The notes under the pieces: model-generated
What the model was told of the DNA's origin: nothing
Database searches by the model: none
The model's input: the letters and a program-made list of their open reading frames with translations, nothing else
Origin: Candidatus Saccharimonadota bacterium
GTDB taxonomy: Bacteria > Patescibacteriota > Saccharimonadia > Saccharimonadales > Saccharimonadaceae
NCBI GenBank assembly: GCA_017511205.1
Contig: JAFWLE010000007.1
Location: 64,367-128,366 of the forward strand
Reading direction: 5' to 3'
DNA length: 64,000 bases
Translations under genes and position numbers: made by a program
Shown: one piece after another, positions 1-64,000 of the stretch
Numbering within the stretch: position 1 is the first letter of the stretch
How the letters are laid out: the number at the start of each line of letters is the position of its first letter

Positions 1-1013
1 GCACGAATATAAGTTCCAAGCCCACTTAAGTCTCCAGTTAAAAGGTTAGATAAACCAACCGTATTTTGCAAACCAAATAGACGATGAACCCGTCCCTTCC
101 TTAAGTCGCAATCAACTAGAAGTACCCTTTTCTCCGCTTGCGCAAAGGAAATCGCTAGATTCACCGAGACAAAACTCTTCCCCTCGCCGGCGTTTGTACT
201 GGTGACTAAAATCGTCTTCAAATCTTTATCTACCGATGTAAACTGCAAATTCGTACGTAAACTTTTGATGTTTTCGCTCACTAGTGCTTTTGGTGATTTA
301 TCTACTACTAGCTCATTCGTTCCACGACGCGACTTTGTTCCATCTTTTAATATTTGACCAGCAATCGGTAAGCCTACCAAATGCTCCGTATCATCGTTGT
401 GCTTCAAAGTATCATCAAAGTAGAATTTTAGAAATGCAAACCCAGCCACTACCAGAATCGAAACTGCAATCGCCAGGATCATATCACGTATCAAAGTATT
501 ATTCGCTGGCTTTTCTGGCGGCACCGCCACCGAAAGCTGTGTCACATTTTCAACTTTATAGATTTCCTTTACTTCCTTTTCAAAAACCTTAGCAATTTCA
601 TTTGCAATCATCGCCGCTAATTTCGCCTTTAAATCTTTCACAGCAATACTAAGGATCGAAGTGTCGTCTACCGGTTTGACCGTCAAATTCCGACTGAGCT
701 CCTGCACAGTAGTATTAAGCCCTAGATTCTCAATCACTTGGTTCAAAACTAGCTCACTTTTGGCAATCTCGCCATAAGTAGAAACTAGTTTCTGGCTAGC
801 ATTAATGTCATTTAGCGTCGCCGCTGAGGTATTTTCCCATTCCGCCACATCCGACTTAGCAATCACTACCGTAGTTTGCGCCTGATAAATCGGCTTTTTA
901 ATCATCGTGTCATAAACTACCACGCCAGACACAGCCAAAACTAACACTATAATAAAACCCAAAATATAACGTTTCAGGTAGCTTAAAAAATCCTTGATAT
1001 TTATTTCTTCCAT
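1..1013 (-). CDS. Wzc-like polysaccharide chain-length regulator / tyrosine kinase, partial
   Basis: The gene is open at the left edge, so its C-terminal end is missing. The ATG at 1013-1011 has an AAAGGA ribosome site and a TGT-TATAAT extended -10 box upstream. In order, I see a first membrane segment (about residues 15-36), a Wzz-type extracytoplasmic domain, a second membrane segment (about 175-200), and a cytoplasmic P-loop domain. That domain has Walker A NAGEGKS near residue 255 and the BY-kinase Walker A' VDCDLRKG. Fused Wzz plus BY-kinase proteins control length and export of surface polysaccharide. The LCP and glycan genes alongside fit this role. The tyrosine-rich tail cannot be judged. 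Confidence 0.85.
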   Translation of the reverse strand, partial: MEEINIKDFLSYLKRYILGFIIVLVLAVSGVVVYDTMIKKPIYQAQTTVVIAKSDVAEWENTSAATLNDINASQKLVSTYGEIAKSELVLNQVIENLGLNTTVQELSRNLTVKPVDDTSILSIAVKDLKAKLAAMIANEIAKVFEKEVKEIYKVENVTQLSVAVPPEKPANNTLIRDMILAIAVSILVVAGFAFLKFYFDDTLKHNDDTEHLVGLPIAGQILKDGTKSRRGTNELVVDKSPKALVSENIKSLRTNLQFTSVDKDLKTILVTSTNAGEGKSFVSVNLAISFAQAEKRVLLVDCDLRKGRVHRLFGLQNTVGLSNLLTGDLSGLGTYIR

Positions 1014-1075
1014 CACTTTTCCTTTACTAGATTATAACACAAATGCTTAAAAATAAAAATAATTATGCTTTAAAA

Positions 1076-2245
1076 TTACGAATTTTTTTCCACCTTTAAA
1101 TTATCTTCCATCTTTTTGATAATTTGCTCATAGGATTTCTCGTCTGGGATCATCACCCAAAGCGGTTCTTTTTCGCCATAAGTATGTGTCGGTAGCATAT
1201 CACCCACCCCATCCAGCCCGATAGATTCAATTTGCCAATCGATATTATTCGCTAGTTGAAAACGCATAAATTCAGTAATATCATCGCGAGAAAAGGTCGT
1301 TTCAAACGAATCCGCCGCAATGTCGAGGATTTCAGGTAGCTTCATTAAATATTTTTTAGAGCTAAGGAACCTATTGATAATGGCGGCTAGGACTTCCTGC
1401 TGATTCTCACCCCGATGCTTATCACCTCGTGCATAGGATTTCCTCTCTCGAGCAAAGCGCAGTGCACAGTCACCATCTACATGCTGCTTACCAACTACGT
1501 AATCACAATATTTGCTAGGATTTTTCTTACTCTCCGCAGCAAGATGCATCGCTTTATCAGAATTAATGTCAATCCCATCCAGTTGATCAACCACCTCAAC
1601 CACTGTATCAAAGCTTACTTTCACCGTATAATCTATCTCGAATTTATTACCCAGAAAATCTTCAATCGTGGCCTTGCTTCGCTCCACATCGTTATTTAGC
1701 CCCGCATGCGTAAGTTTATCTTTTAGACCCGTAGTACCGTGTATTTGGACGTAAGTGTCTCGCGGAATAGAAACAGAAAGAATTTTACCAGTCACTGGAT
1801 TCACGACTAGCAGTATGTTCACATCCGACCGCGCATCCGGATCCTCTACATTATTACGCGAATCAGTACCAGATACATACATAATAAACGGCTCTTTCGT
1901 CACGTCTTTGCCCGCGTTTTCCACCTCGTCACCAAGGCTGACCTTGTCCAGGAACCCATTCATCGCATTAGTGTAGCGAAAGGCAAAAATCGAGCCTGCG
2001 ATACAAATTATCGACACGATAATGCAAATGTACCGAAAAACCCCAAAATGTTTTTTTCTAAATATAATTGGAGCCATGCAAATCATTAAAAGTAATATCA
2101 GCGATACAATTATTAATATTACCACCCACATTTCCAAAATTTCCATTCGAATAATCGAAACTGCGAGAAGTACCGATGTGACAGCTTGCACCGCCACCAG
2201 GGCAGCCCCTATATACCATAGGATTCTTCTTTTCAATCTACTCAT
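1076..2245 (-). CDS. LytR-CpsA-Psr (LCP) family glycopolymer ligase
   Basis: LCP enzymes move glycan from an undecaprenyl-diphosphate carrier to peptidoglycan or wall protein on the outer face of the membrane. The protein starts with three hydrophobic segments in about the first 95 residues, followed by the LCP domain: GTDSR, RSDVNILLVV, SIPRDTYV and the arginine-rich RFARERKSYARGD-KHR segment that binds the lipid pyrophosphate. I chose the ATG at 2245 (MSRLKRR) because a TATAAT box lies at 2252-2257, only 6 nt upstream. The longer reading from 2293 would start inside or before the promoter. It lies beside the Wzc-like gene and so probably acts on the same surface polymer. Confidence 0.87.
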   Translation of the reverse strand: MSRLKRRILWYIGAALVAVQAVTSVLLAVSIIRMEILEMWVVILIIVSLILLLMICMAPIIFRKKHFGVFRYICIIVSIICIAGSIFAFRYTNAMNGFLDKVSLGDEVENAGKDVTKEPFIMYVSGTDSRNNVEDPDARSDVNILLVVNPVTGKILSVSIPRDTYVQIHGTTGLKDKLTHAGLNNDVERSKATIEDFLGNKFEIDYTVKVSFDTVVEVVDQLDGIDINSDKAMHLAAESKKNPSKYCDYVVGKQHVDGDCALRFARERKSYARGDKHRGENQQEVLAAIINRFLSSKKYLMKLPEILDIAADSFETTFSRDDITEFMRFQLANNIDWQIESIGLDGVGDMLPTHTYGEKEPLWVMIPDEKSYEQIIKKMEDNLKVEKNS

Positions 2246-2308
2246 CGTTATATTATAATAACACTTTATCATCAAAACAGCAAACCAACCCACACAGAAA
2301 ATTTTTTC

Positions 2309-2337
2309 TTGACTCCTTTACCTTATTGCGCTATAAT
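2309..2337 (+). promoter_or_regulatory. Promoter of small RNA copy 1
   Basis: TTGACT at 2309-2314, a 17-bp spacer, and TATAAT at 2332-2337. It drives the short RNA that begins about 7 nt downstream. No ORF follows on this strand. Confidence 0.8.
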
Positions 2338-2343
2338 AAGAAC

Positions 2344-2395
2344 ACATTCGGGAATACCCGCACTACCCCATTCGCAAGATTGGGGAATATTTTTT
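2344..2395 (+). ncRNA. Toxin-convergent small RNA, copy 1
   Basis: Predicted transcript of about 52 nt. It starts with the segment CATTCGGGAATACCCGC (hairpin CGGG-AATA-CCCG), shared with three other loci here. A second C4/G4 hairpin and the T-run at 2390-2395 form an intrinsic terminator. The T-run overlaps the TAA stop of the convergent PemK-like gene (2394-2396), so the RNA would be antisense to the 3' end of that mRNA. Transcription is inferred from promoter plus terminator only. Confidence 0.65.
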
Positions 2396-2789
2396 AGAAA
2401 TATAAAGCCCTAAATCCTTCCCTTACCTTTCGCAAATCAGAATCGGGAATCATCCCAACCTTCTCATAAAGTCTAGAAACACTAAAAATGCGTATTTGCG
2501 CCAATGAAGCATACTGTAATTTCCCATGATATTCAAACTGCACATACCAGCTTCCGACGTGTTTCTTCGAAGTTAATGGCACACCTAAAAAACCAAAACG
2601 ACTGAGCTTCTTAAAAATTAACACTGGTCTTGAAAAAACATTGCTTTTCCCGTTTATCTCAATACCAACATTTTCACCTACAGCGCACCACCATACTTCA
2701 CCGTCTTTGATATCTGGTATCCTTCCGCTAAAATGTACATTTGATTTTACCTTTATCCACCCATCAAAATCTTTCTTAGCCTCATTCAT
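2394..2789 (-). CDS. PemK/MazF-like toxin-fold protein
   Basis: 131 residues. The family hallmarks are GEVWWCAVGENVG near residues 30-42, the SRPVLIFKK beta-strand, the VPLTSKK loop and the late SLAQIRIFSVSRL segment. These match PemK/MazF/Kid proteins, which are ribosome-independent mRNA endonucleases. I chose the ATG at 2789 (MNEAKKDFDGW) because GAGAGGAG sits 4 nt upstream; the longer frame would need a TTG start. There is no antitoxin-sized ORF on either side. Instead a small RNA is convergent with its 3' end. It is about half identical by eye to the gene at 37362-37760 and is the intact sister of the pseudogene at 2990-3187. Nuclease activity is inferred from the family. Confidence 0.75.
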   Translation of the reverse strand: MNEAKKDFDGWIKVKSNVHFSGRIPDIKDGEVWWCAVGENVGIEINGKSNVFSRPVLIFKKLSRFGFLGVPLTSKKHVGSWYVQFEYHGKLQYASLAQIRIFSVSRLYEKVGMIPDSDLRKVREGFRALYF

Positions 2790-2905
2790 AAAACTCCTCT
2801 CTATTATTTTCAAAAAATCAAATCACACTCTAATGGTTTCTTCAACCCCCGCATCTCGCTATCGCTAAACAATTATAAAGAAAAACCTATGATGCTATAT
2901 AAGCA

Positions 2906-2934
2906 TTGATCATTCACGCCCAATATGATATAAT
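2906..2934 (+). promoter_or_regulatory. Promoter of small RNA copy 2
   Basis: TTGATC at 2906-2911, a 17-bp spacer, and TATAAT at 2929-2934 with an extended TGA just before the -10 box. The layout is the same as at the other three copies. Confidence 0.75.
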
Positions 2935-2940
2935 CAAACT

Positions 2941-2991
2941 ACATTCGGGAATACCCGCCCATCCCTAGATTAAAACTAGGGAGTATTTTTT
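2941..2991 (+). ncRNA. Toxin-convergent small RNA, copy 2
   Basis: It has the same conserved CATTCGGGAATACCCGC start as copy 1. The terminator hairpin differs (CCCTAG...CTAGGG) and is followed by a T-run at 2986-2991. The T-run runs into the TAA stop (2990-2992) of the decayed PemK-like gene. Promoter and RNA structure are intact although the partner gene is broken. Confidence 0.62.
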
Positions 2992-3187
2992 AGCAATACA
3001 ATCGCTTAAAACCACCTCTTACCAACAACAAATCAGAGTTCAGCAGAGATCCCATTTTTCTGCATAAACGATAAACACTCATTACTCTCACCTACTCACC
3101 TTCTTTTACGCTTCGAAAAATTCCTGCATAATGCAAATTAGATTTTACACTTATCCATCCATCAAAATCCTTCTTAGTATCATTCAT
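2990..3187 (-). pseudogene. Decayed PemK/MazF-like toxin gene
   Basis: Read leftwards from the ATG at 3187, the N-terminus MNDTKKDFDGWISVKSN is very close to that of the gene at 2394-2789. About 75 central codons are missing, and an in-frame TAG follows KEGE. The sequence then resumes with the family's C-terminal part (VMSVYRLCRKMGSLLNSD...FKRLYC) and ends in TAA. The DNA upstream (about 3190-3270) also matches the DNA upstream of the intact copy (about 2795-2870). This is therefore the second unit of a tandem duplication that lost its toxin core by deletion. It cannot make a complete toxin. Confidence 0.8.
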
Positions 3188-3615
3188 AAAAGTTTTTCTC
3201 CATTAGTTTTCGAAAAATCAAATCACACCAAATTGAATTTTTCAACCCTCACATCCCGCTATCGCCAAAATAAAAGCAACAAGAAGCGAATATAGGTTTA
3301 CTGGCAACAAAAAAGATGACACAACCCCACTCAGTTAAGAACGAAGTCACCCCTAATGCCATTATATCTATCGCTTGAAAACCAAGCACCTTTCCACCCC
3401 AAATTTTAGAATCATTCGCCTTATCTCTCTGTTTCTTAAACAATTCAACAATATTCTATGAAACTATATAAAAACTATCTAGTATTCATTATTTTCCTCT
3501 AAATCCTTGTTCAAGGTGTATAATAAAGAGAGAGATAAAAAGCCCATGAAAATGGTAACTACCCAAAAATAATACAATGTATAAAGAATACTTATGTCAA
3601 GAATAGGTAACGAAT
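3188..3615. other. Gene-free A+T-rich spacer before the glycan cluster
   Basis: The left 80 bp is the duplicated upstream region of the toxin pseudogene, including the shared stretch GCGATAGCG-GATG in minus orientation. The rest is A+T-rich. A TATAAT at 3519-3524 on the plus strand is the best candidate -10 box for the glycan genes that start at 3616. I see no convincing gene here. Confidence 0.5.
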
Positions 3616-4815
3616 ATGGCAAAACTACTATTTGTTCACGGTGGTGAAAAAGTAAAAAAAGACACTTTAGGCAATAACTACACAGACGGTTCTTACAACC
3701 ACGAGACATGGAAAAGATATAAAAAGCTAGCAAGTGAAATAACAGCTGCATTCAGAGTGGAAGATACTATCTACGAACAACGTGACGCAATGAGCAAATT
3801 CCAGCCAATAGATAAAGATATTACTATTATTCCAATAAAAGATAGAAAAAGAAGCATTAGTGAATATCTTTCTTTAAAAAACAAAAAATATAATAAAAAG
3901 CTAATTGAAAATAACGTCAAAAAAAGTGACATTATAATTGCGAGAGTACCATCAGAAATTTCTTATTACGCAATAAACTTTGCAAATAAATATAATAAAA
4001 AAATTTTAGTAGAAGTAGTTGGTTGTGCCTTCGACAGTATGTGGAATCACAGCATCAAGGGGAAAATCTTGGCTATTCCTGAATATCTAAAACAAAAACA
4101 CTATCTAAAAAAAGCACCATACGCAATCTATGTCTCAAACAATTTTCTACAAAAACGATACCCTATAAAAGGTATGAGCATTGGATGCTCAGACGTTGTA
4201 CTCCCTAGTATAAAAAGAAATGATTTAAAGAATAGGTTAGCAAGAAAGAAAAAAGAAACTGACAAATTCATACTAGGAACCGTAGGCGCAGTTAATACTA
4301 AATATAAAGGGCAACAATACGTAATTAAAGCAATGAAAACCCTAATAGATAATGGTTATAACCTAGAATACTGGATAATAGGAGGCGGAGATAACACATA
4401 TTTAAATAATTTAACAAAAAAATATCATCTCGAAAAAAATGTTAAATTTACAGGCCCTAAAAACCACTCAGAAATTTTCAATTTGATAAAGCAAATGGAC
4501 ATATATATACAACCTAGCAACGCAGAATCACACGGACGGGCTGTTCTAGAAGCTATGAGCGTATCTTGCCCGTGCATAGGATCTTCTACCGGAGGAATAC
4601 CAGAATTGGTCAATGAAAACTTTATTTTTAAAAGAAAAAAATATAAAGATTTGGCAAAAAAAATTAAGAAAATGATTAATGAATGCACAGCGGAGATGGC
4701 AATTTACAGTTACGAGAAGTCTAAACAATTCGCAAAATCAAAGCTAGATAAGAAAAGGATTGATTTTTATAGAAAAGTATTTAATAATAAAATAGAAGAT
4801 GAAAAAGATAGTTAG
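3616..4815 (+). CDS. Glycosyltransferase, GT4-like (GT-B fold)
   Basis: 399 residues. The C-terminal half has the GT-B nucleotide-sugar site: ILGTVGAVNTKYKGQQ, the FTGPKNHSEIFNLI strand, and the acidic signature SNAESHGRAVLEAMS...GGIPELV. These proteins transfer a sugar from a nucleotide donor to a lipid-linked glycan on the cytoplasmic face. An AGGTAA ribosome site precedes the ATG. It is the first gene of a four-gene plus-strand block and overlaps the acetyltransferase by 17 nt. Base composition is markedly richer in A+T than in the surrounding housekeeping genes, which suggests transfer. The sugar cannot be read from the sequence. Confidence 0.82.
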   Translation: MAKLLFVHGGEKVKKDTLGNNYTDGSYNHETWKRYKKLASEITAAFRVEDTIYEQRDAMSKFQPIDKDITIIPIKDRKRSISEYLSLKNKKYNKKLIENNVKKSDIIIARVPSEISYYAINFANKYNKKILVEVVGCAFDSMWNHSIKGKILAIPEYLKQKHYLKKAPYAIYVSNNFLQKRYPIKGMSIGCSDVVLPSIKRNDLKNRLARKKKETDKFILGTVGAVNTKYKGQQYVIKAMKTLIDNGYNLEYWIIGGGDNTYLNNLTKKYHLEKNVKFTGPKNHSEIFNLIKQMDIYIQPSNAESHGRAVLEAMSVSCPCIGSSTGGIPELVNENFIFKRKKYKDLAKKIKKMINECTAEMAIYSYEKSKQFAKSKLDKKRIDFYRKVFNNKIEDEKDS

Positions 4816-5317
4816 ATATTTTTTGCATGATTTTTTATTTAATGTGGTTATGGGAATAACCGCTATCTTACCCAACAATTATATCTCAACTAATATTAGA
4901 GGTTTTTTGGTGAAGCATTTTTTCAAGAAATGTGGTAAAAAATTTAAAATTGCATCCGGTGTAAAAGCATTAAGAGTCGATAATATTACGATTGGAGATG
5001 ATGTATATATAGCTCATAATGTCTGGATAAATGGCGTTGGCAAACTACAATTATCAGATAATGTAATCATATCTCCAAATTGTGTTATTGACACCAGCCG
5101 ACATATCTATGAAAATGGTCAAATCACCAACAAATCACATTCGGAAAGCATACACATCGGAAAAGGAACATGGGTAGCCGCAAATTCAACAGTTATTCAC
5201 GGAGTAAAAATTGGCGAAGGATGTATCATTGCAGCCAATACGTGCGTCACTAAAGATGTAGAGTCTCACAAAATGGTTGGTGGAGTACCGGCAAAAATAA
5301 TCAAGGAACTGAAATAA
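4799..5317 (+). CDS. Hexapeptide-repeat O-acetyltransferase (WbbJ/maltose acetyltransferase-like)
   Basis: 172 residues with the repeating hexapeptide pattern of a left-handed beta helix from about residue 60 (ITIGDDVYIAHNVWING, VIISPNCVIDTSRH, IHIGKGTWVAANSTVIHGVKIG, CIIAANTCVTKDV) and the closing GGVPAKIIKEL. Such enzymes acetylate sugars using acetyl-CoA. The histidine in the TSRH segment is the likely catalytic base. The gene overlaps the preceding glycosyltransferase and is followed after 3 nt by the polymerase gene, so it probably decorates the same polysaccharide repeat unit. Confidence 0.85.
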   Translation: MKKIVRYFLHDFLFNVVMGITAILPNNYISTNIRGFLVKHFFKKCGKKFKIASGVKALRVDNITIGDDVYIAHNVWINGVGKLQLSDNVIISPNCVIDTSRHIYENGQITNKSHSESIHIGKGTWVAANSTVIHGVKIGEGCIIAANTCVTKDVESHKMVGGVPAKIIKELK

Positions 5318-5320
5318 ACT

Positions 5321-6730
5321 ATGAAAAAAATAGTCAATCTTATAATGTTCCTCGTCCCTACATTCACATTGTTTTATACTATCCTATTTAATCATTTTGA
5401 AAAATATGATTTATTATTTCTAATGCCTCTTACCTATACAATTTGCTATTTTGGATTTCTGAAAAAATTTTTGTTTGCAAAATTCTCATTTTTTAGGGTT
5501 ACTTTTATCATAATATTGTTTTTAAGATACGTCATCCTTCCATTACTAATAGTTGTATCTAATTATGATAATATTGTATCAATCTATAAACCAACAATAT
5601 ATCAAACAAGAATTGCAATATTGTTAATGGTTTACGAAATAATAGCCTACTCATTTTTTATATGGATTTATCCTAAACTTAAGAAAGATAAAACAAGAGA
5701 AAAAACTATAAAAAAATATATAGATATAAACTATACTAATCCTATTTTTATAATCTTTTGCATCATTGCAATCTCCTTACTCATGTTAACGCCAGGAGTC
5801 ATTAACTATTTTAATTTCATAACTGTAAGTAAAGATTTCAATAGTTTAGACCTTTCGACAACAGAAGAAATTACTATACTGTTTGTTGCCTGCGCAAAAG
5901 GAATAATATTCTTAATACTGTTAAATTATTTATCAAAAAAATATAAAAGAAACAATAACAAGTTATACTATTATTTAGGGCTATTAGTGACAATTATTAA
6001 TTCATGCATATATTATGGGTCTAATAGATCGACATTTATTTTTATCGCGATTGCATCGTTTGCAACATTCTACGCTTTTTACAGAAAAGGATTGAAACAA
6101 ATGGCGCTAATAATGAGCACTATAATATTCATTATCCTCCCAATCATAACAACATATAGAAACTACTACGATTACTATTCAGACTTATCTGGAATGCAAA
6201 AAACACTAGTTTCATCGCAAGGCACTATAAATGAATACTTTGGTGGTATTAATAATGTTGCAGTCGGATTAGAAACAGCAAATGAATACCAAGATAAAAG
6301 GACAATGTCTAATCTATTATTTGATTTTACAAGACCAGTAATTGGACTAAACATTTTCCTAAAAAATATAGATATGGAGTATTCGAATCTATTTTTTAAT
6401 CATTGCTACCATAAAAGTGATTTAGTTTCGGTCATATTCCCAACTATTTCACAAGGATATTTTTATTTTGGTTTTTTCGGCGCCCCATTGCTCGGCATAC
6501 TCTTAATATATATAGCTTTAAAGCTTGAAGAATACTGCATTAATCTATCTAATCCATACCTCGTTTACTTCTTTACGCCATCCTTGCTAAGACTTGCAAC
6601 ACTAACCGGGCCAAATGTAAATATTCAGATGAATGACCTATCCCTAAAAATACTTGCTCCTATCCTACTATTACTGCTATACAAGGGGATTACAAAAAGA
6701 GAAAACAGAAAGCAGCTAATAAATGCATAA
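5321..6730 (+). CDS. Wzy-like oligosaccharide repeat-unit polymerase
   Basis: 469 residues with roughly a dozen hydrophobic segments and one larger outer loop (about residues 280-370), a layout typical of O-antigen/capsule polymerases. These proteins share little sequence, so the call rests on topology and position between an acetyltransferase and a flippase gene. The motif YYGSNRSTFIF in a membrane segment resembles those seen in Wzy/EpsG-type proteins. It would join lipid-linked repeat units outside the membrane. Strong A+T bias like its neighbours. It overlaps the flippase start by 8 nt. Confidence 0.72.
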   Translation: MKKIVNLIMFLVPTFTLFYTILFNHFEKYDLLFLMPLTYTICYFGFLKKFLFAKFSFFRVTFIIILFLRYVILPLLIVVSNYDNIVSIYKPTIYQTRIAILLMVYEIIAYSFFIWIYPKLKKDKTREKTIKKYIDINYTNPIFIIFCIIAISLLMLTPGVINYFNFITVSKDFNSLDLSTTEEITILFVACAKGIIFLILLNYLSKKYKRNNNKLYYYLGLLVTIINSCIYYGSNRSTFIFIAIASFATFYAFYRKGLKQMALIMSTIIFIILPIITTYRNYYDYYSDLSGMQKTLVSSQGTINEYFGGINNVAVGLETANEYQDKRTMSNLLFDFTRPVIGLNIFLKNIDMEYSNLFFNHCYHKSDLVSVIFPTISQGYFYFGFFGAPLLGILLIYIALKLEEYCINLSNPYLVYFFTPSLLRLATLTGPNVNIQMNDLSLKILAPILLLLLYKGITKRENRKQLINA

Positions 6731-8231
6731 CAAAAATCGAAATGTAATTCTGAATATAATAATGCCATTTTTCACACAAGTGGTATCAATTATCGTTGCC
6801 CTTCTCGTTCCAAGAATGCTAATATACACATACGGCTCACCAATTAATGGACTGATAACATCAACAAATCAAATCGTATCCTATTTCGCAATAATCGAAA
6901 GCGGAATTTGTTCTATAGCATGCGCATTCCTAGCGAAACCATTATTGGACAATAATCACGATCGTATTAATAATATCATGACCACTATTAGCAGTTTTTA
7001 TAAAAAATTCGCATATATACTATTGTTATTTACAATAATTTTTTCATTCGTATACCCCATAAAAATGGGAAATGACTATCTAAAGAGCACATTAATAATA
7101 ATTCTCCTTTGTCTGCCAAGTATTCTAGGATACTTTTATTATCTAAAATACAACCTTATACTCTTCGCAAATGGTAAACAATTCACTATAATTTTTTCAG
7201 CCTCAATCACAAACCTCTTAGTTGCATTAGTTCAATATCTCTTAATAAAAATGAACGCAGATATTATACTAATTGTATTAATTGTTCCATTATTCAACAT
7301 AATCAGGTTAGAATTACTAAAAAAACTAATCAAAAAAGAATTCAACTATTTAAGTTTTAAAGCAATAGAAGACAAAAGCATATTAGATCAAAAATGGGAC
7401 GCTATTATACTAGTTATTTCAAGAACACTAAAAACATTAATTCCACTTCTATTTTTGAACATCTTTTATGGGTTCAAAGAAATCAGCGTCTTCTCGATTT
7501 ATGTAACAATTTTTCATGTCGGAAACTCTATACTAACCACAATAGGAAATGGACTGGTCCCAGAATTTAGTAAAAAAATTGTGTCAAATGGAAATATTAG
7601 CTCATTTTACAAATATTTAAACATTTTTAGCTACTCAACCACATTGCTTCTATCTTCTTGTTTTGTATTCCTATTCCACTCCTTCTTAAACATATACATT
7701 GGCACTGACACGGATATTCCATACTATTCTAAACTACTTACCTTAACTTTTATAATAAACGAAGCTATAATGAACGTTAGATTAGTCCCAGAAATACACA
7801 TTAAAGCAACAAACAGTTTCAAAAAAACAAACAAAAGTATGTATATAGAATTAGCTCTTTCGTTCATTCTCACTCCACTTAGCTGCTTACTATTCGGCTA
7901 TGAAGGCATTCTAATTGGTTCTATTATTGGAAGTATTTATAGAACATATAGTATTACAAACTTCACAAAAAACAGCATAAAAACAAGTTCATTCAGCTAT
8001 TCTAAAAATACAATCTTCTCAATACTATATATAGTGATATGCATTATAATCTCTAGCACAACCTTAGAAAATAGTACAATAAGCGGCATCGGAAAATGGA
8101 TACTATTATCTATAGCCGTTGTTATTATCAATGCGTTGCTAATTCTAATAACACAAGTTTTATTATTAAATAAAATACAATTGCTCAATATCAGCAAAAT
8201 CAAAAATAAAAAATACACAAAAAAGAAATAA
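6723..8231 (+). CDS. Wzx-like lipid-linked oligosaccharide flippase (MOP superfamily)
   Basis: 502 residues with about 12-14 membrane segments. It opens with RNVILNIIMPFFTQVVSIIV and PRMLIYTYGSPINGL, a start typical of polysaccharide flippases of the MATE/MOP group. The protein would flip undecaprenyl-linked repeat units across the membrane for the polymerase encoded just upstream (8-nt overlap). The lysine-rich C-terminal tail is cytoplasmic. It is the last gene of the A+T-rich plus-strand block, and the next gene converges on it from the other strand. Confidence 0.82.
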   Translation: MHNKNRNVILNIIMPFFTQVVSIIVALLVPRMLIYTYGSPINGLITSTNQIVSYFAIIESGICSIACAFLAKPLLDNNHDRINNIMTTISSFYKKFAYILLLFTIIFSFVYPIKMGNDYLKSTLIIILLCLPSILGYFYYLKYNLILFANGKQFTIIFSASITNLLVALVQYLLIKMNADIILIVLIVPLFNIIRLELLKKLIKKEFNYLSFKAIEDKSILDQKWDAIILVISRTLKTLIPLLFLNIFYGFKEISVFSIYVTIFHVGNSILTTIGNGLVPEFSKKIVSNGNISSFYKYLNIFSYSTTLLLSSCFVFLFHSFLNIYIGTDTDIPYYSKLLTLTFIINEAIMNVRLVPEIHIKATNSFKKTNKSMYIELALSFILTPLSCLLFGYEGILIGSIIGSIYRTYSITNFTKNSIKTSSFSYSKNTIFSILYIVICIIISSTTLENSTISGIGKWILLSIAVVIINALLILITQVLLLNKIQLLNISKIKNKKYTKKK

Positions 8232-8369
8232 CATAAACGCAAGGCGCATTCATCAAATAAAAAATCTACACATTATAATCAAAAAACATCTTTCCTCATT
8301 ATCATCCCGTAAACGATAAACAACCTACAAAAATAAATAATGCCATATTTTTATAAACTATAAAAACTT

Positions 8370-9506
8370 CTATGCTCCAAAATAAACATCATTCATTTTA
8401 TCTACTGTTGAGTCTATACTATATTTCTTGGCTTTTTCTTTATTATTCGCCATAATCTCACGACTTATCTTCCGATTATTCTTAAGCAATAATATCCTAT
8501 CCACCATTTCAGATACACTACTTATTACATAGCCTTTTTTCCCATTCTCAACTAAATCATCAACACCCCTACAACTAAGCGCCACGACCGGCTTCCCTGC
8601 CGCAAAAGCCTCCATAATATTCACGGGCAACCCCTCTCTTAGCGACGATGAGACAGCTACGTTCGATATTGCCATTAGCTCCGGGATATCATTTCTAATA
8701 TCGAGAAAATGAATATTTTTCTGTAGTCCTTTTTCCTCAGTTAATTTCTGATAATATCCGTTCAATTCATCTGGACCAGGAAGCACTAAATGGATATCAG
8801 AGTCTTTACTCACAAGCTCACCCATCACATCTATTAGAAATCTCTGATTCTTATTCCTATCTAGCCGCGCCGGGAAAATCAACACAAAATCATCTTCTTT
8901 CAACCCTAAAGAACTTCGCAATTCCTTTTTTTGCGCTTTCGTTATTTTGACGTTGAATTTTTCAACATCTATCCCAACTCCAGGAACATACCTGATATCT
9001 TTACATCTTTTTTCAAACTTCTCTCTCGCTCTCTTATAATCTTCCTGATTTATCGTAATCAAAGTATCCGTATATTTAGCCAAATACCACTCCACTGGAT
9101 AAAACAACACCCAGTTCTTCTTCGGCGCCCCATTGTAAAAATGGAATCCGTGCGCTGTATAAATCACTCTCGTCCCATATTTCTTCCTGGCTTTTTTCGC
9201 CGCCAATCTCGCCACTACCGCCCCCATGGGCGTATGACAATGAATCATATCAAACTTTTCCGCGTCAATTAAGTCTTTCAATTCCCGTATGGCTTTTAGA
9301 TTCTTGAACGAATATGGCGATCTCTGAACGGAAATTTCCGTGTAGTTGTCGCAATAGTCTATTTTTTCATCATCCGACAAATTCCAGCCAGAAGCAACAT
9401 AGGTTTTATATTCTTTTTCCTTAAATAGTTTTAAATATGGCGTATGAAACCTTCGAATATGGGAAGCGACCGTTGCTACGAATAAAACCTTTTTTTGTTT
9501 TTTCAT
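8370..9506 (-). CDS. Glycosyltransferase family 4 (GT-B)
   Basis: 378 residues. The N-terminal acceptor domain (FVATVASHIRRFHTPYLKLF, then IHCHTPMGAVVARLA) and the C-terminal donor domain (FPARLDRNKNQRFLIDVM and the acidic EGLPVNIMEAFAAGKPVVA) are the standard GT4 arrangement; similar proteins act in Pgl/Eps glycan assembly. It is the last gene of the minus-strand operon that begins at 14592 and lies 10 nt after the ATP-grasp gene. It probably adds the second sugar onto the bacillosamine-type lipid carrier. The specific sugar is unknown. Confidence 0.85.
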   Translation of the reverse strand: MKKQKKVLFVATVASHIRRFHTPYLKLFKEKEYKTYVASGWNLSDDEKIDYCDNYTEISVQRSPYSFKNLKAIRELKDLIDAEKFDMIHCHTPMGAVVARLAAKKARKKYGTRVIYTAHGFHFYNGAPKKNWVLFYPVEWYLAKYTDTLITINQEDYKRAREKFEKRCKDIRYVPGVGIDVEKFNVKITKAQKKELRSSLGLKEDDFVLIFPARLDRNKNQRFLIDVMGELVSKDSDIHLVLPGPDELNGYYQKLTEEKGLQKNIHFLDIRNDIPELMAISNVAVSSSLREGLPVNIMEAFAAGKPVVALSCRGVDDLVENGKKGYVISSVSEMVDRILLLKNNRKISREIMANNKEKAKKYSIDSTVDKMNDVYFGA

Positions 9507-9516
9507 AAAGACTATC

Positions 9517-10479
9517 CTATTTCTTCATTATCTTCACTTCATTGTACTTCATCATATAAATATTTTCATTGTAATTCCCAATTTCATTCTTATTTTCAAT
9601 ACCGTTCATCGAATTTATTACCAATCTCGGGAAATTCACCCCACATTCGTAAGCATGAGGATAACCTCCACCAAACCTCGGATTAATCTCGGAAATATAG
9701 TATTCACCATCAATCCTAAATATGTCTATGTCTATCATATACACGTATCCAATTTTTTCTACGAGCCCAGTAATCAAATCAAACAACTTCGGATCTTTAA
9801 ACGATCTCGCTTTATCAGTCTCCCCAGCCCGCATCTTGATTTTTTCCTTCGTAAATACAGAAACCACTCTCTTAGAAATCGGGTCAATATATACATCGAC
9901 ACCTATCTCCTGGCCATCTAGAAACTCCTGAATAATTAAATCATCATATATATTAAATAGTGTGTCTATTTCCTCTTTTGAACCGACCTTATTAATGTTG
10001 ATGCTAGCACTCCCCTTATAAGGTTTCACAAATACCGGGAAACTAATCTTGCCCGCATCCAAATCTTTATAAAATTCGTCCTTATCAATATATGATTTTG
10101 CGGTTTTATACCCATTAGAACTTAGATATTTATACATCTTATACTTGTCAAAAGCTAGCTCTACCGCATCATAATCAGATATCAACGGAGTCGTACCAAT
10201 CTTCAAAAACCGCTCTCTATTCTCCGCAATCAAACTAAGCTCCGGATCAATCAGTGCAAACAAGCAATCAATCTTCTCTTTCTTACAGATATCTAATATC
10301 GCATCTATATAATTCGACTCGTCAATCCTCGGCACCAAATAATACTTATCTGCTTCATAAATCGCCGGCGCTAATTCGCTCGTATCCGTTGCGATTACCT
10401 TACCAATTCCATCGAATTCTTTCTTAAAATATTGTACGACTTTGTTTCTCGTCCCCGCGCTTGTAATCAGTATATTCAT
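9517..10479 (-). CDS. ATP-grasp ligase (carbamoyl-phosphate synthase large-chain-like)
   Basis: 320 residues. An N-terminal Rossmann-like segment (ILITSAGTRNKVVQYF) is followed by the ATP-grasp fold: FPVFVKPYKGSASINI, the DDLIIQEFLDGQEIGVDVYI strand in two parts, and the metal-binding EINPRFGGGYP. Such enzymes join a carboxylate to an amine through an acyl-phosphate. Relatives in polysaccharide clusters add amino acids or similar groups to sugars. The start overlaps the end of the GNAT gene by 4 nt, so it belongs to the same operon and probably modifies the same sugar. The substrates are not evident. Confidence 0.82.
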   Translation of the reverse strand: MNILITSAGTRNKVVQYFKKEFDGIGKVIATDTSELAPAIYEADKYYLVPRIDESNYIDAILDICKKEKIDCLFALIDPELSLIAENRERFLKIGTTPLISDYDAVELAFDKYKMYKYLSSNGYKTAKSYIDKDEFYKDLDAGKISFPVFVKPYKGSASININKVGSKEEIDTLFNIYDDLIIQEFLDGQEIGVDVYIDPISKRVVSVFTKEKIKMRAGETDKARSFKDPKLFDLITGLVEKIGYVYMIDIDIFRIDGEYYISEINPRFGGGYPHAYECGVNFPRLVINSMNGIENKNEIGNYNENIYMMKYNEVKIMKK

Positions 10480-10985
10480 TTTTTATTTATCCACTCCTCT
10501 CTCAGGATACCATACATGCATCTGTTTATCATCTCTCCTTTAAAATAAATATCTTTTCGAAGCAAACCTTCTTGACTGAAACCTACTTTTTCATACAGCT
10601 TTCTTGCGGCAACGTTTTTTTCGTCAACACACAGCCAAACTTTTTGTAATCCGAGTTTGTTAAACGCAAAATCCAATACCAGTTTAGTTGCCTCATAGGA
10701 AATACCCCTCCTTCTATAATCGTGCTCGCCCAAAGTGATGTAATATTCACCTTTCTTATTACCGATGTTTATAATTCCGATAACCCCCACCGGTACACCA
10801 CCATACTCGATTATCATATCGTGCCGATTTTGGTTGTCTTTTGTGTTTTCAAACCACTGATGAGTTTTTTCGACATCTAGTGGTATATTATAGTGTAGGA
10901 ACTCATTATTCACTGGATCGTTTATCCACTTTACTTTGCTTTCCACATCATCCGCAGTGAATTTCCTTAATGTTACATTGTTCAT
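10476..10985 (-). CDS. GNAT-family N-acetyltransferase (RimJ/RimL-like)
   Basis: 169 residues from the ATG at 10985 (MNNVTLRKF), 1 nt after the stop of the preceding gene. A longer frame to 11024 would lie inside that gene. The GNAT core is visible: GVIGIINIGNKKGEYYITLGE in two strands, the acetyl-CoA loop YRRRGISYEATKLVLDFAF, and the AARKLYEKVGF segment. In the bacillosamine pathway the amine made by PglE is acetylated by PglD, which is a different fold. A GNAT in this slot may perform that step, as PseH does for pseudaminic acid. That role is inferred from position. Confidence 0.78.
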   Translation of the reverse strand: MNNVTLRKFTADDVESKVKWINDPVNNEFLHYNIPLDVEKTHQWFENTKDNQNRHDMIIEYGGVPVGVIGIINIGNKKGEYYITLGEHDYRRRGISYEATKLVLDFAFNKLGLQKVWLCVDEKNVAARKLYEKVGFSQEGLLRKDIYFKGEMINRCMYGILREEWINKK

Positions 10986-10986
10986 A

Positions 10987-11592
10987 TCAGTTTTTCCCGT
11001 TGAACCTTTCATTAAATTCTCCATTTCCCGAATATATATTAGATCTGCATATAACCTGTTTTATGGTCATAAAAACGATTTTCACATCAAGCCCAAAAGA
11101 TAAATTCTTTACATAATAAACGTCCAATTTAAACTTTTCTTTCCAGGTGAGCGCATTTCTGCCATTGACCTGAGCCCATCCAGTTAAACCTGGCCTTACG
11201 TCATGTCGGTGTTTTTGTTCCTTGTTATAATATTTCAAATATTCTACATGCAATGGCCTAGGGCCTACAATACTCATTTTACCAAACAAAATAGAAAACA
11301 ATTCAGGCAGCTCATCCAGGCTAGTTTTGCGAAGGAAATTACCAAATTTTGTTAGCCTCTTTTCATTAGGTAGCAACTTACCGTCCTTATCTTTTTCATT
11401 CGTCATCGTTCTAAATTTATACATATTGAAAATCTTCTCATTCCTCCCCGGTCTCTTCTGTTTAAAGATGATTGGCCAACCCATAAAGATTAACACTAGG
11501 ATAGCAATGATTAAGTATATTGGTAATAACACAATAATTGCCATCAACGACAATAAGATATCCAAAAACCTCTTAAACACCTTTCGATACAT
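10987..11592 (-). CDS. pglC: Monotopic phosphoglycosyl transferase (PglC/WcaJ C-domain type)
   Basis: 201 residues, the size of minimal PglC enzymes. One membrane-inserted helix (about residues 8-36) is followed by the conserved KQKRPGRNEKIFNMYKFRTM, the Asp-Glu catalytic dyad in TSLDELPELFS, the MSIVGPRPL loop and the RPGLTGWAQVNGRN loop. The enzyme transfers a sugar-1-phosphate from a UDP-sugar to undecaprenyl phosphate at the membrane, starting glycan assembly. It ends with TGA, which shows TGA is read as a stop here. The aminotransferase gene ends where this gene begins. Confidence 0.9.
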   Translation of the reverse strand: MYRKVFKRFLDILLSLMAIIVLLPIYLIIAILVLIFMGWPIIFKQKRPGRNEKIFNMYKFRTMTNEKDKDGKLLPNEKRLTKFGNFLRKTSLDELPELFSILFGKMSIVGPRPLHVEYLKYYNKEQKHRHDVRPGLTGWAQVNGRNALTWKEKFKLDVYYVKNLSFGLDVKIVFMTIKQVICRSNIYSGNGEFNERFNGKN

Positions 11593-12722
11593 TACTTAAA
11601 TAACCCCTTTATAATCTCAATTACTCGCTCCTGATCTTCCACGGTCATATTCGTATCCGATGGCAAACACACCCCATTCTCAAATAACTCTTCCGATACC
11701 GGTCGTTTATCATCGTGCGCGAAGAACTCGCACTCAGCAAACACTGGCTGCAAATGCATCGGCTTCCAAATTGGTCGCGATTCAATATTCTCAGCTTCAA
11801 GTGTCGTCATAATATCCAACGGTCGCACCTTGCTAAACTCAGAAATTTTCATAATAGATAGCCAATGCGTAGATTCCATTCCTTCCGGCTCTGTGATCAT
11901 TTCTATTTCATCAATATCTCTAAATCCATCAACATATCTTTCAAAAATCTCGCGTTTCATTCTAACTTTATCATCTAAGTTTTCAAACTGCCCACACCCA
12001 ATCGCCGCACACACATTACTCATCCGATAATTATAGCCAATCTCCTCATGTTGATAATGGCGCGCCGGTTCACGGCTCTGTGTCGCCCACTTCAAAGCTC
12101 GCTCCGCTGCCTTCGTATCTTCAGTTAAGAGCATTCCACCGCCAGAAGTTGTAATAATCTTATTCCCATTAAACGAGATAATATTGTATTTTCCAAAAGT
12201 CCCAACGTGCTTGCCCTTATAAGTCGCTCCTAACGATTCAGCCGCATCCTCAATCACTGTCACTCCATGTTTTTCGCAAATCGGCAACAATTTATCAAAA
12301 TCTGCCGGCATCCCATAAAGCGACACTATAATCACCGCCTTCGGAAGTGGATATTTTTCAAACGCCTTCTCAAGTGCCACCGAGCTCATATTATAAGTCG
12401 TAGGTTCACTATCAATAAACACCGGCACGCCGCCTTCATAGACAATCGGATTTGCACTTGCGCTAAATGTCAAGCTAGAGCAAAACACTTTGTCACCAGG
12501 TTTTACACCAGCCAGTTTAATTGCTAGATGCAAAGCCGCCGTACCGGCCGAAAGCGCTACCGCATTTTTCACTGGCATATATTTCTCAAAATCCTCTTCC
12601 AATTTGTCTACAAACGGTCCAAGTGGCGCCACCCAATTAGAATCAAACGCTTCCTTCACGTATTCACGCTCTCTACCTAACATTTGTGGCGAAGCTAAAT
12701 ATATTTTTTTATTTTTCACCAT
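11592..12722 (-). CDS. pglE: DegT/DnrJ/EryC1/StrS sugar aminotransferase (PglE-like)
   Basis: 376 residues. The PLP-dependent sugar aminotransferase family is recognised by NAVALSAGTAALHLAIKLAGV (read in two parts), VIEDAAESLGATYKGKHVG and the lysine site SFNGNKIITTSGGG, with Lys188 the Schiff-base residue. It would convert the 4-keto sugar made by the neighbouring CapD-type dehydratase into a 4-amino sugar. A G-rich ribosome site (AAAAGGGGG) precedes the ATG. The start overlaps the dehydratase end by 14 nt, indicating coupled translation. Confidence 0.88.
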   Translation of the reverse strand: MVKNKKIYLASPQMLGREREYVKEAFDSNWVAPLGPFVDKLEEDFEKYMPVKNAVALSAGTAALHLAIKLAGVKPGDKVFCSSLTFSASANPIVYEGGVPVFIDSEPTTYNMSSVALEKAFEKYPLPKAVIIVSLYGMPADFDKLLPICEKHGVTVIEDAAESLGATYKGKHVGTFGKYNIISFNGNKIITTSGGGMLLTEDTKAAERALKWATQSREPARHYQHEEIGYNYRMSNVCAAIGCGQFENLDDKVRMKREIFERYVDGFRDIDEIEMITEPEGMESTHWLSIMKISEFSKVRPLDIMTTLEAENIESRPIWKPMHLQPVFAECEFFAHDDKRPVSEELFENGVCLPSDTNMTVEDQERVIEIIKGLFK

Positions 12723-14592
12723 TCCCCCTTTTGCTAGGTTTATAAGTTTTTACTATTTTCGCTGTCCGCTCCTTAATGTCAGCCGAATTCTTTTCCGCAG
12801 CAGTTACTAGTCCATTCAAATCCCTTAAGAAATTCTTGTCAATTCTAATTGGCTTGCCAACGAAGATCAATTTGTTCGGTGTTTCTTTCAAACCTTCTTC
12901 ATCCATCAGCATCTCTTCGTAAAGCTTCTCACCTGGGCGAAGCCCCGTAATTTTAATTTCTATATCCTTACCCGGTTCCAAACCTTTGTAGCGAATAATC
13001 TTTTTAGCAAGATCATAAATCCGCACTGGTTTGCCCATATCTAGAACAAAGATTTCCCCACCTTCTGCATACACTCCCGCCTGCAAAATCAAACTCACCG
13101 CCTCTGGAATCGTCATAAAGTAGCGCGTGATATCCTTATGCGTTACCGTCACTGGTCCACCCGCTTCAATTTGCTTCAAAAATAGCGGAATCACCGAGCC
13201 ATTACTACCTAAGACATTCCCAAACCTCACCGCTACATAATCCGTTTTCGATCTCTTATCATAAGTCTGCACGATCATTTCACAAATTCGCTTTGAAGCG
13301 CCCATAATGTTAGTTGGCCTCACTGCTTTATCCGTACTAACTAGCACGAATTTCTTCACGCCATACTTATCCGCTAGTTTTACCGTGTTCAGAGTCCCAA
13401 GGCAATTATTTTTAATCGCTTCATTTGGGCTCACTTCCATTAACGGCACGTGCTTATGTGCTGCCGCATGATAGACTTGCTCTGGATGGAATTCTTCAAA
13501 AACTTTTTCTAGCCTTGCATAGTCTCGCACAGAACCAATAATAGTTTGTAGATTCAATTCTGGATAATTTCTTAAAAGCTCCTGTTGAATTTCATACGCA
13601 TTATTCTCATATATATCAAAGATGATTAAAAGCTTCGGCCCAGCCTTTGCAATCTGCCGACAAAGCTCCGAGCCGATTGATCCACCACCACCAGTTACCA
13701 AAATCACCTTATCAGTTAGATTACTAGTTATCTCATCATTATTTACCACTATTTGGTCTCGTCCCAAAAAATCTTCATACTTAATCGGGCGAATTTGCGC
13801 TACGATATTTTCTGCCCTTTGGTCCATTGTAAGATACATTGATGGCAAAATCTTTATTTCGCAATCCGTTTTTTGACATTCAGTTACAATCTTGGAAATC
13901 GCCTCCTTGCTAGCAGACGGAATCGCGATAATTATTTGTTCAATTTGATACTTCTCTACGGTCGATTGAATTTTACGATAATTGCCAACAATTAGAATCC
14001 CTCGAATTCGCGTCCCCCACTTCTGTTTATCATCATCAATGATGCAGCGAATCCGATCATTCTTGTACTCGCCATTTCGGCTCATTTCGTCAATCATCAT
14101 CCGCGCCGCTTCACCACCACCCACAATCATCGTATTTTTAGTCCTAGCCCGATTTTTATTTGGCAAAGCTTTAATTATTGCTCGCCCGATCCGATATGAA
14201 TATCTAGACCCACAAGTAAATAGAATTAGTAAAATCACAAAAATAAACCAAAAACTCCTCGGAATCGGAAGCAGCATCATGTGTTTATAAAGGTAAATCA
14301 AAAGCCCCGATCCTATACAAGAACCCACTACAGATATTAACTCAGGGATAGAAGCAAAGCGCCAAATTGAGGTATAAAGCCCCGTCACTGCAAAAATCAT
14401 TACTACGATAAAGCAATCTATTGGCAAATAGTGCGTAACTGTCTGAATGTATTCCACTGGCACCGGCTGAAAATCAAACCGAATCCATAGTGCAAAAAGC
14501 GAGGCCAGAGCCACTGACAAAATATCAAGAATAATAAGGACAATAATCCTCGAAATTTTTTTATTAAAAACTTCTTGCGCTTTGTTCTTCAT
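12709..14592 (-). CDS. pglF: CapD/PglF-type membrane NDP-sugar 4,6-dehydratase
   Basis: 627 residues. Four membrane helices fill about residues 15-135, followed by a CoA-binding-like Rossmann domain (TMIVGGGEAARMM) and a C-terminal extended SDR domain with ILVTGGGGSIGSELCRQI, the HAAAHKHVPLME segment and STDKAVRPTNIMGASKR. This matches UDP-GlcNAc 4,6-dehydratases that begin the bacillosamine pathway. First gene of the minus-strand operon, with a promoter at 14675-14703. PglF, PglE and PglC homologues in a row strongly suggest a di-amino sugar primes the surface glycan; the exact sugar is inferred. Confidence 0.88.
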   Translation of the reverse strand: MKNKAQEVFNKKISRIIVLIILDILSVALASLFALWIRFDFQPVPVEYIQTVTHYLPIDCFIVVMIFAVTGLYTSIWRFASIPELISVVGSCIGSGLLIYLYKHMMLLPIPRSFWFIFVILLILFTCGSRYSYRIGRAIIKALPNKNRARTKNTMIVGGGEAARMMIDEMSRNGEYKNDRIRCIIDDDKQKWGTRIRGILIVGNYRKIQSTVEKYQIEQIIIAIPSASKEAISKIVTECQKTDCEIKILPSMYLTMDQRAENIVAQIRPIKYEDFLGRDQIVVNNDEITSNLTDKVILVTGGGGSIGSELCRQIAKAGPKLLIIFDIYENNAYEIQQELLRNYPELNLQTIIGSVRDYARLEKVFEEFHPEQVYHAAAHKHVPLMEVSPNEAIKNNCLGTLNTVKLADKYGVKKFVLVSTDKAVRPTNIMGASKRICEMIVQTYDKRSKTDYVAVRFGNVLGSNGSVIPLFLKQIEAGGPVTVTHKDITRYFMTIPEAVSLILQAGVYAEGGEIFVLDMGKPVRIYDLAKKIIRYKGLEPGKDIEIKITGLRPGEKLYEEMLMDEEGLKETPNKLIFVGKPIRIDKNFLRDLNGLVTAAEKNSADIKERTAKIVKTYKPSKRGNGEK

Positions 14593-14674
14593 AATAAAAC
14601 TGCTTTGTTACGCATGCACTAACTCACATCTACACACGTCCAAACACCTCATCCATCCCTGTTTTTATATTACA

Positions 14675-14703
14675 ATTTTACCACAAAAGTAATCATTCAG
14701 CAA
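14675..14703 (-). promoter_or_regulatory. Promoter of the pgl-type operon
   Basis: Minus strand: TTGCTG (14703-14698), a 17-bp spacer, and TAAAAT (14680-14675) with an extended TGG. This leaves a leader of roughly 75 nt before the CapD-type start codon. Confidence 0.6.
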
Positions 14704-14747
14704 GCGTAAGATACTTCTATTCGTTATTATAAAATCTCATAAATTTC

Positions 14748-14776
14748 TTGATTTTCCTAGCAAGTCGCGATACAAT
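14748..14776 (+). promoter_or_regulatory. Promoter of small RNA copy 3
   Basis: TTGATT at 14748-14753, a 17-bp spacer, and TACAAT at 14771-14776. Confidence 0.72.
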
Positions 14777-14782
14777 AACCAC

Positions 14783-14830
14783 ATATTCGGGAATACCCGC
14801 GTCCCCCTCTCATCGAGGGGTATATTTTTT
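14783..14830 (+). ncRNA. Toxin-convergent small RNA, copy 3 (Fic locus)
   Basis: About 48 nt. It contains the conserved TTCGGGAATACCCGC hairpin, then a terminator hairpin with a sequence of its own (CCCCTC-TCATC-GAGGGG) and six Ts ending at 14830. The TAA stop of the convergent Fic gene is at 14832-14834, so the Fic mRNA would run into the complement of this RNA. Confidence 0.65.
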
Positions 14831-14831
14831 G

Positions 14832-15722
14832 TTATAATGTTTCTGGCACAAAACCCTCATCAATCATCCAGTGTTCTCTTTCTCTAAACGCTGGAATCGT
14901 CCCACGTATAGCTTTATTAACGGCAGATTGCAAATTAATGTCATTCTTTTCCGCCCAGTCAGCCACCGGAATGATCCTTCTCGCCGTCAATTTCGCAATT
15001 CTGCGATACAGCGCCTCAATCAAAAGCCCAGCAAACAGCTCTTCTATTTTCTCCACATTGTTTTTTAGGACATAAGCTTCTAATGCCGGATAATATTCAG
15101 AAGTTTTCGACTTATTCGGTACGACAATCGGCGGCAAATCTAATAAATCTAGCTGCTCATTTGTAATGAGGCGTCCAATCCGTCCATTACCATCCGCAAA
15201 TGGATGGATATTTTCGAACTCAGCGTGAAAATAGGCAATTTTTTCCAAGAAATACTTATCGTCATCTTTATTATACCCATCTACTAATTCTTGCATCAAA
15301 CCATCCACAAACTCCGGATTTGCGCCAATATGCGTGCCCACACGCACCCACTCCTTGCCAGAGCGAAAACGCCCTGCAATTTCATCGCGAATGTTCGAAA
15401 TGAGCATCTTATGTGATCTCAAAATTAGCTGAATAGAAATCTCTTTCTCAGTATTATCCATCAGATATTCTATCGCCTTAGCAAGATTTTTCGCCTCAAA
15501 TATTTCACGAATTTCATGATCAGTACGAATTCGGTCACGAATTAAGATATCCTCAGTATCTTCAAGCGTCAAAGTAGAATTCTCAATTGCATTGGAATTA
15601 TAAACCATCTCAGGAAGCTCAGCGATAGTTAACTCTTTAATCGCCAATCTACTTTTTCTAACTAAAGCATGATATTCCTCTGCTAGGCTATCTATTCTAT
15701 CTCTTTTTACTTGACTTATCAT
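14832..15722 (-). CDS. Fic-domain protein (AMP-transferase type) with N-terminal inhibitory motif
   Basis: 296 residues. The active-site loop HPFADGNGRIGR (about residues 173-184) is the full Fic signature with catalytic His and the phosphate-binding Asp/Asn/Arg. Near residue 43 SNAIEN matches the [S/T]xxxE[G/N] inhibitory helix, so this is a class II, self-inhibited Fic protein. The C-terminal 50 residues look like a winged-helix tail. Fic enzymes attach AMP or related groups to target proteins. The ATG at 15722 lies 6 nt after a strong TATAAT, so the mRNA should be leaderless. A small RNA converges on its 3' end. Confidence 0.88.
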   Translation of the reverse strand: MISQVKRDRIDSLAEEYHALVRKSRLAIKELTIAELPEMVYNSNAIENSTLTLEDTEDILIRDRIRTDHEIREIFEAKNLAKAIEYLMDNTEKEISIQLILRSHKMLISNIRDEIAGRFRSGKEWVRVGTHIGANPEFVDGLMQELVDGYNKDDDKYFLEKIAYFHAEFENIHPFADGNGRIGRLITNEQLDLLDLPPIVVPNKSKTSEYYPALEAYVLKNNVEKIEELFAGLLIEALYRRIAKLTARRIIPVADWAEKNDINLQSAVNKAIRGTIPAFREREHWMIDEGFVPETL

Positions 15723-15728
15723 ATCTCT

Positions 15729-15781
15729 ATTATACCAAATTTACCGTTTAAAATCAATGTTTTCACCAATTTTAAACGGTA
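15729..15781 (-). promoter_or_regulatory. Fic promoter with operator-like inverted repeat
   Basis: Minus strand: TTGATT (15757-15752), a 17-bp spacer, and TGG-TATAAT (15734-15729). A perfect 13-bp inverted repeat (TACCGTTTAAAAT at 15742-15754, and its complement at 15769-15781, with 14 bp between) covers the -35 region and spacer. This is where a repressor would block transcription. No regulator gene is adjacent. Confidence 0.6.
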
Positions 15782-15807
15782 GTTCACTCGCCCTGAAACA
15801 TAAGCCA

Positions 15808-15836
15808 CAAAAAGCCACCTCTACAAAGAGAGGTGA
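15808..15836 (-). terminator. Terminator of the ribosomal operon
   Basis: Minus strand hairpin CACCTCT-CTTTGT-AGAGGTG followed by GCTTTTTG, 30 nt after the rpsH stop. Confidence 0.8.
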
Positions 15837-15865
15837 CTTTACCATATACTATATATTATATATGT

Positions 15866-16267
15866 TTACCAGACTTTCACCAGTATTTCGCCACCGAGAC
15901 GATTTTTCTTTGCTTCACGTCCGGTCATTAGACCTTTAGAAGTCGAAACAATTAACATTCCCCGGCCAGATTTTACAGTAGGAAGTTCATCCACTGCTGC
16001 ATAAACTCTCCGACCTGGTTTTGAAACCTTGGTAATCTCGTTAATTTTAGCTTTTTCACCCGGTTCATTAATTTTGACCTTCAAAATCCCGCGTGGTTTT
16101 TCGTCAGTCACTTCATAGCCCGCCACATAACCATTCTTCGCTAAAACTTCTATAATGCGTTCCTTTAGCTTAGAAGTCGGGACTAGAATTTCGTTCTTAC
16201 CAACGAGGACCGCGTTTCGAATCCGTGTCAGTAAGTCTGCAATTTGATCTGTAGATTGTAATGACAT
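15866..16267 (-). CDS. rpsH: 30S ribosomal protein S8
   Basis: 133 residues. It shows the S8 start (DQIADLLTRIRNAVLVGK) and the conserved C-terminal SKGLMTGREAKKNRLGGEILVKVW in two parts. S8 binds 16S rRNA helix 21 during central-domain assembly. It is the last gene of the operon: a terminator follows, so rplF, rplR, rpsE, rplO and secY, which normally continue the spc operon, are absent here. Confidence 0.96.
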   Translation of the reverse strand: MSLQSTDQIADLLTRIRNAVLVGKNEILVPTSKLKERIIEVLAKNGYVAGYEVTDEKPRGILKVKINEPGEKAKINEITKVSKPGRRVYAAVDELPTVKSGRGMLIVSTSKGLMTGREAKKNRLGGEILVKVW

Positions 16268-16280
16268 AATTCTCTCCTTC

Positions 16281-16550
16281 CTACCAGCTACTCTTAGTTA
16301 CACCAGGAATTTCGCCTTTACTTGCTTTTTCCCGGAAGTTAATACGTGATAAACCAAATCGGCGCATATAACCGCGTGGACGACCGTCCAACATATCACG
16401 GTTTTTTAGCCTGGTTGGCGAAGCGTTACGTGGAAGCTTAGCTAAACCTTCCAAATCGCCCGCTGCCTTTAAGGCTGCCCGTTTTGCTTGATATTTTGCG
16501 TTTAATTTACGCCGCTTCTCATCGCGTAGAACTGCAGATTTCTTTGCCAT
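16281..16550 (-). CDS. rpsN: 30S ribosomal protein S14
   Basis: 89 residues, the long cysteine-free type of S14 (no CxxC pairs). The closing [19 protein letters not shown] and VTKSSW are the family signature. It lies between rplE and rpsH with short gaps. Confidence 0.95.
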
Positions 16551-17231
16551 CTATTTGTCCTCCCGCGCAAACGGCATTCCAAAGAGTTCCAAGAGTTTTG
16601 TACTTCCTTCCTTTGAGCCATTTTTAATAATAAATGTTACTTCTAGTCCGTGCAGAGCTGCCGCATCCTCAAATGTAATCTCTGGGAACACGGTTTGTTC
16701 TTTGAGGCCTAAATTGTAATTACCTTGTTTATCAAATGCTTCGCGACTGACGCCATGAAAATCCCGTACGTGTGGAAGCGCAATGTTTAGAAGTCTGTCC
16801 ACAAATTCGTACATCTTGTCGTTCCGTAAAGTTACGAGATACCCTACTGGCGCACCCATGCCTTTACGAATCTTAAAGGTTGCGATGGATTTTTTCGCTA
16901 ATCTCGAAGTTGGGGCTTGACCGGTAATCTTCGCAAGGGTAAGTTCCACCGTCTCGGTGAATTTCTTATCTTCACGCTTCTTACCTACACCCGAAGACAC
17001 AATTACCTTCTTCAGCTCTGGCACTTGGTTGATATTCTTGAGACCAAGTTCTTTTTTGAGCTTCGCCTTCAGCTCTGTATTATAGAGAGCTTTGAGGCGT
17101 GGTTGTGCTTTAACTGCAGCTTTTTTGGAAGCTGGCTTTTCGGCCTTAGCAGCTGGTTTGTCAGCAACTGGCTTTTTAGCCGCTGGCTTCGTCGCCTTTG
17201 CAGTCTTGGCAGCCGTCTTATTTTCCGCCAT
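16551..17231 (-). CDS. rplE: 50S ribosomal protein L5 with long N-terminal extension
   Basis: 226 residues against the usual 180 or so. The first 45-50 residues are an Ala/Lys/Pro low-complexity extension (TAAKTAKATKPAAKKP...). The normal L5 core then follows: VIVSSGVGKKREDKKF, RKGMGAPVGYLVTLR, NYNLGLKEQTVFPEI. L5 binds 5S rRNA. The frame is open throughout and the only sensible start, MAENKT at 17231, overlaps the rplX stop by one base, so the extension is real in the sequence. Confidence 0.95.
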   Translation of the reverse strand: MAENKTAAKTAKATKPAAKKPVADKPAAKAEKPASKKAAVKAQPRLKALYNTELKAKLKKELGLKNINQVPELKKVIVSSGVGKKREDKKFTETVELTLAKITGQAPTSRLAKKSIATFKIRKGMGAPVGYLVTLRNDKMYEFVDRLLNIALPHVRDFHGVSREAFDKQGNYNLGLKEQTVFPEITFEDAAALHGLEVTFIIKNGSKEGSTKLLELFGMPFAREDK

Positions 17232-17539
17232 TACTTAGCTCCTTTCTTTTCTTTCTTATTATCTTTCTTGTCCTTCTTGTCAGCTTTTTTGGCAGCCGGC
17301 TTTGTAAATTTCGCCGCTTCCACTAGTTTCACATTCGAAACATCAATTCCTAGGTGAACGGTTTTCTTACCACCAGCCGGATTTAGATACGATTTTTTCA
17401 TATGTCGTTCTACTTGTCCAATTCCTTCTAGGTAAACTTTACCCATGAAGCGGTCAATTGCCACAATTTTGGCTTCTTTACCCTTGTTGTCACCGGCAAT
17501 GATCAATACTTTGTCATTTACTTTCAAATTCTTACTCAT
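17231..17539 (-). CDS. rplX: 50S ribosomal protein L24 with basic C-terminal tail
   Basis: 102 residues. The KOW core (VNDKVLIIAGDNKGKEAKI) and KSYLNPAGGKKTVHLGIDVSNV (in parts) identify L24. The last 25 residues are a Lys/Asp/Ala tail that most L24 proteins lack. L24 starts 50S assembly. Confidence 0.95.
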   Translation of the reverse strand: MSKNLKVNDKVLIIAGDNKGKEAKIVAIDRFMGKVYLEGIGQVERHMKKSYLNPAGGKKTVHLGIDVSNVKLVEAAKFTKPAAKKADKKDKKDNKKEKKGAK

Positions 17540-17908
17540 TTAAAGTACCTCCGGTGCCAAGCTAATAATCTTCATAAAGCCAAGATCACGAAGCTCTCTA
17601 GGAATCGGGCCAAACACACGCGTTCCCTTTGGTGTCTTATCATTATTTACAAGCACAGCTGCGTTTTCATCAAACCGAATCGTCGAACCATCTGGACGCC
17701 GAATTGGCGCTACTGTCCGGACAATTACTGCCTTTACCACAGCTTTCTTTTTAACGTTACCAGTAGGTGAAGCTTCCTTGACTGAGCAAGTCACAATATC
17801 ACCCACGTGGGCATAGCGAGCCCTCGTGCCACCGAGTACCCGAATCACTCCGAGTTCCTTAGCGCCACTGTTGTCCGCCACTTTTAATCTAGTTTCCTGT
17901 TGTATCAT
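17540..17908 (-). CDS. rplN: 50S ribosomal protein L14
   Basis: 122 residues, standard length with no tail. [36 protein letters not shown] and [14 protein letters not shown] are diagnostic. It sits between rpsQ and rplX in the usual order. Confidence 0.97.
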
Positions 17909-18325
17909 TTAAGCTTCCTCCTTTTCAGAAGATTTCGCTTTTTCAGTCTCATCGGCTTTCCCAGCCTTCTCAGCTTTTTTAGCTTCCTCGGCTTTCTTAG
18001 CTTTTTCTTCTTTTGCCTTTTCATCGGCACCCTTCTTTTCTGGAAGCTCGACCTCGTTTACATCCTCTTTGAGTTCAATTCTACCGTGCGCTTTTTCGAT
18101 CACCTTTACCAAAGTGTAAGCCTTAGTCTTAGAAATCGGAGACGTCTCAGCAATTTCTACACGGTCACCAATTTTCGCCTCATTTTTGGCATCATGAGCC
18201 GTATATTTACGAGTCTTAGTATACTGTTTACGATATAGCGGATGCGTCTCGCGATAGAGGGTAGAAACGGTAATGGTCTTATCACGCTTATCAGAGGTAA
18301 CAGTACCAATTAATGTGTGTGCCAT
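17909..18325 (-). CDS. rpsQ: 30S ribosomal protein S17 with long acidic/basic C-terminal tail
   Basis: 138 residues against the usual 80-90. The S17 core (LIGTVTSDKRDKTITV, RRETHPLYRKQ-like segment, GDRVEIAETSPISKTKAYTL) is followed by a 55-residue Lys/Glu/Ala tail. It follows rplP after 1 nt, so no L29 gene (rpmC) lies in the place where that gene normally sits. Confidence 0.95.
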   Translation of the reverse strand: MAHTLIGTVTSDKRDKTITVSTLYRETHPLYRKQYTKTRKYTAHDAKNEAKIGDRVEIAETSPISKTKAYTLVKVIEKAHGRIELKEDVNEVELPEKKGADEKAKEEKAKKAEEAKKAEKAGKADETEKAKSSEKEEA

Positions 18326-18326
18326 C

Positions 18327-18746
18327 TTAAAACTCCTCTCTCTTTAATATTTTACATTTCACCGGTAATTTATGTGAAGCGAGTCGGAGGGCTTCACGCG
18401 CCTGCTCCTCAGTCACATCGGCGATTTCAAACATCACCGTACCAGCTTTCACTTTTGCTACATAAAACTGCGGTTCACCTTTTCCGGAGCCCATCTTAAC
18501 ATCAAGTGGCTTCTTCGAAACTGGTGTATGTGGGAAAATTCGAATCCAAATTTTACCACCACGCTTTACATAACGGGTAATCGCTTGACGGGCTGCCTCA
18601 ATTTGGCGTGAAGTAATCCGCTCATTATCTAGCGACATGAGGCCATAATCACCAAACGCCACTGTATTGCAGCGAGTTGCGATACCTTCGTTTTTACCTT
18701 TACGCACTTTGCGGTGCGGGGTTTTTCTTGGAACTAATATTGCCAT
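18327..18746 (-). CDS. rplP: 50S ribosomal protein L16
   Basis: 139 residues, standard length. [18 protein letters not shown], the [20 protein letters not shown] region, [20 protein letters not shown] and [10 protein letters not shown] are diagnostic. L16 helps place tRNA in the A site. Confidence 0.97.
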
Positions 18747-18747
18747 T

Positions 18748-19374
18748 TTACTTTTCCCCCTTATAAATCCAGACTTTTACGCCTACGATACCAGCAATAG
18801 TTGGAGCATGGTGACAATAAAAATCAATGTCCGCTCTGAGCGTATGTAGAGGCACCGAACCCTCGATGAATTTCTCACGACGGCTCATTTCAGCCCCGTT
18901 TAGACGGCCTGCTACCTCGATACGTACACCCTTAGCCCCTGCATTCATCGTAGATTGCAGCGCCATCTTTACAGCCCGACGAAAATTCATACGTTTGCCA
19001 AGTTGGAAACCGATGTTTTCCGCGACTAGTTTCGCATTTAATTCTGGTTTTTTAATTTCCTCAACGTTTATACGAATTGGCCCTTCAACCGTTTTTTCAA
19101 GTTGAGATTTTAATTCATTGATGCCAGCACCTTGCTTGCCAATCACAGCCCCGGCTTTCGCCGTGATAATCGTGATAGTAGTAAGATTAGCCGAACGTTC
19201 AATGTTAATTTTAGCAATCGTTGGGCGGCTCTTATATCGCTCTTCGATTGTCTTCCGAATCTTGTCGTCCTCCGCTAGCCATTTACGAAAGTTCGCTTTT
19301 CGTGTAAACCACTTTGACGACCAATCTTTGCTAACCTGGAGACGGTAAGAGATGGGATTAACCTTCTGACCCAT
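18748..19374 (-). CDS. rpsC: 30S ribosomal protein S3
   Basis: 208 residues from the ATG at 19374 ([18 protein letters not shown]). The open frame extends upstream through rplV but the family start and the rplV stop decide for this ATG. The KH domain shows [19 protein letters not shown]. The protein ends at WIYKGEK, slightly shorter than many S3 proteins. S3 lines the mRNA entry channel. Confidence 0.96.
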
Positions 19375-19375
19375 A

Positions 19376-19789
19376 TTACTTTTTCTCCTTCTTTGCTTTT
19401 TCAGCCGGTTCTGCGGCTTTTTCAGCTTTTTTAACCTTTTCTTCGCCTGCGACCTCAACAAAAATGTTGGACGAAATCTTTTCAAACGGTAATGCGCGAC
19501 CACGTGACGCTGGCATGTAGCGACGAATTCTAGTACCACTAGTTACCACAATTCGTGCAATCCTAATCGTCTTTGGATCAATCGATACTTTCGAATTGTT
19601 TAGAAGATTCGCATTAGCCGATTCTACAGCTTTTCTGACTAACCTAGCCGCTTTACGTGGCGTATTTTCTAAAATCACCACTGCATCCGCTACATAACGA
19701 TCTCTTACTAATGCGGCTACCACATTGGTCTTTCTAGGCTGAGAATCCACGTTTTTCTCATATGCATGTGCAAAATATGTCTGAGCCAT
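19376..19789 (-). CDS. rplV: 50S ribosomal protein L22 with Lys/Ala tail
   Basis: 137 residues. It has the core of L22 (VRDRYVADAVVILENTPRKAARLVRKAVESA in parts) and the loop RIRRYMPASRGRALPFEK that lines the exit tunnel. About 25 C-terminal residues form a Lys/Ala/Glu tail not found in typical L22. Confidence 0.95.
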   Translation of the reverse strand: MAQTYFAHAYEKNVDSQPRKTNVVAALVRDRYVADAVVILENTPRKAARLVRKAVESANANLLNNSKVSIDPKTIRIARIVVTSGTRIRRYMPASRGRALPFEKISSNIFVEVAGEEKVKKAEKAAEPAEKAKKEKK

Positions 19790-19792
19790 AGT

Positions 19793-20086
19793 TTATGCCT
19801 TTCCTTTCGCCGCCGCAGCTTCAGCTGCTTTCTTACCACCATGGCGTTTAAATTTACGAGTTGGCGCAAACTCACCCAACTTATGACCAACCATATTTTC
19901 CGAAATAAATACCGGCACGTGCATCTTGCCATTATGAATAGCGATAGTGCGACCTACCATTTCTGGCGAAATCGTAGATTGACGCGCCCAGGTCTTAATC
20001 ACGGTGCGGTCTTCGCTGGAGAGAGCGGCAATCTTTTTCGCAAGTTTATAGTCCACAAACGGACCTTTCTTCAAACTCCGAGACAT
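19793..20086 (-). CDS. rpsS: 30S ribosomal protein S19
   Basis: 97 residues. [38 protein letters not shown] and [16 protein letters not shown] are diagnostic. A short Ala-rich end ([12 protein letters not shown]) is present. It overlaps the rplB stop by 1 nt. Confidence 0.97.
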
Positions 20087-20922
20087 TATTTCCTCTTTCC
20101 TTCGTGGCGACTGCGCACGATCATTTTATTAGTTTTCTTATTGTGACGAGTACGATACCCCAGTGTGAGCTGACCCCAAGGTGTCCTCGGTGCCTTACCA
20201 GAACCGTGACGACCACCATCACCACCACCGTGTGGGTGATCCGACGCGTTCATCACGACACCACGTACTGTTGGGCGAATCCCCTTGCGGCGACGACGAC
20301 CAGCCGCGCCGATTTTCACATTCTGATGCTGCTCATTTGATACTGTACCAATCGAAGCCTCACAAGCTACCAAGACTTTGCGTACTTCGCCTGATGGCAT
20401 CTTCAAGGTGGCATAGCCATCTTCCTTTGCCATTAGCTGTGCCGAAGCCCCAGCCGCTCTCACCATCTGCGCACCTCTGCCTGGCGTTAATTCCACGCCG
20501 TAAACAAACGTACCTACTGGAATATTTTCAAGTGGCATTCGGTTGCTATTTTCAATTTCAATTTCTGCACCAGTTCTAAAGGTTGCACCTTTTCTCATGC
20601 TAGTATCAGCAATCACATAATAATATGTGCCTTTTTCGTCTTTAACTCTTGCAATTCGAGCCGAACGATTTGGATCATATTCGATTTCTTCTACGGTATA
20701 TTTCAAATCTTTTGGTAGATTATAAGTCACCAAACGATAATGACGTTTCACGCCACCACCACGGTGTCGCACCGTAATCCGACCTTGGTTGTTTTTACCG
20801 GCTTGTTGCTTCTTCGACTTAAGAAGCAATTTCATCGGCTTCTTCGTCGTAATCTGGTCGTAATCCTCCGTCGTCTTTTGACGCTGCGCCGGAGTCATTG
20901 GCCGGTATGCTTTAATTGCCAT
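20086..20922 (-). CDS. rplB: 50S ribosomal protein L2
   Basis: 278 residues, full length. [11 protein letters not shown]-like segment ([14 protein letters not shown]), [19 protein letters not shown] and the peptidyl-transferase region loop [15 protein letters not shown] are clear. L2 stabilises the peptidyl-transferase centre. Confidence 0.98.
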
Positions 20923-21332
20923 TATTTATTCTCCTTCCCTGCATTCTTGTCAACTTTTTTCGCGGTTTTTTCCGCTTTTTTAGCTTCCTTTGCGCTGGTT
21001 TTTTTATCATCTTCAGGTTCATCAAATACCTTGATTGAATCGCCTTTCTTTAATCTTACGTAAGCAAACTTCTTACCACGTCGATACGTAATGCCTGGAT
21101 AAGCATGTTTACCTCTGCTAAACTTCGTCTGCTTGCCTTTGCGAATCAAAGTTCTTACATCTGTCACGGTGACTTCGTAGTCTTTTTCAATCATCTTCGC
21201 AATTGCTTGCTTAGAAGCTGACCTTTTCACTGGGAAAACGTAAATCCGATTGGTCTGCTCAAGGTAACTTTTCTCGGTAGCTCGTGGTTCAATCAGGTGA
21301 AGTTTAATATTGGTTTTATCATCTTTTGCCAT
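20922..21332 (-). CDS. rplW: 50S ribosomal protein L23 with basic C-terminal tail
   Basis: 136 residues against about 95-100. The core (LIEPRATEKSYLEQTNRIYV, IEKDYEVTVTDVRTLIRKGK) is L23, the docking site for trigger factor and SRP at the tunnel exit. The last 35 residues are a Lys/Ala/Asp tail. Confidence 0.95.
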   Translation of the reverse strand: MAKDDKTNIKLHLIEPRATEKSYLEQTNRIYVFPVKRSASKQAIAKMIEKDYEVTVTDVRTLIRKGKQTKFSRGKHAYPGITYRRGKKFAYVRLKKGDSIKVFDEPEDDKKTSAKEAKKAEKTAKKVDKNAGKENK

Positions 21333-21333
21333 T

Positions 21334-21930
21334 TTACTTCTCCTTTCCCATTAGCCAATTCTCAGTAGCCTTTAAAGCATCTTCTGAAAATACAATTGCA
21401 TCAGCATTCATGATATCAAAGACATTTAAATAAGTTGCTTTTACGAGTTTCACATTTGGCAAATTATTAGTTGAACGTAAAATTTCTGGCGTTTTCTCAT
21501 TCGCCACAGCCAAAACGTTTTTACCTTCAAGTTTCAAATCTTTAAGGACCTTAGCTGCGGTTTTAGTTTTGCCGTCTAATTTAACATCCTTGTCTAATAC
21601 TACTACGGCCTTATCTGCATTTTTAAGACTCAACGCTTGGCGTACTGCCAAAAGCTTGCTACTTCTAGCAATTTTCTTGGTAAAGTTTTCATTACCAGTG
21701 CGACCAAATGCCACACCACCATGACGCCAAATCGGGTTACGTGTAGAACCAAAACGCGCTCTACCAGTACCTTTTTGCTTCCAAGGCTTCTTGCCACCAC
21801 CCCTAACTTCACTTCTAGTCAAAGTTTTTGCGTGAGAAGAACGTGAGTTGGCGAGATATGTGTCATAGGCTAATTTGACTAGCTCGTGGTTTTCTACTTT
21901 TAAGCCAAAAACATCTTTCGATAGTGCCAT
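21334..21930 (-). CDS. rplD: 50S ribosomal protein L4
   Basis: 198 residues. The long tunnel loop is visible (RGGGKKPWKQKGTGRARFGS, RNPIWRHGGVAFG). In E. coli free L4 represses its own operon by acting on the leader RNA. A long leader precedes this operon too, but whether L4 acts here is not known. Confidence 0.96.
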   Translation of the reverse strand: MALSKDVFGLKVENHELVKLAYDTYLANSRSSHAKTLTRSEVRGGGKKPWKQKGTGRARFGSTRNPIWRHGGVAFGRTGNENFTKKIARSSKLLAVRQALSLKNADKAVVVLDKDVKLDGKTKTAAKVLKDLKLEGKNVLAVANEKTPEILRSTNNLPNVKLVKATYLNVFDIMNADAIVFSEDALKATENWLMGKEK

Positions 21931-21933
21931 TTT

Positions 21934-22554
21934 TTACTCCTTTCCCTCTACGCTAACAATACCCTTGTTTGGGCCAGGCACTGCACCTTTAAGTCCAATC
22001 AAATTCTTTTCTGCATCGATATAAGATACTACCAAGTTTTTGACGGTAACCTGTTCGTGACCCATTCGGCCTGGCATTTTCTTGCCTTTCCAAACTTTTT
22101 GTGGGTACATCGAACCAATTGAACCAACTCGACGGATATTGCCTTTAAAACCGTGTGTATTGCGAGATTCAATAAAATTATGTCTTTTAACTGTACCAGC
22201 AAAACCTTTACCTTTACTAGTGCCAGTTACCGCGACCTTATCCCCTAATTTGAAACTTTCGACCGTTAGGTTGTCACCTAGTTTCATGCCTTCAGGGATT
22301 TCCTCAACGCGAAATTCCTTCAGGACTTTGGGGCTAATATTTTCACCGGCCTTTTTGACGTGACCGGAAACCGACTTGCTCAGATTCTTACCCTGACCAA
22401 AACCCACTTGCACAGCATTATAACCGTCCGTATCGGCGGTCTTTATCTGAGTCACTGTGCATGGGCCGGCTTGGAGGATCGTGACCGGAGTCACAACGCC
22501 ATCTTCACCGATGATCTGAGTCATACCAATTTTGGTGCCGAGAATGACTTGCAT
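21934..22554 (-). CDS. rplC: 50S ribosomal protein L3
   Basis: 206 residues. LGTKIGMTQII at the start and SIGSMYPQKVWKGKKMPGRM are diagnostic. It is the first gene of the operon here: rpsJ (S10), which precedes rplC in most bacteria, is not upstream. A leader of about 160 nt and a strong promoter precede it. Confidence 0.97.
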   Translation of the reverse strand: MQVILGTKIGMTQIIGEDGVVTPVTILQAGPCTVTQIKTADTDGYNAVQVGFGQGKNLSKSVSGHVKKAGENISPKVLKEFRVEEIPEGMKLGDNLTVESFKLGDKVAVTGTSKGKGFAGTVKRHNFIESRNTHGFKGNIRRVGSIGSMYPQKVWKGKKMPGRMGHEQVTVKNLVVSYIDAEKNLIGLKGAVPGPNKGIVSVEGKE

Positions 22555-22747
22555 CGCTTGCCTTTCTTTCCTTTAGATTGCCGATTTTTGCCTCTGTACA
22601 ACAGGCAAAAACTCTTCTCGCAATTTTTTAATATTTTTACATGTAAATAACTAGACTTTTAGGCCGGTTTCCGCTCGTGAGTTTTACGGACCTCTCCTTA
22701 TGTCTAGATAACAAAACCATTATATCACAGATTTTTTCTCTTGACAA
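22555..22747 (-). promoter_or_regulatory. Promoter and structured leader of the ribosomal operon
   Basis: Minus strand promoter: TTGTCA (22747-22742), a 17-bp spacer, TGA-TATAAT (22724-22719). The leader of about 160 nt can form a hairpin between TCTAGACATAAGG and CCTAAAAGTCTAG and, nearer the gene, TTTTGCCT-GTTGTACAG-AGGCAAAA. There is no T-run after the second hairpin, so it is not a classical terminator. Autoregulation by a ribosomal protein is a reasonable guess. Confidence 0.6.
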
Positions 22748-22772
22748 CCCCTATTTTTAGATTTTTGGCAAC

Positions 22773-22801
22773 AAAAAGCCCCGACTGGCTGCCGGGGTTT
22801 T
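22773..22801 (-). terminator. Intrinsic terminator after the 22808-23461 gene
   Basis: Minus strand: CCCCGGCAGCCAGTCGGGG followed by CTTTTTG, just after the stop codon of the upstream gene. Confidence 0.8.
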
Positions 22802-22807
22802 AAAAAT

Positions 22808-23461
22808 TTAGGAAAGAATTATTTCTTTAATCTCCCTACAATCAAAATTTGACTCGATATTACGCCTTGCGAACTGCAGATTCGTATAATCCTCTTCAGA
22901 AATGCGATAAGCTGGCATATTGAAAATCGGCGAACCTGGAAGTCCCCATTCACAACTCCCTTTCGGGAACCCGTCGTGATCCAGAGTATACTTCTGCCCC
23001 CAATGGGTAAGATCGAATTCCATAATCTCCTGCTGAGAAACTGGTAATTCTTTCTTAAAGATCTCGACAATTCTCGAAATCTTTCCTGCAGAGCAAAAGC
23101 CTTCATAGCACTTATTAAAGCCTTTCTCGTTCCAAGCATTAACCCACTCATTAAAAAAGAAGTGGCGATCACCGAAGTAATTCTTCAGGTTACCTAAAAG
23201 ACGAATGTCATCATTCAAAAACTGCTCTCGGTCTAAACCAGTATAAAGCTCAGCTAGATAATAGCCGGTAAAGGTGAATCCCACCACATTTTCTTTCACA
23301 AAAACTGCAGAATTATAGCAATTAAGGATATCTAGACGCCTAATAGTTGCTACTAATTCCTCAAGATCAGCCATTCCAGCAAAAGCCTCCTTTGCATTTT
23401 GTGTCTCTAGCACCTGGTCAAGAGACTTCAACTCCGACGCTTTTTTACACGTTCCTTCCAT
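22808..23461 (-). CDS. Unrecognised protein, possible paralogue of the 24800-25351 product
   Basis: 217 residues. I do not recognise a family. It is soluble, with no signal peptide or membrane segment. By eye the start (MEGTCKKASELKSL) and the segment CYEGFCSAGKISRIVEIFKK resemble METCRKAEEISSI-like and AYEGYVFSSKRLNKILSLLE in the 24800-25351 protein, so the two are probably diverged paralogues. ATG at 23461 is preferred over an upstream GTG because AAAGGTG lies 6 nt before it. Promoter: TTGACT, 17 bp, TGC-TATAAT about 65 nt further upstream. Confidence 0.65.
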   Translation of the reverse strand: MEGTCKKASELKSLDQVLETQNAKEAFAGMADLEELVATIRRLDILNCYNSAVFVKENVVGFTFTGYYLAELYTGLDREQFLNDDIRLLGNLKNYFGDRHFFFNEWVNAWNEKGFNKCYEGFCSAGKISRIVEIFKKELPVSQQEIMEFDLTHWGQKYTLDHDGFPKGSCEWGLPGSPIFNMPAYRISEEDYTNLQFARRNIESNFDCREIKEIILS

Positions 23462-23577
23462 TTTGTTCACCTTTTAAAAACCTTTCATTCTTTCCTAAAC
23501 TGTAAAACTACGAGCCGTACTAACTAGTACAACCACCATACCTACATTATAGCATAAACATCATAAAAAGTCAATAT

Positions 23578-24645
23578 CTAGAGCATATTTTCCAGATACG
23601 CATCAATAAAACCCTCAATTTCACCATCAAGAACGGAATCCGGATCACTTGATTCATACCCCGTCCTTGTATCTTTCACCAACTTATAAGGTTGTAACAC
23701 ATAATTTCTAATCTGTTGTCCCCAACCAGCTGATTCACCAGCCCGTAGTTCTCCTAGCGTCGCGGCATGCTGTTCTAGCTGCATTTGTACCAGTTTCCCC
23801 ATCAAAACTTCCATCGCCTTCTCTTTATTCTGATGGAAACTGCGTTCATTTTGAATCGCCACCACCGTATTAGTCGGCAGATGCGTAATCCTTACCGCCG
23901 AATTTGTAGTGTTCACTCCCTGTCCACCATGCCCCCCAGAGTGATAAGTATCAATCCTTAAATCCTTCTCGTCTATCATTACCTCAGCATGCTCAATAAT
24001 CGGCAATATCTCTACTAGTGCAAACGAAGTTTGCCTCAGATGATCCGCATTAAAAGGTGAAAGTCTCACCAACCGATGCACCCCGTGCTCCGACTTCAGC
24101 ACCCCATAAGCGTGCGGACCCGTCACCTCATAAACCGCCGTTTTAATTCCAGCTTCTTCGCCCTCAGTTCGCTCTAAGCACGAAGTTTTGAATCCTTTTC
24201 GCTCACAAAACCTCAGATACATTCTTTCTAGCATTCCCGCCCAGTCCATCGCCTCTGTGCCACCTGCGCCAGAGGTAATCCGAATAATCGCATTATCGTT
24301 ATCATATTTGCCTTTAAACCGTAATTCTTTTTTAAGCTCCCAAAAACTGCTTTCCATTGCGGAAAGTTGATCTGATATTTCATCTTTGAGGCTATCATCG
24401 TCCATCAGTTCTTTTAAGTCACTAATCTGTACTTTTAAAAGCTCCCAAGGCTCTGTTTCATCACGTAATTCAGATAATTTCTGGTTTTTCTCCGTCGCTT
24501 TTTTTACATCGCGCCAAATCTCCGGCTCCGCTACCTCTGCTTCTAGTTTAGAAATCTCCGCCAGTTTATCAGAAATCCTCAGTTTTTCATAAACCTGCAA
24601 AAAATCTGCCTCAAGTGTTTCCAATTTCTTTATCAAATCCTGCAT
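23578..24645 (-). CDS. prfB: Peptide chain release factor 2
   Basis: 355 residues. The SPF codon-recognition motif (LSPFNADHLRQTSF) and the catalytic GGQ (SGGHGGQGVNTTNSAVR) are both present, so this is RF2, which reads UGA and UAA. One continuous frame runs from the ATG; the programmed frameshift at about codon 25 found in many prfB genes is absent. TGC-TATAAT lies 7 nt before the ATG, giving a probable leaderless mRNA. Confidence 0.96.
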   Translation of the reverse strand: MQDLIKKLETLEADFLQVYEKLRISDKLAEISKLEAEVAEPEIWRDVKKATEKNQKLSELRDETEPWELLKVQISDLKELMDDDSLKDEISDQLSAMESSFWELKKELRFKGKYDNDNAIIRITSGAGGTEAMDWAGMLERMYLRFCERKGFKTSCLERTEGEEAGIKTAVYEVTGPHAYGVLKSEHGVHRLVRLSPFNADHLRQTSFALVEILPIIEHAEVMIDEKDLRIDTYHSGGHGGQGVNTTNSAVRITHLPTNTVVAIQNERSFHQNKEKAMEVLMGKLVQMQLEQHAATLGELRAGESAGWGQQIRNYVLQPYKLVKDTRTGYESSDPDSVLDGEIEGFIDAYLENML

Positions 24646-24706
24646 AAAACCAATTATAGCATAGAAAAATTGCCGAAAACCGCTATAGGTCTAAACCTTT
24701 CACAGC

Positions 24707-24740
24707 GAAAAAGCGCCGACTATTATAGCCGACGCTTTTA
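24707..24740 (-). terminator. Terminator after the 24800-25351 gene
   Basis: Minus strand hairpin AAAGCG-TCGGC...GTCGG-CGCTTT followed by TTCG, with a T-run in the descending arm. It lies between the 24800 stop and the prfB promoter. Confidence 0.65.
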
Positions 24741-24799
24741 GAAAAGGAAATGAATGAAGAAATCATGTAGTTATTTCACATTTTCTTTATATTTCAAGA

Positions 24800-25351
24800 T
24801 CATGCAAATATCTCACATAACTCATCACATATTTCATCACGTTTCTCCTGTAACTTCTTCTTCGCCTCCTTCAAAGTCTCGCTTCTCTTCGGTACATTAT
24901 CGTAAATATCAGACTTAACCGCCAAAAATTGCTTCTCAGTCAGTTTCTCCTCCAGTAGACTTAAAATTTTGTTAAGCCTTTTTGAGGAAAAAACATATCC
25001 TTCGTAAGCCTCGTTCGATTCATAGAATGGAACACATAAATCAAATCGGTCCTTCATCAAACCTAATCCGAAAACATACCTTTCCACAAAATGAGCTTCT
25101 GGTGTATTCTTCAAATCATCTCGAAGAAAACCGGCAGACCTAACCACGCTTTCGATTTCATCAATCAGATAATCTATTTCCAATTTGCTAAAACCGTTGC
25201 TATAATCATAAGAATAAATCTCATAATTCCGTACGCTTAAAATCAGCTCTTCTGGGCTCATTCCATCTATATACCTTTCTGCCGCCCTACTCAATCTAAG
25301 CTCGCCAATTGAAGAAATTTCCTCTGCTTTCCTACAAGTTTCCTTTTCCAT
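24800..25351 (-). CDS. Unrecognised helical protein
   Basis: 183 residues, charged and mostly helical by composition. No recognised domain, membrane segment or signal peptide. The C-terminal 35 residues look like a coiled coil (LKEAKKKLQEKRDEICDEL). It shows weak similarity to the 22808-23461 product. A strong ribosome site (TTAGGGGG) precedes ATG at 25351. The leader contains TTTACAGTTAGG, a motif also found before the genes at 23461 and 26721. Confidence 0.65.
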   Translation of the reverse strand: MEKETCRKAEEISSIGELRLSRAAERYIDGMSPEELILSVRNYEIYSYDYSNGFSKLEIDYLIDEIESVVRSAGFLRDDLKNTPEAHFVERYVFGLGLMKDRFDLCVPFYESNEAYEGYVFSSKRLNKILSLLEEKLTEKQFLAVKSDIYDNVPKRSETLKEAKKKLQEKRDEICDELCEIFA

Positions 25352-25444
25352 AAATTACCCCCTAACTGTAAAGAACTATCTAGTCAAAGCAATCATTCAA
25401 TTTTATCATAAAACGTCTAAAAAAACAATATGCTAACGTCAATA

Positions 25445-25465
25445 GAAAAGCCCCCTAAGGGGCTA
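25445..25465 (-). terminator. Intrinsic terminator after the 25469-25720 gene
   Basis: Minus strand AGCCCCTT-AGGGGGCT followed by TTTC. Confidence 0.75.
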
Positions 25466-25468
25466 ATT

Positions 25469-25720
25469 CTATTGTGTGAGGTGCCAAGAAAGGTCGCGCG
25501 AGTTAAACTCTAGTCGTGCCCTTTCCCGACCAACCAGAACGTCAAAGATGTGGATTGCAGTTTCGCCCACAAATTTGATTTGCGTTCGAAGTAGCTCCGA
25601 AACTTCGGTCTCACCTTCGCCGCGCCTCTTAAAAGATAGCGGTTGGCAAGGTGTCATCTCGTAACCGAAGAGAGCCATTACCTCGACCCGTTCTGTTTTG
25701 TTTGTATTAAAGTTTTTCAT
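25469..25720 (-). CDS. Small unrecognised protein
   Basis: 83 residues from the ATG at 25720 (MKNFNTNKTERVEV). I chose this start because AGGAGT lies 5 nt upstream; the open frame continues to 25978 but crosses a promoter and the terminator of the next gene. The protein is probably beta-rich (VEVMALFGYEMTPCQPLSF, IKFVGETAIHIFDVLVG). TGT-TATAAT at about 25867 implies a leader of about 140 nt, long for this genome. No function can be assigned. Confidence 0.6.
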   Translation of the reverse strand: MKNFNTNKTERVEVMALFGYEMTPCQPLSFKRRGEGETEVSELLRTQIKFVGETAIHIFDVLVGRERARLEFNSRDLSWHLTQ

Positions 25721-25879
25721 AAAAGACTCCTGATTAATTTGATAGAAGTCATTTATGCGAGCCCGATTTATTGGCTCCTGGCTAAGGGTAGAAATGACGC
25801 TGCCCAAAGCTTTAAACTTTTCTCTTTGCCAGTGACCGAAGTATAGCAAGAGCACTTTCATTATAACACAAAAACCTAG

Positions 25880-25906
25880 AAAAAACCTGGGGTTTAACCC
25901 CAGGCT
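25880..25906 (-). terminator. Intrinsic terminator after the archaemetzincin-like gene
   Basis: Minus strand CCTGGGG-TTAAA-CCCCAGG followed by TTTTTT. Confidence 0.88.
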
Positions 25907-25910
25907 ACGC

Positions 25911-26549
25911 CTAAAGCTCTGATTCCCTAGCCTCTCTGGCGCACAAAGCACAGTATCTGCCAGTATGCTCCGATTCACGCGAAATTTCGACTAATTCCTC
26001 AATCGATCCAAAGTATTGCATAATGCAACCAAGATGAGTACAGTGAATCCCCTCTCTATACTCAGTCTTCGGCCTATCAAGATTCTGTGCCAAACCCAGG
26101 ATATGCCCAAGCTCGTGTTGGAATAGCCCCTTAATAGCCAAAATGCGCTCTTTACGTGGAAAATCCCTAAAATCTGCCACGCTTTGCACGCAAATTGACC
26201 CCCACCTTAAACTCGGTGCAATATCGGTATCTGCAAATTTCTCAGATACAATCAAAATAACAATATAATGATTTCTCTTGTACCACTTAGAATGCGAAAT
26301 CACACCAAGAAGACTATTTCCTACCACTATAGAACCTCTATCAGTTGCAATGTGCTCTGCATCGCTCAGTATCTGATCGGTTCTAGCACAAAAGCCGCCG
26401 TCGTCCCAGACTTCTAGCCCAGAGAGCACAAATCCCCTCCCCGGGAAGTAGTCCATTATCTCTTCCATGGCTTTTTCGATAGCTTTTTGCTCCAGCTGGT
26501 CAACTCCGCTGTCATACATTACTAGTACTGGCTTTTTCTCTCTTTTCAT
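25911..26549 (-). CDS. Archaemetzincin-like zinc metalloprotease
   Basis: 212 residues. HELGHILGL (about residues 143-151) is the catalytic zinc site HExxHxxG. After an insert of about 18 residues come CTHLGCIM and then CALC, which match the C-x4-C-x-M...CxxC second zinc site of archaemetzincins (peptidase family M54). In typical members the first Cys follows the HExxHxxG motif within a few residues, so the insert (AQNLDRPKTEYREGIH) is unusual and also removes the expected third histidine position. No signal peptide, so it probably acts in the cytoplasm. GGAGGGGGG lies before the ATG. Confidence 0.72.
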   Translation of the reverse strand: MKREKKPVLVMYDSGVDQLEQKAIEKAMEEIMDYFPGRGFVLSGLEVWDDGGFCARTDQILSDAEHIATDRGSIVVGNSLLGVISHSKWYKRNHYIVILIVSEKFADTDIAPSLRWGSICVQSVADFRDFPRKERILAIKGLFQHELGHILGLAQNLDRPKTEYREGIHCTHLGCIMQYFGSIEELVEISRESEHTGRYCALCAREARESEL

Positions 26550-26720
26550 TTTTGTCCCCCCTCCATTTTAAAGAACAGAATCACATCCTCTAATTATAGC
26601 ATTTTTGACCAAAAAAGTAAAATATCGTTATGCCTTGTTTTTACATGAAATTATGTTATAATTATAGAAAACAAGGGGGATTTTGTCCCCAGAACTTTAA
26701 CTTACAGTTAGGAGGTTAGA

Positions 26721-27842
26721 ATGAAAACGATTTATAAGATCGTCCTCACTGGGGGCCCTTGCGCTGGTAAAACCACCGCTCTGAGCCGAATCTCAGACTA
26801 CTTCAGTAAAGTCGGCTGGCGCACGCTCATTGTTGGCGAAGCCGCCACAGAGCTGATCACGTCTGGAATCAGCCCCGTAGACTTTGAGAACCCACTATTC
26901 TTTCAAAAACTATTACTTGAAACACAGATAGCCAAAGAGAGAAACTGCATGAACGCTGCTTTCGAAATGAGAGATTTCGACAAAGTGCTGGTTGTCTGTG
27001 ATCGTGGCATTTACGATAACAAAGCCTACATGTCCGACGCCGCCTTTAATAGGTGCATCCATGATCTAGGAGCCAGCGCTCACGAGGCTATCAATGCCTA
27101 CGATGCAGTTTTTCATCTCGTCACCGCCGCAGATGGAGCAGAAGAGTTTTATACTCTCACCAATAATACTGCGCGGAGCGAAAGCATCGAAGAAGCTCGC
27201 GCACTCGATCGCAAAACCCAAAATGCTTGGGTAGGGCATCCGCATCTGCGTATCATCAAAAACGAAGGTAGTTTCGAAGATAAGCTAAAAAAATTGTTAG
27301 CTGAAATTTCCATCGTCTTAGGTGAGCCAGAACCATACGAAATTGAACGGAAATATCTGATCGAGTATCCAGATATCGAGCTTCTGCGCGCCATGCCTAA
27401 TTGCCAAGAAGTCGAGATTCTCCAGACTTATCTTCGCAGCAACAACGAAAACGACGAAGTCCGTGTCCGCCAGAGAGGATCAAAAGGTAATTACGTTTTT
27501 ACGAAAACTATCAAGCGCTGGACTACCGACCCCGCTAAACGCGTTGAGATTGAAAAACGCATCTCAAAAGACGAATACATCAAATCTTTAATGGACGCCT
27601 GCCCAGGTGCCAATTCAATCAGAAAAACCCGTTTCTGCATCATGCAGCGCGAAACTGGACAATACCTCGAGATAGACATCTATCCAACTTCTCGGAAATC
27701 TGCTATTCTCGAGGTAGAATTAGCCTCATCCGACGATAAGCTCGTCGTCCCAGACTTCATTAAAGTCAAAAAGGAAGTGACAGGCGATACCAGGTTCTAT
27801 AATCGCATCATCGCTTTCAATGGTAACCGCCTGCCCGAATAA
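26721..27842 (+). CDS. P-loop (AAA_28/NadR-kinase-like) ATPase fused to a CYTH-like domain
   Basis: 373 residues. Residues 1-195 are a P-loop kinase-like domain (Walker A GGPCAGKTT, then VLVVCDRGIYDNKAYM). From about residue 205, EIERKYLIEYP is the ExExK start of a CYTH/triphosphate tunnel domain, with further expected elements VRVRQRGSKGNYVFTKT and YLEIDIYPTSRKSAILEVEL. The fusion suggests an enzyme acting on nucleotides or phosphate chains; the substrate is unknown. The ATG has an AGGAGGT ribosome site with TTACAGTTAGG, and a TGT-TATAAT lies about 65 nt upstream. Confidence 0.8.
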   Translation: MKTIYKIVLTGGPCAGKTTALSRISDYFSKVGWRTLIVGEAATELITSGISPVDFENPLFFQKLLLETQIAKERNCMNAAFEMRDFDKVLVVCDRGIYDNKAYMSDAAFNRCIHDLGASAHEAINAYDAVFHLVTAADGAEEFYTLTNNTARSESIEEARALDRKTQNAWVGHPHLRIIKNEGSFEDKLKKLLAEISIVLGEPEPYEIERKYLIEYPDIELLRAMPNCQEVEILQTYLRSNNENDEVRVRQRGSKGNYVFTKTIKRWTTDPAKRVEIEKRISKDEYIKSLMDACPGANSIRKTRFCIMQRETGQYLEIDIYPTSRKSAILEVELASSDDKLVVPDFIKVKKEVTGDTRFYNRIIAFNGNRLPE

Positions 27843-27855
27843 CTGTAACCCGTTT

Positions 27856-27883
27856 AGCCCGCTTTGAAAAAAGCGGGCTTTTT
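27856..27883 (+). terminator. Intrinsic terminator after the P-loop/CYTH gene
   Basis: AGCCCGCTT-TGAAAA-AAGCGGGCT followed by TTTTC. Confidence 0.9.
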
Positions 27884-27934
27884 CAATAAGGATAATTTCC
27901 CTTTTTACCATAAATATGTTAAAATATGTCCAAT

Positions 27935-28969
27935 ATGATTTGGGATGAACTAAAAAAGCCGTTTTTGATTTTGGCGCCGATGGAAGGCGTCACTGATGTT
28001 ACGTTTCGTCAAGTAATTGCTCACGCCGGTCGTCCCGACCTCTTTTTTACAGAATTCACCAATGTTTCTTCTTATGCCTCTGAAAAAGGTCGCTGGAACG
28101 CTTTAGAACGCTTAGAAATCGCTCCCACTGACTCACCAATCATTGCTCAAATCTGGGGCAAAAACCCCGATCACTTCGCAGAATGCGCTAAAGACCTTAA
28201 AAAACTCGGTTTTTCCGGTATCGACCTCAATTTTGGCTGCCCCGATAAGCACGTCAATAAAGCCGGTGGCGGCGCTGCCATGATTAAAACCCCCGATCTC
28301 GCCGTAGAATGCTTTAAAAATGCCGTTAAAAATACCGACTTGCCAGTTTCCATCAAGACTCGCCTTGGCTGGGATCAACCTGAAGAATTCCGCACCTGGC
28401 TTCATTTGCTTTTAGCAGAACATCCTGCCGCCCTCACCGTACACCTTCGCACCAAAAAAGAAATGAGCAAAGTCGCTGCTCATTACGAATTAATCCCAGA
28501 AATTATCAAATTACGTAATAAGGTCAGCCCTTCAACTAAGCTTATTATTAATGGCGATATCAGAGACCGCGCCCACGCTCTAGAGCTTCATCAAAAATAC
28601 CCAGGCGTAGATGGCTTCATGATTGGCCGTGGTGTTTTCTTGAACCCCTACTGTTTCACCGACCACCAGCCCACCCAGGAAGAATTAATGGAACTTCTAA
28701 AACTGCACCTGAAACTCTTTGAAGAACGCGAGAATAAGCCATTGAGGAGCATGTGCGACCAACGGGGAGCACTAGCGAGCGCCGCCCGTAACGACGGGCC
28801 GGCGCGAAGCGGCGACGAAATGGCTTATTCTCACGTTCAACCATACGAGCCTCTGAAGCACTTTTTCAAAATCTACGTTAATAATTTTCCTGGGGCGAAG
28901 GAGCTGCGTAGTCAATTAATGGAAACTCACTCTGTCGAAGAAGCCAAAAAAATCCTAGGCATAAAATAA
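27935..28969 (+). CDS. dusB: tRNA-dihydrouridine synthase carrying an in-frame palindromic insert
   Basis: 344 residues from the ATG at 27935. I prefer it to the one at 27926 because a TGT-TAAAAT box ends at 27925. FMN-dependent reduction of uridine in the tRNA D-arm is indicated by LAPMEGVTDVTFRQV, the catalytic-cysteine motif LNFGCPDKHVNKAGGGAAM, and GFMIGRGVFLNPY. Between the catalytic barrel and the helical tail, about residues 264-301 have an unusual Gly/Ala/Arg-rich composition. They are encoded by G+C-rich DNA flanked by a 20-bp inverted repeat (28724-28838), so this part looks inserted. The gene stays in frame. Confidence 0.9.
   Translation: MIWDELKKPFLILAPMEGVTDVTFRQVIAHAGRPDLFFTEFTNVSSYASEKGRWNALERLEIAPTDSPIIAQIWGKNPDHFAECAKDLKKLGFSGIDLNFGCPDKHVNKAGGGAAMIKTPDLAVECFKNAVKNTDLPVSIKTRLGWDQPEEFRTWLHLLLAEHPAALTVHLRTKKEMSKVAAHYELIPEIIKLRNKVSPSTKLIINGDIRDRAHALELHQKYPGVDGFMIGRGVFLNPYCFTDHQPTQEELMELLKLHLKLFEERENKPLRSMCDQRGALASAARNDGPARSGDEMAYSHVQPYEPLKHFFKIYVNNFPGAKELRSQLMETHSVEEAKKILGIK
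28724..28838. repeat. Palindromic insertion inside dusB
   Basis: Arms 28724-28743 (GAACGCGAGAATAAGCCATT) and 28819-28838 are inverted copies with one mismatch in 20. The 75-bp interior is far richer in G+C than dusB and contains a further hairpin GCCCGT-AACG-ACGGGC. The insert length keeps the reading frame. Confidence 0.75.
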
Positions 28970-28991
28970 CCCCTAGCTTTTCAGCCAGGGG
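28966..28991 (-). terminator. Probable terminator after the 29019-29492 gene
   Basis: Minus strand CCCCT-GGCTGAAAAGCT-AGGGG followed by TTATTTT. It overlaps the end of convergent dusB. Confidence 0.55.
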
Positions 28992-29018
28992 CAGATAGTT
29001 CAATGGATCCCCTCCTTT

Positions 29019-29492
29019 CTAATCCTCTTCCGCATACGCCATAAACTCTTCTATTTCTGCAAAATAATTTCTGCAGAGATCATAGAGAGGTGTGGTATTG
29101 CAATACAAAACCGCACTTTCATTTAAGATCGCCTCAAAGAAGCACCTAAGAAAATACGGGATTGTCCTGCACGCTTTCACCCTCACACGAGCAATAACCA
29201 TACACAGATCTCTAAAATCTATTCTCTTAAGCAGCTTCCTCTCGATAACCCCATCCGTTATGCTCTTGCAGTCATACGAACTTTCGATCCAAAGAACCGC
29301 TGCGTCCTTTAACTCCGGGCATCTTTCAAACCAGATGTCAAAGTACGAACAAAGGACGTCATAAGGGTTCTTTTCAAGAAGCTCCTTCATCTCTTTATAT
29401 CCGATTTCCACCACGATACCAAAGGCTGAATCAGAAATATTTGTTTCCGACAAAGCCTTCAATTCTTCATCTTTCCCAGTATATCTTTCCAT
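29019..29492 (-). CDS. Unrecognised helical protein
   Basis: 157 residues from the ATG at 29492, with GGAAGG 8 nt upstream; the open frame begins at a TTG two codons earlier. The protein is acidic, probably all-helical, with several cysteines and no membrane segment. No family recognised. It is divergent from the gene at 29694 and shares its promoter region. A 10-bp sequence (TCAATGGATC) occurs inverted on either side of the gene (28999-29009 and 29514-29523). Confidence 0.62.
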   Translation of the reverse strand: MERYTGKDEELKALSETNISDSAFGIVVEIGYKEMKELLEKNPYDVLCSYFDIWFERCPELKDAAVLWIESSYDCKSITDGVIERKLLKRIDFRDLCMVIARVRVKACRTIPYFLRCFFEAILNESAVLYCNTTPLYDLCRNYFAEIEEFMAYAEED

Positions 29493-29559
29493 ACTCAATA
29501 CCTTCCTTTCTCAGATCCATTGATGTAAAAATACGTAGCAGTTAAAACTAACATCTATA

Positions 29560-29634
29560 ATAATAGCACAGATTTGCATATTTGTCAAGATTTCAACAAC
29601 TACGGTTGACAATTTAACACACTTGTGCTATAAT
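29560..29634. promoter_or_regulatory. Divergent promoters of two unrecognised genes
   Basis: Minus strand: TTGACA (29588-29583), 17 bp, TGC-TATTAT (29565-29560). Plus strand: TTGACA (29606-29611), 17 bp, TGC-TATAAT (29629-29634). The -35 boxes are 17 bp apart, so one bound protein could affect both. Confidence 0.75.
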
Positions 29635-29693
29635 TGAACAATACCATATAACTATATGTATGATCGCAACTTAGAAGGAAGGAAGGTGTTGTG

Positions 29694-30083
29694 ATGAAGG
29701 CAGAAAATGAAGTAAAAAAGAAAATTGATCTTTCTTACCATGTCTTTTTCAACTATCTGAATAAGACAGCTCTGGCAAAACTGGACGATCTCAAAAAAGT
29801 CGTAGAACAGTCGAACGAGACTGGCAATGTGCTGCTAGCCAAGTTGCTGGGCTTCTTCGAGGAAAACCTCGAAGATGACGAGATGATGAACATCATTAAA
29901 AGGGATCTCTATGCAGTGACAAATAGTTCAATGGATCGAACCTACGAATCCTTAGAGCACTACGTCACCTGCAAGCCCGCATGGGAAGATTTCACCAAAG
30001 AAGAAGCTGCCTCTCTCAGAAAAGCAGAGTATTTCGTAGCTGAAAACTTTTCTAATGAAGTCTTAAAAATTTTAATGAAGTAG
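29694..30083 (+). CDS. Unrecognised small acidic protein
   Basis: 129 residues from the ATG at 29694, which follows AAGGAAGGAAGGTG; a GTG codon one triplet earlier is the alternative. Helical, acidic, no membrane segment. No family recognised. It is transcribed from a strong consensus promoter with a leader of about 50 nt and closed by an intrinsic terminator, so it is a one-gene unit. Confidence 0.62.
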   Translation: MKAENEVKKKIDLSYHVFFNYLNKTALAKLDDLKKVVEQSNETGNVLLAKLLGFFEENLEDDEMMNIIKRDLYAVTNSSMDRTYESLEHYVTCKPAWEDFTKEEAASLRKAEYFVAENFSNEVLKILMK

Positions 30084-30108
30084 AAGTAATTATCACCTAT
30101 ACCCCCTA

Positions 30109-30137
30109 GCCCCTAACAATCGTTAGGGGCATTTTTT
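30109..30137 (+). terminator. Intrinsic terminator after the 29694-30083 gene
   Basis: GCCCCTAAC-AA-TCGTTAGGGGC type hairpin followed by ATTTTTT. Confidence 0.88.
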
Positions 30138-30160
30138 ATCTTTCGTGTTATAATTGTCTT

Positions 30161-31387
30161 ATGAAAATTGCATTACTTGGCTACGGTAAAGAGGGTAAAT
30201 CCGCTGAAAACTACTTCAAAACCCATTCTAAAGGCGCTAAGATCGACATTTTTGATAATTTCGACCCCAAAAAGCTAAATCCAGAAGATTATTCATCCTA
30301 TGATATATTTTTCCGAAGCCCGTCTGTACCGCCTCTAGGACTCTCAAACGAATCTAGCGTTACTAAATACTTTTTTGATCATTGCCCCTGCCCCATCATT
30401 GGCGTCACTGGCACCAAAGGCAAAGGCACTACTTGCTCATTTATTAAAGCTCTCCTCGATGCCGAACACGAAGATGCTTACCTAGTTGGCAACATTGGCT
30501 CCCCCTCTATTGATATTCTAGATAAGCTCACGCCTACTTCTGTTGTGGTTTACGAAATGAGCAGTTTCCAACTCTGGGATTTAGAAAAATCACCTCATAT
30601 CGCCATTATCGGTCATATCGAGCCAGACCATCTCAATGTTCATAAAGATTACGCTGAGTATTTAAGCGCTAAATCCAATATCTGTCGTCACCAAACCCCC
30701 AAAGATTACTGTATCTATTATTCAGAAAACCCCGAATCTGTCAAAATTGCCAAAAAATCCAAGGCTAAGAAGCTTCCGTTTCCCTTCAAATTACCTGAGA
30801 ATATCAAAAACGCCATTACTTTGCCTGGAATTCATAATCAAAACAACTTCACCGCCGCTGTTGCAGCAGTTGCAAGCTTTTATAATATATCACCAGATGC
30901 ATATTTAAGTGAACATCAAACTGCCATTTTAAATGGTCTGAAAAACTTCAAAGGCTTACCTCATCGTCTAGAATTTCTCCGCGAAATCGACGGCGTCAAA
31001 TACTACGACGATAATTTCTCCACTAATCCATCGTCTACTCGTGTAGCCGTCAACGCCTTCCCAGATGAAAATGTCGTTATTATCATCGGTGGTCGCGATA
31101 AGACCAACAACGAAGATTTGCCCGAGATTCACGAAATTCTCAAGTCCAAAAACCTGAAAGATATCATTTTGATGGGCGAATCTGGCCATGAACTCGCCAG
31201 AAGATACAAAGACGCCAGATTCACCACCGTAGAATCCCTGGAAGAAGCCATCAATACGGCTCGCGAAAAAGCCAAGTTACTCAAACCCGCCATCGTCCTG
31301 ATGTCTCCTTCCGCCGCCTCATTCGACATGTTCAAAAACGTTTACGATCGCGGCGACCAGTACAAACTTCTAATAGAAAAAATGTGA
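30161..31387 (+). CDS. murD: UDP-N-acetylmuramoylalanine--D-glutamate ligase
   Basis: 408 residues. The Mur-ligase ATP loop GVTGTKGKGTTCSFI, the HIEPDHLNVHKDYAEYL segment, FKGLPHRLEFL, YDDNFSTNPSSTRVAV and GGRDKTNNEDL are all present. The enzyme adds D-glutamate in peptidoglycan precursor synthesis in the cytoplasm, so the cell makes its own peptidoglycan. TGT-TATAAT ends 6 nt before the ATG (leaderless). The gene ends in TGA. Its last codons form one outer arm of a large inverted repeat shared with the convergent peptidase gene. Confidence 0.93.
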   Translation: MKIALLGYGKEGKSAENYFKTHSKGAKIDIFDNFDPKKLNPEDYSSYDIFFRSPSVPPLGLSNESSVTKYFFDHCPCPIIGVTGTKGKGTTCSFIKALLDAEHEDAYLVGNIGSPSIDILDKLTPTSVVVYEMSSFQLWDLEKSPHIAIIGHIEPDHLNVHKDYAEYLSAKSNICRHQTPKDYCIYYSENPESVKIAKKSKAKKLPFPFKLPENIKNAITLPGIHNQNNFTAAVAAVASFYNISPDAYLSEHQTAILNGLKNFKGLPHRLEFLREIDGVKYYDDNFSTNPSSTRVAVNAFPDENVVIIIGGRDKTNNEDLPEIHEILKSKNLKDIILMGESGHELARRYKDARFTTVESLEEAINTAREKAKLLKPAIVLMSPSAASFDMFKNVYDRGDQYKLLIEKM

Positions 31388-31532
31388 GCATAAAGCGCGC
31401 CCAAGAAGTTTTTTATAAATTTTAGAAAAATTTCAATTCCACGAAGTGGACAGTTTGAAATTTTTCGCCCGAAAATTTATAAAAAACTTCCTGGCGCAAG
31501 CGAAGAAGCGAACATTTTTCTATTAGAAGTTT
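31364..31532. repeat. Long nested inverted repeat between murD and the M16 peptidase gene
   Basis: Outer arms: 31364-31385 (AAACTTCTAATAGAAAAA..., the end of murD) and 31512-31532 (the end of the peptidase gene) are inverted copies with one base of slippage. Inner arms: 31405-31423 and 31472-31490 are a perfect 19-bp pair (GAAGTTTTTTATAAATTTT). At the centre lies TCCAC-GAA-GTGGA. It may terminate both convergent genes. Confidence 0.8.
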
Positions 31533-32794
31533 AACCTAGTTTCCAACTGTGATATAAAGGCTTTTTCTGCAGATGATACGGCCGCGAATCCTTTGATGCC
31601 CGATCCCGCGAATTCCCGGGCAAGTTCAATCATATCAAACTTATCAATCGATTTAATGAGATCCGGCATGTTGTCATATCTTTCAATTGTGCCGTTAGTA
31701 AAGTATCCCTCCGCATAATAATCCGCGATTTGCGATGGCATTTGCGCCCCCATCTGAAATCTACCGAGCGCGTATGATTTTGCCGCCAAAAAATCCATAT
31801 CTAAAATTTCACCATTCAGCGCCCGCATCAATTCTGTTTGAATCAGAGCAAATAGCTCTTCAGCATTTTCCATATTCACTTCCCCATCAAAATCCCAATA
31901 AGAATTATGCGCATTCGAAGCCACCGAAGAGCCCATACCATAGACTAGCCCCCGTTTCCTCGCCGTACCAAAAATCCGTGAGTTCGTAGTGCCATTCAAA
32001 ATTTGATTTAAACAGTTCATCGCAAACACTTCTTTTGTCTCTAAATGACGCGGTGTCACTAGAGAAAACCCAAACGTAATGTTCGACGCATCCTTCCGCC
32101 GAATCGAGACTGCTTCTGATGAATGCAAATCCGTCAAGGGGATTTCAAACTCTCGCCCCTCCTTTAAATCCCAATCTTCTAACATTCGAACTATTTTACG
32201 TTTCCGTCCACGTAGACGTCCAGCAATAATAAACATCATATTTTTCGCCGTATGTGTTCTACGATAATGCTCACGGATATCCTTTAGCTCAATATTTGGC
32301 AAAGTCTTAATTCTCTCCGAAAGATCCAGAATATCCTCCCCCACTGCCTGCTGTACCCGTGGCCACAATAGTCGATAATAATCATTCATATATCCCGTCA
32401 GCTCCGAACGCACATTCGCTTTTTCGGATTTCAATTCTTCCTCGTTAAATCGTGGCTCGCAGATCGACACTTTCTGTAAATCCATAATCCGTTCCCACTC
32501 AAAATCCGCGCATTCCGTCTCGTAGCACACCGAAATATCCGAAGTCCAAGCATTGTGATACGCCCCATTTTTGGTGAACTCCGCCTCAAAAGCTTGCTCA
32601 TCCTTAAATTTCGCATTCGCACCAAAAGCCAAATGTTCCACTACGTGCGGTATTTCGTAAACGTCTTTGCTCTTAGCATAAAGCATCCCCGCTCGGAATT
32701 GTACTCTCGTAGACATCACCGAAGCACCCGGTATATCAATAAGAAGTCCCCTAGCTCCATTTTTTAGCTTAATTTCCTCTACCGAATGTTTCAT
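31523..32794 (-). CDS. M16-family (pitrilysin/processing-peptidase-like) zinc peptidase
   Basis: 423 residues. The inverted zinc motif HVVEH (about residues 50-54) is intact and the downstream Glu ligand can be placed in the EEELKSEKANVRSEL helix. The second half has the usual inactive-domain features (LNQILNGTTNSRIFGTARKRGLVYGM in parts). No signal peptide, so cytoplasmic peptide degradation is likely. GGAGG precedes the ATG. It follows secA by about 40 nt on the same strand. The last codons lie in the inverted repeat shared with murD. Confidence 0.85.
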   Translation of the reverse strand: MKHSVEEIKLKNGARGLLIDIPGASVMSTRVQFRAGMLYAKSKDVYEIPHVVEHLAFGANAKFKDEQAFEAEFTKNGAYHNAWTSDISVCYETECADFEWERIMDLQKVSICEPRFNEEELKSEKANVRSELTGYMNDYYRLLWPRVQQAVGEDILDLSERIKTLPNIELKDIREHYRRTHTAKNMMFIIAGRLRGRKRKIVRMLEDWDLKEGREFEIPLTDLHSSEAVSIRRKDASNITFGFSLVTPRHLETKEVFAMNCLNQILNGTTNSRIFGTARKRGLVYGMGSSVASNAHNSYWDFDGEVNMENAEELFALIQTELMRALNGEILDMDFLAAKSYALGRFQMGAQMPSQIADYYAEGYFTNGTIERYDNMPDLIKSIDKFDMIELAREFAGSGIKGFAAVSSAEKAFISQLETRLNF

Positions 32795-32837
32795 TTTTGC
32801 CTCCGAATCAATCTAGCACCGCGCCAAATAGGTCTAG

Positions 32838-35588
32838 CTATTTCTTCTTACGGTTCGACCGGTTTTTCTTATTCCCCGACTTCTTTTTCTTCTTACTAGT
32901 TTTTTTAGCCGCACCTCTAGATGAACTCTCCGTTTTTGCTGATTTTTTGTCCGAAAATTCTGAATCTAAATTCTTCTCACCTTTCGAAACCTCATTCACG
33001 CCCCTCTCAGTCTGAGTTTCTGCCATCTTTGTAAGATCAGATTCGTACTCTTCACCATCCGTCACATTATCTTCTACTGCTTCTGTCGGTGTAATCGAAA
33101 GTAGAATCTTCAAAACTTCCTCACGCAAATTCCGTTGCAGGCCATCAAATAGCTTCTGTGATTCTGAACGATATTCCACTAGCGGATCCCTCTGCCCTAC
33201 CGAGCGCCAATGAATCCCTTCGCGTAAATGCTGCATATTCTCAAGATGCTGCATCCATAAGGTATCAAGTACTTTCAAGTATACTTCTCGCTCTACTTTT
33301 CGCATCGTCTCTGCGCCAAATTCGTCTTCCTTCTTCTTGTAAGCCTCCTCAATTGCTTCTAAAGCCTTCTTCTCGCGGTCTTTTTCTTTACGCGTCACAC
33401 CAATACCATGAATCAAATCATCGTCGAAATCAAACACCGCCTTAAATTCCTCATCAAAGTTCTTATTTACTCTCGAAGAAAATTCCGTCAAAGTCTCTGC
33501 TTCATCCTTCATGAGACGCTTGATTTCTGGATAAATATCATCTCCTTCTAGGATCTTGCGGCGCATTGCATACACCACTTTACGATGCCGATTAATCACG
33601 TTATCATACTGCACCACGTTCTTCCGGGAGTCAAAGTTAATACCTTCAATCTTTTTCTGCGCAGATTCTAGAGTCCTCGAAATCGCTCGCGTTTGAATCG
33701 GCACGTCCTCCGCTACCCCGAGTCTAGCCATCAACATTTTTACCTTATCACCCTGGAAAATCCGCATCAGATCATCTTCGCACGAAACGAAGAATTGTGT
33801 CGTACCTGGATCGCCTTGCCGACCACCACGACCTCTTAGCTGATTATCTACCCGCCTTGAATCGTGCCGCTCTGAGCCAATCACTACTAGCCCACCTAAC
33901 TCCTTCACACCTTTACCGAGCTTAATATCGGTACCACGACCTGCCATATTCGTTGCAAGCGTAATAGCACCCTTTTCACCCGCTTTTGCAATAATCGCCG
34001 CTTCACGTTCGTTGTTCTTCGCATTCAAAAGCTCATACGGCAAATTATATTTATCTAGATAATGCGCAATCTCCTCGTTATTTGCAATCGAACCCGAACC
34101 CACTAGCACCGGCTGACCTTTCTCGTGATATTTCTTGATCTCCTCTGCAATGGCCTTCAGCTTGCCAGCTTTTGTTCGATAAATCAAATCGTCTTTATCT
34201 ACCCTAATAATTGGTTTGTTCGGCGGAATCTGCACCACATCAAGCGCATAAATCTGCTGAAACTCTTCAGCTTCTGTAAAGGCCGTACCAGTCATACCAG
34301 ATAGCTTCTTATAAAGTCGGAAGAAATTCTGGAACGAAATCGTCGCGAGCGTCATCGACTCCTGCTTCACCGCTACACCCTCTTTCGCCTCAATTGCCTG
34401 ATGCAAACCTTCGTTATAACGCCGACCTTGCATCAAACGCCCTGTATGTTCATCTACAATGATTACTTCACCAGAATTTGTGACCACATAATCTTTATCA
34501 CGCTTAAAGATAATTTCTGCCCGAACCGCCTGTTCCAAATGATAAACTAACCGCGTATTTTTGGTCGAATACAAATTATCCACGCCTAAAATCTTCTGAA
34601 CTTTATCAATACCAGCGTCTGTCAAAGTCACACTACGCCTTTTTTCGTCAAAAATGTAGTCATCTGGTTTAAGCTGCGCCGCTACCTTAGCAAACTGATA
34701 ATACGATTCTGGATTATCACCTGCCGGCGCACTAATAATCAGTGGTGTCCTTGCTTCATCGATCAAAATCGAATCTACCTCATCCACAATCGCAAAGTTT
34801 AGCTCTCTCTGTCTCAAATATTGCACCTCTGAAGTCATGTTATCCCTCAGATAATCAAACCCAAACTCGTTATTCGTTCCATAAGTCACATCTGCCGCGT
34901 ATGCCTCTTTTCTCGTACATGGCTTCAAGTGTTCAAATCTCTCATCATCGTGCTCTTCGTTTTCGTATTCTGCATCATAAATAAATGACGCTTCATTAAT
35001 TATTACCCCAACCGAAAGCCCTAGAAAATCATAAATTGGCCCATTCCAACCCGCATCACGTTGCGCCAAATAATCGTTCACCGTCACTACATGCACTCCA
35101 CGTCCAGTCAAACCATTAAGATATGCCGGGAGCATCGCCACGAGCGTTTTACCTTCGCCCGTCTTCATCTCTGCTACTGCACCTTCATGTAATACCATGC
35201 CACCAATCAACTGCACGTCATAAGGTCTCAGTCCTAATACCCTTCTTGCCGCTTCCCGTGCCACCGCAAAAGCATCTGGCAGAATCTCGTTTAAAATTTT
35301 TGTATCATCCACTGGTGGGCGCTTTTTACCAGTTTTATTAATACCCTGTTCTGCCCTTGCAATCTTCAAGGCCTTATCGATTTTCTTACGAAAAACCTCC
35401 GTCTGTTCCTTCAGCTCGTCGTCGCTCATCGCCTCATATTTCGGCTCTAGCTTAGTAATCGCCTGAGCTCTTTTCCACAGTTTTTTCAGTCTTCTTTTCT
35501 CAGCATCACCAAACACCCCCTGCAAAAATTTAGTTAATGCTGTCTTGTCCGCCAATTTGTCGGTCGGTTTTTTCTCTTTTTTCGCCAT
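32838..35588 (-). CDS. secA: Protein translocase motor SecA
   Basis: 916 residues. ATPase motifs are clear: MKTGEGKTLVAMLPAYL, DEVDSILIDEARTPLIIS, SMTLATISFQNFFRLY, GRGTDIKLGKGV and SERHDSRRVDNQLRGRGGRQ. SecA drives export through SecYEG. The C-terminus is a Lys/Ser/Arg-rich tail (AKKTSKKKKKSGNKK and so on) and has none of the cysteines of the usual SEC-C zinc-binding end that contacts SecB and lipids. A GGAG ribosome site precedes the ATG. It lies between hpf and the peptidase gene. Confidence 0.97.
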   Translation of the reverse strand: MAKKEKKPTDKLADKTALTKFLQGVFGDAEKRRLKKLWKRAQAITKLEPKYEAMSDDELKEQTEVFRKKIDKALKIARAEQGINKTGKKRPPVDDTKILNEILPDAFAVAREAARRVLGLRPYDVQLIGGMVLHEGAVAEMKTGEGKTLVAMLPAYLNGLTGRGVHVVTVNDYLAQRDAGWNGPIYDFLGLSVGVIINEASFIYDAEYENEEHDDERFEHLKPCTRKEAYAADVTYGTNNEFGFDYLRDNMTSEVQYLRQRELNFAIVDEVDSILIDEARTPLIISAPAGDNPESYYQFAKVAAQLKPDDYIFDEKRRSVTLTDAGIDKVQKILGVDNLYSTKNTRLVYHLEQAVRAEIIFKRDKDYVVTNSGEVIIVDEHTGRLMQGRRYNEGLHQAIEAKEGVAVKQESMTLATISFQNFFRLYKKLSGMTGTAFTEAEEFQQIYALDVVQIPPNKPIIRVDKDDLIYRTKAGKLKAIAEEIKKYHEKGQPVLVGSGSIANNEEIAHYLDKYNLPYELLNAKNNEREAAIIAKAGEKGAITLATNMAGRGTDIKLGKGVKELGGLVVIGSERHDSRRVDNQLRGRGGRQGDPGTTQFFVSCEDDLMRIFQGDKVKMLMARLGVAEDVPIQTRAISRTLESAQKKIEGINFDSRKNVVQYDNVINRHRKVVYAMRRKILEGDDIYPEIKRLMKDEAETLTEFSSRVNKNFDEEFKAVFDFDDDLIHGIGVTRKEKDREKKALEAIEEAYKKKEDEFGAETMRKVEREVYLKVLDTLWMQHLENMQHLREGIHWRSVGQRDPLVEYRSESQKLFDGLQRNLREEVLKILLSITPTEAVEDNVTDGEEYESDLTKMAETQTERGVNEVSKGEKNLDSEFSDKKSAKTESSSRGAAKKTSKKKKKSGNKKNRSNRKKK

Positions 35589-35619
35589 ATAACTCCAATC
35601 TGCCCACTATTTTATCATA

Positions 35620-35982
35620 TTATTTGCCTCTATGAAAGAGGTTTTTTAGACTCCTTTTCGGCCGCGCTGGCTTTTGTTCAACTTTGTAACGTCGAATTTG
35701 CCCAGTGAGCTTCGCTTCAATTAGATCAATACCGGCAAACTCATTTGAGCACTCATCTCGCGCCGCTAAAACCTTCCCACCTGGAATCTCCATCGCCGCG
35801 GACACTTCGTATTTATCACTTTTACCCTTACCAATTCCAGTTATAATTACTTTGCAAACGATATCCTTTTTCGCATGTCTCGGTAAATACCGATCTAGCT
35901 TCCCAATACGTTTTTTAACATATTTTCTCAGTGGTTCTTCTACTTTGTAACCGCTACCTGTAATTTCTATTTTATCAATCAT
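35620..35982 (-). CDS. hpf: Ribosome hibernation-promoting factor, short form
   Basis: 120 residues. The HPF/YfiA fold is indicated by IEITGSGYKVEEPLRKYVKK, RIGKLDRYLPRHAKKDIVCK and the YEVSAAMEIPGGKVLAARDE strand. There is no C-terminal dimerisation domain, so it is the short type that blocks the decoding site in idle ribosomes. The C-terminal end is basic (KPARPKRSLKNLF). AGGAGG precedes the ATG. It lies just upstream of secA, a pairing also seen in Firmicutes. Confidence 0.85.
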   Translation of the reverse strand: MIDKIEITGSGYKVEEPLRKYVKKRIGKLDRYLPRHAKKDIVCKVIITGIGKGKSDKYEVSAAMEIPGGKVLAARDECSNEFAGIDLIEAKLTGQIRRYKVEQKPARPKRSLKNLFHRGK

Positions 35983-36002
35983 ATTCCTCCTTTATGATAA
36001 TT

Positions 36003-37247
36003 CTAAATCTCTTTTCTCCCACCCATGTAAGGTTGTAACACCTTTGGTATCTTCATTTTACCATTCTCTTTTGCATAATTTTCAATCAAAACCACTAAAG
36101 CTCGCGCCAAAGGAATTGCCGTACCGTTGAGGGTATGGACAAACTCCACTGTGCCATCTTTACGCCGTACTCGCACGTTCACCGCTCGCGCCTGAAAATC
36201 CGTGCAATTCGAACAACTAGTAATCTCCTGGTACTTTTGATTCACCGGTGACCAGTATTCCATGTCGTACTTCTTCGCTGCCGGCGCACCAAGATCTCCC
36301 GCTGCGATATTAATTACGTGATACGGAATTTCTAGTCCCTGCCAAATATCTTCCTCAATCGACAAAATCTTCTCATGAATCTCCTTGCTCTGCTCTGGCA
36401 AACAAAAAGCATACATCTCTAGTTTATTAAACTGATGTACCCGGAATAGACCGCGTGTATATTTGCCGTAAGCTCCAGCTTCCTTTCTAAAGCATGCGGA
36501 ATATCCTGCATAGAAAAGCGGCAATTTATCCTCATCTAAAATTTCGTCCATATGATATCCAGTCAGTGGCATCTCCGCTGTTGCAATCATCGCGAGATCT
36601 TCGCCCTCGATATAATATTCATCAGACTGGTCCGAAGTCCTTGGATTAAATCCACAACCCTCTAGCACTCTAGATGACACCATATCTGGTACCGTCATAA
36701 AGGTAAACCCATGTTCCAAAACTTTCGATAAACCATATTGAAGAAGCGCATTCTCAAGTAACGCCAAATCTCCCTTCAAATAGTAGAATTTCGCACCTGC
36801 AACCTTCGCTCCCCTCTCAAAATCTACCCAATCACGACTCGTCGCATAGTCTAAATGATCCACACCAGTCTTGTGATTATCACCCCATTTCTTCACTTCT
36901 TTCGAGCATTCTTCACCACCTAGCGGCACGTCATCAAAAATCACGTTCGGTATCAACTTCAAAATATCATTTAGCTTCTTTTCGGCTGAATCCAGCGCCT
37001 GTTCTTTTGCCGCTAAATCTTCCTTGATTTTCTTACCTTTTTTGATTAATTCCTCAGATGGTTTGCCACCCTTCATCTTGGCAGCTGTCTCATTCCGAGC
37101 TTTTCTCAGCTCTTCTACTTCCGCTAATTCTTTTTTTCTTTCATCGTCTAGACGTACTACCTCCTTTACGTCAATTTTGTAACCTTTTTCTTTAGCTGAT
37201 TTTTCCACCAGCCCCAGGTTCTCACGAATAAATTTCACATCTAACAT
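36003..37247 (-). CDS. serS: Seryl-tRNA synthetase
   Basis: 414 residues. It has an N-terminal tRNA-binding coiled coil (about residues 30-105) and a class II catalytic domain with TAEMPLTGYHMDEIL, AGYSACFRKEAGAYGKYTRG (motif 2), and the motif 3 region LNGTAIPLARALVVLIENY. TGG-TATAAT lies 6 nt before the ATG, so the mRNA should be leaderless. Its -35 box overlaps that of small RNA copy 4, which runs the other way. Confidence 0.95.
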   Translation of the reverse strand: MLDVKFIRENLGLVEKSAKEKGYKIDVKEVVRLDDERKKELAEVEELRKARNETAAKMKGGKPSEELIKKGKKIKEDLAAKEQALDSAEKKLNDILKLIPNVIFDDVPLGGEECSKEVKKWGDNHKTGVDHLDYATSRDWVDFERGAKVAGAKFYYLKGDLALLENALLQYGLSKVLEHGFTFMTVPDMVSSRVLEGCGFNPRTSDQSDEYYIEGEDLAMIATAEMPLTGYHMDEILDEDKLPLFYAGYSACFRKEAGAYGKYTRGLFRVHQFNKLEMYAFCLPEQSKEIHEKILSIEEDIWQGLEIPYHVINIAAGDLGAPAAKKYDMEYWSPVNQKYQEITSCSNCTDFQARAVNVRVRRKDGTVEFVHTLNGTAIPLARALVVLIENYAKENGKMKIPKVLQPYMGGRKEI

Positions 37248-37253
37248 GCTCTC

Positions 37254-37305
37254 ATTATACCACCTCCCGCCCTACCTTGACAAGCGATAATCACTTTGGT
37301 ATAAT
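37254..37305. promoter_or_regulatory. Overlapping divergent promoters: serS (minus) and small RNA copy 4 (plus)
   Basis: Plus: TTGACA 37277-37282, 17 bp, TGG-TATAAT 37300-37305. Minus: TTGTCA 37283-37278, 18 bp, TGG-TATAAT 37259-37254. The two -35 boxes share five base pairs, so only one polymerase can bind at a time. Confidence 0.78.
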
Positions 37306-37311
37306 GAAACC

Positions 37312-37363
37312 ACATTCGGGACTACCCGCAATCCCCCAGCCTCAAACTGGGGCGTATTTTTTT
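37312..37363 (+). ncRNA. Toxin-convergent small RNA, copy 4
   Basis: About 52 nt. CATTCGGGACTACCCGC differs from the other copies by one base in the hairpin loop (ACTA in place of AATA). The terminator stem has its own sequence (CCCCAG-CCTCAAA-CTGGGG) and seven Ts (37357-37363) that overlap the stop codon of the convergent PemK-like gene (37362-37364). Confidence 0.66.
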
Positions 37364-37760
37364 ATAAAAGTAATCGATAAAACCCATCATATACTTTCTG
37401 ATAATCCAAATTGGATAGTTGCCCAATCTTTCTATTCAATCTAAACACACTCATATATTCAATTTGAGAGACTACAGCTATCTCTTTTCTACCATCAAAC
37501 TCAAATGGTACATACCAACTCCCCTCATGCAGTTTAGAAGTAAGTGGTATCGCCCAAAAACTATACTTATCAAGTTTTCTAAAAATTATCACTGGTCTGT
37601 TAAACGTCTTACCTTTACCACAGATCTCAGTACCCACATTTTCTCCAACTGAGCTCCACCAAATTTCTCCTTTTTCTATAGTTGGCGTAGCTCCTCTACA
37701 ATGAACCGCTTTCTTTACTTCAATCCACCCGTCAAAATCTTTCTTACCGATTCTATCCAT
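37362..37760 (-). CDS. PemK/MazF-like toxin-fold protein, second copy
   Basis: 132 residues from the ATG at 37760 (MDRIGKKDFDGWIEVKK), with GAAAGGGG 5 nt upstream; the longer frame starts at TTG. It has the same ordered motifs as the 2394-2789 product: GEIWWSSVGENVGTEICG, FNRPVIIFRKLDKYSFW, IPLTSKLHEGSWYVPFEFDG, SQIEYMSVFRLNRKIGQL. Predicted mRNA endonuclease by family. No antitoxin ORF is adjacent; the spacer to rsmA is only about 95 bp. A small RNA converges on its 3' end. Confidence 0.75.
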   Translation of the reverse strand: MDRIGKKDFDGWIEVKKAVHCRGATPTIEKGEIWWSSVGENVGTEICGKGKTFNRPVIIFRKLDKYSFWAIPLTSKLHEGSWYVPFEFDGRKEIAVVSQIEYMSVFRLNRKIGQLSNLDYQKVYDGFYRLLL

Positions 37761-37824
37761 AATAACCCCTTTCAAATTTTAGGGCTAAGCTAGCACACAG
37801 CCACCAAAATTACAACCCCCCATT

Positions 37825-37849
37825 AAAAAATGTTGTAATTTTTACAACA
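37825..37849 (-). terminator. Intrinsic terminator after rsmA
   Basis: Minus strand TGTTGTAA-AAA-TTACAACA followed by TTTTTT, directly after the rsmA stop. Confidence 0.7.
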
Positions 37850-37854
37850 ATCTA

Positions 37855-38595
37855 TCATTTTATTTTCTTGTATAAATCATTCCAATCAATAAGATGTAGA
37901 TCCTCTGGCCTTGCATTCACATCTATCTTCAGATCCTGAAAAATTTCCGTGAGCTCTTCTTTTGACTTCAATTTAGCCAAATTATGTATTAATTTCTTAC
38001 GTGGTGAAGAAAAGCCAATCTTAATTAAATCAAACACTTCATCCTTGACTACTGGTTTTGGCAAAGGCTCCATCACTAAGACTTGCGAATCCACCTTCGG
38101 TGGCGGTGTAAATTCCACCTTAGAAACCACTGGGCCAGTCCACACTTTCGCCCGGTTTTTTACAAAAAGCGACAGCAAAGTCTCTTTATCAGACGTAATT
38201 CTTTCTGCCACCTCTTTTTGCATTAAAAGCACCACTCTTTCCGGCAAATTCGCTAGCGTCAAAACTTTTTCAATAATCGGCGAAGTAATATAATACGGTA
38301 TATTTCCAGCTATCACATAAGGCTGTGACACCTCCAAAAAATCATATTTCAAAATATCTTCATTCACCACTTCCAAATTCTTCCCCGGAAACGATCCCGG
38401 TAACTTCTTAGCCAGCTCCGCATCAAATTCTACCGCAATCACCTTATCAAATCGCTTTAAGAGCGAAGACGTCAAAAACCCTAATCCTGGTCCAATCTCC
38501 ACGCATAACACCCCTTCGCCCGACAGCTCCGCAATCTCGTCTAATATCGTCCGATTTTTCAACCAATGCTGACCTAGAGCCTTATTGTTCTTCAT
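37855..38595 (-). CDS. rsmA: 16S rRNA dimethyladenosine transferase
   Basis: 246 residues. The KsgA signature includes ALGQHWLKN, EIGPGLGFLTSSLL (SAM site), NEDILKYDF and the catalytic NIPYYITSPIIEK; the C-terminal helical domain (PPPKVDSQVL, then SSPRKKLIHNLAKL) is complete. It dimethylates two adjacent adenines near the 3' end of 16S rRNA. The start is 6 nt after the stop of the 3D-domain protein gene, so the two are probably co-transcribed. Compare the shorter relative at 48969-49529. Confidence 0.93.
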   Translation of the reverse strand: MKNNKALGQHWLKNRTILDEIAELSGEGVLCVEIGPGLGFLTSSLLKRFDKVIAVEFDAELAKKLPGSFPGKNLEVVNEDILKYDFLEVSQPYVIAGNIPYYITSPIIEKVLTLANLPERVVLLMQKEVAERITSDKETLLSLFVKNRAKVWTGPVVSKVEFTPPPKVDSQVLVMEPLPKPVVKDEVFDLIKIGFSSPRKKLIHNLAKLKSKEELTEIFQDLKIDVNARPEDLHLIDWNDLYKKIK

Positions 38596-38601
38596 GATAG
38601 T

Positions 38602-39669
38602 CTACACTCCATCATGATTGGACCAATCCGTCGCTAGATCAAATTGTTCTGGATTCCCGGCGGCAAATCCACCGGTATCGTATACTTTCCCCGGGCCCAG
38701 CGAAGTCTCCACCACCGAACAGCGCGGATACCGCTTCAAATTCGCCGCCACTAAGATATAACCATCCTGATCCACTTTTGCCCCATCTTCTCTTACCGTA
38801 TAGCTCTTTCCACAATATCTAATCACCACGTTCATATTCAAATCATAATATGTCTCTTGCCGAAGCACCGTCGAACCATCCGACTTTTTTACAGTATAAT
38901 AATTCCGCCCCATCCCCACGGTCAAAGGATGCCTCTCTATCTCACTGGCACCCACCGCCACGATTCTATTCACCGGATTTCGAATAGTTTCTTCCCCAAT
39001 TAGCTCTCTCGATATCTCTTTCCCGTCTTTATATAATACATTATAAGACAAGCGTTTTGTCCCCACCTCGCCTAATTGTCGTACTTCAGACATCTCTGGC
39101 TTAAGGTCATAATCTTTTACCGTTTCCTCTTTAAACGGAATCTCTTCATCCACCGTCAAAACTCGACCGCCATTTCTAGTAATCTCATAAATGGTCGAAA
39201 GTCCAGTCTCCAAAAAATTATTATTTGAAGCAATTTTGATCTCGTCACCGTCATAAATAGTAAATCCCGCCTCTTCCGCCACCGTTTTCGCATCAAAACT
39301 CGCCGACATCAAATACTTTTCCACTACCCCATCTCTTACCATCACTGGCCTAGCTCGGTGGATGTTGATAAAGAAATTATCCATGTTTATCTCGGAATCT
39401 ACACTCGGTTCTACGATATCACCCTGATTAATCAGAATATTTGCCCTATCTAGTGCCTCACCTACAGTTTTCGCTTCTGTTTTTACTGTCAATTTCTTTC
39501 CTTCATCGTAAAATGTCACAAAACTCATCTCGCCCATCTTTTGAAACATACTTTCATCATCTCCCTGAGCAAAAGTCGATCTCGTTGCCGCACTTAAGAG
39601 AACTGCCACCAAAAAACTCAGCAAAAAGGCCATTCCGAAAAGTAAAGTCCATTTGAACTTCTTATTCAT
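38602..39669 (-). CDS. G5/3D-domain cell-wall protein (YabE/Rpf2-like)
   Basis: 355 residues from the ATG at 39669; TGC-TATAAT lies 6 nt upstream, which rules out the longer frame to 39726. A signal anchor spans about residues 8-28. A DUF348-type repeat region follows, then a G5 domain (about 165-235, EEIPFKEETVKDYDL ... RNPVNRIVAVG). The C-terminal 3D-like domain keeps the aspartates in GKVYDTGGFA and FDLATDW. Proteins of this layout remodel peptidoglycan outside the cell. It is followed closely by rsmA, an arrangement also known from Bacillus (yabE near ksgA). Confidence 0.82.
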   Translation of the reverse strand: MNKKFKWTLLFGMAFLLSFLVAVLLSAATRSTFAQGDDESMFQKMGEMSFVTFYDEGKKLTVKTEAKTVGEALDRANILINQGDIVEPSVDSEINMDNFFINIHRARPVMVRDGVVEKYLMSASFDAKTVAEEAGFTIYDGDEIKIASNNNFLETGLSTIYEITRNGGRVLTVDEEIPFKEETVKDYDLKPEMSEVRQLGEVGTKRLSYNVLYKDGKEISRELIGEETIRNPVNRIVAVGASEIERHPLTVGMGRNYYTVKKSDGSTVLRQETYYDLNMNVVIRYCGKSYTVREDGAKVDQDGYILVAANLKRYPRCSVVETSLGPGKVYDTGGFAAGNPEQFDLATDWSNHDGV

Positions 39670-39692
39670 ACCTACATTATAGCATAAAAAGT

Positions 39693-39856
39693 AAAAACCC
39701 GCAATCCAGCGGGTCTTCATGCACAATTCCTAGGTGGGTCAAAACACTTAGCCAAATAACTCCATATTCTACCACCCTTTCACCAATTGCCCAACCAACT
39801 GGCGAGACACATCCTCCGGTTTGGACTACTTTCAACGTTGGATCCAGTCCAAACTA
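39693..39856 (-). ncRNA. Unassigned structured RNA of about 165 nt
   Basis: Promoter on the minus strand: TTGACA (39890-39885), 16 bp, TGC-TAAAAT (39868-39863). The RNA opens with a 9-bp hairpin GTTTGGACT...AGTCCAAAC. Its middle can pair GGTGG with CCACC inside CAATT/AATTG-type outer pairs. It ends with the terminator ACCCGC-TGGATT-GCGGGT plus Ts. There is no ORF of note. The separate promoter of the downstream 3D-domain gene lies after the terminator, so this is an independent RNA and not that gene's leader. It does not show the sequence marks of SRP RNA, tmRNA or RNase P RNA. Confidence 0.6.
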
Positions 39857-40007
39857 ATCTTATTTTAGCATAGGCATATTTTCTGTCAATCTTGTTTTTT
39901 CAAAATCTTTATGTTATAATATTTTTTCAAGATAACAGAGGTAAAACCTCAAAAACCGAACAAAAAAATATTGACAAAGCCTAAAAACTTATGATAATAT
40001 ATTACAT

Positions 40008-40625
40008 ATGAATTGGAGGAAATGGCTAGACGAATTCGTCTTAGCAGGTAAAGGCATTCTACTTGCCACTAAAGAAAAACGTTTTTGGTATGGGTTTATC
40101 CCTAGCTTCATCTTTTTTGGCACCCTCATGAATATGCTATCCGGCGGTTTCGCCAAATTCGAGCTTATGGGTATTCTCGGTTTTCCCAAATGTCTCGAAA
40201 TCCCCCTCCAAAGTTTTCTCGCTATTTTTGGCGTCAATCAACCTTTTCTCGATTGGCTACCAATTTTTGCCATTTCAATCCTCCAAGGTATCCTCATCGG
40301 TCTCATCGTCTTATTATGGGGTAAAAAACGTCAAAAAGCCGATTCCACCGACTCCGCCAATCTCGAAAAAGCTGGTATCATTACTGGCCTTATTGCTCTC
40401 GGCGCCGGCTGCCCCACCTGCGGCGCTACTTTACTCACCCCCCTCATTGGTGCTATCTTCTCTACCGGTGGTCTCGCTATCACGGGCGCCGTCTCCACCA
40501 TTGTCACTTGGCTCGCCATTATTATTGCAATTTTATCATTAAAACGTCTCGGCGAGGAAACATATGTTACAATAGTAAATGAAAAGTATTTACGAAAAAA
40601 GGAGGCTCGTGAAAAAAGCGCTTAG
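40008..40625 (+). CDS. Polytopic membrane protein with a CPTCG motif
   Basis: 205 residues with about four to five membrane segments. One begins with GAGCPTCGATLLTPLIG, placing a CxxC pair at or in the membrane. The gene overlaps a DsbA/thioredoxin-like gene, so a role in passing disulphide or thiol electrons is plausible; this is inference from context. TTGACA, 18 bp and TGA-TAATAT end 7 nt before the ATG, so the mRNA is probably leaderless. The family is not recognised by name. Confidence 0.68.
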   Translation: MNWRKWLDEFVLAGKGILLATKEKRFWYGFIPSFIFFGTLMNMLSGGFAKFELMGILGFPKCLEIPLQSFLAIFGVNQPFLDWLPIFAISILQGILIGLIVLLWGKKRQKADSTDSANLEKAGIITGLIALGAGCPTCGATLLTPLIGAIFSTGGLAITGAVSTIVTWLAIIIAILSLKRLGEETYVTIVNEKYLRKKEAREKSA

Positions 40626-41298
40626 AATCATCGGTATCGTTGCGATTGTTGCAATTATCATTGCTGCCATTATTATCAGTGTTACTGCCAAACCGTCAAA
40701 CTCTGACAAGGTCTGGGATGAACAGATGACCATCGGCAATCCCGACGCCAAAAACTACTTTATTATTTATTCCGATTTAGTCTGCCCATATTGTGTCGCC
40801 TTCGAAAACGCCATTGTCGAACACGAAGAAGAATTCAAAGATTACATTGAGAAAAACGATGTCCTCGTTGAAATTCGCCTTTCCGACTTCCTCTTCGAAT
40901 ATGGTCAGTCAAACCCCTTGCACTCCCGTTACTCCGCCGTCGCTACCTATTGCGCTAAAAACGAAGGCAAATTCTGGGATTATTACAATCTTGCCATCAC
41001 CACTGTTTGGAACGACTTCTTCAAAGAAGGTGGCAAATCTTCAATCGCTAACATGGCTAAATTAGACGCCAGCTACTGGACCAAGATAGGCAAGCAAATT
41101 GGTCTCGGCGAAGAATTCGAAAAATGCGTCGAAGACCAGACTCCGCTTCCTGAAATCAAACAAAATGCCGAAAAGAGCGCCAAACTCATTGAGGGCATGC
41201 CATACTTCAAATTTAACAACTACACCAGCTCTGGATTTGACCTCGGCTGGGGTTGGGACTACGTCAAAGCCTACTTTGATGCCGGCCTAGAAAGCTAA
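40579..41298 (+). CDS. Membrane-anchored DsbA/thioredoxin-fold protein
   Basis: 239 residues. A signal anchor (about residues 14-37) is followed by a thioredoxin fold with active site VCPYCVAFENAI and the cis-Pro region EGMPYFKFNN. It is likely an extracytoplasmic thiol oxidoreductase that forms or shuffles disulphides in exported proteins. It overlaps the CPTCG membrane protein gene by 47 nt and probably works with it. The ATG at 40579 has a TGT-TACAAT 5 nt upstream; an alternative GTG at 40609 has a GGAGG close before it. The mature domain is the same either way. Confidence 0.83.
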   Translation: MKSIYEKRRLVKKALRIIGIVAIVAIIIAAIIISVTAKPSNSDKVWDEQMTIGNPDAKNYFIIYSDLVCPYCVAFENAIVEHEEEFKDYIEKNDVLVEIRLSDFLFEYGQSNPLHSRYSAVATYCAKNEGKFWDYYNLAITTVWNDFFKEGGKSSIANMAKLDASYWTKIGKQIGLGEEFEKCVEDQTPLPEIKQNAEKSAKLIEGMPYFKFNNYTSSGFDLGWGWDYVKAYFDAGLES

Positions 41299-41306
41299 AA
41301 TTAACC

Positions 41307-42488
41307 TTACTTGGTTCTAAATATCTTCTCGTCTTTGATAGCATCAGGCAAGTAGTTTTTATCGAGGTGAAATCCCGACTCCCATTTTTGACCTTTACCA
41401 TATCCCAAATCCTTCATCAATTTAGTCGGTGCATTCCGAAGCCAAATTGGCACCGGCTCCCCTCGTGTTTTTCGTGCTAAATCTAGAGCCTTGTACCACG
41501 CATCCGCCGAATCCCGATTCTTTTTTGACTTAGACAGCGCAATACAAGTATGCGCCAGTATCAACCCAGATTCTGGCATTCCTACTCTTTCCACCGCCTG
41601 AAAACATGCCGTCGCAAGGCTGAGTGCACCATTTCCAGCAAGGCCGATGTCTTCCGACGCAAAAATCACCATCCGCCGAGCAATAAACTTCGGATCTTCC
41701 CCGGCTTCTACCATCCGCGCCAAATAATAAAGCGCCGCGTCCGTATCCGAACCTCGCATCGACTTTATAAAAGCCGAAATCGTATCATAATGATTATCGC
41801 CTTTCTTATCATATCCAGGCAGTTTTCGCCCCACCGCTTCCTCTACTACCTTCTCGTCCACTTTATCAGCCAAAGAAAGCGCCAACTCCAAATCCCCCAA
41901 CGCTCCTCTTGCATCTCCGCCCGACATCTCGGCAATCAAATCTAAAGCTTTTTTACTGACTCTTTTAGTTGCTTTTTCGGCTTTTACTGCTCGTTTTAAT
42001 ACCTCAAGTATCGAATCCTTCGATAATGCCTTAATCACCACCACTCGTGACCGACTAAGAAGTGGCGAAATTACCTCAAATGATGGGTTTTCCGTTGTCG
42101 CTCCAATTAAAGTAATCAACCCAGACTCCACATGTGGCAAAAACGCATCCTGCTGTGCCTTGTTAAACCGATGAATCTCATCCACAAATAACACAGTCCG
42201 TGTCTTCAAATTCCAATTTAGTTTCGCCCTTGCTACCACTTCTTCTACGTCTTTTTTGCCAGCTGTCACCGCTGAAATTTCCACAAAATCCGCCTTAAAT
42301 TCATGTGCCAAAATCCGTGCGAGAGTCGTTTTCCCCGTCCCCGGCGGACCCCAAAAAATCAAATTCACCGGTTCACCCTTCTTGACAATTTCCGTCAAAA
42401 TTTTACCTTCTCCGATAATCTCATCCTGTCCCACCACCTCAGGCAGTTTAGTCGGCCTCATTCGTTCCGCAAGTGGTACTCTATTCAT
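41307..42488 (-). CDS. rarA: Replication-associated recombination ATPase RarA/MgsA
   Basis: 393 residues. AAA+ domain with Walker A GPPGTGKTTLARIL, Walker B VLFVDEIHRFNKAQQD, sensor GATTENPSFEV. The C-terminal clamp-loader-like domain (SFIKSMRGSDTDAALYYLARM in parts, then ASEDIGLAGNGAL and MPESGLILAHTCIAL) is typical of RarA, which acts at stalled forks. TATAAT lies 6 nt before the ATG (leaderless). It converges on the DsbA-like gene with a gap of only 8 nt. Confidence 0.93.
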   Translation of the reverse strand: MNRVPLAERMRPTKLPEVVGQDEIIGEGKILTEIVKKGEPVNLIFWGPPGTGKTTLARILAHEFKADFVEISAVTAGKKDVEEVVARAKLNWNLKTRTVLFVDEIHRFNKAQQDAFLPHVESGLITLIGATTENPSFEVISPLLSRSRVVVIKALSKDSILEVLKRAVKAEKATKRVSKKALDLIAEMSGGDARGALGDLELALSLADKVDEKVVEEAVGRKLPGYDKKGDNHYDTISAFIKSMRGSDTDAALYYLARMVEAGEDPKFIARRMVIFASEDIGLAGNGALSLATACFQAVERVGMPESGLILAHTCIALSKSKKNRDSADAWYKALDLARKTRGEPVPIWLRNAPTKLMKDLGYGKGQKWESGFHLDKNYLPDAIKDEKIFRTK

Positions 42489-42567
42489 GTTTTTATTATA
42501 TAATTATTTCTCACATTTTGAAATTTTTTATGGTATAATCATGACAATATAATAAAAGGAGTTATTA

Positions 42568-43014
42568 ATGGGTGATTATTATACTCAATTACAAGACCAA
42601 CTAACAAGTAGCATGAATAGCACCAACAGTGCCATGCAGGGTATCCTCATTTGGACTATCGTGGCCAGCATTCTTGCTATCGTAGGAAGCATCCTTATCT
42701 ACTTCCTCTTTATCAAATCCAAAACTGACTTCAAGGGTTCCCTCAAAACTCTTAAAGATTACTTATCCGGCGACATGATTCATATCGAAGCTCTCGCCAA
42801 ACTATTCTACTACGCTGCCCTCATCTACGTCATTCTCACGTCTATCAATTCGCTCATCATGATTGGCGTGGCTGGTTCCAATGCTGGCAGTTGTATCCTA
42901 GATTTCTTCGAAAAATTGCTCCTTGGCCCTATCATCGTCCGCTTCATCTTCGAAATCATCATGATGTTTATCCGTATCTGGAAAAACACCGACAAAATGG
43001 CCGACAAGAAATAA
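42568..43014 (+). CDS. Small membrane protein of unknown function
   Basis: 148 residues with three or four membrane segments (about residues 24-48, 76-98, and 108-135). Thr/Ser/Asn/Gln-rich N-terminus; no signal for secretion. No family recognised. AAAGGAG lies before the ATG, and an intrinsic terminator follows. One-gene unit. Confidence 0.65.
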   Translation: MGDYYTQLQDQLTSSMNSTNSAMQGILIWTIVASILAIVGSILIYFLFIKSKTDFKGSLKTLKDYLSGDMIHIEALAKLFYYAALIYVILTSINSLIMIGVAGSNAGSCILDFFEKLLLGPIIVRFIFEIIMMFIRIWKNTDKMADKK

Positions 43015-43026
43015 TTTTATTCAGAA

Positions 43027-43054
43027 AATCCCCTCTTAACGAGGGGATTTTTTT
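43027..43054 (+). terminator. Intrinsic terminator after the small membrane protein gene
   Basis: AATCCCCTC-TTAAC-GAGGGGATT followed by TTTTT. Confidence 0.9.
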
Positions 43055-43101
43055 ATTCATAAGATTCTGTTGTATAATATATATTATATATAGGAGGTTT
43101 T

Positions 43102-43860
43102 ATGTTATTACCAAATGAAATTGCCAAAAAATCTGTCGCGACCGGAAAGGCGAAGGCCAATCTATCTGCTTTTCAAATGCTACTTCTCGGTGCCTTTGCC
43201 GGCGCCTTCATCGCTCTCGCTGGAGTCGGTGCCACCTTTGGCAACGTCTACGGCGGCAAAATCGTCGGCGCCCTAATTTTTCCCGTCGGACTCATCATGG
43301 TAGTCATCGCCGGTAGCGAACTCTTTACCGGCAACAATCTCATGATTACTGCCCTACTTAAAAAAGAGATCACTTTAAAACAGCTTTTAAAAAATTGGTG
43401 CCTAGTTTTTCTCGGCAATTTCCTAGGCGCTTTAATTGTTACATTGCTGGTAGTATTTAGCGGTTTATTCGATAGCATTTCTGATACTGTTATCGCCACC
43501 GCCACAGCAAAATCCAATCTCGGATTTCTCGAAGCCCTCTTCCGCGGCATTCTCTGTAATTTCCTCGTCTGCATCGCCGTCTGGATGTCCTTTGGCGCCG
43601 AAACCATTTCTGGCAAAATCCTCGCCATCTTTGGCCCCATCATGCTATTCGTGCTGTGTGGTTTTGAACATTCCGTAGCTAATATGTTTTATGGACCTGC
43701 CGGCCTACTCGTTGCTGCCAAAAACGGCGTCGCTCTGGAAAATCTCAATCTCGGTATGTTTCTAATTAATAATCTTTTGCCAGTCACTCTCGGCAACATC
43801 ATCGGCGGCGCTGGCCTCGTCAGTTGCGGCTACTACCTCACCTTTCTGAGAAAGAAGTAA
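43102..43860 (+). CDS. Formate/nitrite transporter (FNT) family channel
   Basis: 252 residues with six membrane segments. FNT marks: GAFAGAFIALAGVGATF, GSELFTGNNLM, NFLGALIV and the second half GILCNFLVCIAVWMSFGAE and FEHSVANMFYGP. FocA/NirC-type pentamers pass formate, nitrite or lactate and other small anions. In a fermenting epibiont, export of formate or lactate would make sense. AGGAGG ribosome site before the ATG. Expressed from its own TGTATAAT-type promoter after a terminator. Confidence 0.92.
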   Translation: MLLPNEIAKKSVATGKAKANLSAFQMLLLGAFAGAFIALAGVGATFGNVYGGKIVGALIFPVGLIMVVIAGSELFTGNNLMITALLKKEITLKQLLKNWCLVFLGNFLGALIVTLLVVFSGLFDSISDTVIATATAKSNLGFLEALFRGILCNFLVCIAVWMSFGAETISGKILAIFGPIMLFVLCGFEHSVANMFYGPAGLLVAAKNGVALENLNLGMFLINNLLPVTLGNIIGGAGLVSCGYYLTFLRKK

Positions 43861-43953
43861 CCTTACGCTAAAAACTATTACTACGTAAAAGTCTACCTCA
43901 CCTACAAATATTCAAAAACCAAAAGCAGGCTCTCTTCGCATGCTTGATAGTAC

Positions 43954-44991
43954 TTAATCGAAATAATCGATCTTCATTGCCTTTTTGACTTCTAGGAGGG
44001 TACTTTCTGCTGCTTTGTTCGCAGCAATGGTTCCCTCTTTTAGAATCTTCATCACATCCGCTGTTTTAGCAAACTCTTCTCTGCGCTCGCGAATCGGAGT
44101 AAGCTCCTTATTGATTACGTCAAACAAAAATTTCTTTACTCTTCCATCGCCAATCCCGCCTTTTTTATAAGCGTCTTTAAGCTCGTCGAGATTTTGGAAC
44201 TCCGGATAAAACTCTTTAAACGAATCGTCCGTCACAAACGCATCAAGATAGGTGAAAATAACATTATTTTCTAGTATACCAGGCTCATTTATTTCCCTCG
44301 GGAAAGAAACGATGTTATTGATTTTTTTCTTGATAGTCTTTTCATCATCGGAAAGATAAATACAATTCCCAATTGATTTGCTCATTTTTTCGTTGCCATC
44401 AGTACCCGGCAAGCGGAAACATGCTTCGTTCTCAGGAAGCACCGCTTTACATTCAACCAAAGTATCAGTTTTGTAAATACGATTAAATGAACGGACAATT
44501 TCACGTGTCTGCTCAAGCATTGGCTCCTGATCTTCGCCAACCGGAATCAAATTAGCCTTAAAGGCAGTAATATCGGCAGCCTGAGATACTGGATAATTAA
44601 TGAATCCAATCGGCACACCCTTACCAAAATTCTTTGTACTAATTTCAGTTTTGACAGTTGGGTTACGAAGCACGCGATTGTATGAAACCAGATTCATATA
44701 ATACATTGTGAGCTCGGGAAGAGCAGGAATCATAGACTGGATAAAGAAAGTTACTTTCTTCGGATCCAAACCTACAGCTAAATAGTCCAGCATTACTTCC
44801 TTTACGCTCTCGCGAATTTTGTCAGGATTATCTGCGTTATCGGTTAGAGCCTGAGCATCCGCAATCATCAAAAAGAAATTATCATAATCACCTTGATTTT
44901 GCATTGCAACGCGAGCTTTCAAGCTTCCTACATAGTGTCCTATATGGAGCTTTCCTGTTGGTCTATCTCCTGTAAGTATTATGTTTCCCAT
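43954..44991 (-). CDS. trpS: Tryptophanyl-tRNA synthetase
   Basis: 345 residues. Class I signatures are GDRPTGKLHIGHYVGSL (HIGH) and GNEKMSKSIGNCIYL (KMSKS). Between them lie the tryptophan-binding segments SYNRVLRNPTVKTEI and GFINYPVSQAADI. AGGAGGAG precedes the ATG, with TATAAT about 25 nt upstream. Confidence 0.95.
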   Translation of the reverse strand: MGNIILTGDRPTGKLHIGHYVGSLKARVAMQNQGDYDNFFLMIADAQALTDNADNPDKIRESVKEVMLDYLAVGLDPKKVTFFIQSMIPALPELTMYYMNLVSYNRVLRNPTVKTEISTKNFGKGVPIGFINYPVSQAADITAFKANLIPVGEDQEPMLEQTREIVRSFNRIYKTDTLVECKAVLPENEACFRLPGTDGNEKMSKSIGNCIYLSDDEKTIKKKINNIVSFPREINEPGILENNVIFTYLDAFVTDDSFKEFYPEFQNLDELKDAYKKGGIGDGRVKKFLFDVINKELTPIRERREEFAKTADVMKILKEGTIAANKAAESTLLEVKKAMKIDYFD

Positions 44992-44999
44992 TTTATCTC

Positions 45000-45354
45000 C
45001 TCCTACTTATTATACACCATTTTAAAACATAAAAGCACCACAAAAACACTTCATACTCATATGAAGCCATATTATAAAGGAATTGTCCACAGTGACGTAA
45101 CGAACGATAGGCTTTGCCGCATATTCTTTTTAATGCATAGCATCAACGTTTTATCGTGATAAAACAAAAGTAATAAGGTCCAAGATTGCAAGCATTCGCC
45201 GAGACGAAGCCTTCTTTTTTGTTTCAAAAAAATTGTTCGCTAGTATCTTCCCGCGACCGCGCTTGATGCGCGGTCACTTAAGTTCTTCCAATTTTAAAAC
45301 GGCGGGCAGAAAGTAAGGAAAACAAGGAAGAATGTGATCCTGCCAGAGGCGTGG
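45000..45354. other. Gene-free region between trpS and the variable protein gene
   Basis: I see no gene. It contains GTTTTATC-GT-GATAAAAC (about 45150-45167) and a strong 8-bp hairpin GACCGCGC-TTGAT-GCGCGGTC (45255-45275). The stretch 45252-45310 resembles 60212-60251, downstream of the second variable protein gene (shared TCTGCC-GCCGT, ATTGGAA and GACCG in the minus direction). The shared downstream block probably belongs to the diversification system. Confidence 0.5.
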
Positions 45355-45531
45355 CTACTGGAGCAAGCATCTCATCGATAGACCGTTGTAGCGATCGTAG
45401 TAGCTGGCGGGGACTACAACTGACGAACTCACGTAGAGGCTGTACATGTTGTTGCTATTGAGCCTAGTGGAAGGCCAGAAGTTACCGTACGAGCCCTGAT
45501 TGTACGCCGAGCCATCGTAGAAACGGCCCGA
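45355..45531 (-). other. Variable region 1 (DGR-type)
   Basis: The last 177 bp of the gene. Aligned without gaps to 60268-60444, most differences fall at the first two bases of codons ending in C or T (TAC/GGC, AAC/TAC, AGC/GGC, CTC/AGC), while the framework (GQG-YG-FW-STR, SxRCxL) is fixed. This pattern is what adenine-directed mutagenesis of AAC codons gives. Confidence 0.7.
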
Positions 45532-46914
45532 CAAAGGAGTAGAAAGCGCATATTGGTAACTACCAATATTAGATGCCGTAGTATTAGTGTAATAATTGCT
45601 ATTTAGAACACCATATTCACCAGCAGAGCCCCCACTTGGCATTCTCCAACCAGATGGGCAGAGGTCTTCAGTAGCATTACCAGTAGATGTGCCGTAGTCA
45701 GTGCCATTGCCATAGCAGTAAGAGCCTGCACTAGCGGCACAGAAGTTATAGTAGACACCTATCTTACCAGAACCATTGCCATAGCTAGTAGTGGTAGTGT
45801 CTTTAGACCAACCACTACCACTGGTAGCAATAAGTGGATCTGAATAGCTGCGGCCTGAAGCATAGGTTGGGCTATCAGTCCATTCTACTATGCCAGTTTT
45901 AGCATATTTATATAGTGGAGAGGAACTATCTGTAGAACCACCACCATTCTTTAAGTAGCCGAGTGTAGTGGCAGAAGCATTAGTATTAGTTTCTGCTACA
46001 GCAGCTAATGTATCAGCATCGCTTAAGTCTAATCTAAGATTATCTAGAAGCCATAGGTTACCGTCTTTAAGCTTAGATACACAGTAAGGTTCTTCATCAC
46101 GAGAATCTCTTAAGTAATATGGAGCATCCTCAGTAAGTGATGCTAGAACAGTAGATTTGTTAGAGCTGGTGATATCTTGCATATAGGTAATGTTTGGTAC
46201 TGGAGTATTACAAGATGTTGGAGCTGGTGGCAATACTTTTGGTGCCGGAGCATCATTCGGATGCACTAAAGTATATTTAACCTTACCAGTATAAGTATCG
46301 GCTGGTTGAGTCTTACTTATGTAAGCTGCATAGGTAGTAGTCATAGTAGAACCTTCGGCATTAGTTCCTACGTCAGTTCCAGCTGTCCTTGTAGCTACCT
46401 TTGTCCAAGTATTAGGTACTTCGTGGTAAGCGTCATAGCCAGTAGAAATGGTAAGCGGATAGTTTACATTAGCTCCCGACGTAGCTGTGAGTTTCACCGC
46501 CCAATTGCTAACGTCTGGGTCTCCAGCAGAAGTGGCAGTACCAGTATCAATAGTAGCAGTACCACTTGCTACTGTTCCTACTAGCTTATTACTATTAGTA
46601 TCTGCGATAGTTTCACCAGTAAAGCCGGTAGCATAGATGGAAAAGCCACTATTATCGTTACAAATTACCTTAATGGTAGTAGAACCTATTTCTGATTCAT
46701 AAGTGCCATTTACTACTTCTCTTGTGTGGCTATTCATACCATTTCCACTCATAGTACATGAGACTGGGACGGTAATGGCTACGTTATCTACCACATCATC
46801 TGCAGAGACGTAGGTAGAAGCTAATGCTAGACCAGTGATAGTAGTTTAGCTTACCAGTCCAGCTGTAGCTAAACTAGCACTACTGATTTTATGTTTTGCT
46901 TTCCTATCTTTCAT
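45355..46914 (-). pseudogene. Secreted variable lectin-fold protein gene with a stop codon in its signal peptide
   Basis: Read from the ATG at 46914 (AAGGAAAA ribosome site), the frame encodes a signal peptide that is interrupted by TAA at 46848-46846 (codon 23). It then continues in the same frame through the signal peptide's second half (LALASTYVSADD) and 490 further codons. The nearest later start is a GTG that would give a protein without a signal. The mature part has a Thr/Ser-rich repeat region and a C-terminal lectin-like/FISUMP-type domain (GWRMPSGGSAGEYGVL, GSYGNFWPSTR, SMRCLLQ). It is homologous along its length to the intact 60268-61653 product. Confidence 0.7.
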
Positions 46915-46957
46915 ATTACTCAATTTTCCTTATAATATTGTATGACCTTCATAGGGT

Positions 46958-46979
46958 TAAATATTAACGTTAATATTTA
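46958..46979. promoter_or_regulatory. Perfect 22-bp palindrome upstream of the variable protein gene
   Basis: TAAATATTAAC and its exact complement, centred at 46968/46969, about 45 bp before the start codon and close to a TATTAT -10-like box. It is a likely operator site. It is not present before the second variable protein gene. Confidence 0.5.
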
Positions 46980-47078
46980 CTATAGCAATTTTATTGTAAA
47001 CTACTTTTTAATTTTTGTAAATAGCATAACCAGTTTTCAAAAAATCTGTAAAATCGATTTTTCAGAATCAACGTATTA

Positions 47079-47091
47079 AGTCAGGAGGGGC
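47079..47091 (+). repeat. Partial copy of the tRNA-Lys 3' end
   Basis: AGTCAGGAGGGGC is identical to 47323-47335 in the tRNA-Lys gene and in the same orientation. It is 244 bp away and may be an attachment-site remnant. Confidence 0.45.
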
Positions 47092-47094
47092 ATA

Positions 47095-47164
47095 GATTTT
47101 TGCTTCGCAAAAATCTTTCGCAGGGCGTCGCCTCAGAAAAAGAAGAATTAATTCTTCTTTTTCT
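47095..47164. repeat. Two short palindromes next to the tRNA block
   Basis: 47095-47115 is GATTTTTGC-TTC-GCAAAAATC (9-bp arms). 47135-47164 is a perfect 30-bp palindrome with half AGAAAAAGAAGAATT and no loop. Confidence 0.75.
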
Positions 47165-47213
47165 CTCAGCTCCTACTGCGAGCGAACCCTACGGGTTCGT
47201 TCCCCACACTAAT

Positions 47214-47319
47214 CATTTCGTCTCAGAAGCCGGCAGATTGGTTTTTTCTTCGTGCGAAGCGCTATTATTGATAAAGCGAGCACGAAAAAAGCCGAGATGC
47301 CGGCTTCTGAAACGAAATG
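47214..47319. repeat. Inverted repeat abutting the tRNA-Lys 3' end, includes a tRNA terminator
   Basis: Arms 47214-47235 and 47298-47319 are inverted copies, 22 bp with one mismatch (CATTTCGT-TCAGAAGCCGG). In the minus direction AGCCG-GCATCT-CGGCT-TTTTT (about 47285-47305) is a good intrinsic terminator for the tRNA-Lys transcript. The right arm ends at the encoded CCA. Confidence 0.7.
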
Positions 47320-47394
47320 GTGAGTCAGGAGGGGCTCGAACCCTCGACACCGGGCTTAAAAGGCCCGTGCTCTAACCAGCTGAGCTACTGACCC
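47318..47394 (-). tRNA. tRNA-Lys (UUU)
   Basis: Complete cloverleaf with the 5' acceptor GGGTCAG paired to CTGACTC. Anticodon loop CTTTTAA gives anticodon TTT. The 3' CCA is encoded (47320-47318). Confidence 0.95.
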
Positions 47395-47404
47395 AAATTT
47401 TTAA

Positions 47405-47481
47405 TGGTGGGCGATACAGGAGTTGAACCTGTGACCTCGTCTACGTCAAAGACGCGCTCTAGCCAGCTGAGCTAACCGCCC
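47405..47481 (-). tRNA. tRNA-Val (GAC)
   Basis: Acceptor GGGCGGT/ATCGCCC, anticodon loop TTGACGT giving GAC, TTC-containing T-loop, encoded CCA. Confidence 0.94.
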
Positions 47482-47511
47482 ATCTTCATACTGCTCGTCC
47501 TGTAAAACAAT

Positions 47512-47587
47512 TGGTGGCGCCGACTGGACTTGAACCAGTGACACAAGGCTCTTCAGGCCTCTGCTCTACCAGCTGAGCTACAGCGCC
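47512..47587 (-). tRNA. tRNA-Phe (GAA)
   Basis: Acceptor GGCGCTG/CGGCGCC, anticodon loop CTGAAGA giving GAA, encoded CCA. First of the three tRNAs in transcription order. Confidence 0.95.
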
Positions 47588-47630
47588 ACAGCAATTACCA
47601 TTATAGCACACTTGTGTTATAATGAAAAGT

Positions 47631-48968
47631 ATGAAAAGTAAAATCAATACCGCCCCCATTTCTGGCGCTCAAGAATTACTACCAAAAGCTCAAGCAACTT
47701 TTAACCGTCTGAAAAACCAGATTGCTGAAATCTATAGAAATCACGGTTACGTTGACGTTGAAACTCCCTCGATCGAGCGCACCGAAGTTTTACTTGCCAA
47801 AGCTGGCGGCGATACCGAAAAACAAATTTACAAACTTGTCAAAACCACCGAGTCAGAAGACGCATCTAACCAAGCTTTACGTTTCGACCATACTGTTCCT
47901 CTCGCCCGCTATATCATCGAACACGAGAACGATCTCGTCTTTCCATTCAAAGTTTCGCAAATTGGTCTAGACTTCCGCGGCGAACGCGCTCAGAAAGGCC
48001 GCTTCCGTGAATTCTATCAATGCGATATCGATGTGATCGGCCGTGAAACCCTACCTATCGCCTATGATGCCGACATCATCTCCACGCTTCTTTCCACTTT
48101 CAAGGCCTTCGGTTTAAATACTCCAGTTCTTGCTCGCATCAATAACCGCAAAATCCTCTCCGGCCTTCTCGAAGCTCTTGAAATCTCTGATAAATCCGAC
48201 GAAATTTTTAGCATCATCGATCATTCCGAAAAGGTCACTCCCGAAAAAACCAAAATGGACTTCGAAGAACTCGGTCTAAAAAAAGATACCGTTAAAAAAT
48301 TACTCAGCTTCATCGAACTAAACGGCGAGCGTTCCTTTGTAATCAAAGAGCTAAATAACTTAGAAATCGATAACGAAACATTCACAGAAGGCGTAAATGA
48401 ACTCGATCAAGTTCTCTATCTCCTCGAATCAACCGAAGACAAGTCCGAAATTTCCGCCGACATGAAGATTGTCCGCGGTCTCGACTATTACACTGGTACC
48501 GTCTTCGAATTCATCCTCCCAGAGTATAAAAACATCGGCTCTGTCTGTGGTGGTGGTCGCTACGACAATCTCACCAAATTCTTTTCCGAAAAATCCTTCC
48601 CTGGCGTCGGCGGTTCCATCGGCCTTACCCGCCTCTTCTACGTCCTCAACGAAAAATCCCTGCTTAAAGAATCTGAGACCGGCTTAATCGACTATGCTAT
48701 CATTCCCGTTTCCGAACACGAATTCGACGAAAGTATGAACGTTGCCAAAAAGCTTCGCGACAAAGGTCACAGCACCACTATCGTCTTTACCGATAAGAAA
48801 CTTGGTGACAAACTCACCTATGCTTCTAAACTCGCCAAAAATGGTATCGTGATTGGCGAAAACGAAGTAAATTCCGAAACCCTCGAAGCTAAAAACTTCG
48901 AAACCGGCGAAACCGAAGTTATCAACGTCGACGTAATTTCAAACCCCGAAGATTTCTGGGCCGATTAA
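47631..48968 (+). CDS. hisS: Histidyl-tRNA synthetase
   Basis: 445 residues from the ATG at 47631. The ATG at 47622 overlaps the TGT-TATAAT promoter box (47618-47623), so the later start, 7 nt after the box, is the natural one and the mRNA is leaderless. Class II marks: ELLPKAQATFNRLKNQI, RFDHTVPLARYI (motif 2 region GEFYQCDIDVIG-like: FREFYQCDIDVIG), IVRGLDYYTGTVFEF and GGGRYDNLTKFF, with a C-terminal anticodon-binding domain. The methyltransferase gene starts immediately after the stop. Confidence 0.94.
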   Translation: MKSKINTAPISGAQELLPKAQATFNRLKNQIAEIYRNHGYVDVETPSIERTEVLLAKAGGDTEKQIYKLVKTTESEDASNQALRFDHTVPLARYIIEHENDLVFPFKVSQIGLDFRGERAQKGRFREFYQCDIDVIGRETLPIAYDADIISTLLSTFKAFGLNTPVLARINNRKILSGLLEALEISDKSDEIFSIIDHSEKVTPEKTKMDFEELGLKKDTVKKLLSFIELNGERSFVIKELNNLEIDNETFTEGVNELDQVLYLLESTEDKSEISADMKIVRGLDYYTGTVFEFILPEYKNIGSVCGGGRYDNLTKFFSEKSFPGVGGSIGLTRLFYVLNEKSLLKESETGLIDYAIIPVSEHEFDESMNVAKKLRDKGHSTTIVFTDKKLGDKLTYASKLAKNGIVIGENEVNSETLEAKNFETGETEVINVDVISNPEDFWAD

Positions 48969-49529
48969 ATGCGAAACCCTGAGCTTTCCCAACATTTTCT
49001 CAAATCTCCTCGCTTGGCTCTGATTTTGATTGGGCATTCCAATCTCAAAAAGCGTGATCTCGTAGTTGAAATCGGAGCTGGCTCTGGCGTCATCACTAGT
49101 GCCCTTGCTCATCGCGTTAGCCAAGTCATCGCTATCGAACCAGATGAGCTAGCCGTCAAAAAATTACAAACCAATCTAAAAAAGCACCACATTGAAAACG
49201 TCACTATTGTTAATCAAGACTTCCTAGACTACAAATTGCCAAGTACACCATATAAAGTTTTTAGTAATCCCCCATTTCATCTCAGTTCAAAAATCATTCA
49301 TAAACTCATCGAATCAGATAATCCGCCCGAATCCTTTTACCTCATCCTCCAAAAGCAATTCGCTCTTAAACTTCTAAACACCCCCAGACATTACACTTCC
49401 CAGCTTGGCTTAGAGTTAACTCAACATTACACTACCAGAATCCGTTTGCCTCTCAAACCTATCGATTTCACTCCCCCACCAGCTGTACCAACCGTTCTCT
49501 TTGAAGCCAAAAAGATACCAAATATATAA
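48969..49529 (+). CDS. RsmA/Erm-family rRNA adenine methyltransferase, C-terminally short
   Basis: 186 residues. SAM site VVEIGAGSGVITSALA, then IAIEPDELAV, NQDFLDYKL and the catalytic FSNPPFHLSSKIIHKLI. The NPPF form is closer to Erm-type 23S rRNA (A2058) methyltransferases than to RsmA (NIPY). The protein stops after the PPPAVPTVLFEAKK strand and lacks the 50-60 residue helical domain of both families. The stop codon lies inside the left arm of a 25-bp inverted repeat (49516-49657), so the gene may have been cut short by that event. Genome also has a full rsmA at 37855. Translationally coupled to hisS. Confidence 0.75.
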   Translation: MRNPELSQHFLKSPRLALILIGHSNLKKRDLVVEIGAGSGVITSALAHRVSQVIAIEPDELAVKKLQTNLKKHHIENVTIVNQDFLDYKLPSTPYKVFSNPPFHLSSKIIHKLIESDNPPESFYLILQKQFALKLLNTPRHYTSQLGLELTQHYTTRIRLPLKPIDFTPPPAVPTVLFEAKKIPNI

Positions 49530-49657
49530 TTCTTTATATCGAAGGATATAAAGGCAAAATCTATGATTTTGCCGCCGCAAGGGCGGAGCGATGTGATATA
49601 ATCGCCAGATTATCACATCGCGAAGCTCCTGAGATATGAAGAATTATATATTTGGTA
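49516..49657. repeat. Long inverted repeat at the 3' end of the Erm-like gene
   Basis: Arms 49516-49540 (TACCAAATATATAATTC...) and 49633-49657 pair over 25 bp with one mismatch. The interior holds a perfect 10-bp hairpin (CGATGTGATA, 49589-49598, with 49611-49620) and a GCCGCCGC/GGGCGG G+C-rich patch. Confidence 0.78.
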
Positions 49658-49705
49658 GTCTTCTAATGCCTTTAAAGATACCTCGGTCTATGGTATAATA
49701 GCCCC

Positions 49706-51049
49706 ATGAGTAAATTAGATAATATTGTGAGCTTATGTAAACGCCGCGGTTTTATTTTTCCCGGGAGCGACGTTTATGGTGGCATGGCCGGTACCTGGGA
49801 CTTTGGCCCGCTTGGTGTCACCGTCAAGAAAAAAATTATGGACGAATGGTGGAAATTCTTCGTCGAAGACCGAGAGGACATGTACGGTGTCGACGCCGCC
49901 ATTATTATGAACCCTCGTACCTGGGTCGCTTCTGGGCACACCGCCACTTTCGCCGATCCACTCGTCGAATGCAAAGAATGTAAATCGCGTTTTCGCGCTG
50001 ATAAAATCACCGAAGGTTTCTCAGAATCCATCACCACGGAAGAATTCTTAAACACTCATACTAAGTGTCCGAATTGTGGCAAAGAAAACTGGGGTCCGAT
50101 TCGCAAATTCAACATGATGTTCGAAACTCACGTTGGCGCTGTCTTACCAGACGATGACAAAGAGATTGCCGACAAAAACATCGCGTATCTTCGTCCTGAA
50201 ACGGCTCAAGGCATTTTTACTAATTTCAAAAACGTCGTTGACGCTTTTTATCCAGACATTCCTTTCGGCATCGCTCAGCAAGGCAAAGCCTTTCGAAACG
50301 AGATCAGCCCGCGTGACTTCATCCTACGTGACCGCGAATGTAGCCAGATGGAAATCGAGTATTTTGTAAACCCCAAAACTTGGGAAGAAAATTTCGAAAA
50401 AATGCGAAAGCTCCAACACGACTTCCTAGAAGGAGTCCTCGGCTTACCAGCTAAGAATCTCCACGAACTCGATGTCCCAGCCGCCGATCGTGCCCATTAT
50501 TCCAAACGCACCATCGACTTCATGTTTGATTATCCAAACGGCGAAGGTGAGCTCATGGGTCTAGCTTATCGTACTGATTTTGACCTCGGCAACATCGCTC
50601 GCGAATCCGGTAAATCCATGGAATACCGTGATAAAATCACTGGCGAAACCTTTACTCCACACGTAATTGAACCATCTATTGGCGTTGAACGTCTCTTCCT
50701 CGCAATACTATCTACTGCTTACACGGAAGAAGGTAAAGGTGATGATAAACGCATTATCTTGAAACTACCAGAAGAACTCGCCCCATACAAATACTGTGTT
50801 TCCCCACTACTAAAAAACAAACCTGAGCTCGTCAAAAAAGCCCAAGAAGTATACAAAAAGCTTCGTAAAAAATACGGCAATGTCACTTGGGATGATTCTG
50901 GTAACATCGGTAAGCGTTACAAAAAGCAAGACGAAATCGGCACACCTAAATGTATAGTGATAGATTTCGACACCTTGGAAGACAGCACTGTTACCGTTCG
51001 TGATCGCGACACCACTAAGCAAACTCGCGTCGACATTTCTAAGTTGTAA
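49706..51049 (+). CDS. glyQS: Glycyl-tRNA synthetase, single-chain (alpha2) type
   Basis: 447 residues. Class II core with RRGFIFPGSDVYGGMAGTWD (in parts), RPETAQGIFTNFKNV, RNEISPRDFILRDREC-type motif 2, and EPSIGVERLFLAIL motif 3; C-terminal anticodon-binding domain. A zinc-like CKECK...CPNC insert (about residues 91-131) is present. TGG-TATAAT ends 6 nt before the ATG (leaderless). Confidence 0.94.
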   Translation: MSKLDNIVSLCKRRGFIFPGSDVYGGMAGTWDFGPLGVTVKKKIMDEWWKFFVEDREDMYGVDAAIIMNPRTWVASGHTATFADPLVECKECKSRFRADKITEGFSESITTEEFLNTHTKCPNCGKENWGPIRKFNMMFETHVGAVLPDDDKEIADKNIAYLRPETAQGIFTNFKNVVDAFYPDIPFGIAQQGKAFRNEISPRDFILRDRECSQMEIEYFVNPKTWEENFEKMRKLQHDFLEGVLGLPAKNLHELDVPAADRAHYSKRTIDFMFDYPNGEGELMGLAYRTDFDLGNIARESGKSMEYRDKITGETFTPHVIEPSIGVERLFLAILSTAYTEEGKGDDKRIILKLPEELAPYKYCVSPLLKNKPELVKKAQEVYKKLRKKYGNVTWDDSGNIGKRYKKQDEIGTPKCIVIDFDTLEDSTVTVRDRDTTKQTRVDISKL

Positions 51050-51107
51050 AAACTCTTGTCAAACTAATACGTTAGTGCTAATATATAACTATAAAAGGAG
51101 AAATATT

Positions 51108-51635
51108 ATGGCTAAAAAGTCAAATAACAACAATTTAATTCTCGGCATCTGCGCAGCAGTAGCTGTAGTGGTCGTGATTGTCGTGATTGCAGTCGTAGTA
51201 ATCGGTAAAGGAAATACTCTAAATGATGATTATTTCAAGTCCGATGACACTAAACTAGTTCTTTCGATGGAAACCGGCACTGGTACTGGTGACGAAACCA
51301 GCGAACCAGTCAAGGCGCATGAAGTCTACGAGTACAAAGATGAATCAATCACCAGTCTCAAGACCTACTACGAATATGCCAATGAAGACGCTGCTAAAGC
51401 TGCTTACGACAAAGCTAAAGAAGACGAATTACCAGAAGGCTACGAATCAATGGAGCTAAATGGTAAGTACATCGTTTTGACCGCCAAAGCAGATCAATAT
51501 GAAAATCTCAAGGCTTCCGACGTCAAAGAAAACATTGAGTTTATGGAACAACTCAAAAACCACAACGTCGAAGACACAGACGATGGTAACGGAGGCGAAA
51601 GTGAAGACGGCTCCGAAAAAGTCGACGAAGAATAA
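51108..51635 (+). CDS. Membrane-anchored acidic protein of unknown function
   Basis: 175 residues from the ATG at 51108 (AAAGGAG upstream). One membrane anchor (about residues 9-33), then an extracytoplasmic domain and a very acidic C-terminal tail (DTDDGNGGESEDGSEKVDEE). Promoter TTGTCA, 17 bp, TAATAT in the spacer. No family recognised. An intrinsic terminator follows. Confidence 0.7.
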   Translation: MAKKSNNNNLILGICAAVAVVVVIVVIAVVVIGKGNTLNDDYFKSDDTKLVLSMETGTGTGDETSEPVKAHEVYEYKDESITSLKTYYEYANEDAAKAAYDKAKEDELPEGYESMELNGKYIVLTAKADQYENLKASDVKENIEFMEQLKNHNVEDTDDGNGGESEDGSEKVDEE

Positions 51636-51647
51636 TTAATCTAAACA

Positions 51648-51680
51648 AAAATACGGCGTCTAAAACGCCGTATTTTTTTG
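51648..51680 (+). terminator. Intrinsic terminator after the acidic membrane protein gene
   Basis: AAATACGGCGT-CTAAA-ACGCCGTATTT followed by TTTT. Its symmetry means it could also end ppa transcripts arriving from the right. Confidence 0.88.
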
Positions 51681-51690
51681 TCCACTATTT

Positions 51691-52293
51691 TTAGAATTCT
51701 TCTACAGCTTTTTTCACCGCCTTCACCGTTTCTTCTACACCCTTTTTAAATGCAACTTCCGGGTGTACTTCCTCGTAACGTTTAATTGCTGCTTCAATCA
51801 CTTTCTTCGCTGAACTAATATCTTCAAAAGCCTTCACCTTAGTTGTGCCAGGTTTCTTCAAATCCTTGTAATGGTTAAAATGGAATTCAATTTGCTCCAA
51901 AGTTCGCTTCGGCAAATCAGATAGTTTATTATAGACGTCGCCGTTATTGCGATCGTCGGCTGGTACACAAATAATCTTATCATCCACTTCACCACCATCT
52001 ACGAATTTCATTACCCCGAGTATCTTCGCCTTCATCCAAATACCAGTCGTGAGCGGTTGATCGGTAATCATCAAGACATCCAGCTCATCACCATCTTCGT
52101 CAATCGTTTGCGGAATAAATCCATAGTTACAAGGCTTCGCAAAATCCATCGGCTCTACCCGATCTAGCATAAAGCAAGCCCGCTCACGGTCCCACTCAAT
52201 TTTATGATTCGAACCAGTAGGGATTTCTATCACTACATTCAGTTCACCTTTTTTATAATCACCTGGCGTTAAAACTTTATTAAAATCTGCCAT
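51691..52293 (-). CDS. ppa: Inorganic pyrophosphatase (family I)
   Basis: 200 residues. The metal and pyrophosphate sites are intact: VVIEIPTGSNHKIEWD, NYGFIPQTIDEDGDELDVLM (the DxDxxD core), KFVDGGEVDDKIICVPADD. It hydrolyses pyrophosphate to drive biosynthesis. AAAGGAG ribosome site and a TGG-TATAAT about 30 nt upstream. Confidence 0.95.
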   Translation of the reverse strand: MADFNKVLTPGDYKKGELNVVIEIPTGSNHKIEWDRERACFMLDRVEPMDFAKPCNYGFIPQTIDEDGDELDVLMITDQPLTTGIWMKAKILGVMKFVDGGEVDDKIICVPADDRNNGDVYNKLSDLPKRTLEQIEFHFNHYKDLKKPGTTKVKAFEDISSAKKVIEAAIKRYEEVHPEVAFKKGVEETVKAVKKAVEEF

Positions 52294-52329
52294 TTTTCTC
52301 CTTTCTATTCCCCCTAATTATACCATATC

Positions 52330-53019
52330 TCATCGATTTACAGAACGCACCAAGAAAAGCACCTTCGAAATAATTTCGTCATCATATTTTATTTTTCTAG
52401 ACGCTGCTAAACTCATTTTTTCACACAGTCTCATCACTTTTATTTCGTCTGCCGAAAATTCACCCGCCGAACTTTCTGCAAATACTTCCTCTGCGCCGTT
52501 ATAATTATACTTTTTGTCTTCCACTAGTTTCTGCCCATCACTATCTCGATATAAATTCATTTCTTCACCCGCCGCCCGTCTCAAATTCAAAGAAAACCAC
52601 ACCTCTACTAGCCTCAAATCCGCCCCAGCATCAATTTCAGCCAAACACTGATTTAGAATCTCAAAATATTCTGGATTATCTGAACTCTCTGCCACCTGCC
52701 CAATCTTTTTAAAAAACACACCAGCTAGCTCCATTTTAGTAATATCTTTCATAATTTCGCCAAAAAACTTTACCATCTTTGCGCCAGTCACAATACCAAA
52801 TTCCGACTTTCCTTGATGTATATTAAAATCCGTCAAAGCAAACAACTCAATACTGCCTGCTAGCTTTGATTTACTTTTTCTAACGCCTTTCGCAATTACC
52901 GTTTTCTTACCAAGCGGCGTAATAAGATTCAAAATCCGATCCGCCTCACCGTAATTAGTACGTCTAATTACATAACCCAAAGTCCGATAATCTTTACTGG
53001 CTGGCGTATTTGTCGACAT
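52330..53019 (-). CDS. recO: DNA repair protein RecO
   Basis: 229 residues. The OB-fold start RTLGYVIRRTNYGEADRILN (in parts), TPLGKKTVIAKGVRKSKSKL and the helical C-terminal domain fit RecO, which loads RecA at gaps with RecR. No cysteine zinc site is present, as in many RecO proteins of the shorter type. It starts inside the end of the receiver-domain gene (26-nt overlap), so it is translated from the kinase/receiver mRNA. Confidence 0.85.
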   Translation of the reverse strand: MSTNTPASKDYRTLGYVIRRTNYGEADRILNLITPLGKKTVIAKGVRKSKSKLAGSIELFALTDFNIHQGKSEFGIVTGAKMVKFFGEIMKDITKMELAGVFFKKIGQVAESSDNPEYFEILNQCLAEIDAGADLRLVEVWFSLNLRRAAGEEMNLYRDSDGQKLVEDKKYNYNGAEEVFAESSAGEFSADEIKVMRLCEKMSLAASRKIKYDDEIISKVLFLVRSVNR

Positions 53020-53344
53020 AGCTGCTTATTTCCTCTGGCGTCATTTTATCCTTATCCAGCACCCCTACCACGCCATACTCAGTCAAATTTTTATCTTTGA
53101 AATCTAGAGACGAAACGATCACAATTGGTATTTTCTTCGTATCCGGATACGACATCAGTTCATCTAGAAACGTAAATCCATCTGGCCCGTCTAGAAGAAT
53201 ATCTAGAAAGATTAATTCCGGAATTTCTCCTCCAGCAATATCTAACATCGCTTCAATGGCATTCGAAAAACTTTTCGCTGGTTTCTTACAAGCTTTTTCA
53301 ATACATTCCGCCATTATTTCATCATCATCTATAATATATATCAT
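52994..53344 (-). CDS. Stand-alone response-regulator receiver domain
   Basis: 116 residues, a CheY-like receiver only. Acidic pocket IIDDDE at the start, phospho-Asp in IFLDILLDGPDGF (about residue 46), Ser in VIVSSLDF and Lys in VLDKDKMTPEE. No output domain, so it must signal by protein contact. It begins where the kinase gene ends and overlaps recO. Confidence 0.87.
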   Translation of the reverse strand: MIYIIDDDEIMAECIEKACKKPAKSFSNAIEAMLDIAGGEIPELIFLDILLDGPDGFTFLDELMSYPDTKKIPIVIVSSLDFKDKNLTEYGVVGVLDKDKMTPEEISSYVDKYASQ

Positions 53345-54024
53345 TAGAATAAACTCGCTTGTTTAGAAATTGGTAATTCTACGAAAAAGCTCGTGCCATC
53401 ACGATGCCGCACAGCCCCCACCTCAGCATTCATATACTTGGAAAACTTTGAAGCGATAAAAAGTCCTAGTCCCGAAGAACCCGGCCGCATCGCAATCGAA
53501 GTTGGTTTAGAAATCCAACCTTGTTTCATTTCCTGTCGAATTTCCCAAGGCAACTCCGGTCCAAAATCCCGAATTACCACTTTCACTTTATCGTGATGAT
53601 CTTTTACTAAAAGCTCCGCCTTGGTCTTTTTATCAGCATAATGCATTGCGTTAATTAGAAAATTATATATTACGCTCCTCAGTAGTTCCCGATTTGCTGA
53701 CACTAATCGGGCCTTATTAGTATACCGCACAATCAAACCCTTCTTTTCACCTACAAATAGATGGTTTAGCTCGTCTGTCACTTCATCGCATACCGCTCTA
53801 ATCGCTACCGGTTCCATCTCAAAGAGCCCATCTTCCAGACGTCGCACCTTAGAAAGATCATTTACTTGTCTAATCGCTCGCTCTGAAACACTAATCATTT
53901 CCGCACGTATATGCTCATTAGTAAGGCTCATTTCATCAAGAGAAAAGGCCAGTTGCCTTAGTACCGCAAGCGGAGCCTTCAGCTCATGCGCCGCCACCAA
54001 AATACCGTCAACCTCCTTATCCAT
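53344..54024 (-). CDS. Minimal sensor-less histidine kinase
   Basis: 226 residues. There is no membrane segment or sensor domain before the H-box (AAHELKAPLAVLRQLAF, His near residue 13). The ATPase domain shows the N-box YNFLINAMHYA, G1 DFGPELP and G2 GSSGLGLFIASKF. TGA-TATAAT lies 6 nt before the ATG (leaderless). The order kinase, receiver, recO in overlapping frames suggests a cytoplasmic signalling unit whose input is another protein. Confidence 0.87.
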   Translation of the reverse strand: MDKEVDGILVAAHELKAPLAVLRQLAFSLDEMSLTNEHIRAEMISVSERAIRQVNDLSKVRRLEDGLFEMEPVAIRAVCDEVTDELNHLFVGEKKGLIVRYTNKARLVSANRELLRSVIYNFLINAMHYADKKTKAELLVKDHHDKVKVVIRDFGPELPWEIRQEMKQGWISKPTSIAMRPGSSGLGLFIASKFSKYMNAEVGAVRHRDGTSFFVELPISKQASLF

Positions 54025-54044
54025 ACCCCCATTATATCACAAAT

Positions 54045-54917
54045 CTATTCGTTAAATGTTACCGTACCGAGTACACGATTAAAATCTTCCTCAAATAATA
54101 CCGAATCAGTCTGGAGAATTACAGTCTTATCGCGAATCTTGAAAGTTACAATAAAGCCTGAAAGCTCTGTATCCGGAATCGTCCCAGAATAACGATTCGC
54201 CGTTATATTATTCTTTCTGCCAATCGTCACTGATTCAATCTTCAAAGGATTGTCTTCATCATCTACATACTTCTGATATTTTTTCGTCACTTCATCAAAC
54301 CCTTTATTAAGAATATAAACCCTAAGCGCATTTATCGTTTCCTTGCTTACTGCTTCCACCTGCAAAGGATTGAAATAAGCATTATAATCACCACCAGACG
54401 TTGCTGCCTCAGCTACATAAACACTCCAGGTCTTCGGATATTCAAAGGAAAGCTGACCATAATCTACGGGACCAGTAAAAGGACGGTATGGGTCTTTTTC
54501 ACGTTTAGCAAATTCTTCTTCCAGCTTATCTGCCTGTTTCTCGGTTGCCTCCGCTACCGCCACATCAATTTTTTCTTCCAAATCAGATTGCGCATCATTC
54601 GCCTCTACCGTTTTCCAAATGAATAATCCAATAAACGTCACTGCCAATAAAGACAACGCAATTATCACAATAATCTTAATCAAATCAGAATTATCTTTCT
54701 TCACAACTGGAGCTGGCATTTGCTGCATCATCGGACGATAACTCGCCTGACCAGCTACTGGTATTGGCTGAGGTACGTTCACTCCCGCTGGCTGCATCAT
54801 TGGCTGCCCCATCGGCTGCGCTCCAGTATTCTGTGGCATCGGTTGCGGTCCAGAAGACTGAGGCATCGGCTGCCCCTGCGGCGTCTGTGGCAACTGAAAA
54901 GCTTGTCCGTTATCCAT
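54045..54917 (-). CDS. Membrane protein with Pro/Gln/Met-rich N-terminus, unknown function
   Basis: 290 residues from the ATG at 54917; an ATG at 54923 touches the TGA-TATAAT box and would lie upstream of the transcript start. The first 65 residues are a cytoplasmic Pro/Gln/Gly/Met-rich stretch (QPMPQ, QPMGQPM repeats). One membrane helix (about 75-98) follows, then a helical stalk and a globular outer domain of about 160 residues. No named family recognised. Proline-rich tails of this sort are usually flexible linkers or binding sites. Confidence 0.72.
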   Translation of the reverse strand: MDNGQAFQLPQTPQGQPMPQSSGPQPMPQNTGAQPMGQPMMQPAGVNVPQPIPVAGQASYRPMMQQMPAPVVKKDNSDLIKIIVIIALSLLAVTFIGLFIWKTVEANDAQSDLEEKIDVAVAEATEKQADKLEEEFAKREKDPYRPFTGPVDYGQLSFEYPKTWSVYVAEAATSGGDYNAYFNPLQVEAVSKETINALRVYILNKGFDEVTKKYQKYVDDEDNPLKIESVTIGRKNNITANRYSGTIPDTELSGFIVTFKIRDKTVILQTDSVLFEEDFNRVLGTVTFNE

Positions 54918-54959
54918 AACCATATTATATCACACTTATGCTTTCAAACTGAAATAATT

Positions 54960-55160
54960 CTATTTACTAAAATCTTCCGACAAAACTTCTATCTCATTTT
55001 TAAGTTCCGACAAATCTTTTTCAATTTCTTTAGCCAGTTTTGTTGCCTCTTTATATCTTCCAACCGCTTCTTCTAGCTTAAAATCATCCGAGTAAAACCA
55101 TTCTACCTGCTTATCTAGTTCTTCAATTCTTTGATTCAAATTATTTTTACTTTCGCTCAT
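54960..55160 (-). CDS. xseB: Exodeoxyribonuclease VII small subunit
   Basis: 66 residues: IEELDKQVEWFYSDDFKLEEAV and YKEATKLAKEIEKDLSELKNEIEVL in two helices are typical of XseB. It overlaps the end of xseA by 14 nt. The subunits together degrade single-stranded DNA. Confidence 0.87.
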   Translation of the reverse strand: MSESKNNLNQRIEELDKQVEWFYSDDFKLEEAVGRYKEATKLAKEIEKDLSELKNEIEVLSEDFSK

Positions 55161-56313
55161 AAATCTCCTTTACTTCAGCTTTTATTTCTTGTTTCATCAT
55201 AGTAATATTAATCTCTTTGCCAGGCGAAATTTTTCCCGCAATAATTGCATATCCTTGTTTCAAAACTTTTTCCGGGTTCAAAGCCTCCAATATTTTCAAC
55301 TTTTGCTGTACCAAAATTTCTTTTTTCTCACGTTCACTTTGAATTTTTGTGAGCATCTGTTGCATCTCATTTTTAACTTTTTGAATCGTCGGCTCAATAT
55401 ATTTAGAAAGTAAGCCGTTTGAGACTTTTTTTATCTTCTCACGATTTTCGCTCTTCGCTCTTACGATATTCTCCATTGCACTTTGTCGAGCCTGTGCCAC
55501 CAGCATCCTCACGCGCCGCTCCTCGGCTTTTCTATCGTGCGTCAAAAGTTCCGCCGCATTTGATGGTGTCGACGCTCTCACATCTGCCGCAAGATCAACT
55601 AAAGACTCATCCACCTCGTGCCCAATTCCCGAAATCACCGGAATCTTTGAAGCCGCCACCGCTCGCACCAATTTTTCGTCATTAAACGCCGCAAGATCAT
55701 CTGCGCTGCCTCCACCCCGCAAGATCGCAATCACTTGTACCTCGCCCCGCTCGTTAAAATAATTCAAAGCTCTAATTATTTGATCTGGCGCATCTAAACC
55801 TTGAACCTGCGTATGCGCCACACTAATTTTCATTCCACCCCATCTTGCATTGACAATCTTAATAAAATCCGCATACCCCGCCGCCTGCGTCGAAGAAATC
55901 ACACCTAATTTTGTCAAATCTTCTGGTAAAGTCCGCTTCTTTGCTGGGTCAAATAGCCCTTCGTCAGTCAGTTTCTTTTTCAACATTTCAAACGCTTTTT
56001 TGAGACTTCCTTTTCCTACTGGCGCAATTTGCGACACTGTCACCGAAAACTTTCCCCACTTAGTGAGTTTCGGCACACCTCTAATCACTACTTTCATTCC
56101 GTCTTCTAGTGGAATTCTCAAGCTCCAGAGTGTCATAAAGCATGATATCGACGATTCCTCGTCTTTCAAATCAAAAAACACCCATTTGTCTTGATTGACT
56201 TTAAAACTTGCCACCTCGCCCACAATCGTCACGTTCGAATACGCATTCTCTAGCGTCTGATTCGTTACTGCAATAAATTCTGTTGGTGTAAAAGTAATTG
56301 CGGCTTCATTCAT
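55147..56313 (-). CDS. xseA: Exodeoxyribonuclease VII large subunit
   Basis: 388 residues. An N-terminal OB fold (YSNVTIVGEVASFKVNQDKW, FFDLKDEESSISCFMT) and the catalytic domain (GVISSTQAAGYADFI, VQGLDAPDQIIRALNYF, ILRGGGSADDLAAFND, PVISGIGHEVDESLVDLAAD, RASTPSNAAELL) are diagnostic. A long coiled coil follows. It starts within the end of the membrane protein gene upstream (4-nt overlap). Confidence 0.94.
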   Translation of the reverse strand: MNEAAITFTPTEFIAVTNQTLENAYSNVTIVGEVASFKVNQDKWVFFDLKDEESSISCFMTLWSLRIPLEDGMKVVIRGVPKLTKWGKFSVTVSQIAPVGKGSLKKAFEMLKKKLTDEGLFDPAKKRTLPEDLTKLGVISSTQAAGYADFIKIVNARWGGMKISVAHTQVQGLDAPDQIIRALNYFNERGEVQVIAILRGGGSADDLAAFNDEKLVRAVAASKIPVISGIGHEVDESLVDLAADVRASTPSNAAELLTHDRKAEERRVRMLVAQARQSAMENIVRAKSENREKIKKVSNGLLSKYIEPTIQKVKNEMQQMLTKIQSEREKKEILVQQKLKILEALNPEKVLKQGYAIIAGKISPGKEINITMMKQEIKAEVKEIYERK

Positions 56314-57353
56314 TTTTGTTTTCTTTCAATTGCATCATAATACGGTACCGAACCAGAAGCAATCGTGAAGAGTAACGTAATCACACGTGTCATCACGGTG
56401 ACAATCGTCGCCGTTGAAAAATCTACGCCCAACGCGATCATCACACCTGCCATCCCTAATTCGTATAATCCATACGGTACAATTCCATCAAAGACAGAAC
56501 CAATCGCTTCACCAATCATAATAAACGGCAAAAGTTCCGGCCTTCCAAGCGAAATCGCCACAATCCAATACGTACCAATTTCGCAAAAACTATAAATTAG
56601 CCCCCAAAGCGCCGGTCTCTTTAGATATGCCTTATTTTCTTTAGCGATTTTTACACTCGTATGAATATCCAAGAAATAGTTACTAATTTTTTCATATTGC
56701 ATCATAGTCTTCTTATGTCCAAAGGTCACCGTTTTTATCAAAAGGTTTAATAAGTTCGAAATTGTCTTTGAGAAAAATTCAATCCTCTTCTTACTGCTCG
56801 CCACATAAACCATAAACCACAGAAACAAAAACACACCGATATTCATAAGTAGCGAAACCGGAATAATCCATTTCGCCTCATCTGGAATCAAATTAAGCCC
56901 TAGTAGAATTAAAATTGCAATCAAGGCCTGCAAATAGTTAATTACCGTCGTCACCGCGTAGCGAAAGATATAAAGAAAGCTCGCCTGCCCTGCCGTTACA
57001 CCATGTAATGCTAATCTATAAGTTAAAAAAGCTAAACCGCCAATTCCTCCCGCCGGCACCGCATGATTCACGAAATTTAGCTCTGTCGAAATTCGAAAAA
57101 TTTCTTTATTGCTAAACTTTTTGACATTCTTCATGTACCTTAGGTACGAAAAAAAGATTTGCCCACAAGCAAAGTACATAAACAGCTGTTCTGGGATTAA
57201 AAGTACCAGCACAAAACCGTTCGCATCCCTCAGGTGATGCAAAGTTTCCACGATATCTGGCCAATTCTGATAGACCACATATCCCACCAAAATCGCCGTC
57301 AGGATAATTAAAACCGTCCGAAACGAAAAAAAATGGTGTTTATTTTTACTCAT
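56310..57353 (-). CDS. LPG-synthase-transmembrane-like (UPF0104/AglD-type) membrane protein
   Basis: 347 residues from the ATG at 57353 (TGG-TATAAT ends 7 nt upstream, so the longer frame is rejected). Seven or eight membrane segments, with the family marks NFVNHAVPAGGIGGLAF and SVFDGIVPYGLYELGMAGVM in parts. Members are linked to flipping or synthesis of lipids and lipid-linked sugars. The lysyl-transfer domain of MprF is absent. First gene of an operon with xseA and xseB. Confidence 0.8.
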   Translation of the reverse strand: MSKNKHHFFSFRTVLIILTAILVGYVVYQNWPDIVETLHHLRDANGFVLVLLIPEQLFMYFACGQIFFSYLRYMKNVKKFSNKEIFRISTELNFVNHAVPAGGIGGLAFLTYRLALHGVTAGQASFLYIFRYAVTTVINYLQALIAILILLGLNLIPDEAKWIIPVSLLMNIGVFLFLWFMVYVASSKKRIEFFSKTISNLLNLLIKTVTFGHKKTMMQYEKISNYFLDIHTSVKIAKENKAYLKRPALWGLIYSFCEIGTYWIVAISLGRPELLPFIMIGEAIGSVFDGIVPYGLYELGMAGVMIALGVDFSTATIVTVMTRVITLLFTIASGSVPYYDAIERKQK

Positions 57354-57379
57354 AAACACCATTATACCATAAAACTAAA

Positions 57380-57652
57380 CTATCTTACTTCTACGCGCAC
57401 TCTAGGTAAACTCTTACCAGAAAAATGCGTCTTCTTGGTCTTTACGAAAGTAACCACGCCATCCTTCGCAGCATGAATCGTGAAATTGCGTGACATATAA
57501 GTACCTTCACCCGCTATCTTCGTAGCACCAGTTTGACGAACTAAAACTTCACCATTTTTAACTTTTTGACCACCAAAACGCTTAACGCCAAGACGATGGC
57601 CAGGATTATTATGAACATTTTTGGCGGTACCGCCAGCTTTTACGTGTGACAT
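57380..57652 (-). CDS. rpmA: 50S ribosomal protein L27
   Basis: 90 residues. KAGGTAKNVHNNPGHRLGVKR, GEVLVRQTGATKIAGEGTYM-type segments and the C-terminal basic end identify L27, whose N-terminus reaches the peptidyl-transferase centre. No rplU (L21) is next to it. The first residues (MSHVKAGG) show no removable leader of the Firmicutes type. It starts directly after the methyltransferase stop. Confidence 0.93.
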   Translation of the reverse strand: MSHVKAGGTAKNVHNNPGHRLGVKRFGGQKVKNGEVLVRQTGATKIAGEGTYMSRNFTIHAAKDGVVTFVKTKKTHFSGKSLPRVRVEVR

Positions 57653-58903
57653 TTACTTTTTCCTTAAAATTAATATATCTCTCGCGACGATCTGACCTTC
57701 CCTGTAATAAAGAAGCCCCTCACGCGATTTATTACTAACATTATACCCCAATTTCTCTATTTCGTCAACAATCTCTAGCCTTTCATACTGCCCATTTTCT
57801 CTAAACCAAGCCGGTACAGCAATCACTACAGGTGTATTTTTTTTAATCTGTTTAGCTAAATTCTTCAAAAAACCTAAAACTATCGCGCCACATTCTTGCT
57901 TTTGCTCTTTCAATTCCATTTCCGTCGGAATCTTACTAAACGGTTTTCCAAGATACCCTTCACACGCCACCGCGTCAATCGGCTGCTGCCAAGTGAAAGA
58001 AGTTGCATCGCCCTGTGAGACTTCAAACTCTTCCTTCTCGGGCACAGGGTCGCTCGCGCCCGTCTTCACGGGGCTCGCGCCCTTTCTATCTCGGTAGCAA
58101 CCTCCGATAGATCCCTCTAAGAAAGAGTTTGAAGTCTTTAAAAGCCACTTTATATTCTTTTTACTATAATCAACCATCCGTTCGCTAATGTCAGTGCCGT
58201 ATGCCCGGTAACCCATCAGTAAAGCCTCTTGTAAAACTACGCCCGTACCGCAAAATGGATCTAGAACAGTAGAGCCAGGCTTCAAAGGCCCACATAAGTT
58301 TATTAAAATCTGCGCTAGTTTCGGCGGAAGCATACCGACCTTAGCATCTCGAGCTGGCCTCGCTTGATCACGTTTACTATACGCATCAATATCCTGCACG
58401 CCAACTACTTTATACCAATCATCATCAAGCTTAATTAACTCTACTTTCCGTTCATTCTTGCCAGAAAGACCATTATGTAGCGAAGTTGCTGTTGACAAAA
58501 CTGCATCTTTATTCTCTACTACCCGAACACTCCGTCCATGTCGTACTAAAATCTTTTTTAATTTCAAAGCCTCATTCGTTGCAGTTTTTTTCGAAGCTCC
58601 TTTTGAAAAATCCGATACACCAATAGTTAGTTTCCCTTCCGGCAACTTCTGTAGATATTCCAACGGTTTCTCGTCAAGCTTAGACGCCAATTTCATTGTT
58701 CCGCCTAGCATATCGATATTAATTTCACTAGATGTCGAAAAAAGATATACATGGACGGGTGACGATTGTGGAGGGGGTCCCCCAAAAATGCCGTCATTTT
58801 TGGGGGAGGACAACAATCGGCAGGACCCGTCCAGGCTATATCTCGTTTCGAGTTCCGCAATTGAAATTTCCGGTTGCCGACCTAGAACCGCTAAATATTT
58901 CAT
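57653..58903 (-). CDS. RNA N2-guanine methyltransferase-like protein (Trm-G10/TRMT11 type) with two palindromic inserts
   Basis: 416 residues. The SAM domain shows STVLDPFCGTGVVLQEALLMG, YGTDISERMVDYSKKN and the target-base motif CEGYLGKPFSK in place of the usual D/N-PPY. The N-terminal part has a THUMP-like region. These point to UPF0020-type methyltransferases that modify tRNA guanosine, such as G10. Two G+C-rich stretches flanked by inverted repeats (58735-58851 and 58018-58137) add in-frame segments at about residues 18-56 and 256-295. Both should be surface loops if the enzyme is active. The ATG overlaps the tyrS TGA stop. Confidence 0.78.
   Translation of the reverse strand: MKYLAVLGRQPEISIAELETRYSLDGSCRLLSSPKNDGIFGGPPPQSSPVHVYLFSTSSEINIDMLGGTMKLASKLDEKPLEYLQKLPEGKLTIGVSDFSKGASKKTATNEALKLKKILVRHGRSVRVVENKDAVLSTATSLHNGLSGKNERKVELIKLDDDWYKVVGVQDIDAYSKRDQARPARDAKVGMLPPKLAQILINLCGPLKPGSTVLDPFCGTGVVLQEALLMGYRAYGTDISERMVDYSKKNIKWLLKTSNSFLEGSIGGCYRDRKGASPVKTGASDPVPEKEEFEVSQGDATSFTWQQPIDAVACEGYLGKPFSKIPTEMELKEQKQECGAIVLGFLKNLAKQIKKNTPVVIAVPAWFRENGQYERLEIVDEIEKLGYNVSNKSREGLLYYREGQIVARDILILRKK
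58018..58137. repeat. Palindromic insertion in the methyltransferase gene, distal
   Basis: Arms 58018-58036 (AGACTTCAAACTCTTCCTT) and 58119-58137, 19 bp with one mismatch. The G+C-rich interior contains CCCGT-CTTC-ACGGG and GCGCGAGC-type sequence like that of the dusB insert. Confidence 0.72.
58735..58851. repeat. Palindromic insertion in the methyltransferase gene, proximal
   Basis: Arms about 58735-58760 and 58825-58851 share CGAAA-AGATATA and TGGACGGGT inverted. Inside is a perfect 12-bp hairpin CCCCCAAAAATG-CCGT-CATTTTTGGGGG, flanked by CGATTGT/ACAATCG. Confidence 0.75.
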
Positions 58904-60135
58904 TTAACCACCAAGAATTTATTTTTACCCTTTTTAATAATCGCAACTTGCTTTAATTCGATATCATCTTTAACTTTTACGCCATTAATCGTAATCGCAC
59001 CTTGAGATATATACTCTCGTGCTTTCTTTTTTGACTCCGCTAAACCATTTTCAGAAAGAGCGTCTACCAGCATCGATCCTTTTTTCGTCGTCGGTAGGAA
59101 TTTAGCAAATTCCATAATCTCATCTTCCGAAAACTCTGCAAAATTCGTATCTCGGCTAAATAGCATTTCCGTCAAGTTTTCTATCGCTTCCGCGTTTTCA
59201 TGCCCGTGTACAATTTCTGTCACGCCATGAGCTAGAGCTTTCTGTGCGATACGTTTTTCCGGCGCTTCAGAGTGTTGAGCCATAATACTATCAATCGCTT
59301 CTTTATCGTAAAAAGTATAAATCTTTAATAGATTCTCTACCGCTTCATCCGGCTGATTTAGCCAGAATTGGTAAAAGTCAAAAATCGAAGTATAGTTACC
59401 TTCACCGTTATCTTCTGCTGCTAACCACACTGCATTGCCTTCACTCTTGCCAAACTTCTTACCAGAAACCGGGTCAATAATAAGTGGCGTAGACCAAACG
59501 TCCGCCTTAGCATCTTCTAAGCGTTTTATCAAATGAATACCTGAAGTACAGTTGCCATATTGGTCCGCTCCACAAAGTTGCAAATCTATGCCATACTCGC
59601 GGAAAAGATGGAGAAAATCGTAACCCTGAATCAAAGTATACGAAAATTCTGCATAGGAAATCCCCGAGCCTCCTTCGCCAATTCGATTCTGCACAAACTG
59701 CCGATCAAGTAATTGCGTCATCGAAAAAACCTTACCAACTTCTCTTAAGAAATCCAGATACTTCATATCTTTAAACCAATCGAGGTTATCCACTACCGTC
59801 ACACCATCAAAATCAATTATTCTCTCAATTTGTTCTTTAATGTACCTTTTATTATGTTCCACTTCTTCCAAGCTTTTAAGCTCGCGTTCACCGTTTTCCT
59901 TCGGGTCACCGATTTGTCCCGTCGCTCCACCAACTAGTAAGTATGGCTGGTAGCCATGCCTTACAAAGCACGCGCACATCATTAGAGCCGCGAGATTTCC
60001 AATCGTCAGCGAATCCGCCGACGGATCTGCGCCCCAATAAAATTTCTTAGAAGTTCGGTTGTCCAAATCTTCAGGATTTTCAATTGTCGTTTCGGCCTTA
60101 AAACCGCGATAGATTAATTCTTCTGATAATTTCAT
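58900..60135 (-). CDS. tyrS: Tyrosyl-tRNA synthetase
   Basis: 411 residues from the ATG at 60135 (TGG-TATATT ends 6 nt upstream; leaderless). Class I marks: GADPSADSLTIGNLAALMM (the HIGH motif is the variant TIGN), GADQYGNCTSGIHLIKRL, and KKFGKSEGNAVWL (KMSKS). The C-terminal S4-like RNA-binding domain (ESKKKAREYISQGAITINGV) is present. Ends in TGA. Confidence 0.94.
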   Translation of the reverse strand: MKLSEELIYRGFKAETTIENPEDLDNRTSKKFYWGADPSADSLTIGNLAALMMCACFVRHGYQPYLLVGGATGQIGDPKENGERELKSLEEVEHNKRYIKEQIERIIDFDGVTVVDNLDWFKDMKYLDFLREVGKVFSMTQLLDRQFVQNRIGEGGSGISYAEFSYTLIQGYDFLHLFREYGIDLQLCGADQYGNCTSGIHLIKRLEDAKADVWSTPLIIDPVSGKKFGKSEGNAVWLAAEDNGEGNYTSIFDFYQFWLNQPDEAVENLLKIYTFYDKEAIDSIMAQHSEAPEKRIAQKALAHGVTEIVHGHENAEAIENLTEMLFSRDTNFAEFSEDEIMEFAKFLPTTKKGSMLVDALSENGLAESKKKAREYISQGAITINGVKVKDDIELKQVAIIKKGKNKFLVVK

Positions 60136-60267
60136 ATATATAATATACCACACTGAGAACAGTTTTGCATCCGATTAATAACTATCTATCACCCACGTCT
60201 ACAACTTTTGCACACGGTCGCTTAGACTTTCCAATCCTTACGGCAGGCAGACAACGGAATCTAGGCA

Positions 60268-60444
60268 CTACTTAAGCACGCATCTAACTGAGAAACCGCC
60301 GCCGCGACCGCCGATTTCGGCTGGACTGACGCTACTATCATACACGCTGAGGCCCCTCATACTGTAATTACTGCTGCGAGTAGAAGACCAGAAGTAGCCG
60401 TAGTCGCCCTGGCCATACGTCGAGCCACTGTCGAAGCCGCCCGA
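60268..60444 (-). other. Variable region 2 (DGR-type)
   Basis: The last 177 bp of the gene, exactly the length of variable region 1 and alignable without gaps. Variable codons are mainly AGY, GGC, TAC and GAC types with fixed third bases; see 45355-45531. Confidence 0.7.
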
Positions 60445-61653
60445 GAGAGGAGTAGAAAGAGCATTTCTGAAGATAGTAGCATCACTAGAATATGCTGTAT
60501 ATAGAGCCTGGTATTCACTAGATGTAGGCATTCGCCAGAGAGCTGGGCAAATATCTTCTGTAGCGTCGCCCGAAAATGTGCCAGCACTAGTGCCATTACC
60601 ATAGCAGTATGAACCAGCAGAAGCAGCACAGTAATTATAATAAATCCCGACCTTATGATTACCAGCACCATAATCAGAGTTTGCCGAAATAGTATCTTTA
60701 GAAGCAGCATTGATTAATGGTGCAGAATAGCTATAGGTATTCCAACTGCTAGATACTCCAGCTGTTGCATATTGATCAGAAGCAGTGCCACCACCATTCT
60801 TGAAATAATCTAGAGTCGTATCGGAAGCGTTAGTATTACCTTTAAGCGTATCTATATCTACGGTAGTAGAATCTAGCCTTAAATTATCCAGAAGCCAGCA
60901 TTTATCATCAGCAAGTCTTTGAGCCTTGTAGACTTCGCCGTCACGGACATCTACAACATTAATAGGTGAGGTGGTTGGGCATTTATCTATAGATAGATTT
61001 TGCATATCATAGGTTGGTTCTGGTGTTGGCGCATCATACGGATGCACGAGTGTAAACTTCACTTTACCAGTATAAGTATCAGCAGGTTGAGTAGTAGAAA
61101 CATAAATGCCATAAGTAGTGGTGAAGTTAGCACCTATCGCACCAGAACCAGAATCAGTAGCGGATGTACGATAAGCTACTTTAGTATATGTGCTTGGAAT
61201 GATTTCAGAGTCTGTAAAATCATAATTTGCATCATTCCGAATAGTTGGGGCATAAGTACCAGAAACCGGAGTGAGTTTCATAGACCAAGATGAGTCGGTA
61301 TCACCAGAACTATACTTACCGGTTGGAATATCATAAGTATGATCTACGGTGCTACTAATCATTTTGTTATTACCAAAAGTATCATCAGAATAGCCAATAG
61401 CATAAACCGCTAAACCATTAGTATCATTACAAACTGCTTTAATGTTGGCAGAACCAATATCGGTCTTATACTGACCACCAGTCATGGAAGCATTATGAGT
61501 AAGGTTAGTACCGGAAAGAGTGCAAGAGACTGGCACATTAATAGTAATATCGTCTACGACGTCATCGGCGGAAACTGGAAGAGCTAAAAACACCGACAAA
61601 AGCATAGTCACGCCAATTAAGCCAATAGTTATTATCTTAATCGTATTAAACAT
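60268..61653 (-). CDS. Secreted variable protein with lectin-like C-terminal domain, DGR target type
   Basis: 461 residues from the ATG at 61653, after AAGGATGG; the longer frame to 61707 crosses the promoter (TTGAAA, 17 bp, TAAACT). Signal peptide about 1-30 with cleavage near LPVSA-DD. The middle is Ser/Thr/Asn-rich with few charges. The C-terminal domain has DKCWLLDNLRL, GIYYNYCAASAGSYCYGNG, DICPALWRMPTSSEY and YGYFWSSTR...FSVRCVLK, a FISUMP/C-type-lectin-like fold used by retroelement-diversified binding proteins. Probably a surface or secreted binder for host cells. It is the intact homologue of the 45355-46914 gene. Confidence 0.8.
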   Translation of the reverse strand: MFNTIKIITIGLIGVTMLLSVFLALPVSADDVVDDITINVPVSCTLSGTNLTHNASMTGGQYKTDIGSANIKAVCNDTNGLAVYAIGYSDDTFGNNKMISSTVDHTYDIPTGKYSSGDTDSSWSMKLTPVSGTYAPTIRNDANYDFTDSEIIPSTYTKVAYRTSATDSGSGAIGANFTTTYGIYVSTTQPADTYTGKVKFTLVHPYDAPTPEPTYDMQNLSIDKCPTTSPINVVDVRDGEVYKAQRLADDKCWLLDNLRLDSTTVDIDTLKGNTNASDTTLDYFKNGGGTASDQYATAGVSSSWNTYSYSAPLINAASKDTISANSDYGAGNHKVGIYYNYCAASAGSYCYGNGTSAGTFSGDATEDICPALWRMPTSSEYQALYTAYSSDATIFRNALSTPLSGGFDSGSTYGQGDYGYFWSSTRSSNYSMRGLSVYDSSVSPAEIGGRGGGFSVRCVLK

Positions 61654-61715
61654 AGCACCATCCTTATTTATCAAGTCCAGTTTAGCATAGACGCTATGAT
61701 TTTTCAAGCAAATCG

Positions 61716-62144
61716 CTATATTTCAGCCCCTTCTCTCGCTTTATTCGCCCACTCATCCGCCAGCTCATTATACTGAGTCCCTACGTGACCACGCACCCAA
61801 ACTAGTTTTACTTCATTCGAATTATATAGTTCATATAACTCTTTTACGATATCCAAATTCTGGATTTCGCCTTTTGCTTTTTTCCACCCTTTGGACTCCC
61901 AAGTAGGAGCCCATTTAGTAAGGACGTTGATCCAAAATTCTGAATCAGAATGTATTTCACAGCCTTCTTCACCCGCATATTTAATTGCCGCGATCATCGC
62001 CGACCCTTCCATACGAATATTTGTGGTTTGTTTTTCTCGTCCTAATACGACTGGTCTCGCTTCATCGTCCTTTATTTCAATCACCGCAAATCCCCCCGGC
62101 CCTGGATTCGGACTCGCACTACCATCCGTCCACAAGATTTTCAT
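61716..62144 (-). CDS. rnhA: Ribonuclease HI
   Basis: 142 residues. Catalytic acids: Asp in WTDGSASPNPGPGGFAV, Glu in IRMEGSAMIAAIKYA, Asp in IHSDSEFWINVL and Asp in YNELADEWANKA; the basic handle region and VKLVWVRGHVGTQ loop are present. It removes RNA from RNA-DNA hybrids. AGGAGG before the ATG. Confidence 0.93.
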   Translation of the reverse strand: MKILWTDGSASPNPGPGGFAVIEIKDDEARPVVLGREKQTTNIRMEGSAMIAAIKYAGEEGCEIHSDSEFWINVLTKWAPTWESKGWKKAKGEIQNLDIVKELYELYNSNEVKLVWVRGHVGTQYNELADEWANKAREGAEI

Positions 62145-62198
62145 TTTTCCTCCTTTTTTTCATTATATCACAGATTTTGAATTGCCAAAATGCCAAAA

Positions 62199-62247
62199 AC
62201 GCTATATCTAGCGTATACGACTATATACAGCACGCTAGATATGGCGT
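62199..62247. repeat. Intergenic inverted repeat before rnhA
   Basis: ACGCTATATCTAGCGT (62199-62214) and 62232-62247 are inverted copies with one mismatch in 16. Between clpP and rnhA, no T-run follows. Confidence 0.6.
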
Positions 62248-62277
62248 ATCAGCCTCACTATATATTATATATAGTAA

Positions 62278-62859
62278 TTATTTAATAATTTTATCAATAA
62301 TTCCGTATTTCAAAGCTTCTTCCGCGCTCATCCAATTATCACGATCCATATCCTTTTCAACTTGCGCCAAACTCTTGCCAGTATTCTTCGCAAAAATCTC
62401 AGCTAAGCGTTTCTTCAAGAATACGCCCTCACGTAGCATAATTTCCTGATCAGTAATTTTACCTTCCGTGCCAGAAGATGGTTGGTGGATCATAATCCTA
62501 GAATTTGGCAGCACATACCGTTTACCTTTCGCTCCACAGGAAAGTAACATTGCGCCCATCGAAGCTTGAAGGCCAATTCCAATCGTCTCCACATCCGGTT
62601 CAATATAATTCATAGTGTCAATAATCGCTAATCCATCATAGACAGATCCGCCTGGCGAATTAATATAAAGTTTAATTGGTTTTTTAGGATCTTCGTGCGC
62701 AAGATACAGAAGCTGCGCAATCACCAAATTTGCTGTGTGTGGATTTACGTCCTCGCCGAGAAATATAATCCGATCGTTTAAAAGCCTCGAATAAATATCG
62801 TAAGCTCTTTCACCTTTATTTGTTTCTTCAATAATAGTTGGCACTAAATAATCTCTCAT
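62278..62859 (-). CDS. clpP: ATP-dependent Clp protease proteolytic subunit
   Basis: 193 residues. Catalytic Ser in [19 protein letters not shown], His in [14 protein letters not shown] and the [20 protein letters not shown] start (in parts) identify ClpP. It forms the barrel chamber for the Clp ATPase encoded just upstream (1-nt gap), so the two are one operon. GGAG precedes the ATG. Confidence 0.95.
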
Positions 62860-62860
62860 T

Positions 62861-64000
62861 TTACTCCTTTACTAATTTTAGTTTCTTATTTACTAACTTC
62901 AAAGTTGGAATATCGCCTTTTTTCAATTCACCAGAAATGATACCTTCCGAAAGCAACGATTCCACTTCCTCCTCAATTTCTCGCCTTAAAGGTCTGGCCC
63001 CATTCTTTGGATCATAACCTTTCTTAATCAGATAATCCTTAGCTTTTTCATCTACCTTGAGGCCAATACCTTTAGTTGCTAAGCGCTTTTTCAAATCTTC
63101 AATCAAATTATCAAATATCTTTTCTACATTTTTACGTGTGAGAGCATGGAACACCAAAATATTGTCCAAACGGTTTATCAGCTCCGGACGCATTACCTTT
63201 TTAAGCGCCTTCATTGCATAGGATTTATTCTCCTCATATTCTTCCGCCAAAGCTTTTTTATCTTTTGGCGTTTTAGCCGTAAAGCCGAGTTCCGATTCAC
63301 GATACATGTCTGCCGACCCAAGATTCGATGTCAAAATCACAATCGAATTATTAAATTTCACTTTATTGCCCTGCCCATCCGTCAAAACACCATCTTCCAA
63401 AATTTGAAGCAGTATATTAAATACATCAGGATGTGCCTTTTCGATTTCATCAAAGAGAATCACTGAATATGGTTTCCTTCTTACCGCTTCCGTAAGTTTA
63501 CCACCATCATCATAACCCACATACCCAGCTGGCGCCCCCACAAGTCTTGATACATTATGCTTTTCACCAAATTCCGACATATCGATTTTTACAAGAGCAT
63601 TCTCACCACCAAATACTTCTCTGGCAATTACTCGCGCTAGTTCCGTTTTCCCCACGCCAGTCGGACCCATAAAGATAAATGAACCAATTGGCCGCCTAGA
63701 ATCCGCAATTCCAGAGCGTCCTCGCCGAATCGCTTTTGAAACCGCTTTCACCGCCTCGTCTTGGCCTACAATCGATTTCTTCAACTCTTCCTCTAAATTC
63801 ATTAACATTTTCATTTCTGAACCATGCACTTTCGATACCGGAATCCCAGTTTTAAGAGACACTGCCGTAGCTAAATTCTCTTCCGTAAGCTTCGGATTTT
63901 CCGTTTCTTTTACACCAGCCTTCTCTAACTTCTTTATCTCCTGCTCTAATTTTGCAAGTTCCGTCTTATACTCAGCCGCTTTCTCATAATCTTCCGCTTC
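62861..64000 (-). CDS. clpC: ClpC/ClpA-type Hsp100 ATPase, partial
   Basis: Open at the right edge: the frame continues from 63862 to 64000 without a stop, so the Met at 63862 is internal. About 380 residues are seen. A UVR-like middle segment ([20 protein letters not shown]) is followed by the second ATPase domain with Walker [15 protein letters not shown], Walker [16 protein letters not shown], sensor TSNLGSADM and the C-terminal D2-small domain ([20 protein letters not shown] in parts). The middle segment favours ClpC over ClpB. It unfolds substrates for ClpP. Confidence 0.92.

Follow-up and report, generated by a model that had tools for sequence, protein, structure and literature searches.

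Are the variable 3' ends of two lectin-like genes in this Candidatus Saccharibacteria genome products of a DGR, and is such an element still writing them? DGRs are reported to be enriched in CPR (PMC8144416). The question was raised by an initial annotation of the window, the whole stretch of 64,000 nucleotides that was analysed, in which two variable regions (VR1 and VR2, Table 1) were read as DGR-type and thought to be diversified from a distant locus. The analysis extended from the window to the rest of the assembly (completeness 97.5%) and to other genomes of the genus, including relatives from the ruminant gut, at one genome per species.

Table 1. Location of the features in the window and at the DGR locus on contig C7 of the same genome (the latter in L002 positions)
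Feature	Position	Strand	Remarks
VR1	45355..45550	-	last ~60 codons of the lectin-like gene; the initially annotated 45355-45531 plus ~20 bp of further template homology
VR1 lectin-like gene	45355..46914	-	natural ATG start at 46912-46914; encodes a signal peptide, a beta-rich N-terminal domain and, at the C terminus, a C-type-lectin (FISUMP-like) domain; interrupted in the assembly
In-frame TAA in signal peptide of VR1 gene	46846..46848	-	from comparison with intact signal peptides of paralogues in the same genome
GC-rich hairpin GACCGCGC-ATCAA-GCGCGGTC	45255..45275	-	80 nt beyond the stop codon of the VR1 gene; z -3.4
VR2	60268..60464	-	variable region of the second lectin-like gene; second sub-version of the template lineage of VR1
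VR2 lectin-like gene	60268..61707	-	open reading frame; above the FISUMP cut-offs of Pfam and NCBIfam
C7 (L002) lectin gene	4624-6243	+	first in order
C7 (L002) template	about 6685-6895	+	adjoins the RT
C7 (L002) RT, 376 aa	6975-8105	-	YVDD and IGNLTSQ motifs
C7 (L002) ORF, 290 aa	8129-9001	-	upstream of the RT; C-terminal part weakly Avd-like

Over 177 bp the two variable regions can be aligned with no gap (45355-45531 with 60268-60444, minus strand, both 3' ends of lectin-like genes), as had been noted. The codon pattern ascribed to this pair, changes at codon positions 1 and 2 with fixed C/T third bases, was overstated as to the third bases: the 69 differences are distributed over codon positions 1/2/3 as 28/20/21, so the third position is not fixed; a pyrimidine occupies it in both VRs at 37/59. 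A shift relative to the rest of the genes is nevertheless seen. The mismatch rates between the two genes at the three positions are 0.48/0.34/0.36 in the VR and 0.37/0.29/0.53 upstream, where the third position is highest. The pairwise pattern is weak because VR1 and VR2 appear to come from different template versions, and the comparison was discarded as proof of a DGR.

A codon alignment of the lectin family separates two groups by their DNA skeleton. One group follows the template on contig C7; the other, referred to as clan B, includes VR1, VR2 and the VRs at C4:58190, C9:110338, C9:109585 and C6:29.2k. When 147 genomes of the genus were searched, clan-B sequence was found directly beside RTs in several congeners, in the form of templates rich in AAC and AAT. 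Each of these templates differs from the nearby VR at 11-23 adenines and at no other base per 80-bp window (G083, G108, G023, G053 and G034); in G142 the clan-B template has no VR in its vicinity. Cis template/VR pairs occur at most of the congener RT loci examined, and all pairs examined contain 0-2 non-A mismatches. The clan-B template pattern turned up in only a few of 174 congeners. In a tree of the RTs, those of clan-B type (G142, G083, G023, G108 and G048b) form one clade with 100/100 support, and the RT of this genome falls in a separate clade with those of G009, G048, G076, G103 and G115. Template lineage and RT lineage thus appear to go together. G048 has both RT lineages; therefore one genome can carry two. 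Among the congener sequences, G096:C17:10000-18000 (L205) and G157:C4 (L204), from genomes filed as different species, are 100% identical over 8,001 bp, likely one contig binned twice.

The congener templates allow VR1 to be judged against a plausible source. Homology extends across 195 ungapped columns, and mismatches are enriched at template adenines. The columns tested were 49 with A in all three congener templates and 77 with the same C, G or T in all three. The six clan-B VRs of this genome depart at 21-31 of the A columns versus 1-9 of the non-A columns; VR1 is changed at 21/49 template A and 6/77 template C/G/T (Fisher p=4e-6), and VR2 at 31/49 and 9/77. The chosen non-A columns are conserved in the templates and may be constrained by the protein, which is why two controls matter. 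When only codon positions 1-2 are counted, VR1 departs at 21/49 A and 2/46 non-A columns (p=7e-6), and upstream of the VR the comparison of the VR1 gene with its nearest paralogue is flat (0.41 of A sites and 0.40 of non-A sites differ). Against the whole template of one congener, with columns unselected, p is 0.0005 or 0.0002. The bases found at template A are A132 G99 T52 C11 in the six VRs, and A300 G119 T97 C32 and A498 G179 T129 C28 in intact cis pairs of the genus. C is the rarest in all spectra; those of the six VRs and the cis pairs resemble each other without agreeing exactly (chi-square p=0.02 for the non-A bases). By this adenine-specific departure from the templates of intact congener DGRs, VR1 counts as a genuine DGR product, made by an element of a kind still at work in sister species, and the DGR origin proposed for the variable region is upheld.

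The skeletons also bear on the number of templates involved. The VRs at C4:58190, C9:110338 and C9:109585 are identical to one another at 0.97-1.00 and VR1 is identical to these three at 0.91-0.94; VR2 is closest to C6_a (0.95) and at 0.82 to VR1. These values show at least two template versions among the clan-B VRs of this genome. The near-identity of the first three could mean quite recent writing. Just downstream of 5347 in L035 (C9:110338), a short second remnant resembling a VR 3' end follows the stop of the intact VR gene, possibly as if a VR end had been exchanged or duplicated.

As stated in the initial annotation, the window has no RT or template. The sole RT found in the assembly lies on contig C7, and the expectation of a distant RT with an adjacent AAC-rich template is borne out there as far as its existence goes; its action on VR1 is unsupported. 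The best match of this RT among solved structures is 8ub7 (E=9e-27), which we take to be the DGR RT of the Bordetella phage BPP-1. Residues 190-276 of the neighboring 290-aa ORF match the Avd model NF033474 at E=0.0036, under the curated cut-off. The template and its cis VR are identical at 128/128 non-A positions and 31/53 A are changed. The C7 locus thus has the appearance of a classic DGR that writes its own neighbor gene; its lineage, termed clan A, is different from clan B. It shares with the congener loci L178, L179, L180 and L193 a common motif beyond the cis-VR stop (L002:4624-6243 to 9001), near CCTCCCG-C-CTTTCC. The motif beside the template reads CCTCCCG-A-CTTTCC in loci of the same RT clade, resembling an IMH/IMH* pair.

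The assembly yielded no cognate template for either VR. Pattern searches with 45-bp cores of both VRs, in which each base could come from the VR itself or be A and up to 3 mismatches were accepted, returned only self-matches. A clan-B template query of the assembly returned VRs, the C7 template and one noncoding relic, and no template; a clan-B RT query returned just the C7 RT, with no clan-B RT or relic. Viral contigs, considered as carriers of the lectin or RT, yielded no relatives. At C9:61144-61285 (L033:5145-5285) lies a clan-B-like VR fragment that is noncoding and has no open frame. It was tried as the lost template and rejected, as adenines are retained in it at no better a rate than in VRs (0.60 vs 0.55 for VR1); it is probably a VR relic.

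The VR1 gene itself is damaged as assembled. Downstream of the TAA in its signal peptide no further stop interrupts the frame before 45355, which leaves 479 codons counted from a GTG, and a start at this GTG would yield a protein without a signal peptide; the gene does not count as an intact target. The TAA may reflect a mistake in the assembly or be polymorphic among strains. As they stand, this stop and the decayed skeleton of VR1 would speak against current writing of the gene. At 43860-47600 of the window, trpS and the VR1 gene are situated between fnt and a tRNA-hisS cluster, which are directly adjacent in the nearest congener, G057; with the VR1 gene missing from this matching locus, synteny failed as a test of orthology. 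Other FISUMP genes are found near the tRNA-hisS cluster of G112, and the region may be an insertion hot spot. The stem of the hairpin downstream of the VR1 gene recurs downstream of the paralogue C4:58190 and, one pair shorter, downstream of the G096 homologue. It is possibly a target-recognition hairpin or a transcript end. Such a hairpin is missing from many cis targets of congeners, and as a conserved DGR signal of the genus it was rejected for this inconsistency.

The protein encoded by the VR1 gene scores 35.5 bits with TIGR02145, below the cut-off of 41.65; the VR2 protein passes with 45.8. The C-terminal 275 residues of the VR1 protein were modeled by AlphaFold2 at pLDDT 88. When the domain model alone was compared with VIA-align, the leading rows were mostly C-type lectin folds: the top match is the Lcl C-terminal domain (Z 7.1, a modest score, rmsd 3.0, 110 residues), and several animal and snake lectin-like domains follow at about Z 5. 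Foldseek matched neither model to the PDB at E<=0.001, and a sequence profile of the VR1 domain had zero matches in the PDB. The model predicts a C-type lectin fold for the VR1 protein. The signal peptide of the intact paralogues suggests export, and the encoded proteins are most likely secreted or surface binders of lectin fold. Saccharibacteria have other bacteria as their hosts, and little is known of the proteins by which they attach. From this biology, a part in host attachment may be proposed for the lectin-like proteins. The family has ~20 loci in this 0.8-Mb genome, a large coding share for a reduced genome. At C7:47030-50416, a ~3,700-aa reading frame contains at least three tandem FISUMP-like lectin domains whose VR-like ends match neither template skeleton.

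VR1 looks like a leftover rather than an active site because the genome apparently carries no template for it and because its gene is interrupted. We consider it probable that VR1 is a former DGR target, retired and decoupled, whose cassette was lost or whose diversified relatives were dispersed or acquired without the cassette. The best reading of the family as a whole is that VR1 is among at least six VRs that go back to a second DGR lineage, since lost or missing from the assembly. In the sequence of events proposed, a clan-B RT would have copied the template RNA with errors at adenines, and the cDNA would have replaced the 3' end of several lectin genes by mutagenic retrohoming. Afterwards the genome would have lost the clan-B cassette, or the diversified genes would have been dispersed or acquired in its absence. 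Since then the variants would have been frozen and drifted as ordinary genes, VR1 being among the more decayed. A more elaborate version, in which a stock of frozen lectin variants, written by a DGR of a lost lineage, is maintained in the genome as fixed binders or as recombination donors into live targets, is speculative and rather improbable.

Several other histories could produce variable lectin ends of this kind. Diversifying selection, or recombination among paralogues, might act on the lectin binding face with no DGR involved, and the variable codons are indeed placed in the binding fold of a family with many paralogues. This is very improbable: the differences track template adenines beyond the preference for codon positions 1-2 seen in the restricted test above, the third-position rate between VR1 and C4:58190 falls from 0.54 upstream to 0.22 within the VR, and the matching templates adjoin RTs in congeners. 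Diversification of VR1 and VR2 from a distance by the C7 DGR, the view taken in the initial annotation, would have the merit of an element intact in sequence, located in the same genome and next to an A-rich template. What this template writes is its own neighbor, and it fits VR1 and VR2 poorly. Its alignment with VR1 requires a 3-nt gap and shows agreement at about 60% of positions, and that with VR2 covers no more than 23 bp; the pattern searches, as described, recovered no template for either VR; and there are differences at the 3' ends, where homology is required for cDNA priming. The C7 template was rejected as the source of VR1 and VR2, and for the template as it is at present, action from C7 is effectively refuted.

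The remaining alternatives both involve clan B. A clan-B DGR in the unassembled 2-3% of the genome, where a gap could indeed hold the cassette, or on some element that was binned elsewhere might still be diversifying VR1 and VR2 in trans. Template/VR repeats can break assemblies (clan-B VRs stand at the contig starts of G096 C13 and C24), and three VRs of this genome have nearly one skeleton. VR1 and VR2, however, differ at 18% of skeleton columns, as compared with 0-2 positions in all real cis pairs, and therefore one current template cannot have written both recently. With the VR1 gene interrupted in addition, and none of the clan-B VRs examined in this genome at a contig end, present diversification in trans is unlikely. 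Alternatively, the clan-B VR genes may have arrived ready-made, by duplication or by transfer from a relative, and never have been diversified in this lineage. The absence of the VR1 gene from the G057 locus agrees with such an arrival, as does the stretch of ~40 bp just upstream of the VR that is identical in C4:58190 and the G096 C24 region, although hisS shows 79% identity. This genome has several VR versions that share one skeleton and differ in their adenine patterns, which is more easily explained by writing within the genome, and we regard arrival without local writing as a minority possibility, somewhat unlikely. It keeps the conclusion that VR1 is retired and differs only in its history.

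If VR1 is a retired target, live and fossil DGR targets can be told apart by using templates from sister species, beyond the genome that carries the target. The findings suggest gain and loss of DGR lineages in Saccharibacteria, with sets of frozen lectin variants left behind. The lectins that are written and those that are frozen together are candidates for host-binding proteins. Remote targets and remnant VRs, like DGRs themselves, are already known, and a case in which the missing template lineage is found in relatives is a modest addition.

The C7 locus and many of the congener loci are of the type described for CPR/Patescibacteria DGRs (DGR clade 2, Roux et al. 2021, PMC8144416): an RT, an adjacent template, a 3'-terminal VR in a gene of C-type lectin fold and changes at adenines only. 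VR1 differs from that type in that neither an RT nor a template of its lineage is present in the genome. Another parallel is the cyanobacterium Nostoc sp. PCC 7120, in which remote variable proteins and a remnant VR gene, all3226, were described (Vallota-Eastman et al. 2020, PMC7517822); the authors of that work suggested that the diversification components are removed once a variant has been selected. As with all3226, there are dispersed lectin-domain paralogues and remnant template homology, with no proximal RT. Unlike all3226, the missing template lineage is identified here in sister species, a different and intact-looking DGR is kept, and at least six VRs are concerned. The DGR of Bordetella phage BPP-1 offers two points of comparison: its RT (8ub7) is the closest to the C7 RT among solved structures, and its target Mtd (1yu4) aligns with the VR1 domain model at Z 5.0, rmsd 3.6, over 119 residues. 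The setting is different, a phage tail protein in BPP-1 and, in this genome, a bacterial chromosome with lectin-like proteins that are probably secreted.
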